This document shows, piece by piece, positions 1 through 64,000 of a stretch of 64,000 nt of DNA. Source of the DNA: Schizochytrium sp. TIO01 (taxonomy: Eukaryota; Sar; Bigyra; Thraustochytrida; Thraustochytriidae); NCBI GenBank assembly GCA_004764695.1, contig SMSO01000031.1, positions 5,317,048 to 5,381,047 on the forward strand. Direction: 5' to 3'. The position numbers and the translations under genes were made by a program. The number at the start of each line of letters is the position of its first letter. Positions within the stretch are counted from its first letter, which is position 1. Under the pieces are notes generated by a model. It did no database searches and was not told the DNA's origin. It worked only from the letters and a program-made list of their open reading frames with translations.

Positions 1-19
1 AGGTAAGCATAAGAATACA

Positions 20-58
20 GGTAGGTAGGTAGGTAGGTAGGTAGGTAGGAGGTAGGTA
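20..58. repeat. (GTAG)n microsatellite
   Basis: About eight nearly perfect GTAG units, with one interruption near the 3' end. Confidence 0.9.
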
Positions 59-89
59 TTTACTTTTAAATTCAATTAACTCAATTAAG

Positions 90-163
90 AATGAATGAAG
101 GGATGAAGGAATGAATGAATGAATGAATGAATGAATGAATGAATGAATGAATGAATGAATGAA
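90..163. repeat. (GAAT)n microsatellite
   Basis: Tetranucleotide GAAT array with a few GAAG variants at its left end. The same unit recurs at 642-661 and 817-891, so the motif has expanded independently several times within 1 kb. Confidence 0.9.
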
Positions 164-520
164 TTAAACAAATAATGAATTAAAATATACTTATAAAAGA
201 ATTCTTCTGGAAATTAGCTGCAGCAGCACTCTTCTGTCCCCAGTAGCATGTTCTTCTTTTCATATTTTGTTACTTAAAGGCAATAATTGTAATGATAAAA
301 TTCGATACATAGCTTTCCAAAGCAAGCTAGCTTGACTGTTAAGCGAATGGGGTACGCGCTCGGACCCCTCCCTCAAGACCCACTCAGTCCTCGAGTGAGC
401 GTAAGCTTGTTCGGAGGAGGGCCAAGAGAACGCAATTTGGCAAGTGCACTCAGGCCGCTGCCTGCTTCTCGAGGGAACCGACGCAGACAGCCCTCCCTTG
501 TTACTCCAGGCGGTTTGCAA

Positions 521-568
521 TACATACATACATATATGCATGCATACATACAAGCATGCATGCATACA
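521..568. repeat. (CATA/GCAT)n microsatellite
   Basis: Alternating CATA and GCAT units, imperfect. Confidence 0.8.
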
Positions 569-816
569 AGAAGCATGGATGGCAGAACAGCCAGCGAAGC
601 AATTCCAATTTCTTTGTGGCAAGCAGTGGAGGAAGAAGCAGAATGAATGAATGAATGAATATGAGCGTGAAGTCAGTCTCTTAGCACTTGGATAAAACAG
701 AAACAACTTCCCACTGACACCTCACAACGTACGGAGCACAAAAGGAACTCTCGGATAGGTGAAATAACTTAGTTGTTTCAGAGAATGAAGGAAGGAAGAG
801 TATTCAGAATGTGAAT

Positions 817-891
817 ATGAATGAATGAATGAATGAAGGAATGAATGAATGAATGAAGGAATGAATGAAGGAATGAATGAAGGAATGAAGG
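817..891. repeat. (GAAT/GAAG)n microsatellite
   Basis: Interrupted array of GAAT and GAAG units, related to the arrays at 90-163 and 642-661. Confidence 0.85.
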
Positions 892-1197
892 ATAGAGAGT
901 AGCAGCAGCAGGGGTACGCAGACGAGCGTGATGATGTTTTTGCAGGTTCCTTATCTCTAATTGAAATGAGATGGGATGAAGTGGGATGAAAATGAAAGAA
1001 AACGATGCACAAACGCATGAACACACGAATAAGTGAGGGATAATTGAACTACCCGTGGAGTTGACTTGACGTGAGTGCGATGATGCGCGCTATAGCTAGA
1101 AAGAGGTTGATGCGGGAATGGAGAAAGGGCCATGCCAATAAACGAACTAGCGAAAATGAATGAGAGCATGGAGGTAGGCACTTCCTCTCTCTCTGTC

Positions 1198-1233
1198 TAT
1201 CTATCGATCGATCGATCGATCGATCTATCGACC
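1198..1233. repeat. (TATC/GATC)n microsatellite
   Basis: TATC units flank about five perfect self-complementary GATC units. Confidence 0.85.
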
Positions 1234-1738
1234 TATCGCGACTCTAGTTTAAGGCGGCCTTGGAGAAAGAGTTTTTTTCCCTCTGAGCACTCGCTCCTTT
1301 TTCTTTTCTTCCTTCCTTTCGCCAAGAGCGTCTCTCAACCACCTCAGTGTCATTATTTATTTCGCTTTGTTGGCGAAGTTTGATGAAAGTTTGTTTTGCT
1401 TTGCCTCTCTTTTTTTCAATAACTTAAATTTTTTGTTTAAAGTAATAAAACATTTAAAGTAAAGTTGGAAGGTGGGGGAGGAGGTGTCTAGCAAGGCGTA
1501 CAGTTTAGCATAGATGTACCAATATGACATGTTCTTGATCTTGAAAATAGCACCGTACGAAAGAAAGAAGAGAGAGTGGAGGGAGCAGAGTATAGTAGAA
1601 ACACTAACAGTCACCTTGCTATGGCTGAATGATATCTTAATGTTGTTGTTTTTATTTTAATAATAAAAATAAAAATAAAATAATAATGTGCATTTGAGTA
1701 CTGTAATTATAAAACATGTGATTCACTCGTCTTATCAT

Positions 1739-1795
1739 TTTTGTTTTGTTTTGTATTGTTTTGTTTTGTTTGTTTTGTTTTGTACTATATTGTTT
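1739..1795. repeat. (TTTTG)n microsatellite
   Basis: T-rich pentanucleotide array with imperfect units. Confidence 0.8.
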
Positions 1796-1993
1796 TTAAG
1801 TATTGATTGGAAGGGCACTTAAAATGAATAAAAGAGCTGAAGAAGAGAGAGAAAGCTGCAAACACAAAAAGAGGAAACAGACGACTCAGAGGAAATCACT
1901 GATCATAAAGGCACCTGCAGCAAATCCTCGATTCAATCGATCGCAGCGGCTGCATCGTCAGGACAGGGAAAAGCAGCAAGCAAACGAGCAAGC

Positions 1994-2020
1994 CAGCGAG
2001 CGAGCGAGCGAGCGAGCGAG
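1994..2020. repeat. (GAGC)n tract just upstream of the ankyrin gene
   Basis: Six to seven GCGA/GAGC units end about 30 bases before the chosen ATG. Related GAGC/GCTC tracts occur near 13.03 kb, 17.44 kb and 62.38 kb. Confidence 0.85.
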
Positions 2021-2050
2021 CCCATCGCAGAGGCGAAGGCATCGTGAGTG

Positions 2051-4826
2051 ATGGCAGCAGCAACGCGAGATCGCAGGCCCGCGGCGTCTCTCGCATCGGA
2101 GACGTCGCGGAGCTCCGATGGCTGTGATGATGAAGATGAAGATGCAGCTATGGCCACAGCCGGGACAATGAATGAACTCGGATTCGCAGGTGCTGCGAGG
2201 ACAGCAGCGCGTAAAAGGCAGCTCTTTAGAGCCCGTGCAAGAAGGGCTTTCACTGAGAAACCTGAAAGTCACGGGCGTAAAGAGGCAGATGAAAGGCACA
2301 TGGAGCGGAGTTCGAACGAGATCTGGCGAGTCCATCAATTGGAGATGCAAATGCAAGAGCGCTTGAGCATGCACCATCAAATACAACACCAACACCAACA
2401 CCAACACCAACATCAAAGGCAGACGAGGCAACAAGGCGACCCAACAGCGACAGCGGCGCTGGACTCAGTCTTCTGGGTGGCGAGACTACTTGGCGCAGAG
2501 CCCAAGAAAATGGAGGTTGGCAAGACAATGACAGCAAGGCTGGGAACGCTCGAGAGACCTGGGGTGGACTCTGCAGCAGGACAAAGACTTGCAGAAATCA
2601 GAAACCAATTGCACAGACACCAGCTTGTGGAACAGGTTAGGACCGTGCAAAGCTTGCCGCTTACTTTGCCGCAGGCACAAAGGCAGCATCAACAGACAGT
2701 GGAGGGGAACCCCGAAGAGACCCGGGTTAACACGCAAGCGCAGCGTTCATTGCGTCAAGAAAACTTTGGGGAAGGACCAAAAGACCAGGTTCGGGAGCAG
2801 AGCTACCCGACCGTACAAAATGATGTCGGCAGTTCTCTTACAGAAAGAGGTAATCCTGCGTTGGCATCAACAACATCGCCAACTCTAGCATTATTATCGC
2901 CACAACACCCGATACAGGGAGACATGTCGGGTTTTGTGGCTACCAGGCACCGCCAGGTTGAAGCTTGGAAACCGTCGAGGGCCGAAGGTGCAGCAATGTT
3001 AGCATCAGCTGCAATGCTAGGAAACAAGACCATAAGCCCATTCGCGTTATCTAGTGATCATTATCGTACCTTCCTTTGGCTAGAGTCAGGGAAACGCAAA
3101 CTTCTGCGCATGGAAGCGAAACTTGAACGAAAGCGTGCGCGGAGCGCATCCCTCGAGGCAGAAACTGTACAACCCATGGAGAAAAATGCGAAACTACCAG
3201 CAGTATGCAAACGAGCAACATGCTGCCCTGCAAGTAGGGCGTGCAGAATCATAAGTAATAACAAAAGTAGCAACAGCATTAGCACTCACAGTAACATGGA
3301 GAACGAAAGCTCGAATCACTGTGAAGACTTTCGCTCGCCAGATTACTGCTGGAAGGATGGGCAGAACATGTTGGTACGGGCGGTATCATGCACTGAGCAC
3401 AGCAATGCACATCAGCTGCGCAAGCTTTTGCGCAAATCCAAGTCGCTCCTCGGAAATACACAAGCTGCATGTGTTGCTCTACAATGCCTTCATCGCTGCT
3501 GCGTCACCCGCGGTTCAAGTCGAGTCACAAAGGTTATCATTCGCTTTCTTCACCTTACTGCCAAGGGCTGGGATGAAGAAGAAATCTCAATTCCTGATGA
3601 ATGGATGGATCCAAGCCTTGCAGGTGCGAATGCATCAATGCTTTGCGAAGCAGTCCGTTATGGTTCTTATGAAACAGCATCTGCGTTACTGCACGAGTCT
3701 GCCTCGTCCCCAATGCATTGCATGGCCGCTAACTGTACACCTTTAGTTGTTGCTGTCTACCAAAACAACGACCCAAATGACCCGCTTGCTACTGGAACGT
3801 GGTGCTGACGCAAATTCGCAAATGTCAACCAACAATATAACTCCTCTTGCCGTAGCCGCTGTGCGCGGAAATATCGAGTGTGCTCGTGTGCTTGTTTCAG
3901 CAGGTGCAGATCCCAACTCCCCATCTCTTGACGGTACCACGCCGCTGATGTGGGCTGTCCAAGTAAACAATAAGGCTATGGTGGAGTTCCTTCTTTCTTC
4001 AGGTGCTGATGTGAACCTGTGCAAAACAAATGGATCCTCGCCCATTATCGTAGCTGTTCGACATGGCCGAGCCAACATGATTCCCCTGCTCGCTCAATAC
4101 GGCGGCGACCCAAACCTTGTTCTTTCAAATGGGGCTACTGCGTTAATCCTTGCTAGTGCAAATGGAGACTTGGAAGCAGTAGATCATTTGCTCCAGATGA
4201 ATTCGGACACTACAAAACGCTTAAACTCAGGAGCACATGCCCTAGCGTACGCGTGCCATCGCGGGCATCGGGATGTTATAATTCGTTGCATTGCTCATCC
4301 TGGCGCCTTGCCAGCGGCCGACTTTGATCGGCTTTTGCTAATTGCCTCGATTAAGAAGCACTCTGCAATCGAAGAATGGCTTAAGCTCTACAAAAAACAT
4401 GGCCGTTTTACTGAATTGCATTTTACATGCTCACTTGGTATGCTTGCAAGGACCTATGGCTTACTGCGATGCCATGGACGTTTCTCAGAGTTGGATCGAG
4501 AGGTGCTCCCTCGAATCTCCCTTCCTTATACACGCCCATACGTTGAGCTTGCGTTAGCCCCATACTCTATTCGCAATGCATACCTGTGGCCTCAGCCTTT
4601 CAATGCGGTCGTGAATGCAGTTATTGACTCTACGTCTGGTGGGCAATACCGAGATATCTTTCTGCATGTATTCTCATTTTGTGATCGAGATTGGTTTGGA
4701 TCCTGCGAATGCACAAAAAATAAACCTCGCATGGGTACAACAATTGTCAGCACAGATGGACACGCCAGTAGTGACGGTAACCAACAGCAACAAAGCGACA
4801 CCCGCTTACCTGCCACTTCCGCCTGA
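2051..4826 (+). pseudogene. Ankyrin-repeat protein gene with one frame break
   Basis: Two overlapping frames form one gene. The first (2051 to stop 3806-3808) encodes about 585 residues: a low-complexity, Arg/Gln/His-rich N-terminal part with a (His-Gln)n run near residue 115, then the start of an ankyrin array. The second (read from about 3780 to stop 4824-4826) continues the array with about five more repeats, each with the GADxN or GADPN turn, then a C-terminal region of about 150 residues I do not recognise. Dropping one base near 3779 joins TPLVVAVYQNNDPN to TRLLLERGADAN with exact ankyrin spacing, giving 924 residues. No AG lies between the last frame-1 and first frame-3 ankyrin residues, so an intron does not explain the break. 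It may be a sequencing error, a real null allele or +1 frameshifting. ATG 2051 is chosen because it is the first in-frame ATG after the GAGC leader. Ankyrin arrays bind proteins; the partner is unknown. Confidence 0.75.
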
Positions 4827-6398
4827 TTCGCCAATCAACGAAGAGACCTACTCTTGTTGAAGTTTTACTCGACCTCATCTCATGACATCCTTTTTTTTTT
4901 TTTTTTCAATGTGCCTGTTGGCAGGTTGTTGTATGCTTGCCCATAGACATTTCCCCCCATTGTGTTGTGGTGGATGATTTGTGTATCAAAATGCTGATCC
5001 GAGTATGTTACTGTTGAGAAACATTGCAAGGTATCTTCACTATTTGCACACAACCAACAGGTGGCAAACAACGAATATCTAAAGTGTCCAGTTGTCTTTA
5101 GATCTATTTATAAACCGACCAATGCAAGCGAGAGGAAGGACTAAGTTTGATGGGAAATTTCTTGCATTCAGGTCACCAAAGCTATATTCTTTGTGATTTA
5201 GTTTTGAAACTGTGTTGTTAGGTGTGCTAGCTTATATCAGCATACCGTGCAAATTTACTCTTACTTCGAGTAGTTGTAGAGGTTGTTCGTTTAGTGGCGA
5301 TTAAGCCAAGAATCAAGGCTTTGCTTTGAATATTACTTATGTTAGCGAACTCTTCTTGAGGCTTCGCGTAAAACTCGTATCTTAGTATTGTTGAATATCC
5401 AAGTGAGATGTTGAAGAATGAGAACTGAGAGAGGAGTTCTTCGGAGGAACATTTTAAGATCACTCGAACAAATCCGGAAACCCTTATTATTGTAAAGGAT
5501 GAAAAGTATTGCGACGTTGATGATAACAACGATGATATGTTTTTATTAATAATAAATGATGTGTTTATTCTTCTTCAGTAACGAATGATTCTCATAATGT
5601 TTGATTGACTTGTGTCATATGTCATTGAGCAGAGCAAAGTAGACAACATTTCCAATGTAGATATCTCTCAACATGTAAATACATTTTTTTGCAAGATAGG
5701 TTATATTCAAGCATGTTTTCTGCATTCGTTTACACAACAAGATCAAGAGCAATCAAAATCAAAAAATCAGCCTCAGCACTACGGCGGATAGACACAGAGA
5801 TCATCACATATGCTTGAGCTTCTAACGAGGAAATTAATAGCGTAGGTGCATGCATTGAAGTAATCAATAGTTGGCTGAACGAAATTGATTTCAAATTCCT
5901 TTTCTTTTAAAAAAAAATGGTTGGATGTTTTTACTGTGCATATACGTGCTGAAACGGAGGGAGGGCTGGAGCCGTCACACTCAAGTGCGATGACCCCAGC
6001 CGTGTATCCTTTACGAGAACCATGGGGTTGAACGAGAGGTGTAATTATCGTCTGGCGCGAAGCATGAAACGACGCGAAGAACAAAAGGAGACATAATCCC
6101 CCCTTCCTTCTTGAGGCTTCGTCGTTGTTCTTCTGCCAGAAGAAGAAGAGCAGAGGGCAAGACTACCTCAGGAGGGTAGCACTCCCCTCTTAAAGTGCAG
6201 GTCAAACTATTTATGAATGAGACCTAGTTTAGGTCCTTCCTTAGATATAATTGCTGCTGGACGGACGAGAATCTTTTCAAGATTATGTGAGGAAAAGAAC
6301 TCACTGACGAGTGAAAAGATACGCAGTGTTAGGAATGCTAGCATGGCATGAAATGGAAAAGATGGTCGAAGAAGAGCGGCGTGGTTATTCCATACCAT
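4827..6398. other. Gene-free spacer between convergent 3' ends
   Basis: Contains the 3' flanks of the ankyrin gene (+) and eIF2B-epsilon (-). A T17-18 run lies near 4889-4906. No reading frame with recognisable content and no tRNA-like fold was seen. Confidence 0.7.
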
Positions 6399-8795
6399 TT
6401 ACTCGTCGTCCTCTGTCTCCGAGCCATCTTCATCGGATCCATCTTCCTCGTCAGAGTCCTCTTCATCAGAGTCTTCTTCTTCCTCTTCGGTAATTTGGGA
6501 CAGCACAAGCTGAGTTACTGGCGAGTTGACAATAACGTCAGGGACACCAGTGGTGCTGTGTAATTCGGACCATTTCATGGCAGCTTCGTCAGAAATAATA
6601 TCCTCCTGGTATAAGTTACTGAGGATAAAAGGAAAGGCAGCCTGTGCGTGTTCAAGATCCTTGCGCACAGAGAGTTGTGCCTCCTTCTGGTTAAACACGC
6701 GGTTCTGCACAGCAAGACCCACACCGGCAGCGTGCTCGGGTCCGTAAAGGAGAAGGAGTTCCAGGCTGGTAATCAGTGCCACAGTCTGAGGAACATCGCT
6801 GCAGAGCTTCACAAGCGATGGGTGCCAGCGCTTGATTTCCTTGAGCATCTTTGCAACAGCAACCTCCTTGCTGGGCGGAGGTGGGGCCAGAGCTGGTGCC
6901 AACATGATAGCCGCTGTAGCAAGTACAAGGTCCTCAAAGGAACGATTCTCTGCGTACTTGTAGCAGTTAAGTTCCAGCAGAACGTTATCGTGCTCAATAA
7001 CATCGGCGCTGCCAAGTGCATTAACAAGATCAGCGACACCGCGAGTGAAACGAGCGTCGTCGTTCAGACCTACGGTTCCTACAACAGCTTCCTCTTCCTC
7101 CTCTTCCTCCTCAAGGCTTGGGAAGCCGCTAAAGAGCACCTCACGAGCAGACTCGAGCTCGTGGCATCCCATAGAGTCACTGAGAGACAGAAAGCTCTCG
7201 TCAGAGAAGTGTTCGGCCTTCATGGTCTCGCGAGCCCACTTGGGTGTAGGGAAACGGCTGGCACGTTCCTTATCTGTGTAGATGTACCCCTTGCCATCCA
7301 CGCCAACGATCTCAACTGTGTGCTCTGCCTCTTCACTGTCCTCATCGCCAACGCCAGCTCCAGGTTTAGAGTTGGAAGCGTTGTCAGAATCATCATCGTC
7401 TCCTTCAAGATCGGAAAAGTCACCAAAGTCAGAATCATCGTCTTGGCCAGCTTCATCGTCCGCAGCACCACTGCGAGTTGTGATACGGGAGAATGGAGGA
7501 ACTTCCGCGTTAGCACTGATAACAACGCCAAAGGAGAGGACGGAGCCACGTCCAATTTTAGCGCCAGCACCGATGACAACGCCATTACAGAGCACGGCAG
7601 ATTCTACAATGGCACCTTCACCAATAGAAACATCACCCCAAAGATAAGAACCAGAAACCTTTGCGCTGCGACCAACATAGCAGTCATCTCCCAGAATACT
7701 TGTGACGATAGCAGCACCTTCATCAACCTCAGTATTGGCGCCAATCATGCAGCTCTCACCAATGCTTGCCGATCGAGCAACACGGACCCCTTGATCACGG
7801 TAACGGAGTCCACGCTCCACTGCGTAGGTGGTCTTCTCCGTTGACCAGTTTGCATCAGGCACAAGCGGATACAGCCATCTGCGCACCACATCTCTGGAGA
7901 TAGCGTCGTAGGTCCTAAAGCACCTCACACGGCATGCGTAGTCGCTTTGCGATGTGAGTTCATGGGCATGGATCCTGTATCCGAGCTCATGGTTCTGAAC
8001 TTCATTTCGTACGTAGTCTCTTCGAAGGTCCTCATAATCATAGTTCTCCGCAATTTGGAGAAGCATCTCTGGAGAGCAAATGTCCACATTGCAGTCCAAA
8101 AGGTCATATCTGAACTCTACACTTGGGAACTCGTCCATCAGCTCCCCATTCTTGAAGCTCGTGCGGGATGTGTCCAAGTTGTTATCATACTTGAGAATCT
8201 GCTTTGTGCGAGCGTCCACCGCCAGCAGCAGCTCCTCGGACAGCGGCCTGATCCTGTTCTTCACCTGGTCCACCCTGCTGAAGAGCATCGTCATGACGTT
8301 GTTTTTATCATCCTTCCTTCGGGCCTCATGGGCCTCTAACACAGGTCCGAGGCGAATATTGGAAACTACATCTCCGCTCACCAGTACAAAGGGGTCCGAG
8401 CGAATCACGTCCATGCTATCGAGTTCGCGCAGAGCGTGGCAGGCGTTGCGGGCAGCGCGAAGCTTGAGCACGCGGACCACGGGATCCTCGCTGCGGCCCC
8501 ATCGCGAGCTGGACAGGTAAGCCTCAACCTGGTCACCGAGCCAGCCGCACACCACGAAGACTTCCTTTACGCCAGAGTCTGCGAGAAACTCAAGCGTGTA
8601 CTCAATGAGAGGAACATTTGCAAGCGGAAGCAGCGCTTTTGGAGTCTCAAAGGTCACAGGACGTAAACGCTCCTCAAAAGAGTCCGCAAAGACAACCGCC
8701 TGGAGAGGTGCCTTGTCGGACTTCGCGGCAAGAGCGGCCTCCTCACTGGCAGCAGCGTCCACGGACTTCTTGCCACCACGCTTCTTGCCCGCCAT
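6399..8795 (-). CDS. EIF2B5: Translation initiation factor eIF2B subunit epsilon
   Basis: This is the catalytic subunit of eIF2B, the GDP/GTP exchange factor for eIF2 in translation initiation (cytosol). The 798-residue product has the family order. A nucleotidyltransferase-like domain (about 32-260) carries the LRPVTFETPKALLPLANVPL start. Left-handed beta-helix hexapeptide repeats follow (about 330-440, e.g. GANTEV, GDDCYVG, GDVSIGEGAIV). An acidic linker leads to a C-terminal W2/HEAT domain (about 610-780) ending in an aromatic/acidic box (LYQEDIISDEAAMKW). The tail is strongly acidic (EEEEEDSDEEDSDEED type), as in other epsilon subunits. The start is the ATG at 8793-8795; upstream in-frame codons are non-ATG. 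Length fits the family (about 700-800). Single exon. The catalytic exchange activity resides in the W2 region in known members. Confidence 0.95.
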   Translation of the reverse strand: MAGKKRGGKKSVDAAASEEAALAAKSDKAPLQAVVFADSFEERLRPVTFETPKALLPLANVPLIEYTLEFLADSGVKEVFVVCGWLGDQVEAYLSSSRWGRSEDPVVRVLKLRAARNACHALRELDSMDVIRSDPFVLVSGDVVSNIRLGPVLEAHEARRKDDKNNVMTMLFSRVDQVKNRIRPLSEELLLAVDARTKQILKYDNNLDTSRTSFKNGELMDEFPSVEFRYDLLDCNVDICSPEMLLQIAENYDYEDLRRDYVRNEVQNHELGYRIHAHELTSQSDYACRVRCFRTYDAISRDVVRRWLYPLVPDANWSTEKTTYAVERGLRYRDQGVRVARSASIGESCMIGANTEVDEGAAIVTSILGDDCYVGRSAKVSGSYLWGDVSIGEGAIVESAVLCNGVVIGAGAKIGRGSVLSFGVVISANAEVPPFSRITTRSGAADDEAGQDDDSDFGDFSDLEGDDDDSDNASNSKPGAGVGDEDSEEAEHTVEIVGVDGKGYIYTDKERASRFPTPKWARETMKAEHFSDESFLSLSDSMGCHELESAREVLFSGFPSLEEEEEEEEAVVGTVGLNDDARFTRGVADLVNALGSADVIEHDNVLLELNCYKYAENRSFEDLVLATAAIMLAPALAPPPPSKEVAVAKMLKEIKRWHPSLVKLCSDVPQTVALITSLELLLLYGPEHAAGVGLAVQNRVFNQKEAQLSVRKDLEHAQAAFPFILSNLYQEDIISDEAAMKWSELHSTTGVPDVIVNSPVTQLVLSQITEEEEEDSDEEDSDEEDGSDEDGSETEDDE

Positions 8796-11083
8796 CGCAG
8801 CCAAAGGTGGAGACAACGAAAGGAGATGAAACTAGCTCAACAAAGGCAGATCTGTACACCAGAGACGCAGCTCAAGCAGGAGCAACGCCGGGACAAGGGG
8901 GCAAACTGAGGTGTTTGCAGAGCTAGCGAGCAATCGCTTGCTTGCCTGCTTTTGCTTTGCGTGCTTGCTTGCTGCTCGCTTTGCTTGTCAAAAGCAAAAG
9001 AGGGAGAGATGGATGGATAGTTAGAAGACATGGCAGTGCCTAGGAGCTATATATATGTTACTAATGCTCTTCTTTGGAGGCGGGATTTGGGCACCGGAAA
9101 GGTAACAAAGAGAAGATTATGGGTATTAGTATGCGAAATGGGTATCCTGGGTCCCCTGACGTAGAGCATGTGCGAGGCTCTGGAGATGGTTTGCAATATG
9201 CACTGAAAGTGAATGACGATGTTACAAGTGTGAGCTGATTGTTAGTGAAGATAGTTGAAGGAGTTTGGAACAGGTGTTTCAGATTTGAGAAGTCAATCCT
9301 AACGATTTTTGGATGAAGAGTGTTGACTTGTATTTGAGATCTTGTAGTGTAACAGTTGAAAGGAGTTGCCGTTGTAATAATCTTTAGCTTCGAAATCGCC
9401 TCCTCTATATCTCATACATGGTTCAAGTTTCATTTCTCAGACTTTTAATTTTGATAGCCGTCCGAATCTGTTTGCTGATTTTTTCTATGGAGAGGGAAGC
9501 TAAGACAGGACAATAGAAATAACTCACGCTAACAAACAGTAAATTCCCTTTGATCATGCTTCAAATCCCCTGAATGGGAAGTATACATTAGATATACCCA
9601 TATATATATAGTTATTCTTCCTAGCAAAGTATTCTGCAATAATCCCGTTTTCGTTCCCAAATAGACATGTATATTTCATCAATGTCATGTCCCTCGTAAA
9701 ATCTATTTAAAAAATCATTTTAAAGTTTGTCATAATAGAATATAGTACCCGATCAATTTGTGTTTCTCTTTACAACGAAAACACAAACCACGAACGTGGT
9801 GTTGGTCCTTTCCTTGAGTTTACCGTGCCTGTCGATGATAGAACTACCGATTAATAGGGCTATTGTATTCTGCATTGGATTGGGCGGATTAAAAGATCTA
9901 TGTGGCCCACTAAAATTTGATCATTAAGCCAAGTTTTCAATGAAACCCATACAATGTTGCAAGAGTAAAAGTTGACACACTTGTGTTTATCAGTGGGCCA
10001 CATATATTTTCACTTTCAATCGAGCTTGCGTAAAACAAGAGAGACTGAAATGGCCCAATTAGCTTATTTTAGGTGTAGGCAATCGGCAACTATAATCATT
10101 CCAACTCCAACGCGGGTGTTCGTTTCTTAATTTTATAGTTGAGCTCGATTATCAGCATTCAATCTATCAGTATTCTGAGGTTGTTTTCTTAAAAGTACTT
10201 GCACTAAATTTTACAAGCATATTTAACGTGATGATCTTCTCAAGTTTTTATGTGCACTCTCATGGACAATTTCAGCTATTTTATAGTCTGCGATGTAGAT
10301 TCAGATGATTTCATAGCCAGAAAGGAGCATAAAACAAGCCCGTCAATAAGAATTTTTATGGATGAAACCCTTGTTATGGAGATCACTAAGTGCAATCAAT
10401 ATACATTCCGTCATGGAGGAACGTCTACTCAGGTAAGGTCACAGGAGCCACCCAAGTGTTGAAAACCTCACCAATAAAATGCAGATTACGAAAACGACCC
10501 TCGTACATTGTCATTCCATATCGAAAAAGATCTATATTGACTTCATTATTTTCATCCCAAAATCCTAAGCACCAACCTACGGTGATGTACCAAATTAGTC
10601 TAGCGGCATCCTGAGATGCGAAATGGGAAAGTCTCATCGAAGACTGATGACAACATTGCAAAGAGAAAGCATGCTGATCATAAACTTTCGTAACGAGTCT
10701 TATTCATCCTTGTATCTGTCGAAAGCGCTGTTTGCTAAGGTTAGCACTAATAATGATAAAACTAAGAGATGCCCGGTCGTAAACTCCCATCCACGTTTTG
10801 TTCTGCTTTCATAAGTGGGTGGATGTTGCCACCAAGGCAGACAAGACGCAAATCCAAAAGGTTAGATTTGAGAGGTAAAAAAGAATAATAATGAGAACTG
10901 TAAAGGTTGAGAGAAAAGAAATTTGATTGAAAGTGTTCATTTATGGGCAATGGGTTATGTATGAGTATGAGAATGCAGTACTACACGGACTGCCGGGATG
11001 CTGAAGAACTTGCGAGGAAGCACCAAAGCCTACGACTCGTTCGCTCCTTCAAGGCACCGCGACAGAAGTTACATCTCAGCAAC
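8796..11083. other. Gene-free spacer between eIF2B-epsilon and actin
   Basis: The part next to eIF2B-epsilon (8796-9000) is rich in AAGC/GAGC-like units and is probably its 5' leader. A TATATATAT string at 9048-9056, about 250 bases upstream of the ATG, could be a TATA box. The rest is AT-rich, with a MITE-like inverted-repeat element at 9901-10002. The right end is the actin 3' flank. No coding content recognised. Confidence 0.65.
9901..10002. mobile_element. MITE-like element, 11-bp terminal inverted repeats, TA flanks
   Basis: TGTGGCCCACT (9901-9911) and its exact reverse complement AGTGGGCCACA (9992-10002) bound a 102-base AT-rich segment with no coding capacity. Both ends are flanked by TA (9899-9900 and 10003-10004). 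TA duplication is the insertion signature of Tc1/mariner-type transposases. I found no second copy in the window, so this could be a chance inverted repeat. Confidence 0.45.
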
Positions 11084-11132
11084 TTAGAAGCACTTGCGGT
11101 GGACGATCGAGGGTCCAGACTCGTCGTACTCC

Positions 11133-11164
<32 letters not shown>

Positions 11165-12214
11165 GAGGGAGGCAAGAATGGAGCCACCGATCCACACGGA
11201 GTACTTGCGCTCAGGGGGGGCGACGACCTTGATCTTCATGGTGGAGGGGGCAAGGGCGATCATCTCCTTCTCGAGACGAGCGGCAAGACCCTCGTACATG
11301 GTGGAGCCACCAGACATGACGATGTTGGCGTAGAGGTCCTTGCGGATATCGACGTCACACTTCATGATGGTCTGGAACATGGTGTCGTGGACACCCTGGG
11401 CCTCCTTGCCGATGAAGGACGGCTGGAAGAGAACCTCGGGGCAGCGGAAGCGCTCGTTGCCGATGGTGATGACGTTACCGTCCGGAAGCTCGTAGGACTT
11501 CTCGAGGGCGGAGGACTCGGCGGCGAGGCGCATCTCCTCGTCGAAGTCCTGGGCGACGTAGGCGAGCTTCTCCTTGATGTCACGGACAATTTCGCGCTCG
11601 GCGGTGGTGGTGAAGGAGTAGCCACGCTCGGTGAGGATCTTCATCATGTAGTCGGTGAGGTCACGGCCGGCAAGATCGATACGGAGAACGGCGTGCGGGA
11701 GAGCGTAACCCTCGTAGATGGGGACGGTGTGGGTGACACCATCACCAGAGTCGAGGACGGCACCGGTGGTACGACCAGAGGCGTAGAGGGAGAGAACGGC
11801 CTGGATGTTGACGTACATGGCGGGCACGTTGAAGGTCTCGAACATGATCTGGGTCATGCGCTCACGGTTGGCCTTGGGGTTGAGGGGGGCCTCGGTGAGG
11901 AGAACGGGGTGCTCCTCGGGGGCAACGCGGAGCTCGTTGTAGAAGGTGTGGTGCCAGATCTTCTCCATGTCGTCCCAGTTGGTCACGATACCGTGCTCAA
12001 TGGGGTACTTGAGGGTGAGGACACCACGCTTGGACTGGGCCTCATCACCGACATAGGCGTCCTTCTGGTCCATACCAACCATGATACCGGGGTGCTTGGG
12101 GCGGCCGACAATGGAGGGGAAGACGGCGCGGGGCGCATCGTCACCGGCGAAACCGGCCTTGCACATACCGGAGCCGTTGTCAATGACAAGGGCTTGAACT
12201 TCGTCGTCAGCCAT
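11084..12214 (-). CDS. ACT: Actin
   Basis: Conventional actin of 376 residues, the family's usual length, in one exon. All landmarks are visible: N-terminal [20 protein letters not shown], the phosphate loop DNGSGMCK, the second loop DSGDGVTH, the hydrophobic plug region, and the C-terminal VHRKCF. It forms microfilaments for motility, cytokinesis and trafficking. The start ATG at 12212-12214 lies in an AAAATGG context. GC-rich third positions create a long spurious open frame on the other strand. No actin-related-protein insertions are present, so this is actin itself rather than an ARP. Strong codon bias suggests high expression (inference). Confidence 0.99.
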
Positions 12215-12879
12215 TTTGCTTGTTGGGTGCTTGTTCTGCTACTGTTGAGTTGCTTCTTGAGCTCGAAGGTTGCGGGTTTGCTGTTGCCGGTGCCGCAGAT
12301 CTTGCACGCTTTCGCCCACGATCCCTCCCTCTACCACCTGCTCCACCCAGTGTGTTACTGAGACGCGCCTTTCTCAGTATCTAAAGCCCTCCTCTCACTA
12401 CCCATACACAATTCCCCTCTACTCGCCTCAGTGTGCTGTGAGGTGCTGTGAGGGGTCATTTCTCCTAGGTACTCCCAAGCACCTTCAAACTTTTCAGGAG
12501 GGGTCTCGTCAAAAAAGCAAGACCTTTCTCAGTGGGGATGTGTGGGGCTCCACTGGGCTTCGTTTTGCCTACCTTGGGCGTGCATTGAGAGGGCGAAAGA
12601 GGTCAAAAAGAAGTGTGCGCTTTTGAAAGATTTTCTTCTTTTGCCCTCTCAGACTCTCTTTCTTTCTTTCTTTTCTTTCGCCTTCTTTCCTCTGTTTCGA
12701 AACGAAACCCTTTCTTTCGAAGCAGCTTTCGATTGAAAGATAAATCAGTCAATCCTTTCCTCCCTTCAGCGCCACATTAATTAATACCTCTGTTTGCAAA
12801 CCCTTCTGTTTCTTAACATTTTACAAAACTCACTCTCTTTCGTCTCGACCCTCAAAGCTGGTACTTTGTGGATAGCCCC

Positions 12880-12901
12880 CTGCTACCGTAAACGGTAGCA
12901 G
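12880..12901. promoter_or_regulatory. Perfect 10-bp-arm palindrome upstream of actin
   Basis: CTGCTACCGT, two bases (AA), then ACGGTAGCAG: exact reverse-complement arms. It lies about 670 bases upstream of the actin ATG. It could be a dimeric transcription-factor site or a small hairpin; the function is not shown by sequence alone. Confidence 0.35.
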
Positions 12902-13016
12902 TTCGGTGGTAGAAGTGATTTTAAAAAGCGCTTTTCGCTTTTCGCTTTTCTTTTAGAATGTGTTTTTATCCAAATTAGTTGATTCCAAAGAATGAACGCG
13001 CGGTGACGAAGTTGCA

Positions 13017-13050
13017 CGCTCGCTCGCTCGCTCGCTCGCTCACTCGCTCA
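13017..13050. repeat. (GCTC)n / (ACTC)n tract
   Basis: About eight GCTC/ACTC units; the reverse complement of the GAGC tract found before the ankyrin gene. Confidence 0.85.
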
Positions 13051-16000
13051 CTGGAGAGGCGTGGAGCGCGGGGCGCGAGTCTACAGGAAGGACCTCGCGA
13101 AGGCCGCAGAATCCCTGTCGGCAGCAGCGTAGTTGCACAACTTCGGGGCAGCGAGGGCGGCCCCGAGGCAAGAATGACCTCCCTTTGGCAACGCGGACTA
13201 TTTTATTGATGATGTTTTGTTCATTGATTTTTTATTTATTTATTGTAATTATTAAAAATAAAACATTCTTCTTTTATCCCAGTTTATACGTGTATTTATT
13301 TATCAGAAGCTTTTGGAGATTGACTAACAATTACTATCATGAGCATCAATATTGAATACAGACATACATACATACATACATACATACGCGCACATAGCAT
13401 ACATAGATAATACAGTAGGCCTAAGTGTATTGTGTAAAATTGATAGCGAGTTGAAGAGGGGGCAGTTTACTTTGCTGGCCTAGCTCTATCTCAAAAGAGT
13501 CGCCGTCAAGTTGCTTGGAATGATCCGCACCCGACAGAAGAATAGCCAAAAGAGTTTCATTAATGCGCTTTGACGCCCTTGATTGAAGGATTGTGACAAC
13601 GACGACTGCATCATATTGGAGGCTACTTACTTAATTCGCACACCTCACGTTTCCACAAAAATCTCATGTTTTCACGTGAAATGTGAAGCACTCCTGGGGA
13701 GCTTTTGAGGTTGGCTTGCTCGAAATATGGAGAAGCCCGTGGCTGCGGCTGGGGGAAGTCCAGGTTTGAACAATTGAGCGGTGAAGTGGCCAACTCAAGC
13801 GTGATAGGAGCTGTGTCGAGAATAGCAGTGCAAATACTCCAAGCAGACCTTTTGACACGATCGTACGAATTTTCATTCTTGATTATCTATCTCATTATAT
13901 ATTTTTCAGAAAGATTGTTCAACTCTTTTTTCTTCTTTTTTATATGTTTTTCTTTTTTAATTTTATTAAATTAATTGGAAAATTTGGAAAGACAAACTAA
14001 AAAATAAAAATAGAAGAGTGCGATAATAAATGAGTTGAAGATTTGGCCTCCTTCCCCATATGCAAATCCTTGATCAATCAAGCCATTGTGTAGATGGAAC
14101 CCCCCCCTTTCCTTCCCCTTGCAGCGGACGCTACCTGTCTGTAGGTAGTAACTTGAAGCTCCTCCGCTTGGCCGCCTCCCTCGTGTTCCACGGCAGCAAA
14201 GTCAAAGTTCTTGGAGGCGGGCCTTCATCACATTTTACTAAAAGCTAATTTCTTTCCACCTTTGAGCCTTTGAACACCTACGTACTTGTTGTAGTAGGAA
14301 TAAGGATTGTAAAACTTCTCGATGACTCATTTGCACACGACAACGACGATCACATGTGAATCATTGAATTATTAACGAACGGTGCAAATGAGCCCTTGGA
14401 GGAAGAATCGTTTTGCCCTGAGCGTGTTTCGTTGCTTAGTAGTAGCAGTCAAATTGACCTTTACCCGCCTCCTTCGTTGATTTATTACTAGCTAGTACAG
14501 ATGTACGAACGAGCAAATCCACGCAACGATTTCGACAACACTTAAACACAGCAGTGCCGTGCAATCAGGCAACTTGATGCTATTCGATAGACTAGCAAGC
14601 TTTAGATTGGAATTTTACAAGGTAAATCTAATGTCGTCATTCTCAAAATGGATCTCTGCTTTCGTAGGGTATATATATATAAGCTGAGATGCAACAAGAG
14701 TCAACGAGTGGAGCTATACCAACTTGAATGTCTAGGATAGTTCAAGCTAGTAGCACGAACATTGCCTGATGGATCGACCTTATTCCCGGAACATAAAGAT
14801 TAGTCCCATTTTCGCCAACGGGACTTACCTGGGTTTGATCGTGAGACCCAAAATTGAACAAAGACTCCCGGAATGCTAAAGAGAAATCTGCAACGATTAA
14901 AAAAATAATAAAAAACATTGAATACATGCGCTGCTTGGGGGTTGACATTCAATAAAAGCTGGCAGGGATGTGCAATTGCCACCTTACCACCTCGTTTTGC
15001 AGGCAGACAATCTTTGGGCGAACAGAACACTGAAGACAATTTCCAGGTTTTTCACTATCTAGGAGGATGTCGCCTGCCGTGGGGCTGGATCGGATGTTGC
15101 TGGAAGTCCTGTCCTGAACAAAGGCTTCTAATTCACTGCAGTGTCGAATCGCCCAATAGCGCTCAAACTATCACTTCGGGTAATGTCTTAACCCAGAAAG
15201 CCAACTGGAATACAACCAACTACTGATAGACACACCAAATTTGAAGATAGATTGTCATGATCTAGAACACCCAGAGAGGGAGGTTGATTTACTTCTTCTA
15301 GTAACCACGCAATTAGACGAGACTTGAGAATTTCATTTCACCGTTAAAAGATCAATCATCAGAATGTCCACCTCAGAACTTGTGCACTACTAGCATTGCA
15401 TGTTCAACTCCGAGTCCCTCCCGTTAGGCATTGGGCAGCAAGATTGGGCGGAATGCTCTCACAGCCACAATCGTGCCATTGCATTAAATTAGCAGCCTGA
15501 TTCACACCCAGCAAAACTCGAAGCAAGCCAACTATTCTTGACACCTGACACGAGTATCGAAAGCATGGATCGCAATTTGCCCGAGCACTCACCGTATTAA
15601 CATGAAACTTAATCTAATTCAACCTGGAAAGCAAACGTAGAAATATTTTGCACCTGTCAGCTCGTAGTAGGCGCCTACAGCTTGGTTATGAGAGACAAAA
15701 ACTTGAACTCCCTCGCCCGCTGAGAAGCTCGAAAGATGGGATAAAGTTGCTTTCCAATCAATTTTCGCCTCATCCTGAAGCAGACCTCATCCTGAAGCAG
15801 ACATTAGCCGAAGCAAAGCACGCTCTCGGTGGGTCTGGAGATTTGTTAATGAGTTGAATTATCGATCACTCACTTCGTTCAAGTTTGTTTCTTTGGCTCT
15901 TTTATGATTGATTTCAAGAGATCTCGTATGTTTCGTATGTTTTTTGGATGCTACTGGGAACAGCTAAATCGAATATTAGGAAAATGCGGTCATATGCACA

Positions 16001-17406
16001 ATGTGAACATTATTGAGGCGCGCGACATGGGCGCGTGAACGCAGCTAAAGCTCGTGGCGCACGCACCTTCACTCGCTCAATGGGGGCAAATGCCGCTCCC
16101 AGACTGCTAGCCAGGGAGTCGAGGTGGTCGCTGCGAGTCTGGAAAGGAGCATTGTCAGGTCCCACGCTCGTTGTAGCACAGGCTTCGATTCATTGGACTT
16201 GCTTTGGGAGAAGGGTCGAAGAAAACAAATCCAAAGTAAATTAATGTTCATGCTGTTTTTTATTTTGTTTGTTCTTACAATCAGTGATTACAAATCTTTA
16301 TTTCTACTTAAAATTGAAATGTTAACTGTACCTCTAGCTAGAGTAAACCGGTACTAGGTACTGTACTTACTTGCAAGAGCTGAGGCGTCGAATGTAATAC
16401 AATCTCACCCCGTCAAAATGGAAGACGTTCTACCTATCATATGATATTGAAAGCTCGTGAAGGCGGGTCAGCAAGATAGTTTTAGTCATAATAACGATTG
16501 GCAGGTAGGCAAACCTTAGTACCGGGACTTCTGAAGGTTCGTTTTTAGCTGCTTTATAAATTAATATTTTTATTTATTTATTTTTAAATTAAAAGTTAAA
16601 CCAAAACAAATCAATCGTTTTCATAAATTTTCTAAACTTATTTTTTAAAAAAAATTGTTTTGTTTTGTTTTGCTCAAGTTTTAGGCGAATAAAAATAAAA
16701 CGAAACTAAAACTTTGTTGTGGTTCGAAGTTTGTTTTAGTAGTAATAAGCATTTTAGTTGAAGAACCAGGATTGCAAGCGACTCAAGAGCACTCAAGCGC
16801 ATCCATCTTCACCCACCCACGCATATAGAACGTCCGATAAGGCCAATGCCAATGCCTCTCTTCTCGATTGCCGAGTTCATCCTCACCCTGGCGAGAATTC
16901 ATAGTAGTTTTGCGAGTCTTCAATGGTTTATCGAGTATGCAATGAACCATGGCTGCATTGAAGAAGCCAAGAACCATGAACGACGAGCAGTTTGTTTAGC
17001 CTCTTTTGGCTTGGCGAGCTAACGATCCATTCTGCCAATCTTGTCACCCAGCTGCACTGCACGAGGTAGCTGACTTCGAAGATCTTCTTCCTCCCCACTC
17101 CGGCAGCAGTGGCATCGACGGTAGGTATGAAGATGACACCACTTTCCCTGAGGTCTTGAAGTTTTCCACGAACTTGGAGCCATCCTGAAGCGGCTAGGAA
17201 CCGAAGAATAACAGTGCCTGGAATCCCAGGCAGGCAGGCAGGCAGGCAGGCTGGCTGGCCTGCTGAGAGTCAGTCAGTCAGCCAGTCGGTCGACCCGAAT
17301 GGTATGATCGCGAGTTCGTCTTCTTCGTCGAAGTTCTTTAAGTTGGAATTGCACACGAGGTACAAACTTCTTCTCCAAAAACTAGCCAAGGAATCAGGCA
17401 AACTAC

Positions 17407-17478
17407 CCACTCGCTCGCTCACTAACTCACTCGCTCGCTCGCTCACTCGCTCACTCACTAACTCACTCACTCACTCAG
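17407..17478. repeat. (GCTC/ACTC/ACTA)n tandem array
   Basis: Interrupted tetranucleotide array of CTCG/CTCA units, related to the 13.03-kb tract. Confidence 0.85.
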
Positions 17479-18470
17479 GATCACGGTAGCTAGCTCAAGC
17501 TGCCAGACCTCGTCCTCCCGCCAGCCAAGCTTACGATCTCTTGCGTTTATTGGACTCCATCGCCACCTCCCTCGCTGCTCCACCTTCCTGATCGCGTGCT
17601 TTGCAGGAGACGGGCAAGCACGAGTGAGTGTACTTGCGGAGCGGGGGGTGTGCGCACCCCTTGTCGCGTAATGTTGGCGGCAGCGGCATTGCGGGGAGAT
17701 GGGGGCGAAGCAATGGCCAGGAGCGAGGCGGTCTATGGCGGAGCGCACAAGACCCGGGGTTGACACACCGGGAGAAGGACAGTCACCAAGTTGGCGCTCG
17801 ATATCGACAGAAGGCCTCAAGCTAGACTCGGACCACGAGGATCAGCTTGGCCGATTGCGCGTAAACCACGAAAGTGCCTGTGATTTAGAAGATGAGCTGC
17901 AGGGCGGGGAAGGACGTGCAGAGATGAAGTGAGTGGGAAGCAGCATAGTGTAGCAGGCAGTGTGAAAGGTGAAGCGAGATTATCACCATTGCAAATCATC
18001 AACATCAAAACCAGGGCAAAGTTTGGAGCAGGCAGCCGCGGTGCAAGTCTGGAGACAGACCCACTCTTGAATTTTTTGAGAATGATAACTTCCTCGGGCT
18101 GAGTTTGTGCGAAGCTGCATGAATTTAGTGTGTGAAGCGTGAAAGAGCCCACTAGCACACGTGCCTGTGGAGTAGAGAAGTAGCATTATCGTGATGGATG
18201 TTTTCAGGATTCGAAAGGGATAGCCGGGTCTCTCTTCCGTAAGAATGCCAAAAGAGCCGCAAACGAAACAGTCTGGCTGGTTGTGTGGTTGTGTGGTCCT
18301 TTACCTATATTTACTCTTCTTGCTATTCTTGACAGCGAGCCATTCTTCCACAGAGCCAGAGATGCAATATTCACCCTAGTTTAAGTAGACTTGAGCGCTG
18401 CTATTGGCTTGTTTGATAGGCTTGTAGGTACCCGACCTGGTAGATGAAAGGAAAGAAAATACTGAAGACG

Positions 18471-18488
18471 ATCTTCTTGCAAGAAGAT
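18471..18488. repeat. 18-bp perfect palindrome
   Basis: ATCTTCTTGCAAGAAGAT equals its own reverse complement. It lies in gene-free DNA; significance unknown. Confidence 0.5.
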
Positions 18489-19822
18489 GGATCATTTGTA
18501 TTGCCAGAGCGTGTGTGCAGGTAGGTAGTAAATACACATCCTTGCAAAGTTAAAACTTGAGATCTTAGATTCATAATTATACTATACTAGTCAACAAGCA
18601 CGGTACGAATCACAGAATTGTAGCTTATTCTATAGAGACCGCCGCATCTGCGTGCACCGCTCGAGTGAGCGAGCGTGTGATGAGTATGTAAGTAGTAACT
18701 TGCAAGCACGCAAGTTACAATAAGAGGAACAAAACAGGCGACGTACTTCGAATTAGGAACGAGGTGGTTTTCTTTCTTTTTTGAGAACACATTCACGAAA
18801 CAAATTAAAATAAAGAAACCAAATTAATGTCCAACTTCAAAATTAAAGTGGGTACTACCGTACTGCTTTGTCTTTAAATTATTAGCTCAGGTACGCACCC
18901 CGTTGGCAGTCGTTTCATCATTTTTCACGAAAATGGGTAGACCTGCCACGTACGGTACCTGCCTGTCCTAGCTAGCTGACCGGCTTGGTGGCTTGCAGTA
19001 CCTCCTTGGCTTCTATTCTCTGTGTCTAGAGCACACTCTTACTATCCCTTGCAACTCGAAGCAGTCGCAATTCAGAGCCCAAGGCGTCTCCTCATCCTGA
19101 ATGATATTAATTATCATCAACAACAGCAACTTCAACAACCATGCATGTTCTACTTGCTGACTTTTAAATTTTCCTTCTCGGAAGTATTTTTACACTCCTT
19201 ATGTGGCACGTGCAATAGGGCTCCTTGGTCGCACGTGCACGTCGTGTATGATGTGTGTAGCAGCTTCATCAAGAGAAAGACTTTCAATTTCCTTATTCTT
19301 CATAACAAATCGATTACCTACTCTTTAGCTTCCATCCTTTAGCGTGCACCTCTGCGCTGCAGTGTACGATACTGCACTGCCAGCACTTCGCCACAGCTTG
19401 CACAGTTCAACTTGGAAATGCAGGCAGCATCAACGACGCACAAGCAGTAAGTGCTATTGGTAATGCTTAGATAGTAGCTAAGCAGGCGCTAATAAGATTC
19501 GTAACAACACCTCTTTCACAAAATTTGTTTAAAACTTAGTACGTACGTAGAATTTTTATCTCTCATAGATATATTATTTTTTATTTTTATTTTTTTATTT
19601 ATTCATAAAATGAAATTAGAATAGCTCTTGATGCTATAGTTACAACTTGAAGTTTGCCTGCACGTCGCTGTTTTGCTCGAGTATAGTCAGAGGCAACTCA
19701 TCTAAACTTTTTACTCACCTAAACTTTTTAGCATGGAGTAAAAGCCGGAGCCCAAACAATCACTCATTACTCGAGTATTTTACATTTAAAATTTCAGTTA
19801 AACTAGTGCACCTTAGTAGATG

Positions 19823-22534
19823 TCACTGTGAACTCAGCATGACCATAGATAAAACTTTGGAGCGAAGATCTTCAAGAATTTGATGAGGCATGGGCAACTC
19901 TTTGCATGTCGAATTTATCTCAAGATCTTTGTAAGTGCCCTGCACAGTGTCCAAGGGCATGCGAATGGACCCGCATTGAATTGATGCGTTGCCTGATGGT
20001 GTGTAATAGCGATTATTTTGCAAAACAAGCCGTGTTGTTTCATTTTCACAACCAGCTGCAAGTGTGCCAATTTTGTTGTCCTTGCCTCGTGCGAGGTAGC
20101 AGTCATTATTCGCAAAAACATGGGCGTGGCCTAGTTGAAATTTGTCCACATTAAAGCAATTCTGCCCGTCGTAAGGATAAACAACAACAAAGTTTGCGCG
20201 AAATATTGAATCGTGGCCTCCGTAATCCATCTTGAGCCCTTCTGAGTTGAACATAGCGTTGCTCTCAATATGATAAAAAGAGCTCCCGTCATCATTGTCT
20301 ACTGCTTGTGATGCCCCATAATTAGCAAATATCAGATTTGCAGAAATGCGCGTTGGCAAGGCGTCGAAACCGTGTTGTCCTGAAGCATCCCAAAGCAATG
20401 GCATACGATCCCAACTATTGATTGCGCCATGATCACCTGACTCACGACATGTGTTAAAGATGAGGTTCCCATGTACAATATTGCCACCCCCGAATCCGTC
20501 GTTAAAGTTAATAGCCGCGCGAGGAAGATTGAAAAATACGTTGTCCTCTAGCCTCGTTCCACAGCTTTTCGCTTGAAACCATGCGCTGGACTGTTTTTCG
20601 TAAATACCAATCTCGCGAACCACGTTTCGTCGAACGATGCTTCCCCGAGGCTGCCGACCGTCGCGTCCATCCCATTCCTGAGTTATCCCCCATGAAGCCA
20701 TTGCTGACTCCCCAAGCCATGCAAACTCGTTATCCTCCAACACCGCCCCACGCACATGACCATAGAGCATCACGCCGTTGCCATCGAGGCGCATAAAGTC
20801 ACACTTAGAAATAAGAACCTGACTCACATCCTCCATGAGTACCGCCGCCCCTTTGTACAATGCCCAGTCTCCACCAGATGGAACACCGTACCGCTCGAGA
20901 TATGTCATCTTCGTGTCTCGAAGAGATACTTGCGACAACGTGATATTTGTTGTGTTGCGCATGGTAATAAGTGACTGCAACTTTGGAATTACTAACTCAA
21001 GTACTCCATCGCTATGGAAATTCTCTAATGTACTTGAATTTACAAGGAGTTTCAATTCGCGAGTGTGACGGTTAAAAAAATATTCACCAGGAGCGTCTAG
21101 CTCTTCAGCTACATTTTCAATGTACCATGTACCACTTATCAGCCGGGTATCCCCTTTACGGCACCACTTTGCAGCATAGCCGCACTCATCACAAGCGCAC
21201 CAGCTTCGTCCACCTTGAGACCCTCCACGGGAGAATCTTAATATATTTGCTGGCTGCTCATGCTTGCTCACACTCCACATGTTCGTAAACCAGCTTTGTG
21301 AGTGCCATGCATGGATGACTGCTGGGCCAGCAGCGGCATCTACCCAACTTCGCATACGACGACCTTCAGTACTATTTTCATAGAGCTCTAGACCCACAGG
21401 CAGCTCAAGCTGTGCACGTCTAACACAGCGCCGGTCTACCTGAGCCCATCCACCGGCTGAAGCATTTCCACACCAATAAGAGGGCTGTTCCTCTAAATCC
21501 CACATTGAGCTGCACATGCCCCCTCGACCTGAGGTGTATTGGTTGTATTCTGGCATCGTGGAATCATTCTTGATGAATCCTGAAGGATTCTTAGAGTCAC
21601 TCAAATCCACAAACGTCGACTTTGGGGACTGAGAGGGCGTCGGCTTGATCCATTCCTTGACAGCCCCTGCCCTTATGCTCACATGTCCTGAAAGTGGGCT
21701 TGCATAACCCCATTGATCCCGTTCTGTATTTCCATTGGGCCAACGAGCACGTTGGAAACGAACGTGTGGATTTACCCCAAATAGGCTTTCAATTTCCTTG
21801 ATATTCTCGTCGTCTACCTTGGTTGTAAGTAGTGTTGTCTTGGGTACGGGACCCTCTTGAAGTGAGCTATTGTTCAGGAAGAGGCGGATTAATTTGCCGC
21901 CACTTAACCAAGCGCTTCCTCGTAGTGGTGCAGATATTGTAAGATTTGCGTCATTTGGACCAAGCTCAATTGTCTGATTTAAAAAATGTACTCCGGGAGA
22001 CAATTCAATTTTCGTGCAGCAGCAAAGACTGTTTTTCTTTTCTCCCATCATCCTTGAACGATGTCTTCGAGATCCCGAGATAGCCTCATGTACAGTCTTG
22101 TATGCTTGTTCAGGACCAACCTTTAGAATGAGACAATGTTGGTCATTCAGGGAAGCTTTTACTTGTCTTTGCTCTGAAAGCAGTCTTCTTGTCATCTTGA
22201 GCTCTACAATGCCCTTTGCATAAGCTTCGGAGGGACTGTCACTGCACCACTTTGATAATTCTAATGCTTCGTCTAGATCAACAGAATTTTGTGGCAAAAC
22301 AGGCGCAAAAGCTTTTGCAATACTTCGTGCTCCACATTCCAAGTCCTTTGCAGAGACTTCATCAGAAAAAGCCCCATAACCCCAGAAATGCGAAGTCCAA
22401 AATCTTAATTGAGCTCCTGTTACCTGGACCCCTGGAGCAGTGCCTTGTGTTGAATCTATCCCGCTCGTGAACGCAACAAAGTCCAAAAGGAGTACTAGAA
22501 GCAGAACTGACAAGATTTCCAGTACCAGCACCAT
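19823..22534 (-). CDS. Secreted parallel beta-helix protein, probable carbohydrate-active enzyme
   Basis: The 903-residue protein starts with a clear signal peptide (about residues 1-24, a Leu/Val-rich core after MVLVLEILS). The middle and C-terminal half (about 530-860) has the Asn-rich, short beta-strand pattern of a right-handed parallel beta helix (pectin-lyase fold), e.g. NNTNITLSQVSLRDT, LEDNEFAWLG, IVRRNVVREIG, LEDNVFFNL, ISANLIFANYG. Conserved-looking acidic patches GDHGAINSWDR and DNDDGSSF resemble active-site segments of bacterial beta-helix glycosidases and lyases, possibly GH141-like (inference). Many N-x-S/T sites and cysteines fit secretion. A single exon read from ATG 22532-22534. 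The substrate is not visible. A tandem sulfatase lies 5 kb away, so sulfated polysaccharide is a reasonable guess. Confidence 0.8.
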   Translation of the reverse strand: MVLVLEILSVLLLVLLLDFVAFTSGIDSTQGTAPGVQVTGAQLRFWTSHFWGYGAFSDEVSAKDLECGARSIAKAFAPVLPQNSVDLDEALELSKWCSDSPSEAYAKGIVELKMTRRLLSEQRQVKASLNDQHCLILKVGPEQAYKTVHEAISGSRRHRSRMMGEKKNSLCCCTKIELSPGVHFLNQTIELGPNDANLTISAPLRGSAWLSGGKLIRLFLNNSSLQEGPVPKTTLLTTKVDDENIKEIESLFGVNPHVRFQRARWPNGNTERDQWGYASPLSGHVSIRAGAVKEWIKPTPSQSPKSTFVDLSDSKNPSGFIKNDSTMPEYNQYTSGRGGMCSSMWDLEEQPSYWCGNASAGGWAQVDRRCVRRAQLELPVGLELYENSTEGRRMRSWVDAAAGPAVIHAWHSQSWFTNMWSVSKHEQPANILRFSRGGSQGGRSWCACDECGYAAKWCRKGDTRLISGTWYIENVAEELDAPGEYFFNRHTRELKLLVNSSTLENFHSDGVLELVIPKLQSLITMRNTTNITLSQVSLRDTKMTYLERYGVPSGGDWALYKGAAVLMEDVSQVLISKCDFMRLDGNGVMLYGHVRGAVLEDNEFAWLGESAMASWGITQEWDGRDGRQPRGSIVRRNVVREIGIYEKQSSAWFQAKSCGTRLEDNVFFNLPRAAINFNDGFGGGNIVHGNLIFNTCRESGDHGAINSWDRMPLLWDASGQHGFDALPTRISANLIFANYGASQAVDNDDGSSFYHIESNAMFNSEGLKMDYGGHDSIFRANFVVVYPYDGQNCFNVDKFQLGHAHVFANNDCYLARGKDNKIGTLAAGCENETTRLVLQNNRYYTPSGNASIQCGSIRMPLDTVQGTYKDLEINSTCKELPMPHQILEDLRSKVLSMVMLSSQ

Positions 22535-23004
22535 CTTCCTCTATCAGTGCGTTAGGCCTTTCTCACTAGAAACTTGCGCGCACAGAGTCACGATACGAAG
22601 TTGTCGGGCACACACGCAAGCCAAGATACATGCAAGAAGGACTGGCGTTTCTCCAGCACAGAGCAACGCCCAACCTTATTTTCAATCACAAACGAATGGA
22701 AACAACTTGATAAGATATTTCTTGTTTGGGGTTCTAATTCTTGCGTCACACGCCTAAGGTATACTATAGCAGTACCCGTTAGGGTCCTCTCAGTATTCAC
22801 AAGAAAGATTTGATGAATTAGTAATAGCACACAGCGTGAAGAAACAAACGCTGATAGGTCACAACAGAAACTCGTAGAGGTCATTAAAACAAACATGCTA
22901 ATTTAACAGGACAGGCTAATGAGTAAAGAGGTGGGAACATGCTCGAAAACGCAGGACTTTTGAAAGGTTAGCTTTCCTGGCACATCAAAGTTAATGTAAA
23001 CATG
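22535..23004. other. Short spacer between two (-) genes
   Basis: Holds the beta-helix gene's 5' flank and the GDAP2 3' flank. No other feature recognised. Confidence 0.6.
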
Positions 23005-24648
23005 CTAGATTGACAGGGCAGAGGAAGAAAACCATGAGGTCATAGCATCCGTCTGAAGCTCCTTGTCTCTACGTAGGGCTACAGCAGGGAGTAATATGCA
23101 GTCAGCAGGGATGTAACGAAATAGTTCTTCGAGAGTATCAAGATAAAAAAACTTGTCCCAAAACTTGGTCGAGACAAATGGCATTGCGGCCCAGAAATGG
23201 GCCTTGAGTTGCCACGTGGGATGAACAACATACATACGCCGCAGGTTCTTCTTATATTTGCGGCCAATGACATCCTCATAATTTGACTTGAACCAAGACA
23301 AACTCGGAAGATTCGCTGCCCCATCCGGGTGATCTAGAAAAACTACTACAAACCCTTTTGGGTGTCTTGAGAGCTTGTCGCATGTATGGGCAAAGTACAT
23401 GAGCAGGCGGTCCTCTGGGATAGATGCACTGAGATTAGCAGCGGCAATCACCACGATGGGCCGACCAAGTGGATCCGTACCTCCACGGTAAATAATGTTA
23501 TAGGCCACCATGTCCTTGAAATCCTGCTCTCCAGCGCGCTCCAGGAGACTAGAATACAATAAATTATCCACAAGGGTATCCACGCCATATACTACTTCCG
23601 TGTAAACTCTTGCAGGTGGGGTAGGGGGTGGTCCAGGGCGTCCTGCAGGCATATATTTGCCATTGACAGTAGTCATGGCCGACGGAATCGAACTTGAAAT
23701 GCGAATCCGGCGATCTTCCATCTCAATTTCACCCCATTCATTGCCTGTGTCCTGCGGGAGGTTTGCAGTTGCCCATAATTCTTCTGCCGCACTGCGAGGA
23801 CAGTACATAGCCAGTGCTCGGGTAAAGTAATCATAGTCCTGCATACTTTCACCCAAATAGAGTACAACATGGTCAAAGTCTGCGGTGAAATGTTCAAGGA
23901 AGCGTCGGATTGTGCGAACAGCAATGTGAGCGCCCGTTTCACGAGGAAAACCATTTTCAGGCGTGAACAAAATTGGCAATGCAACGGACCGTAAATTCTG
24001 CTCCTTACAAATCGAGAGGATGCTCTTATAGCAAGAATGCAGCGAGCTCTCAGCAGCAGTTTTGTATTGGTCTACGAACTTGGGTGCAACTGTGTGAATA
24101 ACATATGTCGCCGCCAAAAGGCACCCGGCAGTGATTTTCGCCTCGCCCACCTGACATCGCGATGGAATTTGGGAACATTCCTCAGGCAGCATTCGACCTG
24201 CGCGTGCCAAAATCTCGCCAGAAATCTCGCCAGACCAGTCGTCAAGCCTCGAATTACTCAAGTTCACCAAAGCATCGACACGAAGGTCTACGAAGACCCT
24301 TGGAGGTCCCTGCATAATCTTAAGGATCTCGTTGATTCGGTGATCCACGGAGAATCTCGAGCGAATTCCAGGCGCAGAAGAGGCCGAGTTTAGTCGAGGT
24401 GGACGAGGCGGCACTGGCGGAGGTATAGGGCGGTCTTCAGGCTCCGGATCAAAGCTTGTTGGCTTCGTTTCGTCGTCATCTTGGCCTGATGCGTGAGTTA
24501 TGGAGCCCAAGTTATCCTTCACAGCGCATCGGGACTTGGCATCTTCCTCTCCCGGAACTGCAGAAACCGACACGGGAGACCATCTCACAGATCTCCAAGG
24601 CTTCACAGCCGCTGAGAGAATCTCAACACCCGATCCTGACGCGCTCAT
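23005..24648 (-). CDS. GDAP2: GDAP2 homologue: macro domain plus CRAL-TRIO domain
   Basis: 547 residues with the two-domain layout of ganglioside-induced differentiation-associated protein 2. After a Pro-rich, probably disordered N-terminus (1-110, with PPPVPPRPPR), a macro domain spans about 113-275 (DALVNLSNSRLDD, VGEAKITAGCLLAATYVIHTV, LRSVALPILFTPENGFP). A SEC14/CRAL-TRIO-like domain follows at about 375-515 (GRPIVVIAAANL, KGFVVVFLDHPDG, YKKNLRRMYVVHPTW). Macro domains bind ADP-ribose derivatives and SEC14 domains bind lipids. GDAP2 has been tied to stress and lysosome-related roles in animals, but its biochemistry is poorly known. The start ATG at 24646-24648 opens the frame. The order and spacing of domains make this family assignment strong. 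Single exon. Confidence 0.92.
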   Translation of the reverse strand: MSASGSGVEILSAAVKPWRSVRWSPVSVSAVPGEEDAKSRCAVKDNLGSITHASGQDDDETKPTSFDPEPEDRPIPPPVPPRPPRLNSASSAPGIRSRFSVDHRINEILKIMQGPPRVFVDLRVDALVNLSNSRLDDWSGEISGEILARAGRMLPEECSQIPSRCQVGEAKITAGCLLAATYVIHTVAPKFVDQYKTAAESSLHSCYKSILSICKEQNLRSVALPILFTPENGFPRETGAHIAVRTIRRFLEHFTADFDHVVLYLGESMQDYDYFTRALAMYCPRSAAEELWATANLPQDTGNEWGEIEMEDRRIRISSSIPSAMTTVNGKYMPAGRPGPPPTPPARVYTEVVYGVDTLVDNLLYSSLLERAGEQDFKDMVAYNIIYRGGTDPLGRPIVVIAAANLSASIPEDRLLMYFAHTCDKLSRHPKGFVVVFLDHPDGAANLPSLSWFKSNYEDVIGRKYKKNLRRMYVVHPTWQLKAHFWAAMPFVSTKFWDKFFYLDTLEELFRYIPADCILLPAVALRRDKELQTDAMTSWFSSSALSI

Positions 24649-25502
24649 TCACGCAGAACATACCACGACTGCCCAATTCCAGGTCGCCACGAAAGCTTTA
24701 AAGCTGGGAAAGGAAACGAAGAAGCCGGGAAGACAGGAAGATCTGCGCAAGTAGAGTATAGGCGATCACAAGTGAACTAAAGGGTTGGCTAAAACTGGAG
24801 CAAATACACGCAAAGTGAAGTATATATCGAAGAAAAGTGCCATATAGAAGCTATGTGAGGACACCTAACAAGAGGTAGTAGGAGCTGAATGAGCAGGCAA
24901 TACCGGACTCGCAATAACATGGCCGAATGACGCGATCACTAAAACGCAGGAAAGGCCTAATGGAGGCACGAATGGGGCACAGTTAGCGACCAAGGTCGAG
25001 GAACAGCTGACAATGGCTACACGTATTTAGACACCGTCGACAACTCTTGCGTGGCGATACCATGAGGAACTCTGTGGGAGAAATATACTTAGCAATAGGT
25101 TGTTGGTCATTCTAGTAGTCAGGTATAGTGGAAAATATAGTACTGATGCCGTCGTGCTTTCTTCCTATGAAACTGATTGTACTATCGAATAATCGCGATC
25201 ACTCGGTCGATCAAACACTTCGTCGCTTGCACAAACCCCTTTCGTTCTCTGCTCTGCCTGGGTGCACGCAGAGTCAGTAGCTTCTCAAGCTTGCAAAGAC
25301 CGATTGTCCTGAACACTGTGCAAAGACCGGTCCAATAAAACACGGAAACTAAGCGTCTCTGGGTGCTGCCGCGATTGACAAACACGCTTTGTTGTCAGAA
25401 ACACGAATAGACAAGAGGATCAAGGCGTCGTGTGGGGACGTGCAGCTTAGACATACCTAATTGTGTAGCTGTGTATTCAGAGTTTTGATAGAGGGATACA
25501 CG
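24649..25502. other. Divergent promoter region, GDAP2 / TMX2-like
   Basis: About 850 bases between head-to-head genes. A TATATAT-containing string near 24819-24826 lies about 170 bases before the GDAP2 ATG. No gene or RNA recognised. Confidence 0.55.
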
Positions 25503-26342
25503 ATGGACAGGTTTTTGCAGTCTTACTATGTTGTGAACACCCTTGCGATTCTCTCGTATTTGCCGGTAAGGCTGCTGGTGATCGAGGGCTCAACCTCTCT
25601 GGGCAACCCAAAGCCTGAAAACTATGTAGAAGTGCAAGACGAAGGTTTAATGCAGTTGGATGCTTATTTCGGTATGCCGCGTGAGTTCGAGATTCTCGTC
25701 ACCCTCGTGCTGTACCTAGCTGTGCAGTACAAAAGGTCCAAATCTCTGGAGGCCTTCATGTCTACAGTAATCATCTATTCCAAGTTTGCTGTACTTCTCA
25801 TGGCCTATTTTGCTGGCCGTACAGTCTTCATCTGGTATTTGATCTTCTTCGCTCTTATTACGCTATTGCTGCAGAGCCCGACCTTCCCATGGAGTGAGAA
25901 TGTCGAGGAAATGGACTTTGAGGAAATTAAAACCCTTGAGTACGAGTCCTCAAGCAACAAAACTGGAAAGGGCAAAAAGAAAAGCACTCTCGTCTTCTGC
26001 GGTGTTGAAGGCCATCGCAGCTGCGCAGAGTTCGTGCCGACATTCTCCAAGCTTGCAGAAAAGCACAGTTCTGAGTTCCTGACCTTTTCCAGACTTGATT
26101 TGGGTGATAACGAGGAAGCAGCAAAGACGCTGCGCATTGACACGGCCTTCGAATCTATTCAGCTTCCATCTATGATTCTTTACGAGGGTGGCAAGGAGCA
26201 ACGTCGTTTGCCTCCCTTTGACACGGATGGCAATCCGGTCAATGCAACCTACGAAATTGAGGGTGTGGAAGCCTTCTTCTCTCTCACCGAAAGAAGCCTT
26301 GGTGTTGCTCCCAAGAACACTGAAAAGAAGAAGAGCAAGTAG
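25503..26342 (+). CDS. TMX2: TMX2-like thioredoxin-related transmembrane protein
   Basis: 279 residues from ATG 25503 (the first ATG in frame; upstream codons are non-ATG). The N-terminal half has several hydrophobic segments, e.g. LVTLVLYLAVQY and VFIWYLIFFALITLLLQ. The second half (about 155-265) is a thioredoxin-like domain with KKKSTLVFCGVEGHRSCAEF, LDLGDNEEAAKTLRID and the cis-Pro segment QLPSMILYEGGKE. The usual CxxC is reduced to HRSC; TMX2 of animals likewise lacks a full CxxC (SNDC), so redox catalysis may be weak or absent. The C-terminus KKKSK is a dilysine-type ER retrieval signal, like the KKDK of animal TMX2. It is expected in the ER membrane, with roles in protein folding and ER-mitochondria contact sites known for the animal protein. 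Confidence 0.88.
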   Translation: MDRFLQSYYVVNTLAILSYLPVRLLVIEGSTSLGNPKPENYVEVQDEGLMQLDAYFGMPREFEILVTLVLYLAVQYKRSKSLEAFMSTVIIYSKFAVLLMAYFAGRTVFIWYLIFFALITLLLQSPTFPWSENVEEMDFEEIKTLEYESSSNKTGKGKKKSTLVFCGVEGHRSCAEFVPTFSKLAEKHSSEFLTFSRLDLGDNEEAAKTLRIDTAFESIQLPSMILYEGGKEQRRLPPFDTDGNPVNATYEIEGVEAFFSLTERSLGVAPKNTEKKKSK

Positions 26343-27471
26343 AAACAACTATGCGATTCCTTTTTACGGTGATTACCACAGGAAGCTGTGCAAGCCTGAT
26401 GACAACCAAAAGAACTTCATAGGTGACTGTGACAAACAAGCAAACGTACCAAGGAAGACCACCGACGCCCTGCGTACATATGTCATGCAAGTGCATCTTC
26501 TTTAAGAATACTCGAAACGAGCCATATATCTCTGTGGCTTTTCTTTTCGTGAGACCTACTACCAAAAGGGTCACGTTTGCCTCCTTATTGACTCCAGCTT
26601 GATTTTATTTTATTTTTTGAGATACAAAGAAAAGGTAAAACCATGAACACAAACGAACAAACTTTTTAGAATATAATAACAACGAGTATGAATTCTAAGT
26701 ATGATTTTTCTATGCATTCGATTGTAAATTTTCTACGTTCGCAATTCTCCTTCAAAAGATTACTCTCTGCTATCTGTGGAGAACCTACTCCATTCTCTTA
26801 TCAAGATTCTATTTCTTACCTACGGGCAGATCTGGAAGAGATGGACACTGTTAAGCAGTTTCGCCAAATCTCCCATATGAATACATCGTAGTTGCCAAGA
26901 CGCAAGACCAAGTGTGGCAAACAGCAATTTTGTCCTTTGTGGAATCTTTTGAGAGACCATTCTGTTTCGCGTTTCCTTCTAATTGTAACCTATACAGTCC
27001 TATGTAGAGTTAATAAATCAAAAACTAAACTGTTTTTGGAGGAGTAAAAACCTAGATGATTAAATGAATACCCCTATCATTAACTAATCTCCAAAGCAAA
27101 CCCGCTTTTTTCAAAGCAGCTTAAAGCACTAGCTGGACCAATGGCTTTCCATCTAGATCCGCGAATTTCCATCCATGCTGCGTACTTAATTCTTTCGTAC
27201 CCAGTTATTAATTCCGTTAAGAAGCTGACCTGGCGCTCACAGTCACGCATGAGTGTGTTCATGTATATAACAACGACTGTGTGTATTTAAATTATGATTG
27301 ACACGTCCTAAAATAATAAAATACGTTTGCGGACAATGGCGCGGCGTGCAAGTCTGCAACTACTCCAAGTTATTTTTGGTTGCTTCAAAGCCCCAAAGTC
27401 AGAGCCAAGGACAGCCTTGCCGCGTCCTCGCAGCCCTGGACTTGACTTCTACAAGTTTGTTCCAGCATCTC
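26343..27471. other. Spacer between TMX2-like and tandem sulfatase genes
   Basis: AT-rich 3' flank and sulfatase 5' flank. The frame that becomes the sulfatase is open from about 27298, but its first in-frame ATG is at 27472. An out-of-frame ATG at 27294 and one at about 27336 would give short upstream frames if transcribed. Confidence 0.5.
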
Positions 27472-30400
27472 ATGCGTTATGGATATGAAGAGAAAGGAGG
27501 TGCTTTGTGGCACGAGCCCAACTTGGGTCACTTAAGATCCGCGTGGTGTTTCTGTATCCCGTCACTCAGCCGCATATTAACCTTCCTGTCAGGGATTGTA
27601 GCTATTGTACTCCTGCACAGATTAAGTGGCAATGAAAACACAGAGAGGGCATCTTTCCCGTTTCCTGCTGTTGAAGATTTATCTATTCACTTCGGTCATA
27701 CATCATCGCAACTGCCAATGTTCTTAACAACCCCAAAGGAGAAGAACGATATCAAAGGAGCAGCGCTGTCTATGACATCTTCGACAGCGCCCCCAGGTGT
27801 TATCTTGATTTTGCTTCAAGATGCGGGCGCTAGTGATTTGGCCCCAGAAGGCAATGCGGCAATACCTATGAATCAAACTCCTCCAGAATATCTGACAGGG
27901 TTTCGCGTGAGTAGCCCCGATACGCTCCCTTCTCAGATTGGATGGCTAACAGGAAGGCCTGCTGATGACTTTGATGTGTTCCAGTCTCCAGTACCTGGGC
28001 ATAATCCCCAGGCATCTAAACTGACGGGCGCTGACACACTACTTTATCATCTGAAGAGCGAAAATGTTCGGGTTGGTCACTTTGGGACGTGGTCGCTTCC
28101 GGTTTCTTTGAAAAATATCACGCACGCTCACCTCATCAGTAGTGACCCAATCCAAACCGTCCAGGCAGCGCAATCGTTTGTGCAGGAGTGTATCAGGGCA
28201 GGTAAGCAGTTTTATGCACAAGTTTGGTTGCCACAAGTTGACGTCGCTTTTGAGACGGCTCCCTGGGCACAAGAGCTTCTCAATAGTGTTCCTGGGGTCA
28301 AGGACAACTCTCCTCTTTGCCGCGATATCAGACGTAGATCTAACCATCCCCATCGATACATATCCTGCCCACGAATGATTCACGAAGCTAGTAAGATGAA
28401 GGAGCGAGAGCTGGTTGCAGGTCTTCTGCAAGCAGTATTTGACGCTCCTACGCGTATTCCATACTTTGCTGCTGTCTCAAGCACGAATGGTCCAGAAGTA
28501 GCAGAGGTGTATGGCCATGCAGCCGGCATGACAACATTTCGAGGTAGGAAACGATCATTGTATGATGGAGGGATTCGTGTGCCATTTTTATATTGGTCAA
28601 ACATACGAGGTCAAGCCTTACCCAACTTAAATCGGGATGAGCTCGTAGGAGCCGTTGATTGGGCCCCAACATGTACTGCTTTGCTTGGTACTAAGCAATT
28701 TCAACGTGGAGTAGGCGCTGACCAACGAGCGTTTCTGCTAGGAAACTACCCACAGGCGGCAAGACCCCAGCCACTAGTATGGGAGTGGAAGTTTCCTGTG
28801 ATTGGCCATTGTCTCGAAGAGTCCCCTGCATATGCAATAATGCAAGATTATAGATATAAGCTTTTAGTTGAGCCAAATGAATTTGGGGATATACAGTCGC
28901 CTCTGCGCGTAGAACTCTATCGAGTTCACGATGAGCTCACAAAGTCGGGCCATTACGAGCGAAGCAACATGGCTATTCTACCAGCACATGCAGAGCGAAT
29001 TCAAACGCTCATGGATGCATTGCAGAAATGGCATAAAAAAGAATACAGCGATTCCTCACCGCGCTCGTATACACATGCGGGTTGTGCTGAACGGCTCCAG
29101 CGCCCGTTCGTAGCTCGTGAAAAGGCTAACGCAGATAAGATTTTTAAAAAAGTAGCAACACAAAAGCCCGTACGAGGCATAATCGTAATGCTGGCTGACG
29201 ACCTTGGTTATGGTGATGTGGCTGCTTTTGACCCATCAAACGGTGCAACAAAAGACTGGCTTTCAGTAGATGGAAATGTATTTGAGCCTCACACCCCAGT
29301 GCTGGACCAGCTAGCTCGTGAGGGTTTAGTCCTTTCTGATTTCTACGCAAACGCTGCTGTTTGTTCACCAACAAGAGCTTCTATCCTCACAGGGCGCTAT
29401 CCATTCAATAAGCATGTTGCCATGCACTGGCAGGCAGCAACGTCTGCGGAACAGGGTTTGTATTTTGGGAATGTTCCGTACCTAGGCGCAGCAATGCAAA
29501 ACTTTTCGCGTAATCTGCATTACATGAATACTGCTTTCCGGGATGCAGGATATGTGACTGGTCATTTTGGAAAATGGCATCTAGGCAACTTGCCAGAGAC
29601 AGAGCCTCATAGCTCACCTGCAGATCCTATGTATGGCATTGATGAAATGAAAATGTACTCGACAACCCACAAATCTTTGCCTCGTGAAAACCGATACAAT
29701 CATAATGATTTGTATTTCTCTTCACACATACAGCACGATATCGTGTCAAGAGCCATTTCATTTTTGCAAGACCGTGTTGAGAAGAGTCAGAAGTTTCTTC
29801 TTCAACTGTGGTTTCAAAATACGCATGCCCCTCTCAACCTCGCTGCTGATGGAAGACAGGCACATTCTTTAGGTCTCGGTTTTCAAAAACTCCCCTTTCC
29901 AGGTCGCGATATGGCCAACGAATGTCCTAATGAAAGCTTCCCAAACAAACTCGCTGATCCGCATCTCCCGTTGCAAATTTATCGCGCGCTCGTTCGAGAT
30001 CATGATCAGCAAATTGGACGATTGTTGCAGTGGATCGATAAGCAAGGCTTACGTGATGATGTTTTGATTGTCTACCTCTCCGACAATGGTCCAGAAAACT
30101 CAGGAATGTACTTTGCAAGTCAGGGATCGGCAGGACCATTCCGTGGAGGTAAACGATCTCTGTACGAGGGAGGAGTGCGCGTGCCGATGATCATGCGGGG
30201 TCCTGGTATTGCTCCAAACTCTGTTTTGTCAACTCCAACAAGTACAGTAGATCTTTTCCCCACATTTGTAGACTTTGCCCATATTGTCCTTAATGAAACA
30301 GTGCGTAGTGAGCTGGACGGTATGAATGTTTTTCATGCACCCATGAATCGTTCTCTATTCTTTGAGTTCCGCGGCTGGGCGCATGGTGCAGATTGTCTTT

Positions 30401-30789
30401 CCCATAGTCCACGGTTTTCGATTCGAAGGAATCAATACAAGTTATTAGTTGAGCCTCATGATGGCCATCAAGCAGTCCCCCAGGAGCTTGAACCTATTGA
30501 ACTTTATGACCTCTCTGCAGACCCAGCAGAACTTGTAAATATCATTGATTTTCACCGGGATGTTGTAACTTCAATGGTGCAATCACTGATGGCCTACTTG
30601 CACTCAGGAAAATATGATCGCGCATATATGCCTTCGTTAAATCTTCGTTTAAAACGTCGGCAGCAGCTACTTCAGTGCAGGCAGCTCATGACAAATTCCT
30701 CCTTTCTAGTCGGGCAGCCTTATGATCGGGTTATTTCCGGTAAAACAAATCGAAAGGACCTATACCGCTTCCCATTCATTTATGCCTAA
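27472..30789 (+). CDS. Membrane-anchored tandem sulfatase, first domain degenerate
   Basis: About 1105 residues from ATG 27472, in one exon. A hydrophobic segment at about 32-49 (ILTFLSGIVAIVLLHRL) is a likely type II signal anchor, placing the rest in the lumen or outside. Two alkaline-phosphatase-fold sulfatase domains follow. Domain 2 (about 568-1000) is canonical: MLADDLGYGD metal ligands, CSPTR at 631-635 (the formylglycine site; Cys codon 29362-29364), GKWHLG, SDNGPE and GGKRSLYEGGVRVP. Domain 1 (about 105-480) keeps the fold motifs but not the catalytic residues: TLPSQIGWLTGR in place of CxPxRxxxLTGR (Cys to Thr, Arg to Gln), GTWSLP for GKWHLG, STNGPE for SDNGPE. So it is probably a pseudo-sulfatase fused to an active one. 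Family: arylsulfatase (S1) type; substrate unknown. An upstream exon cannot be excluded. Confidence 0.88.
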   Translation: MRYGYEEKGGALWHEPNLGHLRSAWCFCIPSLSRILTFLSGIVAIVLLHRLSGNENTERASFPFPAVEDLSIHFGHTSSQLPMFLTTPKEKNDIKGAALSMTSSTAPPGVILILLQDAGASDLAPEGNAAIPMNQTPPEYLTGFRVSSPDTLPSQIGWLTGRPADDFDVFQSPVPGHNPQASKLTGADTLLYHLKSENVRVGHFGTWSLPVSLKNITHAHLISSDPIQTVQAAQSFVQECIRAGKQFYAQVWLPQVDVAFETAPWAQELLNSVPGVKDNSPLCRDIRRRSNHPHRYISCPRMIHEASKMKERELVAGLLQAVFDAPTRIPYFAAVSSTNGPEVAEVYGHAAGMTTFRGRKRSLYDGGIRVPFLYWSNIRGQALPNLNRDELVGAVDWAPTCTALLGTKQFQRGVGADQRAFLLGNYPQAARPQPLVWEWKFPVIGHCLEESPAYAIMQDYRYKLLVEPNEFGDIQSPLRVELYRVHDELTKSGHYERSNMAILPAHAERIQTLMDALQKWHKKEYSDSSPRSYTHAGCAERLQRPFVAREKANADKIFKKVATQKPVRGIIVMLADDLGYGDVAAFDPSNGATKDWLSVDGNVFEPHTPVLDQLAREGLVLSDFYANAAVCSPTRASILTGRYPFNKHVAMHWQAATSAEQGLYFGNVPYLGAAMQNFSRNLHYMNTAFRDAGYVTGHFGKWHLGNLPETEPHSSPADPMYGIDEMKMYSTTHKSLPRENRYNHNDLYFSSHIQHDIVSRAISFLQDRVEKSQKFLLQLWFQNTHAPLNLAADGRQAHSLGLGFQKLPFPGRDMANECPNESFPNKLADPHLPLQIYRALVRDHDQQIGRLLQWIDKQGLRDDVLIVYLSDNGPENSGMYFASQGSAGPFRGGKRSLYEGGVRVPMIMRGPGIAPNSVLSTPTSTVDLFPTFVDFAHIVLNETVRSELDGMNVFHAPMNRSLFFEFRGWAHGADCLSHSPRFSIRRNQYKLLVEPHDGHQAVPQELEPIELYDLSADPAELVNIIDFHRDVVTSMVQSLMAYLHSGKYDRAYMPSLNLRLKRRQQLLQCRQLMTNSSFLVGQPYDRVISGKTNRKDLYRFPFIYA

Positions 30790-32787
30790 CTGAAGGTGCA
30801 ATTTTCCGAAACTTTGCATACCAACTGGCCTAAGCAAGCCAGCTTTGTCAATTATATCTTATATGTCATGTCAAGTTTTCGTGAATTACAGTTATATGCA
30901 GACTATTTGCTCAAGTGTTAGCATGGAACTACCAAGGTGATAAACATATTGTCTTCTCCCACTCTGCTGAGATCTCCTATCGAAGAAACTATGGGACAAG
31001 GTATTGCTAGAGTTCTTGGCGTCCCTTTGTGAAACCCTCACTGACATAAGAGTTACAATAGAGCAAGAATAGGCAGTTAGATTTATGGGGCTGCCATAGG
31101 CAAGAGTTTAAAGTCTGATTACACATGACCTACATCCAAATATGGTGTAGCTCGAATCAATGGTTGAAGAGGTTAAGTTAACCTAACCCCATCGATTATC
31201 TCTAACACCTTTCAAGAATGTCTTAACCTCCTAAATTACTACACGAATCTATCTATCCTGGAATCCATTCTCCACGACAGCAGTTCGCGAACTCTTAAAT
31301 CAACCTTCTTACAAAATCGTTTGCTCAAATGGGGCCCGATACCGTAAATAGTAGACAAAAAAGCTTTCATCCAGACCCTTGCCTTCATCTTTACAGTCAA
31401 CCTCAACACTCGCTACACGCTCTCGTGTTAATTTCTTTCAATATCTCAGCTCGAAAAACTTTAATGAATGACGAATTATATGCATAAAGTAAGGTAAAAA
31501 ATCGATGACCCTGTCACCGCGGCTATAACCCTTCAGAAACTCTGTGATGTGTATCCTAATCTTTACTTCTTACCAAATTTAGAAGGCAAACACCATCCTG
31601 GATACCTTTCACCATCCTGGATACCTTTTTAAAAAAGATAAAAATCATTATTCTTATGCCGAAAGTCATCAAATCTCTATCAAACCTAACGCAACCATTG
31701 TAATTATAACTAATTTATCTTTCATGCGCTACAACTTGTAAACTAGAATGTCATTGAGCAGGATTTTCAATCCTCATTTTGGTCAAAGGCTGCTTATTCT
31801 CTGTAAATTATATTGAATAGCTGATAGGTCTCTAGCACCATGCACTTTCCATAGATGAAGATTATTGTATTTCACTACTCTGCATTATTTATTCATCGAG
31901 GGCATCGAGGGCATCTAGGTCACTATTTCTAAGGTTAATTAAAGACATTAGCTGTTACTAACCATAGACCAAAAATAGAATCTACCGCGTCTATCAACTC
32001 CGCAAAGATAATAACCAGGAATGGGAGGGCAAATAGAAACACGATATTGAAGCAATACTCGCCTATAAATTAAATTTAAATGAATTAAAAAAAATAAGAA
32101 AACTGAAACGCTCCCTTAGAAATACTTCCTCGACATGTCTTATTGCGTACGGTGCTACTCGCTCGGCTCTTGAAAAATGCTACTCTAGGAGCATATCTAT
32201 CTTACAATTTCATCATGCACTTCGAGAAGCAAATACCCCAAGCCATAGAGTTTGTAACTTTAAGTAGCTCATTCTCTAACAAATATTGAAAATAAAAAAA
32301 AGGAAATCACTACGCAAGAATAATCATATACTAGTACTCACGATTCAAGGCGTAGAATGTTGGTTTTGCAGGGGAATGCAAATGGAATGCTCAAGAAAAT
32401 AAGAAAGTGGGGTGATCGCCACCAAGTTTAGAGTCAGAGAAAGGTTATAAAGAATTTGAAATGCATAAAGAAGTTTATGAAGAATCTAGCCAGCAGGGAT
32501 CCTAATATCATTTCGCATCAGACGAGGCTGTCTCGAATTTCTCTAAATGTTTAATTTCATTAATAGGTTTTGGCGGGTAGTCTGGATACAGGGCCGTGTA
32601 CTTCAGATGTAACACGAATCACACGACTAATATAAGGCACGGAGCTATAGAGATGCAAAGCTTTGGGGTTGGACATGTGATTGGGTTTTGCGAGCGAACA
32701 AATCACCTATATAGGCGCGATAGAGAAAACGTGTCTCACTTGTCGCAAATCCCCAGCTCCACGGAGTGAGAGAATTCCTTGTTGTCT
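30790..32787. other. Gene-free 2-kb spacer between convergent 3' ends
   Basis: AT-rich with no open frame of note. A perfect 19-base tandem duplication (CACCATCCTGGATACCTTT twice) lies at 31591-31628. No tRNA or known small RNA was recognised. Confidence 0.65.
31591..31628. repeat. 19-bp direct tandem duplication
   Basis: Two adjacent identical 19-base copies in non-coding DNA; probably replication slippage. Confidence 0.75.
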
Positions 32788-34659
32788 TTAGATCAGCAAG
32801 CCGATATAACAAGGCGAGGAGTGGGTCTGAATATTTTGTAAGAGCTGGGGCTTGAGAATACTATCACCAGGCCCACGCGGTAGTTTCCAGAGTCGAAGAG
32901 CATGATCATCCCCAACACTAGCAAGAGCAATAGTTCCATCGGCAACACGAACAGGAGAAAGGCCAGCCACCATGGTGGCATGAGCCTCTCGAGATTTGTC
33001 AGACTCCCATTTAGAGCTTGACGCACGGTGAAGTCGAAGCTTCCTTTCACTTGCTTGATAATCGTGGGCTGCACCTGATGGATCCTGCAGAGGCGTAGCG
33101 CCAAAGCTCGTGCAATCACCAATAGCCTTCCACATGCGAGGGTCCCAAATACGAATCCATCCGCCGAGGTTGTCAGAATTTGCGTTGAACGAGTCCAGAG
33201 GGACCCCTCCTCCTGCTGCAAGCCAAGGTAAGCCGCCGGGTACATCATCCATGGGCCCCCAACAAACCGTGAGAACAGCCGCTCCTGTTGACAGACGAGC
33301 GACCTTACCATCCGAATTACTGCTCCGTGGATCAATAACGTAAACCATTTCGTCATCTCCACCAGTTGCAAAGCACGCACTTGAGGGTGGTGGTGCTACT
33401 TGCTGTCTTTGCTGCGAGAATGCCCCCTCTGAGCAAGTCGCATGAGCTACTGACTGGAATCCATTGACTGCTTGCTGACCAGAACTTGACCAGGAACAGC
33501 AGCGAACAGCATAAGAGTGGCTCTCAAATTCACGAATGCACCCCGCATCAGGACGGTGAAGATCCCATAAACACGACTTCCAGTCACCGCCACCGGAAAG
33601 CAGCGTCCCACTACCGATTTCAACCTCGCAACACGTAACAAAGTCGGTATGATGCTCTAAAGTTGCTTCTTGATTAAAATTCCAGGACAAAGACCCGTGT
33701 TTTAACGGAACCAAACTCTCTGCCTTCCACACTTTGAGTGAACGGTCGCGGGAACCGCTCACAATAATTGGTCGTGTTGTCTCACCTAACACAGAAGCAC
33801 TGTGGGGCCAGGTACTGAGACATGTAATGCCCTCAGAATGAGCATAGCGCAAGTCTGCATTGACCTGAATACTTTGTAGAGTTGGTCCGCTGGCGTGTCC
33901 ATATGCGTACATGGACAGCGAACCTGATGATCCACCTGTGACTACATACTGGCTATCAAAGTTGCGAAATGGGTCATCGCTTGGTAAACGAAGCATTGAT
34001 GCACAGGTAAATGTTGCGGAGTTGTCCATCTTGGTACGTCGACAGGATTGGAAAAAACCGCTTGCATTTGCTTCAAATAAATCTAACTCATTCGATTGAC
34101 TGTGGTGGCTAATACGAGAACCAACAAGGAGCGTTGACGGTGGGGCTAATGTATAGGACGCACCCTGGACGGCTTTAGCTTGCACAGGTGCTGATGCTGG
34201 TACAGGAGCAGTCAAAGGCACTGCTGGTGGGTCCACAACTTGGGCGGAGACTTGCGCTGAGCTTGGCTTAGCAGCAATATCGGCAGCAGCAATCTCCTCT
34301 TCCGTACGAAGGTCAATAAGTGGAGGTGATCCAGGACGCGCTTCCCCTGAACGGAATCGATTAACAATCTCAGCGATCTCGTCCTTGGTAGTCATTTGGG
34401 CTTCAACTTCTGGGTGAAGTGTCACATAGTCCGCAATAGATTTACGTAGATTGTGATTTGCAAATAGGATGCGACTTGGAAGTGGGAAACCGGTCATTGG
34501 CGAGGTCACTTCAGCATCGCGGCAGCTGCGAAACCATTCTTCCATTGCAGCGCGTTCGTAAGTATGACCATCAGCAGCTACAACAGGGTCTCGCATCACT
34601 GTCTGCAGAATGGGACACGTCCAATTCTCAAGGTCTGCAGCATTCCTACTTTGCTGCAT
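32788..34659 (-). CDS. U-box and WD40-repeat protein, probable E3 ubiquitin ligase
   Basis: 623 residues. The N-terminus (about 10-85) is a U-box: WTCPILQTVMRDPVVAADGH, TYERAAMEEWF, SPMTGFPLPSRILFANHNLR. U-boxes recruit ubiquitin-charged E2 enzymes. A low-complexity Ala/Pro linker (about 125-180) follows. The rest (about 215-620) is a WD40 propeller with blades ending in GSRDRSLKVWKA, GGGDWKSCLWDL, GGDDEMVYVIDP, GGWIRIWDP and GDDHALRLWKL; it probably binds substrate. The order U-box then WD40 recalls Prp19, but the U-box is closer to the CHIP/WDSUB1/plant PUB type, and no Prp19 coiled coil is seen. It may be a WDSUB1-like ligase with the domains in the reverse order. The start is ATG 34657-34659. 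Confidence 0.85.
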   Translation of the reverse strand: MQQSRNAADLENWTCPILQTVMRDPVVAADGHTYERAAMEEWFRSCRDAEVTSPMTGFPLPSRILFANHNLRKSIADYVTLHPEVEAQMTTKDEIAEIVNRFRSGEARPGSPPLIDLRTEEEIAAADIAAKPSSAQVSAQVVDPPAVPLTAPVPASAPVQAKAVQGASYTLAPPSTLLVGSRISHHSQSNELDLFEANASGFFQSCRRTKMDNSATFTCASMLRLPSDDPFRNFDSQYVVTGGSSGSLSMYAYGHASGPTLQSIQVNADLRYAHSEGITCLSTWPHSASVLGETTRPIIVSGSRDRSLKVWKAESLVPLKHGSLSWNFNQEATLEHHTDFVTCCEVEIGSGTLLSGGGDWKSCLWDLHRPDAGCIREFESHSYAVRCCSWSSSGQQAVNGFQSVAHATCSEGAFSQQRQQVAPPPSSACFATGGDDEMVYVIDPRSSNSDGKVARLSTGAAVLTVCWGPMDDVPGGLPWLAAGGGVPLDSFNANSDNLGGWIRIWDPRMWKAIGDCTSFGATPLQDPSGAAHDYQASERKLRLHRASSSKWESDKSREAHATMVAGLSPVRVADGTIALASVGDDHALRLWKLPRGPGDSILKPQLLQNIQTHSSPCYIGLLI

Positions 34660-35691
34660 TGTTTCAGAAACTCCGTTTGGATCCTATCAAAGTGTGCTCT
34701 CGCAACTTGTGCGCTGCGAAAGCTGCGTTTCAGAAGCCCGCAAGTAAACTTCAGAGCTCTAATCAACAGTGATTACGGTCGAGGAAGGAAGCGAACTCCC
34801 AACTCCGCACACGAGCTCGGTCAGCAACAACCTAAGCCAAACGAGAGACCTCCTTTCAAGAATCCAACGCTACAAACGCGTCAGGTAACCCTTCTCAACA
34901 CACGCAAGTTGACCACGAGAGAGTTCGCAGTAAAGTCGAGAGAAACAGATCTGAGAGAGAAATATGATTGTGCAGAAGAGTTGTCCCTTAGAAAGATTCC
35001 CTGTGTTCCCATCTATGTGTGTCCTGACACGGACTCATTTTCCCAAATGTGTGTCATGATACAGACTCATTCTGTGTTTTGTTGAGCTTCTCTGCACATC
35101 TGAGGTAACGGCGCCGTTAAGACACCATGAAGCCTTTATCCTGGGTTTGTTTGAAGCTGTGTTTACGGGGTTGTGGAGTATTCATAGCTAAGCTAAGCTT
35201 TGCATATTTAATTTTGGATGTAGAAGTAGAACTATGGATGTATATAAATCTATAAGATCAAAATGTAGCAAATCTGTTGTATTTGTCCTGCCTTGAAATT
35301 CAGAATTGTACGTTGACAACTGTGACTCCATTTAAGTAGGGGAAATGAATGCAGATTGGATGCAGAGTGATCATCTTTACTTTTCACTTTAGGCTTAACA
35401 GATTCGTACCAAGTTGAGCAACGCAGATTTTAATCTTTCGGGTGAGATAATGAAAATTAGGAGTATTTAAAAAATTGTTTTAGAATGCTTAGGCATACTA
35501 GGAATAGTATTTTCCACCACGAGCTCTCCAAAACCCAATCGAAAAGCTTTCTGGCCGCCTGCTCAATTCTTAAAAAGGAGAGCCTAGCGAGTTAGAGAGA
35601 CCTGGAACGGAGGCATTCAGAAGAGAACCAGTTGTCTCTTTTCCTGCGAGGAGTGTGAAGAGAGTTTTTGCCAACTCATCGCTCGTGCTTC
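34660..35691. other. Divergent promoter region, U-box/WD40 and SMU1
   Basis: About 1 kb between head-to-head genes. A 173-codon open frame on the plus strand starts inside the U-box gene and has no recognisable content; I treat it as chance. A TATATAAA-like string occurs at about 35239-35247, roughly 450 bases before SMU1. Confidence 0.5.
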
Positions 35692-37401
35692 ATGGAGGTG
35701 GACGCCAACGAAGTGCTGCGCGTTGTGCTGCAATTTTTGCAGGAAAGCGGACTCGAAAAGACAGCATTGGCTCTCGAAGAAGAAGCCAATGTGCAGCTGA
35801 ATGTGGTGAACGACCTCTCCAAAATCGAGGCTCTAATTCTGGGGAAGGACTGGTCCAGTACGTTCCAAAGTCTCAAGCGATGCCAGCTGCCTCCAGATGT
35901 GATGTGGAAACTCTACGAGGAGACGCTTGGAGACCTTGTAGATCAGGGCCAAGAATTAGCTGCTAAAGAAATCTTACGAGAAAGTGAAGACTTGGCTGCA
36001 CTAAAACGAGAAGACGGATTGCGATTTGATGAACTCCAGGATCTGGTGTATCAAGCACACAGCGCTCCTCGCAGACGAAGACAACAGCTCAGCGAGAAAG
36101 ACCTTGAAAAGGGCCGCGGCAGACTTGCAAAGAGCGTTTGCGCGTGCCTCACAGAGGCTGGGCCTTCACAGCTCTTGCAGCTTATGAGCGAGGCTCTTGC
36201 TTTTCGCGGCGAGCTTCATATAGGTTCTGACGAGGATGAAAAATCGAGGAAGAGAAAGCGACGAACTCCGTCTTTGTTCTCTAACTCTAAGGAGACGCTT
36301 GCCTCGCAACTTAAACGCGCACGAAAACGTGGTTTGATTAAGGAAAATGGTCCAGACGAGGAAGGTGGCGCTGGAAAGAAAATACTGAATGCGTATGCAG
36401 AGATCAATATGGGCCCGGAGGTTACAGTAAACACAGCATGTATCACCTGGGACGGACACAGTGCTATTACTGGCACAGCAGATGGCTTTATTGAGGTTTG
36501 GAACCTCTCCAATGGTGCATTACGTAAGGATTTGATTTACCAGCAAGAAGATAATATCATGATGCACAAAAAGGCAATTCTTGGTCTTTGTGCAAGCCGA
36601 GACGGGCAGCGTCTTGCGAGTACGTCAATCGACGGTACCGTGTCAATATGGGATATTGTCAAAGGCAAGCGTCTGGAAAGGATTAAGCGTGCCCATGGGA
36701 GTAAAGTTCCAGTACATTGCGTAGAATTTTCTTCGTGTGGTTCCCGTATAGCCACTGGGGGAGGCGATTATACAGTTCGTGTTTTCAGTGCAGAAACCAG
36801 CAACCTTGTTCAAACATTGCGCGGTCCGCAAGCACAGGTCAATGCAGTGTGCTTCGTAAGTGGTACAAAGTATGTCGCAAGCGGATCGAGTGACCACAAG
36901 ATCTTTGTGTGGGATGTTCGGTCTGCTCAGGTGGTTATTGAGTTCAGCCTTGATGGCCCAGTTCTAGGTCTTATTGCTTCAGAATGGGAAGGGCGGACAG
37001 TTCTTCTGGCTACGACGCGCTCATCAAAGCTCTCCCTTGTGGTCGGTGCTAGCACAGACCAAAATCAGAGAGATGATCAGATGAAGTTTCAGCGGATTGA
37101 CTTGCCGTGCCCAAATGAACGTACACAATTTATCTCAGGTGGTTTTGCGCAAGATATGCCATCCACGATCTGTGCCGTGGCTGAAGATGGGCATATTTAT
37201 TTCTTTAAAGTAGAAAAACCGCGTCCTGATTTTGATTTCGGCACTGCAAGTATTGCAGATATCCGCTCTAGCATTGCCGCTGCAGGATCTACGGCCATTG
37301 AAGGAGAAGCTTTAGGACTAGCACATTCACCTTTTGGGTTGCGTGCTCGCGTGGCAGTTCTGCTTGGTGGGGGTAAGGTAAAACTCTTACGAGGAAATTA
37401 A
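35692..37401 (+). CDS. SMU1: Spliceosomal WD40 protein SMU1
   Basis: 569 residues from ATG 35692 (the first in-frame ATG). It begins with a LisH motif (about 4-36: NEVLRVVLQFLQESGLEKTA) and a CTLH region (to about 95), then a basic KSRKRKRRT segment that may act as a nuclear signal. A WD40 propeller follows (about 250-560), with TADGFIEVWNLSNGALRKDL, a close match in motif and position to human SMU1, then SIDGTVSIWDI, GGDYTVRVFS and GSSDHKIFVWDV. SMU1 works with RED/IK in the spliceosomal B complex and affects alternative splicing. It is a little longer than the animal protein (513) because of the basic linker. The LisH-CTLH-WD40 order also occurs in other families, but the SMU1-specific blade makes this the best call. 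Confidence 0.9.
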   Translation: MEVDANEVLRVVLQFLQESGLEKTALALEEEANVQLNVVNDLSKIEALILGKDWSSTFQSLKRCQLPPDVMWKLYEETLGDLVDQGQELAAKEILRESEDLAALKREDGLRFDELQDLVYQAHSAPRRRRQQLSEKDLEKGRGRLAKSVCACLTEAGPSQLLQLMSEALAFRGELHIGSDEDEKSRKRKRRTPSLFSNSKETLASQLKRARKRGLIKENGPDEEGGAGKKILNAYAEINMGPEVTVNTACITWDGHSAITGTADGFIEVWNLSNGALRKDLIYQQEDNIMMHKKAILGLCASRDGQRLASTSIDGTVSIWDIVKGKRLERIKRAHGSKVPVHCVEFSSCGSRIATGGGDYTVRVFSAETSNLVQTLRGPQAQVNAVCFVSGTKYVASGSSDHKIFVWDVRSAQVVIEFSLDGPVLGLIASEWEGRTVLLATTRSSKLSLVVGASTDQNQRDDQMKFQRIDLPCPNERTQFISGGFAQDMPSTICAVAEDGHIYFFKVEKPRPDFDFGTASIADIRSSIAAAGSTAIEGEALGLAHSPFGLRARVAVLLGGGKVKLLRGN

Positions 37402-38572
37402 GTTACTAATAGCAAAGCTTCGCTCTCAAAAATTCACATTTATTCGCCTGACTAGCTCTTAGCTGGGCTGCTCGCCACAAATGCGTACCTAGTTATTTCC
37501 CCATTTTGCTTTGCTGCGTCTTTTGCTCAATATTCACTACACATTTACTCACCACATAGACAAGAAGGCCTATGTATAGCATAATCGATAGAAACTCTTT
37601 TCTTCCAAATCCGCTCTATAAAAAACAAAACGTTGACAATATTTAGCATAACATGCCGGTTCTTCTCTAGCTAGTTGCCACCTAAGGTATTAGCACTCCG
37701 TTACGTTGACTTGCTCACTTCTTTCTGCCTTTTGGCCAGTCTATAGACTGTAAAGTCGCCAAGTTCCGGTGGTGTCATTCTGCACCTTAAAGTGAGACCA
37801 AGTCGTCCAGACTTACACAAATCCTGCGCACAAGATTGGTGATCTCCTGCTTCATATCATATCACTCTTCAAGCGGCCAAAGCTGCGCTAAATTGGGCCT
37901 CTCAGTCGCGCAGTCCCCAATTTTCACGAGCAAGAAGAGGCCCATCCGATTAAACGGTTTGCTAAAATTAGCACCTTAAAGTAACTGCTATAAGCATCCT
38001 AAGCAATATGTGGCATTAAGGTGGGGTGCGCAACGGACGTCGAGCTCCTCAATCATTCTACAAAACGCTGCAGACTCTGATTGACAAGGTACGAGAGTTT
38101 TCGGTGTAGCGAAGGCGGGCTTTGTGGCTCTTCTGGAGCGCTGTCCGTGATGCATTGTAGGCTTGGGCTCCATGGCGTGAGCATTGCAGGCGCGACGTTG
38201 GTAGCTTCGGCCACAGTGCAGAGGAGGTACAGTAGAGGTGCCGGCTCATTGGCTTTGGTTCATTAGCTCTTTATGTCTCTCTTTCTTTTGCTATGTGTAC
38301 TTACTTCAAAGAACCTGTCGAAAGTGGGAGCTGCAACTGGAGTGTTGGCCAAGTTTTGGGCCTGCTTGCGACGACGAAGAACTCCACCAGAAGTACTTCT
38401 AAATAGAATTTAAACGTGGAAACTAACATGGATGATTCGACTAACCCTGATGATTTGACAAAATGACATTGGAACTTCCACAGGTCTTTGTAAAAAGAGG
38501 TACCTTTAAACAGCCACGGCTCCCTGCACCTGAACTTTAGAGCAGTCTTTAGCTCCTAAACAGAAGAAGACG
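37402..38572. other. Spacer between SMU1 and centrin
   Basis: Non-coding. Short open frames on both strands at about 37990-38270 are not recognisable. The right end is the centrin promoter and leader. Confidence 0.6.
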
Positions 38573-39229
38573 ATGAGCCGTATGCAGCGAAAGAACAAAA
38601 AATACACTGAGGGCCGCCCTGGCCTCAGTGAGGACGAGATTGAGGAGATCCGTGAAGCTTTTAACTTGTTCGATACAGATGGCTCCGGTACTATTGACCC
38701 CAAGGAGCTCAAGGCTGCCATGCAATCTCTCGGCTTTGAGGCTAAGAACCAGACCATCTATCAGATGATTGGTGACATTGACAAGGACGGCAGTGGCTCT
38801 ATTGACTTTGAAGAGTTCCTCGATATGATGACCGGTAAGTTGTCCCATGTTTCTTACTGTTTTTTAATTTATTGCACAGAGAGGAAAATGCAAAGGTTAG
38901 TATCTTAATGTTTTGTGGCGCGATTGACTGACCAGATCTGTGTTGCATGATCCTTTTTTTTTTTTTTTCTGTTCTGCGATATTAATTCTGTAGCTAAAAT
39001 GAGCGATAAGGATTCCCGTGAAGATATCATGAAGGTGTTTAACCTCTTTGATGATGACAACACGGGGAAAATCTCGCACCGCAACTTGAAGCGTGTGGCA
39101 CATGAGCTCGGAGAGACTATGACTGATGCTGAGCTGTTGGAGATGATCGAGCGTGCTGATACCGACAACGATGGTGAGATTAACTTCGAAGAGTTTTACA
39201 GCATCATGGTGAAGAAGCAATTTGCGTAA
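38573..39229 (+). CDS. CETN: Centrin (two exons, one GT-AG intron)
   Basis: Exon 1 is 38573-38834 and exon 2 is 38994-39229, separated by a 159-base intron (38835-38993). The donor is GTAAGT and the acceptor TGTAG follows a T16-17 tract. Splicing yields 165 residues and restores the centrin-specific joint [13 protein letters not shown] across the junction (phase 1). Four EF-hands are visible: [36 protein letters not shown] and [12 protein letters not shown]. Loop 3 is weakened (His/Asn at its end), as is common. Centrin is a calcium-binding component of basal bodies and centrosomes. The N-terminal basic stretch [10 protein letters not shown] and the length (about 165-170 in the family) distinguish it from calmodulin (149). 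It implies a flagellate or centriole-bearing cell. Confidence 0.95.
38835..38993 (+). other. Spliceosomal intron in centrin
   Basis: Donor GTAAGT, poly-T stretch near 38953-38969, acceptor TAG. It is the only intron I can prove in the window, because removing it joins two halves of a conserved protein exactly. Confidence 0.93.
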
Positions 39230-40452
39230 ATACTCTCCTTCTGCCAGTTAGCTACCTAGCCTGGGAGGTTGGTTCGTTTATTTTTTTTTGCAAACTGCAA
39301 TCGCCGGCGCGGCAGCGGCTGCCTGTCCTTATCTCTTCTCCTTTCCACCTTTCTCACATCATCCCTTCCCTTTATATCTGATACAGTAATCACACAAAAC
39401 TTCTCTCTTTGTTGCCTTGTCCACTTAAATGTGATTGTTTTTCTTTGCTTGTAGCCATAAATTATGTGCAGGTTGGTCCTGTTCGTGTGAAGCAGCACTT
39501 GTGTCATGTAAGTAAGGTTGTCAATATGACTCTCTTGCATAGTCAAATTATTGGTGTCATTGTCATGAGGGTATTGTGCATATTTGCTTAGACAATTGTT
39601 TTGCACAATATTAGTCACAGATTGTTCAACCACATGCTCTTAGGTAACCTGACCGACCTCGTTTTTTGTTTTGTACAATCATCCTTTAGACTTGAAATGG
39701 GTTTTGATTTTGCCTTCATGTTAAAAACGACCACCAAAATGCACTTATGATTTATTGCGTGAATGAGTGCAGCACAGCACAGGCGCAACAACATTTTCGG
39801 TCTCATCCTTTCGTCAAATGCGACGTTTTTCCAATGCAAGTAAGAAGTCTTCATCTGATTCCAACATTAGATTTAGCACTGTTTATGCACATCCTAACAC
39901 TTCTGGCAAAAGAGAAAAAAATGAACCCTTAGTAAAAAAATTAAAAAAATTGAAGTCATGATGATCTAAACGTGCATAGGAAAATAAATTTATTGATTTA
40001 ACATGAGGAGCTGATCGACTAGATCTCTTTTTTGAGCGGTCAGATCCCCTCCGCCGCACTCATCTCTAAGCTAGCACCATCTCCACCATCCCGCACATTC
40101 ATGCTGCCCTTCCTCCTCATGCCTGATTCTGTCCGGGCCATGTCGGCGGTTGGGCCAGCTGTCACTCTTTGTTTCCAAGAATAACCGAGGAGCCCATAGT
40201 AGGCTATAGAGGAGCCATAAAATGGAGAATGGGATTGGATACAGTGGAACAAATACTTAGAAAGTAGAGAAATAACGACGGTAAGTGGAGCAAATGGCCA
40301 GATCAGAGAACACTCGATCGAACATCGGTAATGATTTGATCGCTTGACGGACGAACGATTTGGCAATCAAATCCGCAGCGAAGCAACACCGGGCGGCTCA
40401 AGAAAACTCGGATTGGGGTTGGGCACGAGATTAAGAGGGTTCGTAAGTCAAG
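39230..40452. other. Spacer between centrin and small membrane protein gene
   Basis: AT-rich centrin 3' flank, then a GC-richer 5' flank from about 40030. No recognisable coding content. Confidence 0.6.
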
Positions 40453-40935
40453 ATGCGGTTCTTGACGTGGGCACTTCTGCTGGCGATGGTGGCGATCGCC
40501 GCATCGTGGACGAGCGTGGAGGCGCGCCGTGTAACCAAGGAGGCAAGTCGCGAAGAAGACGGCACCGACGATGAGGAGCTGGCTAAGCTGCTCAAGGAGA
40601 CCGACTTTGTGAAGATGCTAGAAATCACAGCGGAGAAAAATGACAAGAAGCTGGAGGAGTTGCACCATCGTCTCGAGAGCGAACTCGCTCGCGTGAACAA
40701 GCACTTTGAGGAGATGCTCGATAAGATCCACGAGAGCGAGCAGAACATTGAGAAGAATCTTGAGAAAGTTGAGCTGTCCGTCATGGGTAAGGTCCAGACT
40801 GCACAGCAAAAGGCAGCGGAGTCCCAGGGATCCTGGAAGCTTCCATTTATCATTCTTCTGGCGGCGCTGCTCGGCGTAGCGGGCTACTTCGCTCGCTTGT
40901 ATAGCAAGGCCACCAAGCACAGTCACTTCCTGTGA
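40453..40935 (+). CDS. Small type I membrane protein with lumenal coiled coil
   Basis: 160 residues that I do not recognise as a named family. Layout: signal peptide (about 1-24, MRFLTWALLLAMVAIAASW, cleavage probably near VEA), an acidic and then heptad-rich coiled coil (about 40-120, LEELHHRLESELARVNKHFE), one membrane segment (about 128-149, LPFIILLAALLGVAGYFARL) and a short tail SKATKHSHFL. The arrangement resembles the stalk and anchor of L-type lectins or other early-secretory cargo receptors, without the lectin domain. ATG 40453 is supported by the signal peptide directly after it. It is likely a real gene, because both hydrophobic ends and the heptad pattern are coherent, but its function is unknown. 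Confidence 0.75.
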   Translation: MRFLTWALLLAMVAIAASWTSVEARRVTKEASREEDGTDDEELAKLLKETDFVKMLEITAEKNDKKLEELHHRLESELARVNKHFEEMLDKIHESEQNIEKNLEKVELSVMGKVQTAQQKAAESQGSWKLPFIILLAALLGVAGYFARLYSKATKHSHFL

Positions 40936-42474
40936 TTTTCATGAATAACGAACGAACCCAAGTCAATAAATTAGCTTGGGAGCACGCAGCGATAGGGGCT
41001 GATAGTCCGCAATCATTCCTGCATTGTTGCTCGCTTACTTATCCCACGACTTGCTCAAGCTACAGTTCATCTGCTCCTTCACGAATTCCATCAACACACA
41101 TTCACGAGAGTTTGTGCAGCTTCAAGCAGACGCCAAGCATGTTCCTTCAACCACTATCCATCATTCACTTTATCAATACTTACCCTTTAACCCATTCGCG
41201 CGTCGGCGCATTCTTAACGATGGCCACGTGCAACATTACTTTAGACACAACCTAAAACAAAAAGAGATAAAACTAGACTAAGCCAGTTATCCAATGATGG
41301 TATGCCCTCATATAGTCCATGGTCAGCATTTAAATAATGATATAATAGCCTTTTCGAGAGCGACTTTTTCGACTGCAATTGCGGCGACAGACAGAAACAG
41401 GTTAGTGTAAGCAGCAATTGTTTCCACAACCAGCATGGCGTTTATTCAATCTGCAGCCCTTGTTTAGGCCAACTATCACAATTTTATATTACAGTTTGGA
41501 AGAGTCTTCGCAAGACGTACAAGTGCTTATGGTCACTTTAAAGAAAATTAAAAATCCAACGTGTTGCTCAAGAGTCCATTCAATTTTCCTCATGGCATGT
41601 TGTAAACTATACTATACTAGTGTACCAAATATCCTTATATTCAACAAAAAGTTACAAACATCATGTGAACCTAACTATCTCTAAGCCTTCGAAAACCAAG
41701 GGTTTAAGAACACCTACACAAAGAGACAGGGAAAAAGCGTAATTCAAAAGGGGAGAAATAACGATCATTGAATTTTAAATTCCTAATAGTAGTAATTGGT
41801 GATGGGTCAGATGCAAGCTTGATGTCAACAACCCATTGATTTGCTTTTGGGACTGTTTCTTATCAGTTCAGCAAAGATAAGATTTAAGAGAAAACGTTTA
41901 ATGAAAATGCAGCCTCAGTCGTAGGTACCACATATAACGTCTAGTGAAATTGGCTGTGACAAAATGTTCTATGATTAGCATCATCGTAACAAACGAAATC
42001 ATACAATGCGCAGAAATAGCCTACACCTAACCAAACATTATGGCCTAGCTCGCTTGCGTGTTTCTTTTCTCATGACTCTGAAGAGCATCTTCAAAAAGAA
42101 CTACGGACCCCATATTGAGCTCAAGGGTTTCAGTATAGAACTCCGATGTGCAGAGCTGTCGAGTAATTTAGCAGTGCCTAGGTAGCTGTCAAAGTACAAA
42201 AGCGAGAAACCCGCTTGCCTTACCCTACCATGATTTGCCTTATCTTTCCGTTTTATAAAAAGAACCAATGCGCATGTCAGTGCAACGCGATCCACTAACT
42301 ACAATGCTGTATGATAGACTTCCAACCGAGCAGCTAGTGCTAGGAAGCATCCTTGGGGGTAAAGGAAACGCATGTGACAGAAGGGTCGAGTAGCATTGTG
42401 GTACGAGAGTAGGGAAGATACAATGGCCACATAAGGGGGGGGGGGGGCTACATTGTTAGCTCGCCAACAGCATT
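40936..42474. other. Gene-free spacer between convergent 3' ends
   Basis: No coding content recognised. A G13 run lies at 42435-42447, next to the desaturase stop codon. Confidence 0.65.
42435..42447. repeat. Poly-G (13) tract
   Basis: Thirteen consecutive G on the plus strand (poly-C in the desaturase transcript's 3' region). Such tracts are often mis-sequenced. Confidence 0.85.
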
Positions 42475-43725
42475 TTACATATTCTTGGTGGACTGCGAAG
42501 AGGCTTTTGCATCAGCACCAGCGCCAGCCTCTCCAGACTTCACGCCTAATCCAGGTGCCTGTCCAACGGGCCCAACAGGTTGGCCGTCAGGTCCATACTG
42601 ATGGATCTTCGCGGACCAAACGCGCGGGTCCACATCGCGGTCGGACCACGTCTCGGTGGTCCCGTAGAACCACGGTTCGTCGGGTCCATCGTCGATGATG
42701 GGCACAGGGTTTCCAAGATAGTCGAGACGCTTTCCAGGATAAATGAACTGCTCAAACATGAAAGCAAAGATGTTATCCTGGTCAAGGTTGGGGTGGATGT
42801 GCGGCTTGACACGCTTATCGTGTTCGTGCTTGAGCAGAGCCCAGTGTTTGCCAGGAAACATGTGGTGGATGCCGTGGTAGCCGTTGTTGAAGCAGAAGTA
42901 ATTCAGAATCGGGCCCACGAAATTACGGCTATGGTTGTATTTGGACTCGGTATCAGTACCATCGTGTTGCAACATATTGAGCGAAATAATACCATACTTG
43001 CCAATTAAACACGGCAGCCAACACACAAAGAGCCACTTTTCAGGGCTCAAGGACGCAACAAGTAGCTGGAATGTGACGTATACCAGTGCCTCAAAGCGAA
43101 GCTGATAATAAATGGGCCTTTTAAGAGCAGCCTGAGCGTTGAAATAGGCTGCATCGTTGGCGGAGGTACTGAGAAGCGTAGTTGGCATGAAAAGCAAGCC
43201 ATTGAGGAAGTTCCAGCGGAACTTCATCTTGGTAGTGCGCATGACATCCTTGTTTGTCTGCAAGTTACGGTGATGGCTCAAGTTGTGGCCCGGCACGTAC
43301 GACGAAGCACAGTGGCCAAACCATACGGAGAGGATCGCCTGAAAGACCTGGTTTTTCCAGGTCTCCTTAAAAATGGGACAGTGTACAGCGTTATGTACAG
43401 TTACGGCGCCCTGAAAGGCCACAAAGGCAGTCGTCCAGAAGGCAAGGAAACGACCAAGCTGCGTAGGAACGTTGTACTGCAGCTGAAGACCCACGAGAGC
43501 AAAGTATACGCCGCAGAAGAAGAGCGTACGCAAATCTTCGTAGTATCGTAAACCCATGAACCGTGCAAGAGTCTCCTCCATGGGCGTCGGCACACGACGA
43601 CCTTGGGCCTCATAGCGTTTTCCACGAGAGGAAGAGAGAATTGACTTCGTACCGGCAGCTGAGGAGACCGGGCGGGTCACAGTGACGCTTGCAGAGCCGC
43701 TGCTGCCACGGACATTTGGCGCCAT
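42475..43725 (-). CDS. Membrane fatty-acid desaturase-type di-iron enzyme
   Basis: 416 residues with the three histidine boxes of the membrane desaturase/hydroxylase superfamily: HNAVH (111-115, HX3H), HNLSHH (147-152, HX3HH) and HGIHH (284-288, HX2HH). QHDG (253-256) and NHSRN provide further possible ligands. Hydrophobic stretches flank the boxes (e.g. LFFCGVYFALVGLQL, WLFVCWLPCLIGKYGIISL), as expected for an ER-membrane protein. There is no N-terminal cytochrome b5 domain, so it is not a typical front-end desaturase; the first box also lacks the HECGH of delta-12 types. The regiospecificity and substrate (acyl chain, sphingoid base or other lipid) cannot be read from the sequence. The start is ATG 43723-43725, followed by a Ser/Thr-rich N-terminus of about 45 residues. 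Confidence 0.88.
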   Translation of the reverse strand: MAPNVRGSSGSASVTVTRPVSSAAGTKSILSSSRGKRYEAQGRRVPTPMEETLARFMGLRYYEDLRTLFFCGVYFALVGLQLQYNVPTQLGRFLAFWTTAFVAFQGAVTVHNAVHCPIFKETWKNQVFQAILSVWFGHCASSYVPGHNLSHHRNLQTNKDVMRTTKMKFRWNFLNGLLFMPTTLLSTSANDAAYFNAQAALKRPIYYQLRFEALVYVTFQLLVASLSPEKWLFVCWLPCLIGKYGIISLNMLQHDGTDTESKYNHSRNFVGPILNYFCFNNGYHGIHHMFPGKHWALLKHEHDKRVKPHIHPNLDQDNIFAFMFEQFIYPGKRLDYLGNPVPIIDDGPDEPWFYGTTETWSDRDVDPRVWSAKIHQYGPDGQPVGPVGQAPGLGVKSGEAGAGADAKASSQSTKNM

Positions 43726-44063
43726 GCTGACGAAGCGAAAGGACGGACGCCAAGGCAGGCCTCAGAAGCGCACAAATATAGCGAGTAGGCCGCAGTAAGG
43801 AAATTTGGGAGATCAGAAACAGAATCGACGGCGAGTGGCTCTGCGACAAGCCTGCCGGATCGTCAACTGCCGCCTCTCCGGAGTACGGAGCTCAAGGACG
43901 CTCGTGCTCGCCTCGTCTTTGTATTTCAAGTTTCCAATTAAAAAATTAAATTTTAAATTTTTCTTCTTAAAAGTTAGAAATTAATTATACTAAGTATGGA
44001 GTAACAGTGCCAGTGTGTAATCTAACAATAACAACAAACTGCTTTGTAGACCAAAACAACAAA

Positions 44064-44094
44064 GTCAAATCAAATCAAATCAAATCAAATCAAT
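44064..44094. repeat. (AAATC)n microsatellite
   Basis: About six AAATC units. Confidence 0.85.
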
Positions 44095-46310
44095 TTAAGG
44101 CAAGTCAAAACCTTTAATGAGTCCCGATATCATACTCAGGGACTCAAGCTGTAAATCAAACTCATACGAAGCTCTTCTCCGAATATGCTCATGATCCATA
44201 GAAACTTTTTCATGCTCATAGTGGTTCGAAATCGACACCGATTGATCGATCAATGGAAGTCAAGCGAAAAAAAAGAATTATATCGGAGCTCGGCTAAAGA
44301 GCATTGAGACGGTCCTGCGCTACTATAGGTTTAAAGCGCCATAAATGAAGAATTGCGCTATTGCGTATTGTACAAGGTTGATATAAACCACTTGCGAGGC
44401 AGCCCTGACCTGACGATCGGAGATTGCGGTGACGAATTGAAACGTAATCACCTCATTCTCTTTCTACCAGGTCAGGTGTTTTTACTTTTTACTTTTCTTT
44501 CTTTTCTAACAACCCAAAATGAAATTGGCCAGTACATCATTATGATTTACTAGCTAGAGAAGTACACATTTGTTTTAGTAAGTAAATAAATAATTAATAC
44601 ACATAAAATTATAACCATGTAGAGATATAGCTAATTCTAATGGTTTTCTTTCACGTTTACTTTCTTTTGTTTAAAAGGAGTGATTTCCTTTCTTTTGAAA
44701 AGCAAAAGCTCTTTGTTTCTTCAGAGACTGAGCGTTTTTCACTTGAAGCAATAAAAATGTAGCTGTACTTTCTTCTCGCTCTCTATTCATTTCTTTCTAT
44801 AAAACCATCTTCATTTGGGTACAACACTGGAATGCGATGCTAGAATGATTGATGCAAGCTGCTGCGACAATCGTAGGAGCGTGATGAAGAACTTATAATA
44901 TAAGTTGGCAAAGTCAGCACAAAGATGTCATTGGCCGAGTTTTAAACTTTTGTAACCTTTTTTATTGCTGGCTCACAAGAACTGCAGTAAGTCTACATTA
45001 ACCCAAACTATAAGAATAGGGGAGGTATCATGGTGATTTATTCAACGTGTCGCTTTCCTTGTTCTCTCGATCTGTTTGACTCAAAAACGGAATCGCAATC
45101 ACCGCATCAAGCGAGGAGTGGTACAAACCAACATGAATGATTGATGGTTGCAAGAGAGCCTTGGCATTGGACTTCCCAGAGTACTTATGCATCAGAGCAT
45201 CATTGAATATGGAAGACTCCGAGGCACAGATGGGCAAGTTTGATTTCCTTTTTTCTATATTGAATTATTAAACGTCCCGATTGCGCGATCTAGGAAGGCT
45301 TGCGTGTGCACGGCGCATCTAAGTTCTTGTCAAATCTAAACTAAACCTGAGCCACAAGGCCGACCTGAAGTCACGACTCGAGGATTTCGGCGCCTTCTGA
45401 ATACATTCAGGTCGAGGGGCTCAACAGCGCTAGCTTGCGAGTGCTTTTGTTCTGTACTTTTATACTTTGATTTTGAGGGCAATTGACAGCTATAGCTGCA
45501 AAGTTGAAAAAGTCTACACAGATCAAGAGAGTCAAAGCACGAAAACTTGAACCACTCTGAGCCACCGTGGATTGGCAGCAATGCGGGCATTGGACTTGCC
45601 GATCCATCGTCAGGCAGCTGGGCAAAGCAAGAGACTTTGCAACTTTACAGCGGCGCTGGTGGGGTCCGTGAACTCAAAGTCCATCAGTGGCGACAATTGT
45701 GCGTGAAGATGGGAGACCATGGAGGAAGCGAATTCAGAAGCGTTGTCAGTTGGGAACCTGAGACACGAGACTAAAAAGTTTAAGGGATCAATTACAATCA
45801 ACTAAGTCTTGAAGCACGTAAGCATCCGAACCGATTGAAGTTGAGCTTGAACAATATGCAGAGAAAGAATCCTAGCCGACTGATACCTTCAAAGTCCACA
45901 CGCGCGAAGGTGCAATAGCACACACCGGCCTCAGAGCAAACTAGGAGGAGAGTGCCTACACTTATGCATGGCCTCAGTCGAAGCTAGAACTGCCAGAGCC
46001 TTTAAGTAACCAGCTCAAAATCAGTGCTCACACTCATCGTATTGTGCTTACAACTTGAAGTACCCACCTCGGAGTGCACATCATTCTTGACAGGCCAATT
46101 GTCCCAGGTTGGCACCAACCTACCTACTCTCTTAGGCACTAATACACGGGGATGACCTGGTAGAATGAATCCATTAACCTCGCTTCACATTCATCCTCCT
46201 CAAAACCCATGTCGTGAACGCTCATAAGGTCTGCAACATCCCAATCAGGTACTCATCACTTTGAGCCCCCATATCCAATCATCAAATCTTCACACCTACA
46301 TCTACATCTA

Positions 46311-46452
46311 CAGAACAACAGAACAACAGAACAACAGAACAACAGAACAACAGAACAACAGAACAAAAGAACAACAGAACAACAGAACAACAGAACAAAA
46401 GAACAACAGAACAAAAGAACAAAAGAACAAAAGAACAAAAGAACAAAAGAAC
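46311..46452. repeat. (ACAGAACA / AAAGAACA)n array
   Basis: About 16 eight-base units in two variants, strand-asymmetric (almost no T on the plus strand). Open frames through it (Thr-Glu-Gln-Gln-Asn repeats) are repeat artefacts. Confidence 0.85.
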
Positions 46453-46808
46453 GGAACGACTAGGCAGGTCAATATGAGGAGTAGCAAGTCAGCTATGCTG
46501 ACTAAGGGAAAGCCGTGCTAGCATCTATTTATTCTACTAAGTAGTGTGGGTGGATAGTGTTGGTTGTAACAGTAAAGAAGAGAAAGAAACGATTCTTTTG
46601 AATTCTTTCTTTCTCTTTCTTTTTCTTGGTAGTATTATCACAAGGAGAGGTTTTTTTGAAATCTTTCCTTCGTGAACTTTCTGATCGAGTCTAAAGATTT
46701 GAATCAAATCTGATATCCCTCTACAACGACGCAAGGTCACTTTGGTGGGAGAAGGACACGGCGTGGCAAAGCATTTTTGGGACGCGCTTGTAATAAACCA
46801 TCTTCGCG

Positions 46809-49106
46809 ATGCCTTCCTCTGATTCACGAGGGCGGTCTCCGAATGCGAGCAGCGGTGGAGGCTTCTTCGATGGCCAAGGCGGCATGAAGCTCGCTCTTGG
46901 CGCTGCGTCCGCTTTGGGCCTCCTAGCGGTCACACGAGCTCGTCGCCGGGCCCTGAGCGACAAAGTTGCCAGTGTTCCTCCCGTCGCTCGCAAGAAGCCT
47001 GAGACCGTGATCATCGGAAAGGTGGATCACCAGAACCGTGGCCCAAACGCAATGGACCCTCCTAAGGAGCTGCAGGATGATTACTTCTGGATGCGTGACG
47101 ACGACCGCAAAGATCCTGAGGTCATCGCTCATCTGGAGCGCGAGAATGCCTACTGCGAGGTTCATACGAGGCGCCTCAAGCCACTTGCCAAGTCGCTCTA
47201 CGACGACATGCTTAGCCACATCAAGGAGACTGACGACTCTGTGCCGTACCCGTACGGAAACTACTTTTACTACTCTAGAACCGTCAAGGGCATGTCCTAT
47301 CGTATCTACTGTAGAGCTAAGTCTGAGGAGGATGTTGGTAGTTCCCGGGAGGAGGTCCTCCTCGATATGAACCTCGAGGCTAAGGGTAAGAAGCACTGCG
47401 ATCTCGGAGCTCTAGCGCCCTCGCCAGACCACCAGATCCTCGCGTACTCCCTTGACGAAACCGGATTTGAGACCTACAATGCGAAATTCAAGGACACAAG
47501 AACTGGAAAACCGATCGATGAGAAACTCCCTGAGCTCACGGGACGTCTGGTGTGGGGCCAGGATAACGAAAATATCTTTTATGCAGTCCATGATGAAGCA
47601 CACCGGCCGTACAAGTTGTATTGGCACCGCATGGGAACAGATGCCTCGGAGGACAAACTTCTTCACGAAGAGTCCGATGAGGAGTACTGGATGGGTTTTC
47701 ATAAGACGCTCAGCGGACGCTTCCTTATCTGCGAGTCTGGTACATCCGAGTCTACAGAGATCCGCATTCTTGACCTTGAAAAGGCCAAGTTTGGCGACGA
47801 GATGCAGCTCGTTCATAAACGTACGGACAAGCTTCGCTACTCCCTTGACCACAGCGGAGACAGGTTCTACCTTGTCACTAACGCGGACGGTGCTAAGAAC
47901 CAGAAACTTATGTGGGCCCCAGTGGACGACCCCAAGCGGGAGAACTGGCGCGACGTCTTGCCGTACGACCCCAATGTGAACATTGAGGATACCGAAGCAT
48001 TTGCGAACTACCTCGTGGTGGAGGGCCGTGTTGGAGGATTTTCTGCTCTCTGGACAATTGACCTTAAGGCTGCAGAGCCTAAGCTTACTAAGATTGAGGG
48101 CTTTCCGGATGCTATCTCCACCGTGGGCCTTGGTGTAAACAAGGTCTTCGATACCAAGACTGTGCGTGTCTCATATGAGTCTATGGTAACCCCTCCTACT
48201 ACTTTCGATATCAACATGGAGACCCAGGACAAACGCAAGGTTCACCAGAAGGAGGTACCCAAGTTTGATCCGAGCCTCTACCACTGCGAACGTCTCGAGG
48301 CGAAGGGCCACGATGGTGTGATGATTCCCATGTCCATGGTCTACCGCAAGGATGTTGGCTTTGAGGCAGAACGCGGAAGCCGTAAGCCCGGCCCTGTACT
48401 TCTTAACGGCTATGGAAGCTACGGTATTTGCAATGACCCCGACTTTGTGCCATCCTACATTACACTCATGGACTATGGTATTTGTATTGTCGTTGCCCAC
48501 ATCCGCGGTGGTGGTGAGATGGGCCGCCCATGGTATGAAGACCAAGGCAAATACCTCCAGAAGAAGAACACCTTTTACGACTTTATCTCCTGCGCCGAAC
48601 ACCTCATTGCAGAAAAGTATACTGATGAGACCAAACTCGCTATTACCGGGCGCTCTGCTGGTGGTCTTCTGATGGGCGCCGTTCTCAACATGGCTCCGCA
48701 CCTTTTCAAGTGCTGCATCGCTGGTGTGCCTTTCGTAGACGTGATGGCCACCATGTCTGATACTTCAATCCCGCTAACCACTGGTGAATTTACCGAGTGG
48801 GGCAACCCAAGCGAGGAGAAGTACTACGACTACATGCTATCCTACTCGCCTGTGAACAACGTCAAAGCTCAGGACTATCCTTCGATCCTCATCACAGCTG
48901 GTCTTTTTGACCCTCGTGTAGCATACTGGGAACCGGCAAAGTGGGTCGCTCACCTTCGTGAGAAGAAGACAGATAAAAACCCTCTGTTGCTCAAGATTGA
49001 CCTTTCCAGTGGCCACTTCTCTGCTTCGGATCGTTACAAGTACATTCGTGAGAAGGCTTTTGAGTACGCTTTCCTCATTGATCAGCTCGGTGCGTCTCGC
49101 TTGTAA
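46809..49106 (+). CDS. Oligopeptidase B (prolyl oligopeptidase family S9A)
   Basis: 765 residues. The C-terminal alpha/beta hydrolase carries the oligopeptidase B nucleophile motif GRSAGGLLMGAVLN (Ser616), with Asp701 (AGLFDPRVAYWEP) and His736 (SSGHFSAS) in the right order for a catalytic triad. The N-terminal propeller (about 70-480) has family-typical DDYFWMRDDDRKDPEVIAHL and GNYFYYSRTVKGM segments. The enzyme cleaves short peptides after basic residues in the cytosol of protists and bacteria. An N-terminal extension (1-65) with a hydrophobic run, MKLALGAASALGLLAVTRAR, followed by Arg residues could be an organelle-targeting or membrane segment and is unusual for the family. Start ATG 46809. 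High GC3 suggests strong expression (inference). Confidence 0.93.
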   Translation: MPSSDSRGRSPNASSGGGFFDGQGGMKLALGAASALGLLAVTRARRRALSDKVASVPPVARKKPETVIIGKVDHQNRGPNAMDPPKELQDDYFWMRDDDRKDPEVIAHLERENAYCEVHTRRLKPLAKSLYDDMLSHIKETDDSVPYPYGNYFYYSRTVKGMSYRIYCRAKSEEDVGSSREEVLLDMNLEAKGKKHCDLGALAPSPDHQILAYSLDETGFETYNAKFKDTRTGKPIDEKLPELTGRLVWGQDNENIFYAVHDEAHRPYKLYWHRMGTDASEDKLLHEESDEEYWMGFHKTLSGRFLICESGTSESTEIRILDLEKAKFGDEMQLVHKRTDKLRYSLDHSGDRFYLVTNADGAKNQKLMWAPVDDPKRENWRDVLPYDPNVNIEDTEAFANYLVVEGRVGGFSALWTIDLKAAEPKLTKIEGFPDAISTVGLGVNKVFDTKTVRVSYESMVTPPTTFDINMETQDKRKVHQKEVPKFDPSLYHCERLEAKGHDGVMIPMSMVYRKDVGFEAERGSRKPGPVLLNGYGSYGICNDPDFVPSYITLMDYGICIVVAHIRGGGEMGRPWYEDQGKYLQKKNTFYDFISCAEHLIAEKYTDETKLAITGRSAGGLLMGAVLNMAPHLFKCCIAGVPFVDVMATMSDTSIPLTTGEFTEWGNPSEEKYYDYMLSYSPVNNVKAQDYPSILITAGLFDPRVAYWEPAKWVAHLREKKTDKNPLLLKIDLSSGHFSASDRYKYIREKAFEYAFLIDQLGASRL

Positions 49107-49490
49107 GTAAAACGTAAGAAAATTGTTTTCTTTGCTTCACGCACAGCTATATTGCTTCAAATGAGAAGACTTTCTCCTCCAAGATCCAATAGCTCGCGAT
49201 TAGAATGTTTATCTAAAAGAATACGATGGTCCGCCGTACAATGATATAATCTCAGTGATTTGAACATCGCAGCATTCTTCTTTTGAAGATCATGCAATTT
49301 TACCTTCACCTCTAGCTAGATACGAACCAATAAAATTTCAAACAGTTAAAAATATATATATATAAAATAAAGGGAAAAAAGAGTAAAATCATACAAAAGT
49401 CATTTTCACCAATTCGAGCAGTGCGATCACAATTTCTGGAATCTGGGTTTGAAGACATTTGACGCACATAGGCACAGGACAAGCGTGGGC
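49107..49490. other. Short spacer between two (+) genes
   Basis: 3' flank of oligopeptidase B and 5' flank of the HTATSF1 gene, with an AT repeat near 49352-49366. Nothing else seen. Confidence 0.6.
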
Positions 49491-50711
49491 ATGGCGGAGT
49501 TAGGCAATCCGGAAGCTAATGGCACTGCTGTTCTTGCCAACAATGACATCTCCCCTGCACCAGCCATGCCGTCGGTCATGACGAGGTTCATGTACGCCGA
49601 CGGAAGCCCAGAGCCGAAGGGACCTGCGCTTATTCCAGAGATCAAAAGGATGCTGGAACTAGGCAAGATTAACAGCGAAACACTCGTGTGGACAGAGGGT
49701 ATGGAATCATGGCAGCCCTTGCGCGAGGTAAGCCTGCTGCAGAATTTGATGCTTGATGCAGAAGGCCAAAACAAAGCTAAAAGTGAAATCTATGCAGAAG
49801 AATCAGACGAAGGAGAGGACGATAAAGACGAAGTATATGCTGGGCAGATCGGTATGGAAAGGCATGAGGCAATGGACGAAAAGAAGAAGAAGAAGAAAAA
49901 GAAGAGTAAACGCAAACGAACTGTAACCGCCGTTTATGTCACCAATATACCCAAAGATGCCACGGAGAATGAACTCGCAACACATTTTGCAAAGTGTGGA
50001 CTCATCCAAAGCGACCCACTCACGAGAGAAGTTTGCATTCGTATTTACAAAGACGACCAGGGCGTACCTAAGGGGGATGCCACGGTTGTGTACTCGCTGG
50101 CGCCGAGTGTAGAGAATGCTGTCACAATCTTACACGAGGCAGAGCTGCGCATTGGACACCCGGAGACCAGCCTTAAAGTCGAACGGGCCACAAAACAACC
50201 TGCATGGGCAATCGATAATCACCAAGGCGGGGCATCAGCATCAGATACAATGGAACGCGCTCTCAAGCTTCGAAGACTTGAGCAGGACCAAGCCTTATCC
50301 TGGAATGAAGAAGGTGTAGAAGATCACAAGGGACTTCGGATTATTGTCATCAAAAACCTCTTCGACCCATACTCAGATGAAGTACGCCTAGACCCCTCCT
50401 TCAAAAGGGACTTGGAAGATGATCTCATGGAGGAGTGTGCTAATTTTGGTGATGTGAAAAAGGTGACTGTATTTGATAAACACCCTGAAGGTGTCGCGAT
50501 CGTGCGCTTCCTCTCAGCTCGAGCCGCAGAACTTTGTGTGGAACGCATGAACGGTCGATGGTTTGCTAAGCGTAAGCTATCTAGTGAATTCTGGGATGGT
50601 TTCACAGATTTCCGAAAGGGCATCGCCGAAGACGAGGATCGGCGTCTTGAGGCATTTGCCTCTCAGTTTGAAAGAAATAGTGATGCAGATGAACAACCTG
50701 ATGAGCAGTAG
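49491..50711 (+). CDS. HTATSF1: HTATSF1/CUS2-type splicing factor with GYF_2-like domain
   Basis: 406 residues from ATG 49491 (earlier in-frame codons are non-ATG). An N-terminal GYF_2-like module (about 32-80: FMYADGSPEPKGPALIPEIK and ETLVWTEGMESWQPL) precedes an acidic stretch and a poly-Lys tract (131-143, nuclear signal-like). RRM1 spans about 146-232 (AVYVTNIPKDATENELATHF, GDATVVY). The second RRM, about 282-365, has the U2AF-homology-motif features, with acidic helix DLEDDLMEECANFG and RWF (356-358) in the Arg-x-Phe position that binds ULM tryptophans. This family (Tat-SF1 in animals, Cus2 in yeast) binds SF3B1 and helps load U2 snRNP. Together with SMU1 it is the second spliceosome gene in the window. 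Confidence 0.9.
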   Translation: MAELGNPEANGTAVLANNDISPAPAMPSVMTRFMYADGSPEPKGPALIPEIKRMLELGKINSETLVWTEGMESWQPLREVSLLQNLMLDAEGQNKAKSEIYAEESDEGEDDKDEVYAGQIGMERHEAMDEKKKKKKKKSKRKRTVTAVYVTNIPKDATENELATHFAKCGLIQSDPLTREVCIRIYKDDQGVPKGDATVVYSLAPSVENAVTILHEAELRIGHPETSLKVERATKQPAWAIDNHQGGASASDTMERALKLRRLEQDQALSWNEEGVEDHKGLRIIVIKNLFDPYSDEVRLDPSFKRDLEDDLMEECANFGDVKKVTVFDKHPEGVAIVRFLSARAAELCVERMNGRWFAKRKLSSEFWDGFTDFRKGIAEDEDRRLEAFASQFERNSDADEQPDEQ

Positions 50712-51046
50712 CTAATCAAGTCCTACACATATCAACTGAAACGTTCTTTATTTGAAGACGATCCTTTTATTTTGTTAAAGAAAAGGGCACAGATTTACCC
50801 GCACCTGAAGACGTTAGGTCTGTGCTATCAATAATCGAAAACCAAACGAAACCAAGATAAGTTTCATTCGCGCAATAAAAAGACATTGGCAGCTAGTAAA
50901 AAATAGACAAAATATATATATATTTCTTAAAGAAATTGAGCCAAAACACACAATCACCATAGAAATTGAGTGATATCCCTCGAAAATGAAGTATTCTACT
51001 CTAGCTAGTAAACAAATATGATTCGCTTTCGTCATAGAATTCGGAA
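50712..51046. other. Short spacer between convergent genes
   Basis: Shared 3' flanks of HTATSF1 (+) and the WW/kinesin-like gene (-); AT-rich, nothing else seen. Confidence 0.6.
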
Positions 51047-54000
51047 TCACCTCGATCTCCGAACGAAGCTGCTAGCGCTCTCCAAGTGAAGCAGTGATTG
51101 ATCTGCATCTTTTAAGGCTTGCGTAATGTGAGTGACAATATGTAGGGTAGCCTGAGATGTGTGAAGATAATACAACTGATTTAGCAAAGGATGCTTCGCC
51201 GTGAAAGCGTTACCTCGTTGCCACGCACGTGTGGCACAAAGTACATGCTCCAAAATTGAGTCGGTTGCTGGGAGTTTCTCTGCAAATGCGCGCCTTTCCT
51301 CAGACTTCCAATACAAATCCATCTTGCTCGGAGGAGCACCGATGGCATCATTCAGTACAACAAACTGAATGCGTGGATGGTCGTTCACCAGAAGTGTAAA
51401 GACTTCATGAGAGTCTTGTGGAAATGATGGGTTCCCTTTCACTCCGCTCTCGGCATCCTCCCTGAATTGTTCATCATCCAAAATGTTGTTTTCAATATAG
51501 AAGTTTGATTCTCTTTCATAAGGAAGCACGCTTGGAGCAACACCCTTCGAGGACTTTGGTCTACGTAATCGCTTTGGACGTCTGAGTTTCTTGCGACTGC
51601 TCTGTTTCTTCCCACTCAACGGGCGCTCATCACTGCCCAAGGCCTCGGATTCTTGACCGCTAACCGGATTGATAGGAAGACTATTCACGAGTGCTTGGGC
51701 AACCCGCAATGACTTGCATGTTATTCCCTCCGTCCGAAAAATGAGCCTACTGGTGAGCGTATTGACTTGACACACCTCCAGCGCCATATCGTAATTAGAA
51801 TACCCAAGCTGCTGCACACATGCAAATACAGCTTGAGCAAGAAGTCCCGGATCACTATTGTCCCCCAGGACGCTCAGCCTAGGCACTGCATTGTGGTGTC
51901 CATGGAAGATCGCACAATAAGCGCTGTCAGGATCCGCTGCAAAACAAAATGCAGACAGATGCAAGGCATCAAACGTTTGCTGATTTTTGACGTAAGAATC
52001 CACTAGACCGGAAAGTGCCCAGCGTCGAGTTTTTCCATGGGGATTGCATAACTCTAATGCATCTCGATTTGCCATAATCACTGAGCTGTTGAGGATATGG
52101 CAAATCCGGGGATGGATGCGGCAATATGTAGCTACCCTGCGTTTTTTATTCACCTCCCCAACGTCTCTAAAGCCGCCATCGTCCTCATTATTGCTGCTAT
52201 GTAGGCTTTCGTCGGGTGAAAAGGCAAGGGTATCGATCGATGCTCGATTCATCCCAAATCGCAATGCTCCAGTGTCCCTGATATCGTCCTCTAAAGTTTC
52301 TGGGCATAAGGGAACCGCCAAGGTGCGCTCAGCCAGGTCGCGTTTCGTTTGCTGCAAAAGATTGCTAAAAGAGCTCAACTCTTGCTTCATTTCTTTCCGC
52401 ATCGTGGCCCATGCAACAGATGTATCTTTCAGAGAACCATGGACGTGCTGAAGTTTAGTCAGTCCCGTCTTGAGGCGCTTTTGAGCTTTGGCAGTTCTCG
52501 ACTTCGCAGCACACTTGTGGAGGTCGAGTTCTGAAAGTAGAGCTCCACGCTCCTGGAAATGCTTCCGTCTTTCCATCTCGAGCATCTCTTGCATTTGAGC
52601 AGCATCGGCTGATGCCTGAGTTGCTTCGTTTAAGGCCTCTTCAACAGCTTCCTGGAGCTCCTGTTCTTGATTTTGTGCCCTCTCAGCATCCGCAATAGCG
52701 GCGTCAGCTTTGGCTGAAGCTTCAGCTAAGTTTTCGAGAGCATTCTGCAGCGCAAGAGTGTTTTTCGTTTCAGAAGCCAAAACCTCCTCCAAGCGTACTG
52801 TTCGTTGTGCAAGTTCTTCTTTCACACGATCTAACTCTTCGCTAGTTTCTTTCCATCCAGAGCGTGCCTCAGTCAACTCTTTCGTCAGCGTAGGATCGTA
52901 CTGAGGAACTTGAATAAAGCCTGCTTCTAGGTCCTTCACACGAGATTGAAGTTTCACAAGTTGAGCTTCGAGTTTCGCCTCGCTTACCTTGTATGCTTCA
53001 ATTTCATCAATTGCTGAATTAAGCTCATTCTGAAGTTGCTCTGCATGTTTCTGTGAACTAGACACTGCTTCTTCTTTATCTAATGCTGACCTGGCAATTT
53101 GAGCTTCGAGTTGTGAAAATCGAGTCTTCAATTGTTCCTGAGAAGACTTTTCATTCTCTAATTTCGCAAGTTGTGCCTGAGACACCTGTAGTCGCTCCTG
53201 CAATTCATGAATAGTGCTTGCCAACGCATCAAGCTGCGCTTGATGAGTAGATAGCATGAGGGGCTGTAGACGTGAACTATTTTTGTCCTCTTGGTCATGG
53301 TGTTGCACCAATAGCTTGATTATGTTTTCAAGGGCTTGATGCATATTTGGGTCTTCGATTGTCTTTAGTTGTGCCTGAAGAGACCCAACAGCCTGGGAGG
53401 TAGCTCTGGAGCATTGACAAATTTGCTCTTCCCTCGCAAGTTTCTCTGCTCGACAAGATTCTTGATTAACCTCTTCCTTGGCTATGCGGAGTAACATCTC
53501 AAGGCGCTTAATTTGTTGTGTTTGATCTTCGTTCGTGTCCGAAAGCTCCTTAATTTTCGTTTGAGAATGGGCTCTCACTAAAACAAGCTCAGATTCGATA
53601 CTGTTTCTTGCTTCAAGCGCTTGCTTTTGATTCGATGCACTCTCCAACTGTAGGTTTTCTAAATTTTGTTGGGCACTTGCAAAATTCTCAGCGCTCAGAC
53701 GAGCCCGCTCCTTGTTGCGATCGTTTGCTTCACGCAAAGCCTGTAGCTCCTCGCGGAGGCCCTGTATAATGGCAGCATCTCGCTGCTTGGAAGACTGCAA
53801 TTCGTCTTGCAAAGCCTTCACAGTTTGTTTTGCTCCTTGGAGAGCTTTATTGGATTCTTGTTGCTTCATCATTATTTCGTTACGCTCCCCGCGCAACTGG
53901 TCAAGTTGGATTTGATGCTCTGCTTCAATGTTTGTTAATTTGGTCTCGAATTCTAGATGAGCAGCGTACAATTGTTCGGCAAGCTCTTTGTGATATTCTT

Positions 54001-54538
54001 TGTTGCTTTTCTCGTTAATGGCTGCAACACTGTTTGTTTCACTAACGTCTGCTGAGAAAGAAGTTTTTTCTAGACGGTCTCCATTCATGATCGGGTTTGT
54101 TGACAGTTGACTATTCTGGCTTAGAGCATCCTCCCTAGAACCAGTTTCTTTTTCATCAAGCTGATTTATGCCCTTGCTGGCTGTTGTTGCACTAGGGGAG
54201 CCTGGCCCAGAGTCTGCAGGCGCAGAGAGCTCAATTTGGAGCCTCGATCTTGTTTCTTGGGGCATCAAAGTGAAAGGAACTGCATCAATAACTTCTCCCT
54301 CAGGCAAAACCCAAGTTGATTCTCCAGTTTCCTGGTTATAATAGTATACATTTCCTTGATCGTCCTCGCACTCAAGCCATGTGACCGCATGTACACCAGC
54401 ATCACCTCGTTTTTCATCCTGGGCTGCTGTATTGTTATTCATCGTGATGGTATCCAAGCTAGCTGCCTCCTTTTCCTCCAAAGTTGCCGAAATCATTTCA
54501 TTTGTGGGAGGCAAATCGTCATCTTGTGTGTCCGACAT
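51047..54538 (-). CDS. WW domain, long coiled coil, C-terminal degenerate kinesin-like motor
   Basis: 1163 residues. A WW domain sits at 51-82 (W54, three Tyr at 65-67, W76, P79). A long coiled coil fills about 175-745. The C-terminal part (about 798-1161) follows the kinesin-14 motor pattern segment by segment. RVATYCRIHP is like RVFCRVRP. ALELCNPHGKTRRW is like the beta-strand before the FDRVF segment. SAYCAIFHGHHNAV sits where NVCIFAYGQTGSGKT should be. SHEVFTLLV matches the switch I end (SSRSH-VF). IQFVVLNDAIGA replaces LNLVDLAGSE. AEKLPATDSILEHVL is like EAQAINKSLSALGDV. HPLLNQLYYL...TLHIVTHITQ and SLLHLESASSFVRR match the last helix-strand-helix. The P-loop and switch II are lost, so it should not hydrolyse ATP; compare Vik1/Cik1, the non-motor partners of yeast kinesin-14. 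A Lys/Arg-rich insert lies at 976-999. The motor call is my own reading by eye. The CEP164-like N-terminal WW is an alternative family hint. Confidence 0.7.
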   Translation of the reverse strand: MSDTQDDDLPPTNEMISATLEEKEAASLDTITMNNNTAAQDEKRGDAGVHAVTWLECEDDQGNVYYYNQETGESTWVLPEGEVIDAVPFTLMPQETRSRLQIELSAPADSGPGSPSATTASKGINQLDEKETGSREDALSQNSQLSTNPIMNGDRLEKTSFSADVSETNSVAAINEKSNKEYHKELAEQLYAAHLEFETKLTNIEAEHQIQLDQLRGERNEIMMKQQESNKALQGAKQTVKALQDELQSSKQRDAAIIQGLREELQALREANDRNKERARLSAENFASAQQNLENLQLESASNQKQALEARNSIESELVLVRAHSQTKIKELSDTNEDQTQQIKRLEMLLRIAKEEVNQESCRAEKLAREEQICQCSRATSQAVGSLQAQLKTIEDPNMHQALENIIKLLVQHHDQEDKNSSRLQPLMLSTHQAQLDALASTIHELQERLQVSQAQLAKLENEKSSQEQLKTRFSQLEAQIARSALDKEEAVSSSQKHAEQLQNELNSAIDEIEAYKVSEAKLEAQLVKLQSRVKDLEAGFIQVPQYDPTLTKELTEARSGWKETSEELDRVKEELAQRTVRLEEVLASETKNTLALQNALENLAEASAKADAAIADAERAQNQEQELQEAVEEALNEATQASADAAQMQEMLEMERRKHFQERGALLSELDLHKCAAKSRTAKAQKRLKTGLTKLQHVHGSLKDTSVAWATMRKEMKQELSSFSNLLQQTKRDLAERTLAVPLCPETLEDDIRDTGALRFGMNRASIDTLAFSPDESLHSSNNEDDGGFRDVGEVNKKRRVATYCRIHPRICHILNSSVIMANRDALELCNPHGKTRRWALSGLVDSYVKNQQTFDALHLSAFCFAADPDSAYCAIFHGHHNAVPRLSVLGDNSDPGLLAQAVFACVQQLGYSNYDMALEVCQVNTLTSRLIFRTEGITCKSLRVAQALVNSLPINPVSGQESEALGSDERPLSGKKQSSRKKLRRPKRLRRPKSSKGVAPSVLPYERESNFYIENNILDDEQFREDAESGVKGNPSFPQDSHEVFTLLVNDHPRIQFVVLNDAIGAPPSKMDLYWKSEERRAFAEKLPATDSILEHVLCATRAWQRGNAFTAKHPLLNQLYYLHTSQATLHIVTHITQALKDADQSLLHLESASSFVRRSR

Positions 54539-55405
54539 CCCGCAAGGCTCATGCTCGTGTATTTTCTGCCGAAGAATTGTTTTAGTTTCGACAGTGAAGT
54601 CAGGTACTGCTCTGAGTTTGCTGATTTCACTTCGTACACTATTTTAATAGTCAATAAACCACTTGGCAATTCCCAGCACAGTTGCCAATGCAATGACCCT
54701 AACGCGTTACGATGCCCTGAGCCATGCACACCAAACATACAAAACCAATGAATTATGTCAGAGCTAACGAACGAGCAGGGTCAGCAGCTTGAGTCTTCCC
54801 ATCCCCTGACGGGTCCTTAGCAAACACAGAGCCCCGTCTTTTGGTGCTCCTGAGCGAGGGTCTCTCTAGCGGTCGCAAAGCCGAGCCCTGGCAATGTGTC
54901 GGTTGCGTTCTCAAAAGCAAACACCTCAGTGGGAACGTCGACTTGGAAGACAACCTTGGGCTCACTTGGTTCTCAAGGGTGCAGGTCGAAAGTTTTGGCG
55001 GACCTGTGGGGGTATCTTGCACGTTCCAGTTTTACCGTTACGAAATAATGAATGGGCAAAAGCAGGGGCAGAAGCGTAAGAACTTATGGAGTAACTCTTC
55101 GGTGTATCATGAGCTTTGGAAAGAGATTTAGATTGCCCGATAAGACGCGGGAAAGGCGGCGCGGGGGAGCGCGGAGATTGGCGCGGGAAAGCACTCTGCG
55201 CGCGAGGAATTGGCATGGACCGTGCATCCTGCACATCAATCGCAGAGTTTTCATGGGCTGCAGATCCGAAACTTCGGAAAAGTAGAAACGAAAGCTCGGC
55301 AACTTGCAAAGAAGCTTGCCCGGCAAATCTGGATCCTAAAGTCGTCTTCCCTCTTCAAGAGACGAGTTTGAGCTCTGGGCAGTTGCTTCTACAAAAAACC
55401 AGAAA
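54539..55405. other. Divergent promoter region, WW/kinesin-like and CFAP36
   Basis: About 870 bases between two head-to-head genes, both with possible ciliary roles. Short frames on both strands have no recognisable content. Confidence 0.55.
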
Positions 55406-56602
55406 ATGAGCGATCCGGAGTGGGTGTTCGAGTACATGTGCCAGGTGCTTCAATCTCCTTCTTGGGAGGTCCCTATCATGACATATATTGATGAGACATG
55501 TGCGATCTTCGACAACGAAGAAGAAAACAAGCTCTCGCACACCAATTCTCACATGGACTTCAAGGAACTTGTTGAGAGACTCCTGACTGAGCACCTCACC
55601 GAGGTTGGCATTAGTGCTGAGGATTTTTATGAGGCCTGCGAAGTTGCTTACAAAAGCGATGAAGCCACCGATGTTGCACGTCGTATTGTGGAGCAGCTTG
55701 TTGCTTGTGAAGATTTCCTGACATTTAAGGCAATTATGTTTAGACGCAACAAGGAGCTGGAACTCGAGGCTCTTATGGAGTTAGAGAGTGACGACTTTGA
55801 GTCTCATGATATGGCCATTGCTAGCCGCAAGTCTAGCGCCGAGGCTAAACACGATGAGCTTCTCGAGCGACAGGAGACAGCTGACCTTGAGGAAGCTCTC
55901 ATGCTTAGTGAAGAAACCGAACGGCTTAAGGATCTTTCGCTCCGTGAGAAGGAGCAGGCTGACCTGGAGGCAGCTATTGCTTTGAGCCTTGCTATGGAGG
56001 AGCAACGTCTTGAAACTCTAGCGCAGGGTGACGACGAAGGTAAAGACGACGAGGGCAAGTCCCAAGAGAACGAGAGCAAATCCTCTTCTGAATCCAAATC
56101 TAGTGCTGGCTTTCGCCAACGTTCGGCTTTGCCGCCGATCGGAGGTCGCAAAGCAGATCTGGATATTGAAGAGCAGCGTGACATTCTAGATCAACACCGC
56201 CAGACCGCCGAGAAGACATTCAGCCAGCCTCAGCGTGCAGTTTTCGAAGCAAATACTGAAGTTGATGAAGTGGACATTGCTCGCCGCAAGCGCCACCTCG
56301 AGGCGCAGCGTAAGCGCCTGTTAGCCAAGAAGAACGCGGAACGGGCTGCGTTGCTGAAGGAGTATGAAGAGCAAAAACGTGACAACTCAAAAGAGGCGTC
56401 CTCTCCTGCAGCTCCGAGCTCTGATCAGCGTAAGATCTCCCACCAACAGCGCGACCTGACACAGGCCCTCGCCCGTCGCATGAAGCAAGATCTTCTTGAT
56501 TCTGGCCACGGCGCCGGTGGAATGTCTGCTCTCGAGGAGAAGCTCAAGCAGGTTGAACACATGCGACAACAGAGAGCGTCCCTTGCTCGTGGTGGATTTT
56601 AG
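55406..56602 (+). CDS. CFAP36: CFAP36 (CCDC104/BARTL1) homologue with UIM motifs
   Basis: 398 residues, ATG 55406. The N-terminal domain (about 3-120) matches the BART-like domain of CFAP36: WVFEYMCQVLQSPSWEVPIM, DETCAIFDNEEENKL, FKELVERLLTEHLTEVGIS, CEDFLTFKAIMFRRNKELEL. In animals this domain binds the ciliary GTPase ARL3. Two ubiquitin-interacting-type motifs follow: DLEEALMLSEE (about 160-170) and a very good one, DLEAAIALSLAMEEQ (186-200). A charged, coiled-coil tail has the family's HLEAQRKRLLAKKNAERAAL stretch and ends near KLKQVEHMRQQRASL. The gene supports a flagellated life stage and sits between the WW/kinesin-like gene and an SHIPPO-repeat gene. Confidence 0.9.
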   Translation: MSDPEWVFEYMCQVLQSPSWEVPIMTYIDETCAIFDNEEENKLSHTNSHMDFKELVERLLTEHLTEVGISAEDFYEACEVAYKSDEATDVARRIVEQLVACEDFLTFKAIMFRRNKELELEALMELESDDFESHDMAIASRKSSAEAKHDELLERQETADLEEALMLSEETERLKDLSLREKEQADLEAAIALSLAMEEQRLETLAQGDDEGKDDEGKSQENESKSSSESKSSAGFRQRSALPPIGGRKADLDIEEQRDILDQHRQTAEKTFSQPQRAVFEANTEVDEVDIARRKRHLEAQRKRLLAKKNAERAALLKEYEEQKRDNSKEASSPAAPSSDQRKISHQQRDLTQALARRMKQDLLDSGHGAGGMSALEEKLKQVEHMRQQRASLARGGF

Positions 56603-57151
56603 ATGCATCAATTGTACTTGCGAACACTGATTGGTTATGACACTGCGCGCAGAACTCAAACGAGGCAATCCAGACGGTTCTTGTAAAAGAGGATCTTCTC
56701 CACTTCAGCATCGAAGGTTCGCAGCCCAAACAAAAAGACAGTAATGCACTTTTTCGAGTTCAAGAAGGAAGATGCAAAATAAGAATAATCTAAAATGTAA
56801 ACATGAGATATCTCAAAGTAAATCAATGTAAAGCAACTTATGGTCATTTGCCTCCTTATTTTTCCAAGCTTTGCCCTTGAACTCCAATGTCAGAATCATA
56901 TTCTTTTCTTTCGTTGTGAAAGTAAGATTTACAATCCATCAGATATTACGTTATAGAAAGAGTACATGGACCAATTATACAAAAACAGGAATTGCTTTGA
57001 TTCTGCGAAATTGAACCAGGCGGGCATTGAATGAAATACTTTTCAAATTTCGTATTGTATTGCGGCTATTGGCCAAACTTCAAATTAAGCAAACCATAAC
57101 AGCGATTTGTTTACAAGATACTGGATTGATAATAACGCTCTTTTTAAAATG
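56603..57151. other. Spacer between convergent CFAP36 and PG-rich repeat genes
   Basis: AT-rich 3' flanks; no further feature seen. Confidence 0.6.
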
Positions 57152-59455
57152 TTACTCATAAGAAATATTCGAGCCTTCATTCACCCGAATACTTTCAAAT
57201 AAAGAGGAATTGCTGGAGCTTGTCGAGGCGTGCAACTTATGGTTGCCGCGTTGGGTCTCCCACTGATTGAGTAGCGCCTTGCCATTGGTCATGGTAACAT
57301 TAAATGATTTCTTGACCATGGAACCTCCAACAGAGTAGGTACCAGGACCACAGGATGTTGCCATTTGAGACTTTGGAATAAAAGATGAGGGTCGAATAGT
57401 GTTTTCCGTTTCCTGATGCGTTGATGCTTGTCGTTGCGCTCCTGTTCGATTTGCTCGTAAAGATTGGAAATTTTGATACTTCTTTTCATCCTGTTGGTTG
57501 GTAGACTGACGAAATGAGCTTGTGGGACTATATGCTGCTGGTCCTGGAATCTCAGGATCTGAGAATCCAAACGCAGATCCTCGACCTGAAAATCGACGTG
57601 CTGTGCTTCGGAAAACTGCACTTGATCCTGGCTTTGGCTTTCGATAGCTACTCGCGTCGGGGCTGAGTTCTGGGTAAGGGTGGCCTCCAACAGCCCGTTT
57701 TGTTGTGTCTGCAAAGTGTGGGTTGGTTGTCAAAGGGCCCTTGCTTTCTTCGTCGTCTGAGTAGGAGGCAAGTCTGCGCGCCCCTTTCATAAATGAAGAG
57801 GTGGGCTTCTGTCGCCTTTGTAGAATGATTTTGGGAGTTAGTCGCGGTCGAATAGGGTCCATCATGAAATACTCCGGTGTTGGATCAATCTGAAGCTCCA
57901 TTTGTAGTAATGTCGCCTCCTGTACCTGAGTTTCGTACTCCAAAAGCTCTTCTTGCTCTTGCATACGTCGTTCCAATTCAGTCTGCATAGGTCGGTAGGT
58001 ACCCGGGCCAGGCTGATATGCAACACGCTTGGACTCCTCTTCGAAAATTGATGTTTTCTTAGCTGTAGAGCCAAAGACACTGCGCGGGACGGCCTCACGA
58101 ATAAATCCGACTGCTGTGAAGGGTCTGATTGTATCGAGATCACCACTTGATCGCGTTTTGGCGAGCTCTGAAGTTGGTGCTGAAACTGACATTTGGGAAT
58201 TTGGAATGGAAGCATCTCCTGTGGGCTCTTCGAAGGGGACCATGGCAGTAGTTGACGAGTCCTCCTGATGGTTGCTTTTATGAGTCTGCTCTGAGGGCAC
58301 AACAGCTGGCTTTCGTGGTACTTTACGTGCATGCTTCTTTTCTTCAAGTACACGCTGAGCTTCACGCTGTGCACGTGCTTCCAGTTGGGATGTAAGCCAA
58401 GACACCTTCCTCGTCTGTTTGTAAGACCCTGGTCCTGGCATGTGCATTTGTGGTGGGGTTGAGTATGGTGTCTGAGCGTGGCGAACAACAGTGTTTTCGC
58501 GAGAACTAGAGCTACCAAAAGGTACGCTCTTTGCTGACCCGCGCCTTGTTCGTGGGCGCCCGTTTGGACCAAAATGTAAGGTCGCGTTATTTGCGTGATG
58601 ATGCGAGCTCATTTCAACACTAGCGCTAGACCAGGGTCGCGGCCTTGCATCAAGTGTGCTTGGGCGCATTTCGTGTGCCATGGGCGTTTTAGACATAAAC
58701 GCAGATGTCCCTCCAACGTTTTTTAAATTCGATTCCATTGATGTACCAAGTGTGTATGCAGCTGGGCCTGGGCCAAGTGCTTTGGAAGGATCAAAGGCCT
58801 CGGCATATGGAGATCGTTTTGTGTTTGAGTTCCCAAACCGCACTGTTTTGTCTGCATCACTGGGGATTTTTTCACTATTGTATTGGCCTGGTCCAACACA
58901 ATCATTCTGGGTACCTTTGTATGTGATAAATGGAACTGGGTGTAGACTAAGTGAGCCTGTCTTCTCATCCACATCATATCCAAAGTGTTTACCAGGAATA
59001 GGGATGGCTGCTGGAGTGTTTGCAGAAAACCCCAGAAGATCACCTGAGGAGAACTGCCGTTTCGGTTCCTTGCGGAGATTCTCCTGGCGCTTGGCTTCGA
59101 GCTTTCCTGCACCTTGAGTGTTTAAGTCATATTGCCCAACGCCAGGGTTCTTAATGTATGTGCAAACTCCATATCCGGTCGTGCCTGTACCAACAGGGAC
59201 TAAACGTGGCCCCCCGCCTCCAAGCTTATTAGACGGAGTTGCTTTGTTACTAGTCTCTTTAGCTGCGTATGATCCTGGTCCAGGTACATTTTCTTGTGAA
59301 GCAATGTCTGATCTTTGTGCCGAGGTTGCGAAAGGAATGACGCTAGGCGGTACTGAGTATTCTGCATGGGAAACGTAGCTTCCAGGGCCTACTGCGGAAG
59401 GGGTGCGTTTAAGTTCAATATCGCTCTTACGCTCTGATCTAATCGGGAGCGACAT
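57152..59455 (-). CDS. Sperm-tail PG-rich (SHIPPO/STPG) repeat protein
   Basis: 767 residues carrying about nine spaced Pro-Gly-Pro-Gly-x-Tyr-type motifs: VGPGSYVSH, VPGPGSYAAK, PGVGQYDLN, VGPGQYNSE, LGPGPAAYTLG, MPGPGSYKQT, QPGPGTYRPM, IPGPAAYSPT and CGPGTYSVG. These are the signature of SHIPPO/STPG proteins, several of which are microtubule inner or surface proteins of flagella. Between the repeats it is Ser/Thr/Lys/Pro-rich and probably disordered; one short helical segment (about 490-520, LERRMQEQEELLEYETQVQE) stands out. Length and repeat number suit STPG2-like proteins, but the repeats alone do not settle orthology. The start is ATG 59453-59455. Single exon. Confidence 0.88.
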   Translation of the reverse strand: MSLPIRSERKSDIELKRTPSAVGPGSYVSHAEYSVPPSVIPFATSAQRSDIASQENVPGPGSYAAKETSNKATPSNKLGGGGPRLVPVGTGTTGYGVCTYIKNPGVGQYDLNTQGAGKLEAKRQENLRKEPKRQFSSGDLLGFSANTPAAIPIPGKHFGYDVDEKTGSLSLHPVPFITYKGTQNDCVGPGQYNSEKIPSDADKTVRFGNSNTKRSPYAEAFDPSKALGPGPAAYTLGTSMESNLKNVGGTSAFMSKTPMAHEMRPSTLDARPRPWSSASVEMSSHHHANNATLHFGPNGRPRTRRGSAKSVPFGSSSSRENTVVRHAQTPYSTPPQMHMPGPGSYKQTRKVSWLTSQLEARAQREAQRVLEEKKHARKVPRKPAVVPSEQTHKSNHQEDSSTTAMVPFEEPTGDASIPNSQMSVSAPTSELAKTRSSGDLDTIRPFTAVGFIREAVPRSVFGSTAKKTSIFEEESKRVAYQPGPGTYRPMQTELERRMQEQEELLEYETQVQEATLLQMELQIDPTPEYFMMDPIRPRLTPKIILQRRQKPTSSFMKGARRLASYSDDEESKGPLTTNPHFADTTKRAVGGHPYPELSPDASSYRKPKPGSSAVFRSTARRFSGRGSAFGFSDPEIPGPAAYSPTSSFRQSTNQQDEKKYQNFQSLRANRTGAQRQASTHQETENTIRPSSFIPKSQMATSCGPGTYSVGGSMVKKSFNVTMTNGKALLNQWETQRGNHKLHASTSSSNSSLFESIRVNEGSNISYE

Positions 59456-60246
59456 GGCTTGTTAATGACGAACTGTGGACTACCTCTACAAAGTTATCCC
59501 AACAAGGGTATTCACAAGGTTACCCTGAAGGGTTTCTGCAATTATGCTCAACACTTTGAAACGCAAAAGAACTTGACCAGTTCCGAGATAGGCTCACTGG
59601 ATTTAACTGCACGAAAGGTTGTGTACTGTACAACAGCAAATAAGCCGGAGCTAGTGTAGGCACGGAGTATAATTGCCGATGACACGCTATTCTTGTGGTT
59701 TTGCCATGTAGTGTAAGCGAAAGTTAAGTGGTGCACCGTACTAGGAAAACACTGGCGATTGCACTGGGGGATTACGCGCGTGTGGTAATCTCCCGCTTCC
59801 CACGCGTAGTGCTCGCCCTCAACCCAGAGATTAACCCACTGCGCAATGCAAATATCTTGGAGTGCAAGGTACGCACCCTTGGCTGAAAATGTGCCGCGCT
59901 CGTGGCGAGTCAGCACTCCTCTAAAAGGAAGTTCTCTGTAGCAAAAAATGGAAATAGTACACAAGAAAAGTACACACCGTGACAGCGTACCTCACTTCCG
60001 AAATCGGAGGAGCTTGTGAGGATGCATAACTTTTGCATCCCTAGTAAGTGAATTAAACTAAAGAGAATGGTATCGTGCAATGAGTTTCGCATTGTATGCC
60101 TGGGTCGGGGGTTCCATGTGAACTGGCGTCAGCTTTCATTATTTTCCTGCATACAATATGCTGTTCATACCAAATAGGGGAGATGATGATCAAAAAGAGA
60201 TCCGTTCATAACCTTTGGGTTGCTAACTTCTTAGATGAAGACTATT

Positions 60247-60362
<116 letters not shown>

Positions 60363-62369
60363 GCATGCATGGTATCCCATTTTTGATATGTTCATAGTTT
60401 CTCTAGTGTATATGTGCAGAAACTTAGATTTTGGAGGGGTGGATCGATCAGTCTATCTTGGCGGGTTTAGTTTACAGATGTTTCTAAAAACTTTCTTTGC
60501 CACATAGAACCAAGCCCGCTTGTGTAATAATAGGTGTATACTATTTCATAGCATAGGAACATAGTACACAGACGTGTGGCAAGTAAACCGTGGTAATTTA
60601 TTTCAAAGTAAAATACTCATAATATACAGAGTATTGTTAGCAACTGAACATGAGTCAGTTGCGCTATGCCGAGTTTTGGAGATATTTCAAAGTAAATAAA
60701 TTATCATAGAGACTAAACTGCATCATACACGGTATTATTAAATGTTTTCTGTTCATTAAAAAATTAAAATGTGGTGAATGTACGTGGGGAATTTCTGAAA
60801 GTCTTTGACTAAATCTACATTACTGTCGCTAAAGGCTTCATTAATAGATATAATTATCGATTTCATGAATCTAATGTATCATCAGCTTATCTCTGCGTTT
60901 GCAAGCATTCAAACGAGCAAGGCACGGAGCATGCACAGAATTGTGGTGTCGTGCCTTGTTCCTGAGTTGCAAATATAAAATGTTGAAGATAACTTTGTCT
61001 CAGCGTCAGCACCCGGAAATCCACCAGGTATTGCTAACACCCTGTCGTCAGCTTTTTTTTTATTCAACACTACACGCACGCTCTTACTTGCACAGATGCA
61101 CTAATACCCTACATGAGCTCCATTGCAACATTCAGACTCTGTCATTTTGGTGTCTGACTTTCAGGCAATACAGCTGAAGTGAGAATCTACAATTTCGTGT
61201 TCATGGTATTTTTATCTCTCCGCCTTTGTCCATGCTGACAGCTGCATTTAATTTCACAAGACCCTCTATGCACCATCTCGGGAGCCCTTGCTGGGTGCCT
61301 TTAAGCGTCTACTACAAGTATTATATGCCTAGTAGCTACTTAGTATTTAACAATAGGAGCTCCGAGTCACTATCTTGTAGCCATCTATCGTCGGGGCTAG
61401 TCGTATTATAGTTACTCCTAAGAGAGGGATCCTAAAGGGGTGCTATGACATATAGGCCAAACTGCTTGTTCGGAAAACTCTCTTTCAGGAACAAAACTTT
61501 TATTCCTCATAAAGCAATTTTGTGGGTACCTATGGAGCACAAAAGGGACAGTTAAATGAAAATTTAACTACCGCACTCTTAGTATTTTGGGTGGCTGGGC
61601 CTAGGGGTTTAACAAAATACAAAATACACCGTTCTTGTTTGGCACGAATCAGCAAACTATGCGTCAGAGACTCAGACAGAGCACTGCAGAGCAGCATTAA
61701 AGGCTCAAACTCATGACAGCGATCGGAAAATATGTCTCCTCTCGTCCTCGCACCGGCCCTCCCAAGACTGCCTCAGGCCAACCAGTGGATTTCTCTCTCC
61801 CAAACAGAAAAAACAGGGAAAGGCCTCACTCAGCCCACAATCACCGTCTGTTCCTTTCCTGCGTTCCATCCCACTCAGCACGGCCTTAGACCATTATTTC
61901 TGCCCTTTGTATATGTTCACAATGGTCTCTAAAACAGGCCTATCGCTCCATCCTTCATCTTCTACACCACGTATTTTATTCCCCCCCCCCCTGCGCATAT
62001 AGACTATGCTTTTCGGACATGGGCCTATCCCCCTGTTAGTGGGTCTTACTGTGTCCTAAATTCGGTTGCCAAGTCGTCAGTCTCTGTTTCTCTCTCTTTC
62101 TTCTTATTCGTCGGCAGCGACAAAAGGAGTAATAGTAATAAGAGTAGTTAGGTGATAGTGATAGTAATAGTGCGTGCTATGCTATGAAGGTCAATGATCA
62201 ATAACATCAATTTAACTCAGTTCATTCAAATCAAGACAATTAATACAATACAAGACAATTCAATTCAATTCCACTCTTTCGCTCTCCATCTCTCCGGCCG
62301 CACGCCGAGGGAGCCCGGAGCGCGGCCGCCTGCCTCCTTGCCGCCAGGGACGCGGAACTGCGGCGGAAG

Positions 62370-62395
62370 GAGCGAGCGAGCGACGAGCGAGCGCG
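62370..62395. repeat. (GAGC)n tract upstream of PP4R3
   Basis: Short GAGC/GACGAGC array inside a GC-rich island. It is followed at 62415-62430 by a 16-base string identical to one at 1941-1956 before the ankyrin gene. Confidence 0.7.
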
Positions 62396-62589
62396 GCGAC
62401 GCATCGCAGCGTCGTCGCAGCGGCTGCATCATCGTCAGTCATAGCGAAGGCGAGAGAAAGCAAAAACAAACCAGCCCGGAACACCGTGGCAAGGGGATAC
62501 GGCGCCGCTGCCTCGTCGCCGGGACCTTGCCTCGCGGGAAAGACTCCCTAGCGTGGCTGCCTGCACTGATATTGCCTCGTGCGTGAGAG

Positions 62590-62656
62590 CTTCTTCGTCT
62601 TCTTTTTCTTTTTTCTTCTTCTTCTTCTTCTTCTTCTTCTTCTCCTCCTCCTTCTT
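62590..62656. repeat. (CTT)n microsatellite
   Basis: Pyrimidine tract with about twelve CTT units followed by CTC units; poly-Lys/Arg open frames on the other strand are artefacts of it. Confidence 0.9.
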
Positions 62657-63213
62657 TGTTTTGTTGGTCTGGTCATTTGAGTTGCCTCTGTTGCACTCCT
62701 TTGTCTCGCATTTTTCGGCTTCTTCGTGATAGACACGGCCAACTTTTGGTGATATCTCCGCAAAATATATATCTATTAAGGTTTGCGTAGAGAGAGCAGG
62801 CAACACGCACTGCTTGAGGACAGCTTGGATCGTGAGGAAGGGAACCTGCGACAAATCTGAGAGCATCGTAACCCGTTCTTGACTCTCATTGCAACTGCTT
62901 TGCGGCCTGCTCAAATACTTGAGAATACGAAGCTGACTTAACTTATTGGTGTACGCACGACGTATGCTAAGGTGGTGACATCGACGTTGAAATTTGCGTC
63001 GATTTATTTTTTTTTTAATTTTTTTGGTTTACCAAGGGTCACGAAGTCAGCGGACTCATTGAGCTTGACGAGGATTTGCTGTACACGTTGTTTCTCTCGG
63101 GCTCTCATAAGCTATCAGCTGTAGATCATCACAAGGAACGGGATACTTCACTCTCGCAACTCACGCACTGGCTGACAAGGGCTCGCGGGTGTAGCTCCGT
63201 CTCTGGAAAGATC

Positions 63214-64000
63214 ATGCAAGCAGATCCTATGGCATCAGCATCAAACTCAGCATCAAACTCTAACTGTGGAGCCTCAGGAACGCAGACAGTAGGCGGCAAT
63301 CCAGTCGCAAACTCCTCCACATCATTATCATCAGCAGCAGCCTCTCAAGGAGCGAGAGCCAACGGTATTCACGAGGGCGCGCATCACAGCAGCAGTAACA
63401 GCATTAACAGCATGGAGGTTGAGGCGCCACGCGATGATCAACAGCGTGCAGGTGAGCAAAAGGACAACGTGAAACGGAGATGGCGCGTTAAGGTGTATCG
63501 GCTCGATAACGAGTCTCGCTGGATCGACGAAGGAACTGGAATGGTGGAGATTAAGTACCTGCGGCGAATTAACGGAAATGCGATCCAAGTAACCGCTGAC
63601 CATGAGAACGAAACACCAGGTAAAATCATTCTAGAGTCTGCTATCGTGGCCGAAGATATTTACCAGCCTCAAGGTAAGATGATCATCACGTGGAGTGAAC
63701 CGACATCAAACATGGAGCTGGCCATCTCATTCGAAGAGCAGCAGGGCTGTGAATACATTCTAGACCAGCTTTGTCAAATTCAAGGTCGAGTATCTGGAGA
63801 TTTCCATGGTGGACCCCGTGGCGCGCCGAACGAGTACGGTTACCGTACTATGATGCGCGATGGTGAGGTGGAGAGCGGAGAGTCTTCATTTCAGGATTCC
63901 ATGGAGCGCCTGGAACTTCCTGACCCTGATATAGAAAATCTGGAAGGCATCGCTGATCTGGTAATGAGCATGAGTCCGCTTGTTCGCGAAACATACCTTA
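63214..64000 (+). CDS. PPP4R3: PP4R3/SMEK, protein phosphatase 4 regulatory subunit 3 (5' part, cut by window)
   Basis: Open frame running off the right edge; 262 codons are visible. After a Ser/Ala/Asn-rich start (from ATG 63214; other in-frame ATGs at 63229 and 63412) it enters the family's N-terminal EVH1/PH-like domain: WRVKVYRLDNESRWIDEGTG, KIILESAIVAEDIYQPQGK, MIITWSEPTSNMELAISFEE, QQGCEYILDQLCQIQGR. Next come the conserved LELPDPDIENLEGIADLV and the beginning of the helical-repeat region. PP4R3 targets the PP4 catalytic subunit to substrates in DNA repair, chromatin and cell-cycle control; its EVH1 domain binds short proline motifs. The exact start is uncertain: the strongest homology begins near WRVKVY (63481), and the 85-90 residues before it are low complexity. 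Confidence 0.92.
   Translation, partial: MQADPMASASNSASNSNCGASGTQTVGGNPVANSSTSLSSAAASQGARANGIHEGAHHSSSNSINSMEVEAPRDDQQRAGEQKDNVKRRWRVKVYRLDNESRWIDEGTGMVEIKYLRRINGNAIQVTADHENETPGKIILESAIVAEDIYQPQGKMIITWSEPTSNMELAISFEEQQGCEYILDQLCQIQGRVSGDFHGGPRGAPNEYGYRTMMRDGEVESGESSFQDSMERLELPDPDIENLEGIADLVMSMSPLVRETYL

Follow-up and report, generated by a model that had tools for sequence, protein, structure and literature searches.

Does the C-terminal domain of a long WW-domain protein from the thraustochytrid Schizochytrium sp. TIO01 descend from a kinesin motor that has lost its ATPase? The gene lies in the window, the 64,000-nucleotide stretch of DNA analysed here, and the original prediction was that its product joins a WW domain to a coiled coil and ends in a kinesin fold without ATPase motifs. 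Judging from the sequence, we consider it probable (roughly 0.6 for origin and loss taken jointly) that the domain is a highly diverged kinesin-14 descendant whose ATPase has been lost.

Table 1. Features of the gene and its product, with positions in the window.
Feature	Residues	Positions	Strand	Basis or remark
Whole gene		51047..54538	(-)	Intact 1163-codon frame including stop
WW domain	54-79	54302..54379	(-)	Pfam PF00397, E 1.8e-8, 34.7 bits against a cut-off of 26.9
Coiled-coil-like region	about 181-742	52313..53998	(-)	Heptad periodicity
Probable flexible linker between coil and head	about 743-799	52142..52312	(-)	Read from sequence
Motor-like C-terminal domain	800-1163	51050..52141	(-)	End-to-end alignment to kinesin-14 motors; hhalign over 799-911
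P-loop position	880-887	51878..51901	(-)	GHHNAVPR where motors have GQTGSGKT; MAFFT alignment
Very basic cluster	977-998	51545..51610	(-)	Within an insert that most kinesin-14 motors lack; sequence and alignment
Switch I position	1034-1044	51407..51439	(-)	KGNPSFPQDSH aligned with NQHSSRSH; SH kept
Switch II position	1064-1069	51332..51349	(-)	DAIGAP aligned with DLAGSE; D and G kept

The gene is real. Its frame opens with ATG and encodes 1163 amino acids with no stop inside, and its codon score is the highest or joint highest of the six frames in 11 of 11 100-codon windows covering residues 1-1100. The codon score is weak at residues 801-1000, where an antisense frame ties with it at 801-900, and the C-terminal domain shares only 13-18% identity with kinesin-14s, compared to a median of 41% among the kinesin-14s themselves. 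Both observations would fit a decaying motor remnant that drifts without function behind a working WW domain and coil. We regard such decay as very unlikely, however, because a functionless end is expected to lose its frame fast, and the 364 codons of the domain stay open while each of the five other frames runs into 2 to 8 stops in every window of 100 codons across residues 801-1100.

The domains upstream of this end are as predicted. Pfam places a WW domain at the N-terminus, which a genome-wide WW search also recovered, and heptad periodicity over residues 181-790 (z 5.7 against shuffles) agrees with a coiled coil, a call made from periodicity rather than from a dedicated predictor. The coiled-coil-like region is separated from the C-terminal domain by some 55 residues that include Pro, Gly, Ser and Asp, read from the sequence as a probable flexible linker.

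The motifs quoted for the C-terminal domain are all present in the translated sequence, and the canonical GQTGSGKT and DLAGSE are indeed missing from it. Motif positions come from aligning the domain by MAFFT to 11 of the genome's 13 kinesin-14 motors (L039 and L048, whose N-termini are incomplete as extracted, were left out); in this alignment the P-loop and switch I are lost and switch II is mostly lost (Table 1). The pattern GxxxxGK[ST] is absent from residues 787-1163. Of 52 columns that are invariant in the 11 motors, 16 are kept in the domain, a count made without a shuffled control.

Profile searching and structure prediction, which had been proposed as checks, produced neither a kinesin match, nor another family that scored well, nor a confident structure. 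No Pfam family matches the C-terminal 377 amino acids at E<=10. Kinesin (PF00225) matches neither the whole protein nor its C-terminal part at that threshold, and the protein stands outside the 68 PF00225 matches of the genome (E<=10). PF16796 (Microtub_bd), which we take to be the family linked to the motor homology domain of Vik1 and Cik1, likewise gives no match in the protein at E<=10; three kinesin-14s of the genome whose searched frame includes the motor do match it, all with E of 1.7e-36 or less. A sequence search of the PDB returned no kinesin, and its interleukin-17 receptor match (E 0.01) was taken as chance. Against a local HMM of 52 motors of the genome the domain scored -2.6 bits; the same sequence reversed reached -1.9, and many shuffles also did better.

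Relatives of the domain were found in none of viral_contigs, genome_contigs and phages, and viral_contigs held no kinesins with which to deepen the structure alignment. The genome_contigs set contains one kinesin-14, in pieces in different frames, on a MAG contig labelled Verrucomicrobiaceae, which is probably eukaryotic contamination. Two AlphaFold models of the domain, one from the protein alone and one with a kinesin exon from that contig added, reached pLDDT values of 38 and 40 with a pTM of 0.28 and are too poor to show a fold. Foldseek listed no kinesin among the 50 matches for each, rows that are meaningless on such models, and a TDP2-like fold (TM 0.13) was rejected as the product of an unusable model.

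These results speak for a sceptical reading, by which the domain has a lineage-specific fold unrelated to kinesin and the likeness is chance, picked by eye from many proteins: neither curated families nor PDB sequences support kinesin, the structure models are uninformative, and the finding was selected post hoc out of a 64-kb window. Evidence that bears against this reading comes from end-to-end alignment of the domain to a profile of the 13 kinesin-14 motors. The whole domain scored z 4.3 to 4.6, with 0 of 300 shuffles as high in one run and 2 of 4000 in another, and its N-terminal half z 4.7 (3 of 5000 shuffles). Profiles with permuted columns never reached these scores (0 of 200 for the whole, 0 of 500 for the N half). 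The C half is weak, with 43 of 5000 shuffles and 4 of 500 permuted profiles as high; the boundaries of the halves were picked after the alignment had been viewed, and the probabilities for both halves are therefore somewhat optimistic. When Gumbel distributions are fitted to the shuffles, the resulting probabilities are less extreme than the counts (p 0.004 for the whole, 0.005 for the N half and 0.022 for the C half).

Natural sequences provided a further control. With raw scores, a first set of tiles gave values as high in 0 of 453 cases for the N half, 1 of 507 for the C half and 0 of 172 for the whole. In a larger set, which included non-motor pieces of kinesin genes, the counts were 1 of 1062, 16 of 1193 and 35 of 350, and thus raw whole-length scores, uncorrected for composition, fail to separate the domain from natural tiles. 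The 35 high tiles trace to non-motor kinesin-gene pieces (31) and to the N-terminal part of the protein itself (4), and their scores are probably due to coil composition; the single high N-half tile comes from a kinesin with a split motor (L011) and is probably a true motor fragment. Because the raw control was not clean, we scored every tile by its z against shuffles of itself (40 for each tile, 400 for the protein under study), leaving out L011, masking 120 rather than 90 residues before each motor and tiling more coarsely. After this correction for composition the whole domain stands at z 4.3, a value that none of 241 natural tiles reached, the N half at z 4.7 (0 of 573) and the C half at only z 2.9 (7 of 634).

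Profile-profile comparison points to the same N-terminal stretch. In hhalign, residues 799-911 fall on motor columns 3-120, and the alignment to kinesin-14 begins at the boundary of the C-terminal domain. There, 0 of 300 shuffles scored as high (best shuffle 27.1, observed 27.3), and with residues 786-925 alone the best shuffle reached 23.0 compared to 26.6 observed. The hhalign probability is only 5.8%, and global mode gave no separation (41 of 100 shuffles as high). For the C half, 14 of 300 and 18 of 300 shuffles scored as high, and for the last 78 residues 192 of 300. Once the SHEVFTLLV block is removed, the C half is not significant in the end-to-end alignment, with 77 to 128 of 1000 shuffles as high at three gap settings. 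The claim that the domain follows the motor block by block is upheld for the first 150 residues; for the rest the likeness is only suggestive.

The signal is also specific in class. Random six-member profiles gave a mean z of 3.6 for 25 kinesin-14 sets and 1.5 for 25 sets of other kinesins, and pooling 34 of the 39 non-kinesin-14 motors (L046, L047, L050, L055 and L056, partial or divergent, were left out) gave z 0.8. A profile of all 52 motors yields an ordinary score (z 2.0, 16 of 500 shuffles as high), which, like the weak C half, counts for chance likeness, and the ankyrin/WW kinesin-14 subclade as sole profile gives z 1.8. A kinesin-14 exon of another organism (L060), which was outside the profile, is colinear with the domain at 19% identity, a comparison made without a control. 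The domain thus aligns colinearly to kinesin-14 above chance and less to other kinesin classes, and the kinesin link is moderately supported. Given the corrected N-half score, the kinesin-14 specificity, an alignment that starts at the domain boundary and a gene layout shared with a WW kinesin-14 of the same genome, we find chance likeness doubtful, and a kinesin-14 origin quite likely.

That layout concerns the WW domain, which the original prediction took to make the protein unusual. This expectation failed: the genome has four genes for genuine kinesin-14s that bear WW or WW-like domains, so that a WW domain is unremarkable in this company. One of them, L057 (C13:2844277-2848014), has an N-terminal WW domain (27.0 bits, cut-off 26.9), a long coil and a C-terminal kinesin-14-type motor (Pfam Kinesin, E 5.5e-111); in the other three, ankyrin repeats accompany a WW or WW-like domain, a coil and a motor. 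L057 therefore shares the order of WW domain, coil and C-terminal head with our protein, but it keeps GQTGSGKT, SSRSH and DLAGSE, and the two coils have no detectable similarity. Since blastp with our coil gave a best E of 1.6 against the WW kinesin-14 frames and of 0.047, to an N-terminal-motor kinesin, among the other kinesin frames compared, a recent paralogue of a WW kinesin-14 was rejected.

Taken together, the kinesin-14-specific alignment, the lost motifs and the WW kinesin-14 layout indicate that the predicted dead kinesin-14-like head is probably right, albeit against the results from Pfam, the PDB sequences and the structure models. Such a head would keep the motor fold and might serve as an ATP-independent docking head for the microtubule or another partner, a function to which we give even odds should the origin be correct. 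The long coiled-coil rod would make the protein a dimer, the WW domain would bring in a Pro-rich partner, and binding may be strengthened electrostatically by the basic insert. A flexible linker suggests a tethered head, not a lever-arm stepping head.

Vik1 and Cik1, the yeast partners of the kinesin-14 Kar3, are barely recognisable as kinesins in sequence. Kinesin-14 neck coils pass straight into the head, and so an intervening linker some 55 residues long argues against a neck of the Vik1 type here. By their description in PMC4338441, Vik1 and Cik1 resemble the predicted layout of our protein in placing at the C-terminus, behind a coiled coil, a head without the elements for ATP binding and hydrolysis; the N-terminal WW domain, the flexible pre-head linker and the basic insert set our protein apart. 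A specific form of the dead-head reading, whose odds overlap with those of the general one, would make the protein a Vik1/Cik1 analogue, an obligate non-catalytic foothold whose coil would pair it with an active WW kinesin-14. The genome does encode active-looking kinesin-14s with a WW domain and a coil, and the yeast account states that only the heterodimer that includes the non-catalytic head moves processively (PMC4338441). However, the linker and the dissimilar coils argue against such pairing, and in three nucleotide states, according to cryo-EM of Kar3Vik1 (PMC3544905), the Vik1 head projects away from the microtubule. We therefore rate this analogy, by likeness to yeast, as unlikely.

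Other degenerate heads offer looser comparisons to the putative dead kinesin-14 head. Smy1, Costal-2/KIF7 and KIF26 likewise have no ordinary ATPase cycle, but their motor sequences remain recognisable and belong to other kinesin classes. The pseudoKinesin-21 group shares the label of divergent kinesin and is separated from our protein by its description, not by sequence, as an orphan group currently unique to fungal taxa (in the wording of PMC5076506).

What would the dead-head reading mean for kinesin biology? To our knowledge, all dead kinesin-14 heads of worked-out function come from fungi. If such a head arose a second time in a distant protist whose active kinesin-14s bear the same accessory domain, one could test whether non-catalytic heads serve generally to render minus-end kinesins processive or to convert a motor into an anchor. 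Two more kinesins, as read from the genome sequence, have no P-loop either, which may suit the genome to the study of motor loss. A rather long shot is that, independently of budding yeast, the protist head pairs with its own WW kinesin-14s, the WW domains of both subunits selecting a common Pro-rich cargo; if true, dimers of a dead and a live kinesin-14 head would be a recurrent solution.

The gene for the WW-coil protein (a WW domain, a coil and a C-terminal domain beginning near residue 800) is intact, and the N-terminal WW domain proposed in the original prediction is the sole Pfam family over cut-off in its product. Residues 181-790 exhibit heptad periodicity (z 5.7 versus shuffles), a linker of ~55 residues sits between coil and head, and the motifs quoted as kinesin-like are present in residues ~800-1163. 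In the organism's own genome (a 64-Mb assembly of 37 contigs with eukaryotic gene content), the C-terminal domain matches only itself.

Features of the WW-coil protein, its window and related own-genome kinesin loci (C13, C24, C32 and C33 are contigs)
Feature	Location	Strand	Description
WW-coil protein gene	window 51047-54538	-	Intact frame, 1163 codons
WW domain	residues 54-79		Pfam E 1.8e-8
Basic insert, C-terminal domain	cluster at residues 977-998		N-terminal to switch I position
Macro domain, then divergent CRAL/TRIO domain	window 23005-24648	-	
BART-like domain	window 55406-56602	+	PF11527, E 2.1e-33
SHIPPO repeats	window 57152-59455	-	PF07004, E 3.6e-5
L057	C13:2843900-2848300, frame 378-4112	+	WW, coil, C-terminal motor; 1245 aa from TTG, putative start
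L020 and L038	own genome		Ankyrin, WW or WW-like domain, coil, motor near C-terminus
L039/L058			Ankyrin, WW or WW-like domain, long coil; most of motor in next frame, probably an exon
L053, P-loop-less kinesin	C32:628000-632500, frame 1578-4499	+	Pfam Kinesin E 1.8e-17, profile positions 122-325
L054, kinesin-like, P-loop-less	C33:4156500-4158700, frame 1-1488	+	Pfam Kinesin E 2.5e-10
L052, very divergent kinesin	C24:5193000-5196500, frame 670-3501	+	Pfam E 2.3e-21

The profile search suggested as a check on the kinesin assignment gave a divided answer. Neither Pfam Kinesin nor PF16796 matches the whole protein or its last 377 residues at E<=10, and the protein is absent from the 68 PF00225 matches (E<=10) in its own genome. 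Searching PDB chains with phmmer yielded no kinesin, the matches being interleukin-17 receptor chains only (E of at least 0.01), and a local HMM of the 52 own-genome motors gives -2.6 bits, with shuffles and the protein's own reversed sequence scoring no worse. Two AlphaFold runs on the C-terminal domain reached pLDDT 38 and 40 (pTM 0.28), and with both of these low-confidence, uninformative models Foldseek placed no kinesin among the best 50 of 562 and the best 50 of 743 matches (E<=10). The second run used a two-row alignment including a kinesin-14 exon from a metagenome-assembled contig (JAIYDP010000249.1), which is labelled Verrucomicrobiaceae, carries a kinesin-14 motor split over different frames and is probably eukaryotic contamination.

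In contrast, similarity emerges when the domain is aligned end to end with kinesin-14 motors. The tree of 52 own-genome motors holds a group of 13, which we take to be kinesin-14 because KCBP, KIFC3, Kar3 and Ncd come first in a PDB search with a profile built from the WW-coil protein and 11 members of the group. At most 90 residues follow the motor in 10 of the 13, compared with 218-325 in L014, L030 and L048. Using a 13-member profile, hhalign pairs motor columns 3-120 with residues 799-911 at a score of 27.3 (best shuffle 27.1; 0/300 as high), with its own probability only 5.8%. When alignment is global in the profile, residues 797-1163 score z 4.6 (0/300 shuffles), with 0/400 shuffles as high at each of three gap settings and 2/4000 in a larger set. 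Residues 786-1163 give z 3.6 with the untrimmed profile (1/500) and only 2.0 with a profile of all 52 motors (16/500).

Shuffles reach the score of the N half of the domain in 3/5000 cases and that of the C half in 43/5000, and Gumbel fits put p at 0.004 for the whole domain, 0.005 for its N half and 0.022 for its C half. Permuted-column profiles score as high in 0/200, 0/500 and 4/500 cases, respectively. Without its SHEVFTLLV block the C half has no significance (77 to 128/1000 shuffles as high). By raw score, 35 of 350 whole-length natural tiles do at least as well as the domain: 31 are stretches of kinesin genes outside the motor, and the other 4 belong to the WW-coil protein's own N-terminal part. 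When each tile's z is computed against its own shuffles, none is as high as the whole domain (z 4.3, 0/241) or the N half (z 4.7, 0/573), and 7/634 reach the C half (z 2.9). Therefore, the proposed block-by-block likeness holds well for the first 150 residues and is marginal beyond.

Eight other own-genome kinesin groups (35 motors) score z -0.3 to 2.5, and 34 non-kinesin-14 motors pooled give 0.8. Random 6-member profiles (25 each) average 3.6 for kinesin-14 versus 1.5 for other kinesins. Within kinesin-14, the signal comes from the subgroup that includes L008/L057 and L009 (z 3.8) and not from the one with the ankyrin/WW genes (1.8). By these sequence comparisons, the end-to-end similarity is specific to kinesin-14 among own-genome kinesins, and we place the probability that the domain is of kinesin-14 origin at about 0.7.

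The predicted loss of ATPase motifs is borne out. In a MAFFT alignment with 11 of the 13 kinesin-14 motors, GHHNAVPR lies at the P-loop, KGNPSFPQDSH at switch I, DAIGAP at switch II and RIHP at RxRP, and residues 787-1163 contain no GxxxxGK[ST]. The domain keeps 16 of 52 columns invariant in those motors, a count from an alignment chosen to match and lacking a control, and is 13-18% identical to kinesin-14s, versus a median of 41% among themselves. Because these nucleotide-site motifs are lost, ordinary ATP hydrolysis is very unlikely. The domain is probably a dead kinesin-14-like head.

The WW domain had been considered an unusual addition, a view that does not survive a genome-wide search (150 matches scored out of 219 candidates), wherein WW domains were found in frame with kinesin-14 motors. 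The proposed WW, coil and motor layout recurs in L057, whose motor looks active and whose N-terminal WW region may resemble that of the centriole protein CEP164. The L038 and L058 WW domains are above the Pfam cut-off in one search and slightly below it in another. Such pairing is therefore nothing special here, so that the predicted dead kinesin-14 becomes more plausible a priori and its WW domain less surprising. Only the WW domain of the WW-coil protein resembles these genes by blastp (coil best E 1.6). Among other odd kinesins, the L053 frame has neither GxxxxGK[ST] nor SSRxH, carries LVDLAEAHH at the expected DLAGSE site, and has its head near the N-terminus followed by a long tail. L054 matches best at motor positions 273-324, near its C-terminus, and L052 keeps a P-loop (GKTQAGKT) without SSRxH and DLAG.

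Titles and abstract openings in the open-licence literature include, among the matches listed, no WW kinesin-14 and no non-fungal dead kinesin-14 head. In yeast, a non-catalytic head of the Vik1 type can serve an active partner as a foothold (PMC4338441), although another study found, in three nucleotide states, a Vik1 head that is directed away from the microtubule (PMC3544905).

The BART-like and SHIPPO families neighbouring the WW-coil gene are cilium-associated; adjacency in a eukaryote counts little, making this weak evidence. The ~55-residue linker makes a tethered mechanism more likely than one driven by a stiff neck. The best-supported picture would be a coiled-coil dimer with WW domains at one end and dead kinesin-14-like heads at the other, which we infer may serve in docking or scaffolding independently of ATP.
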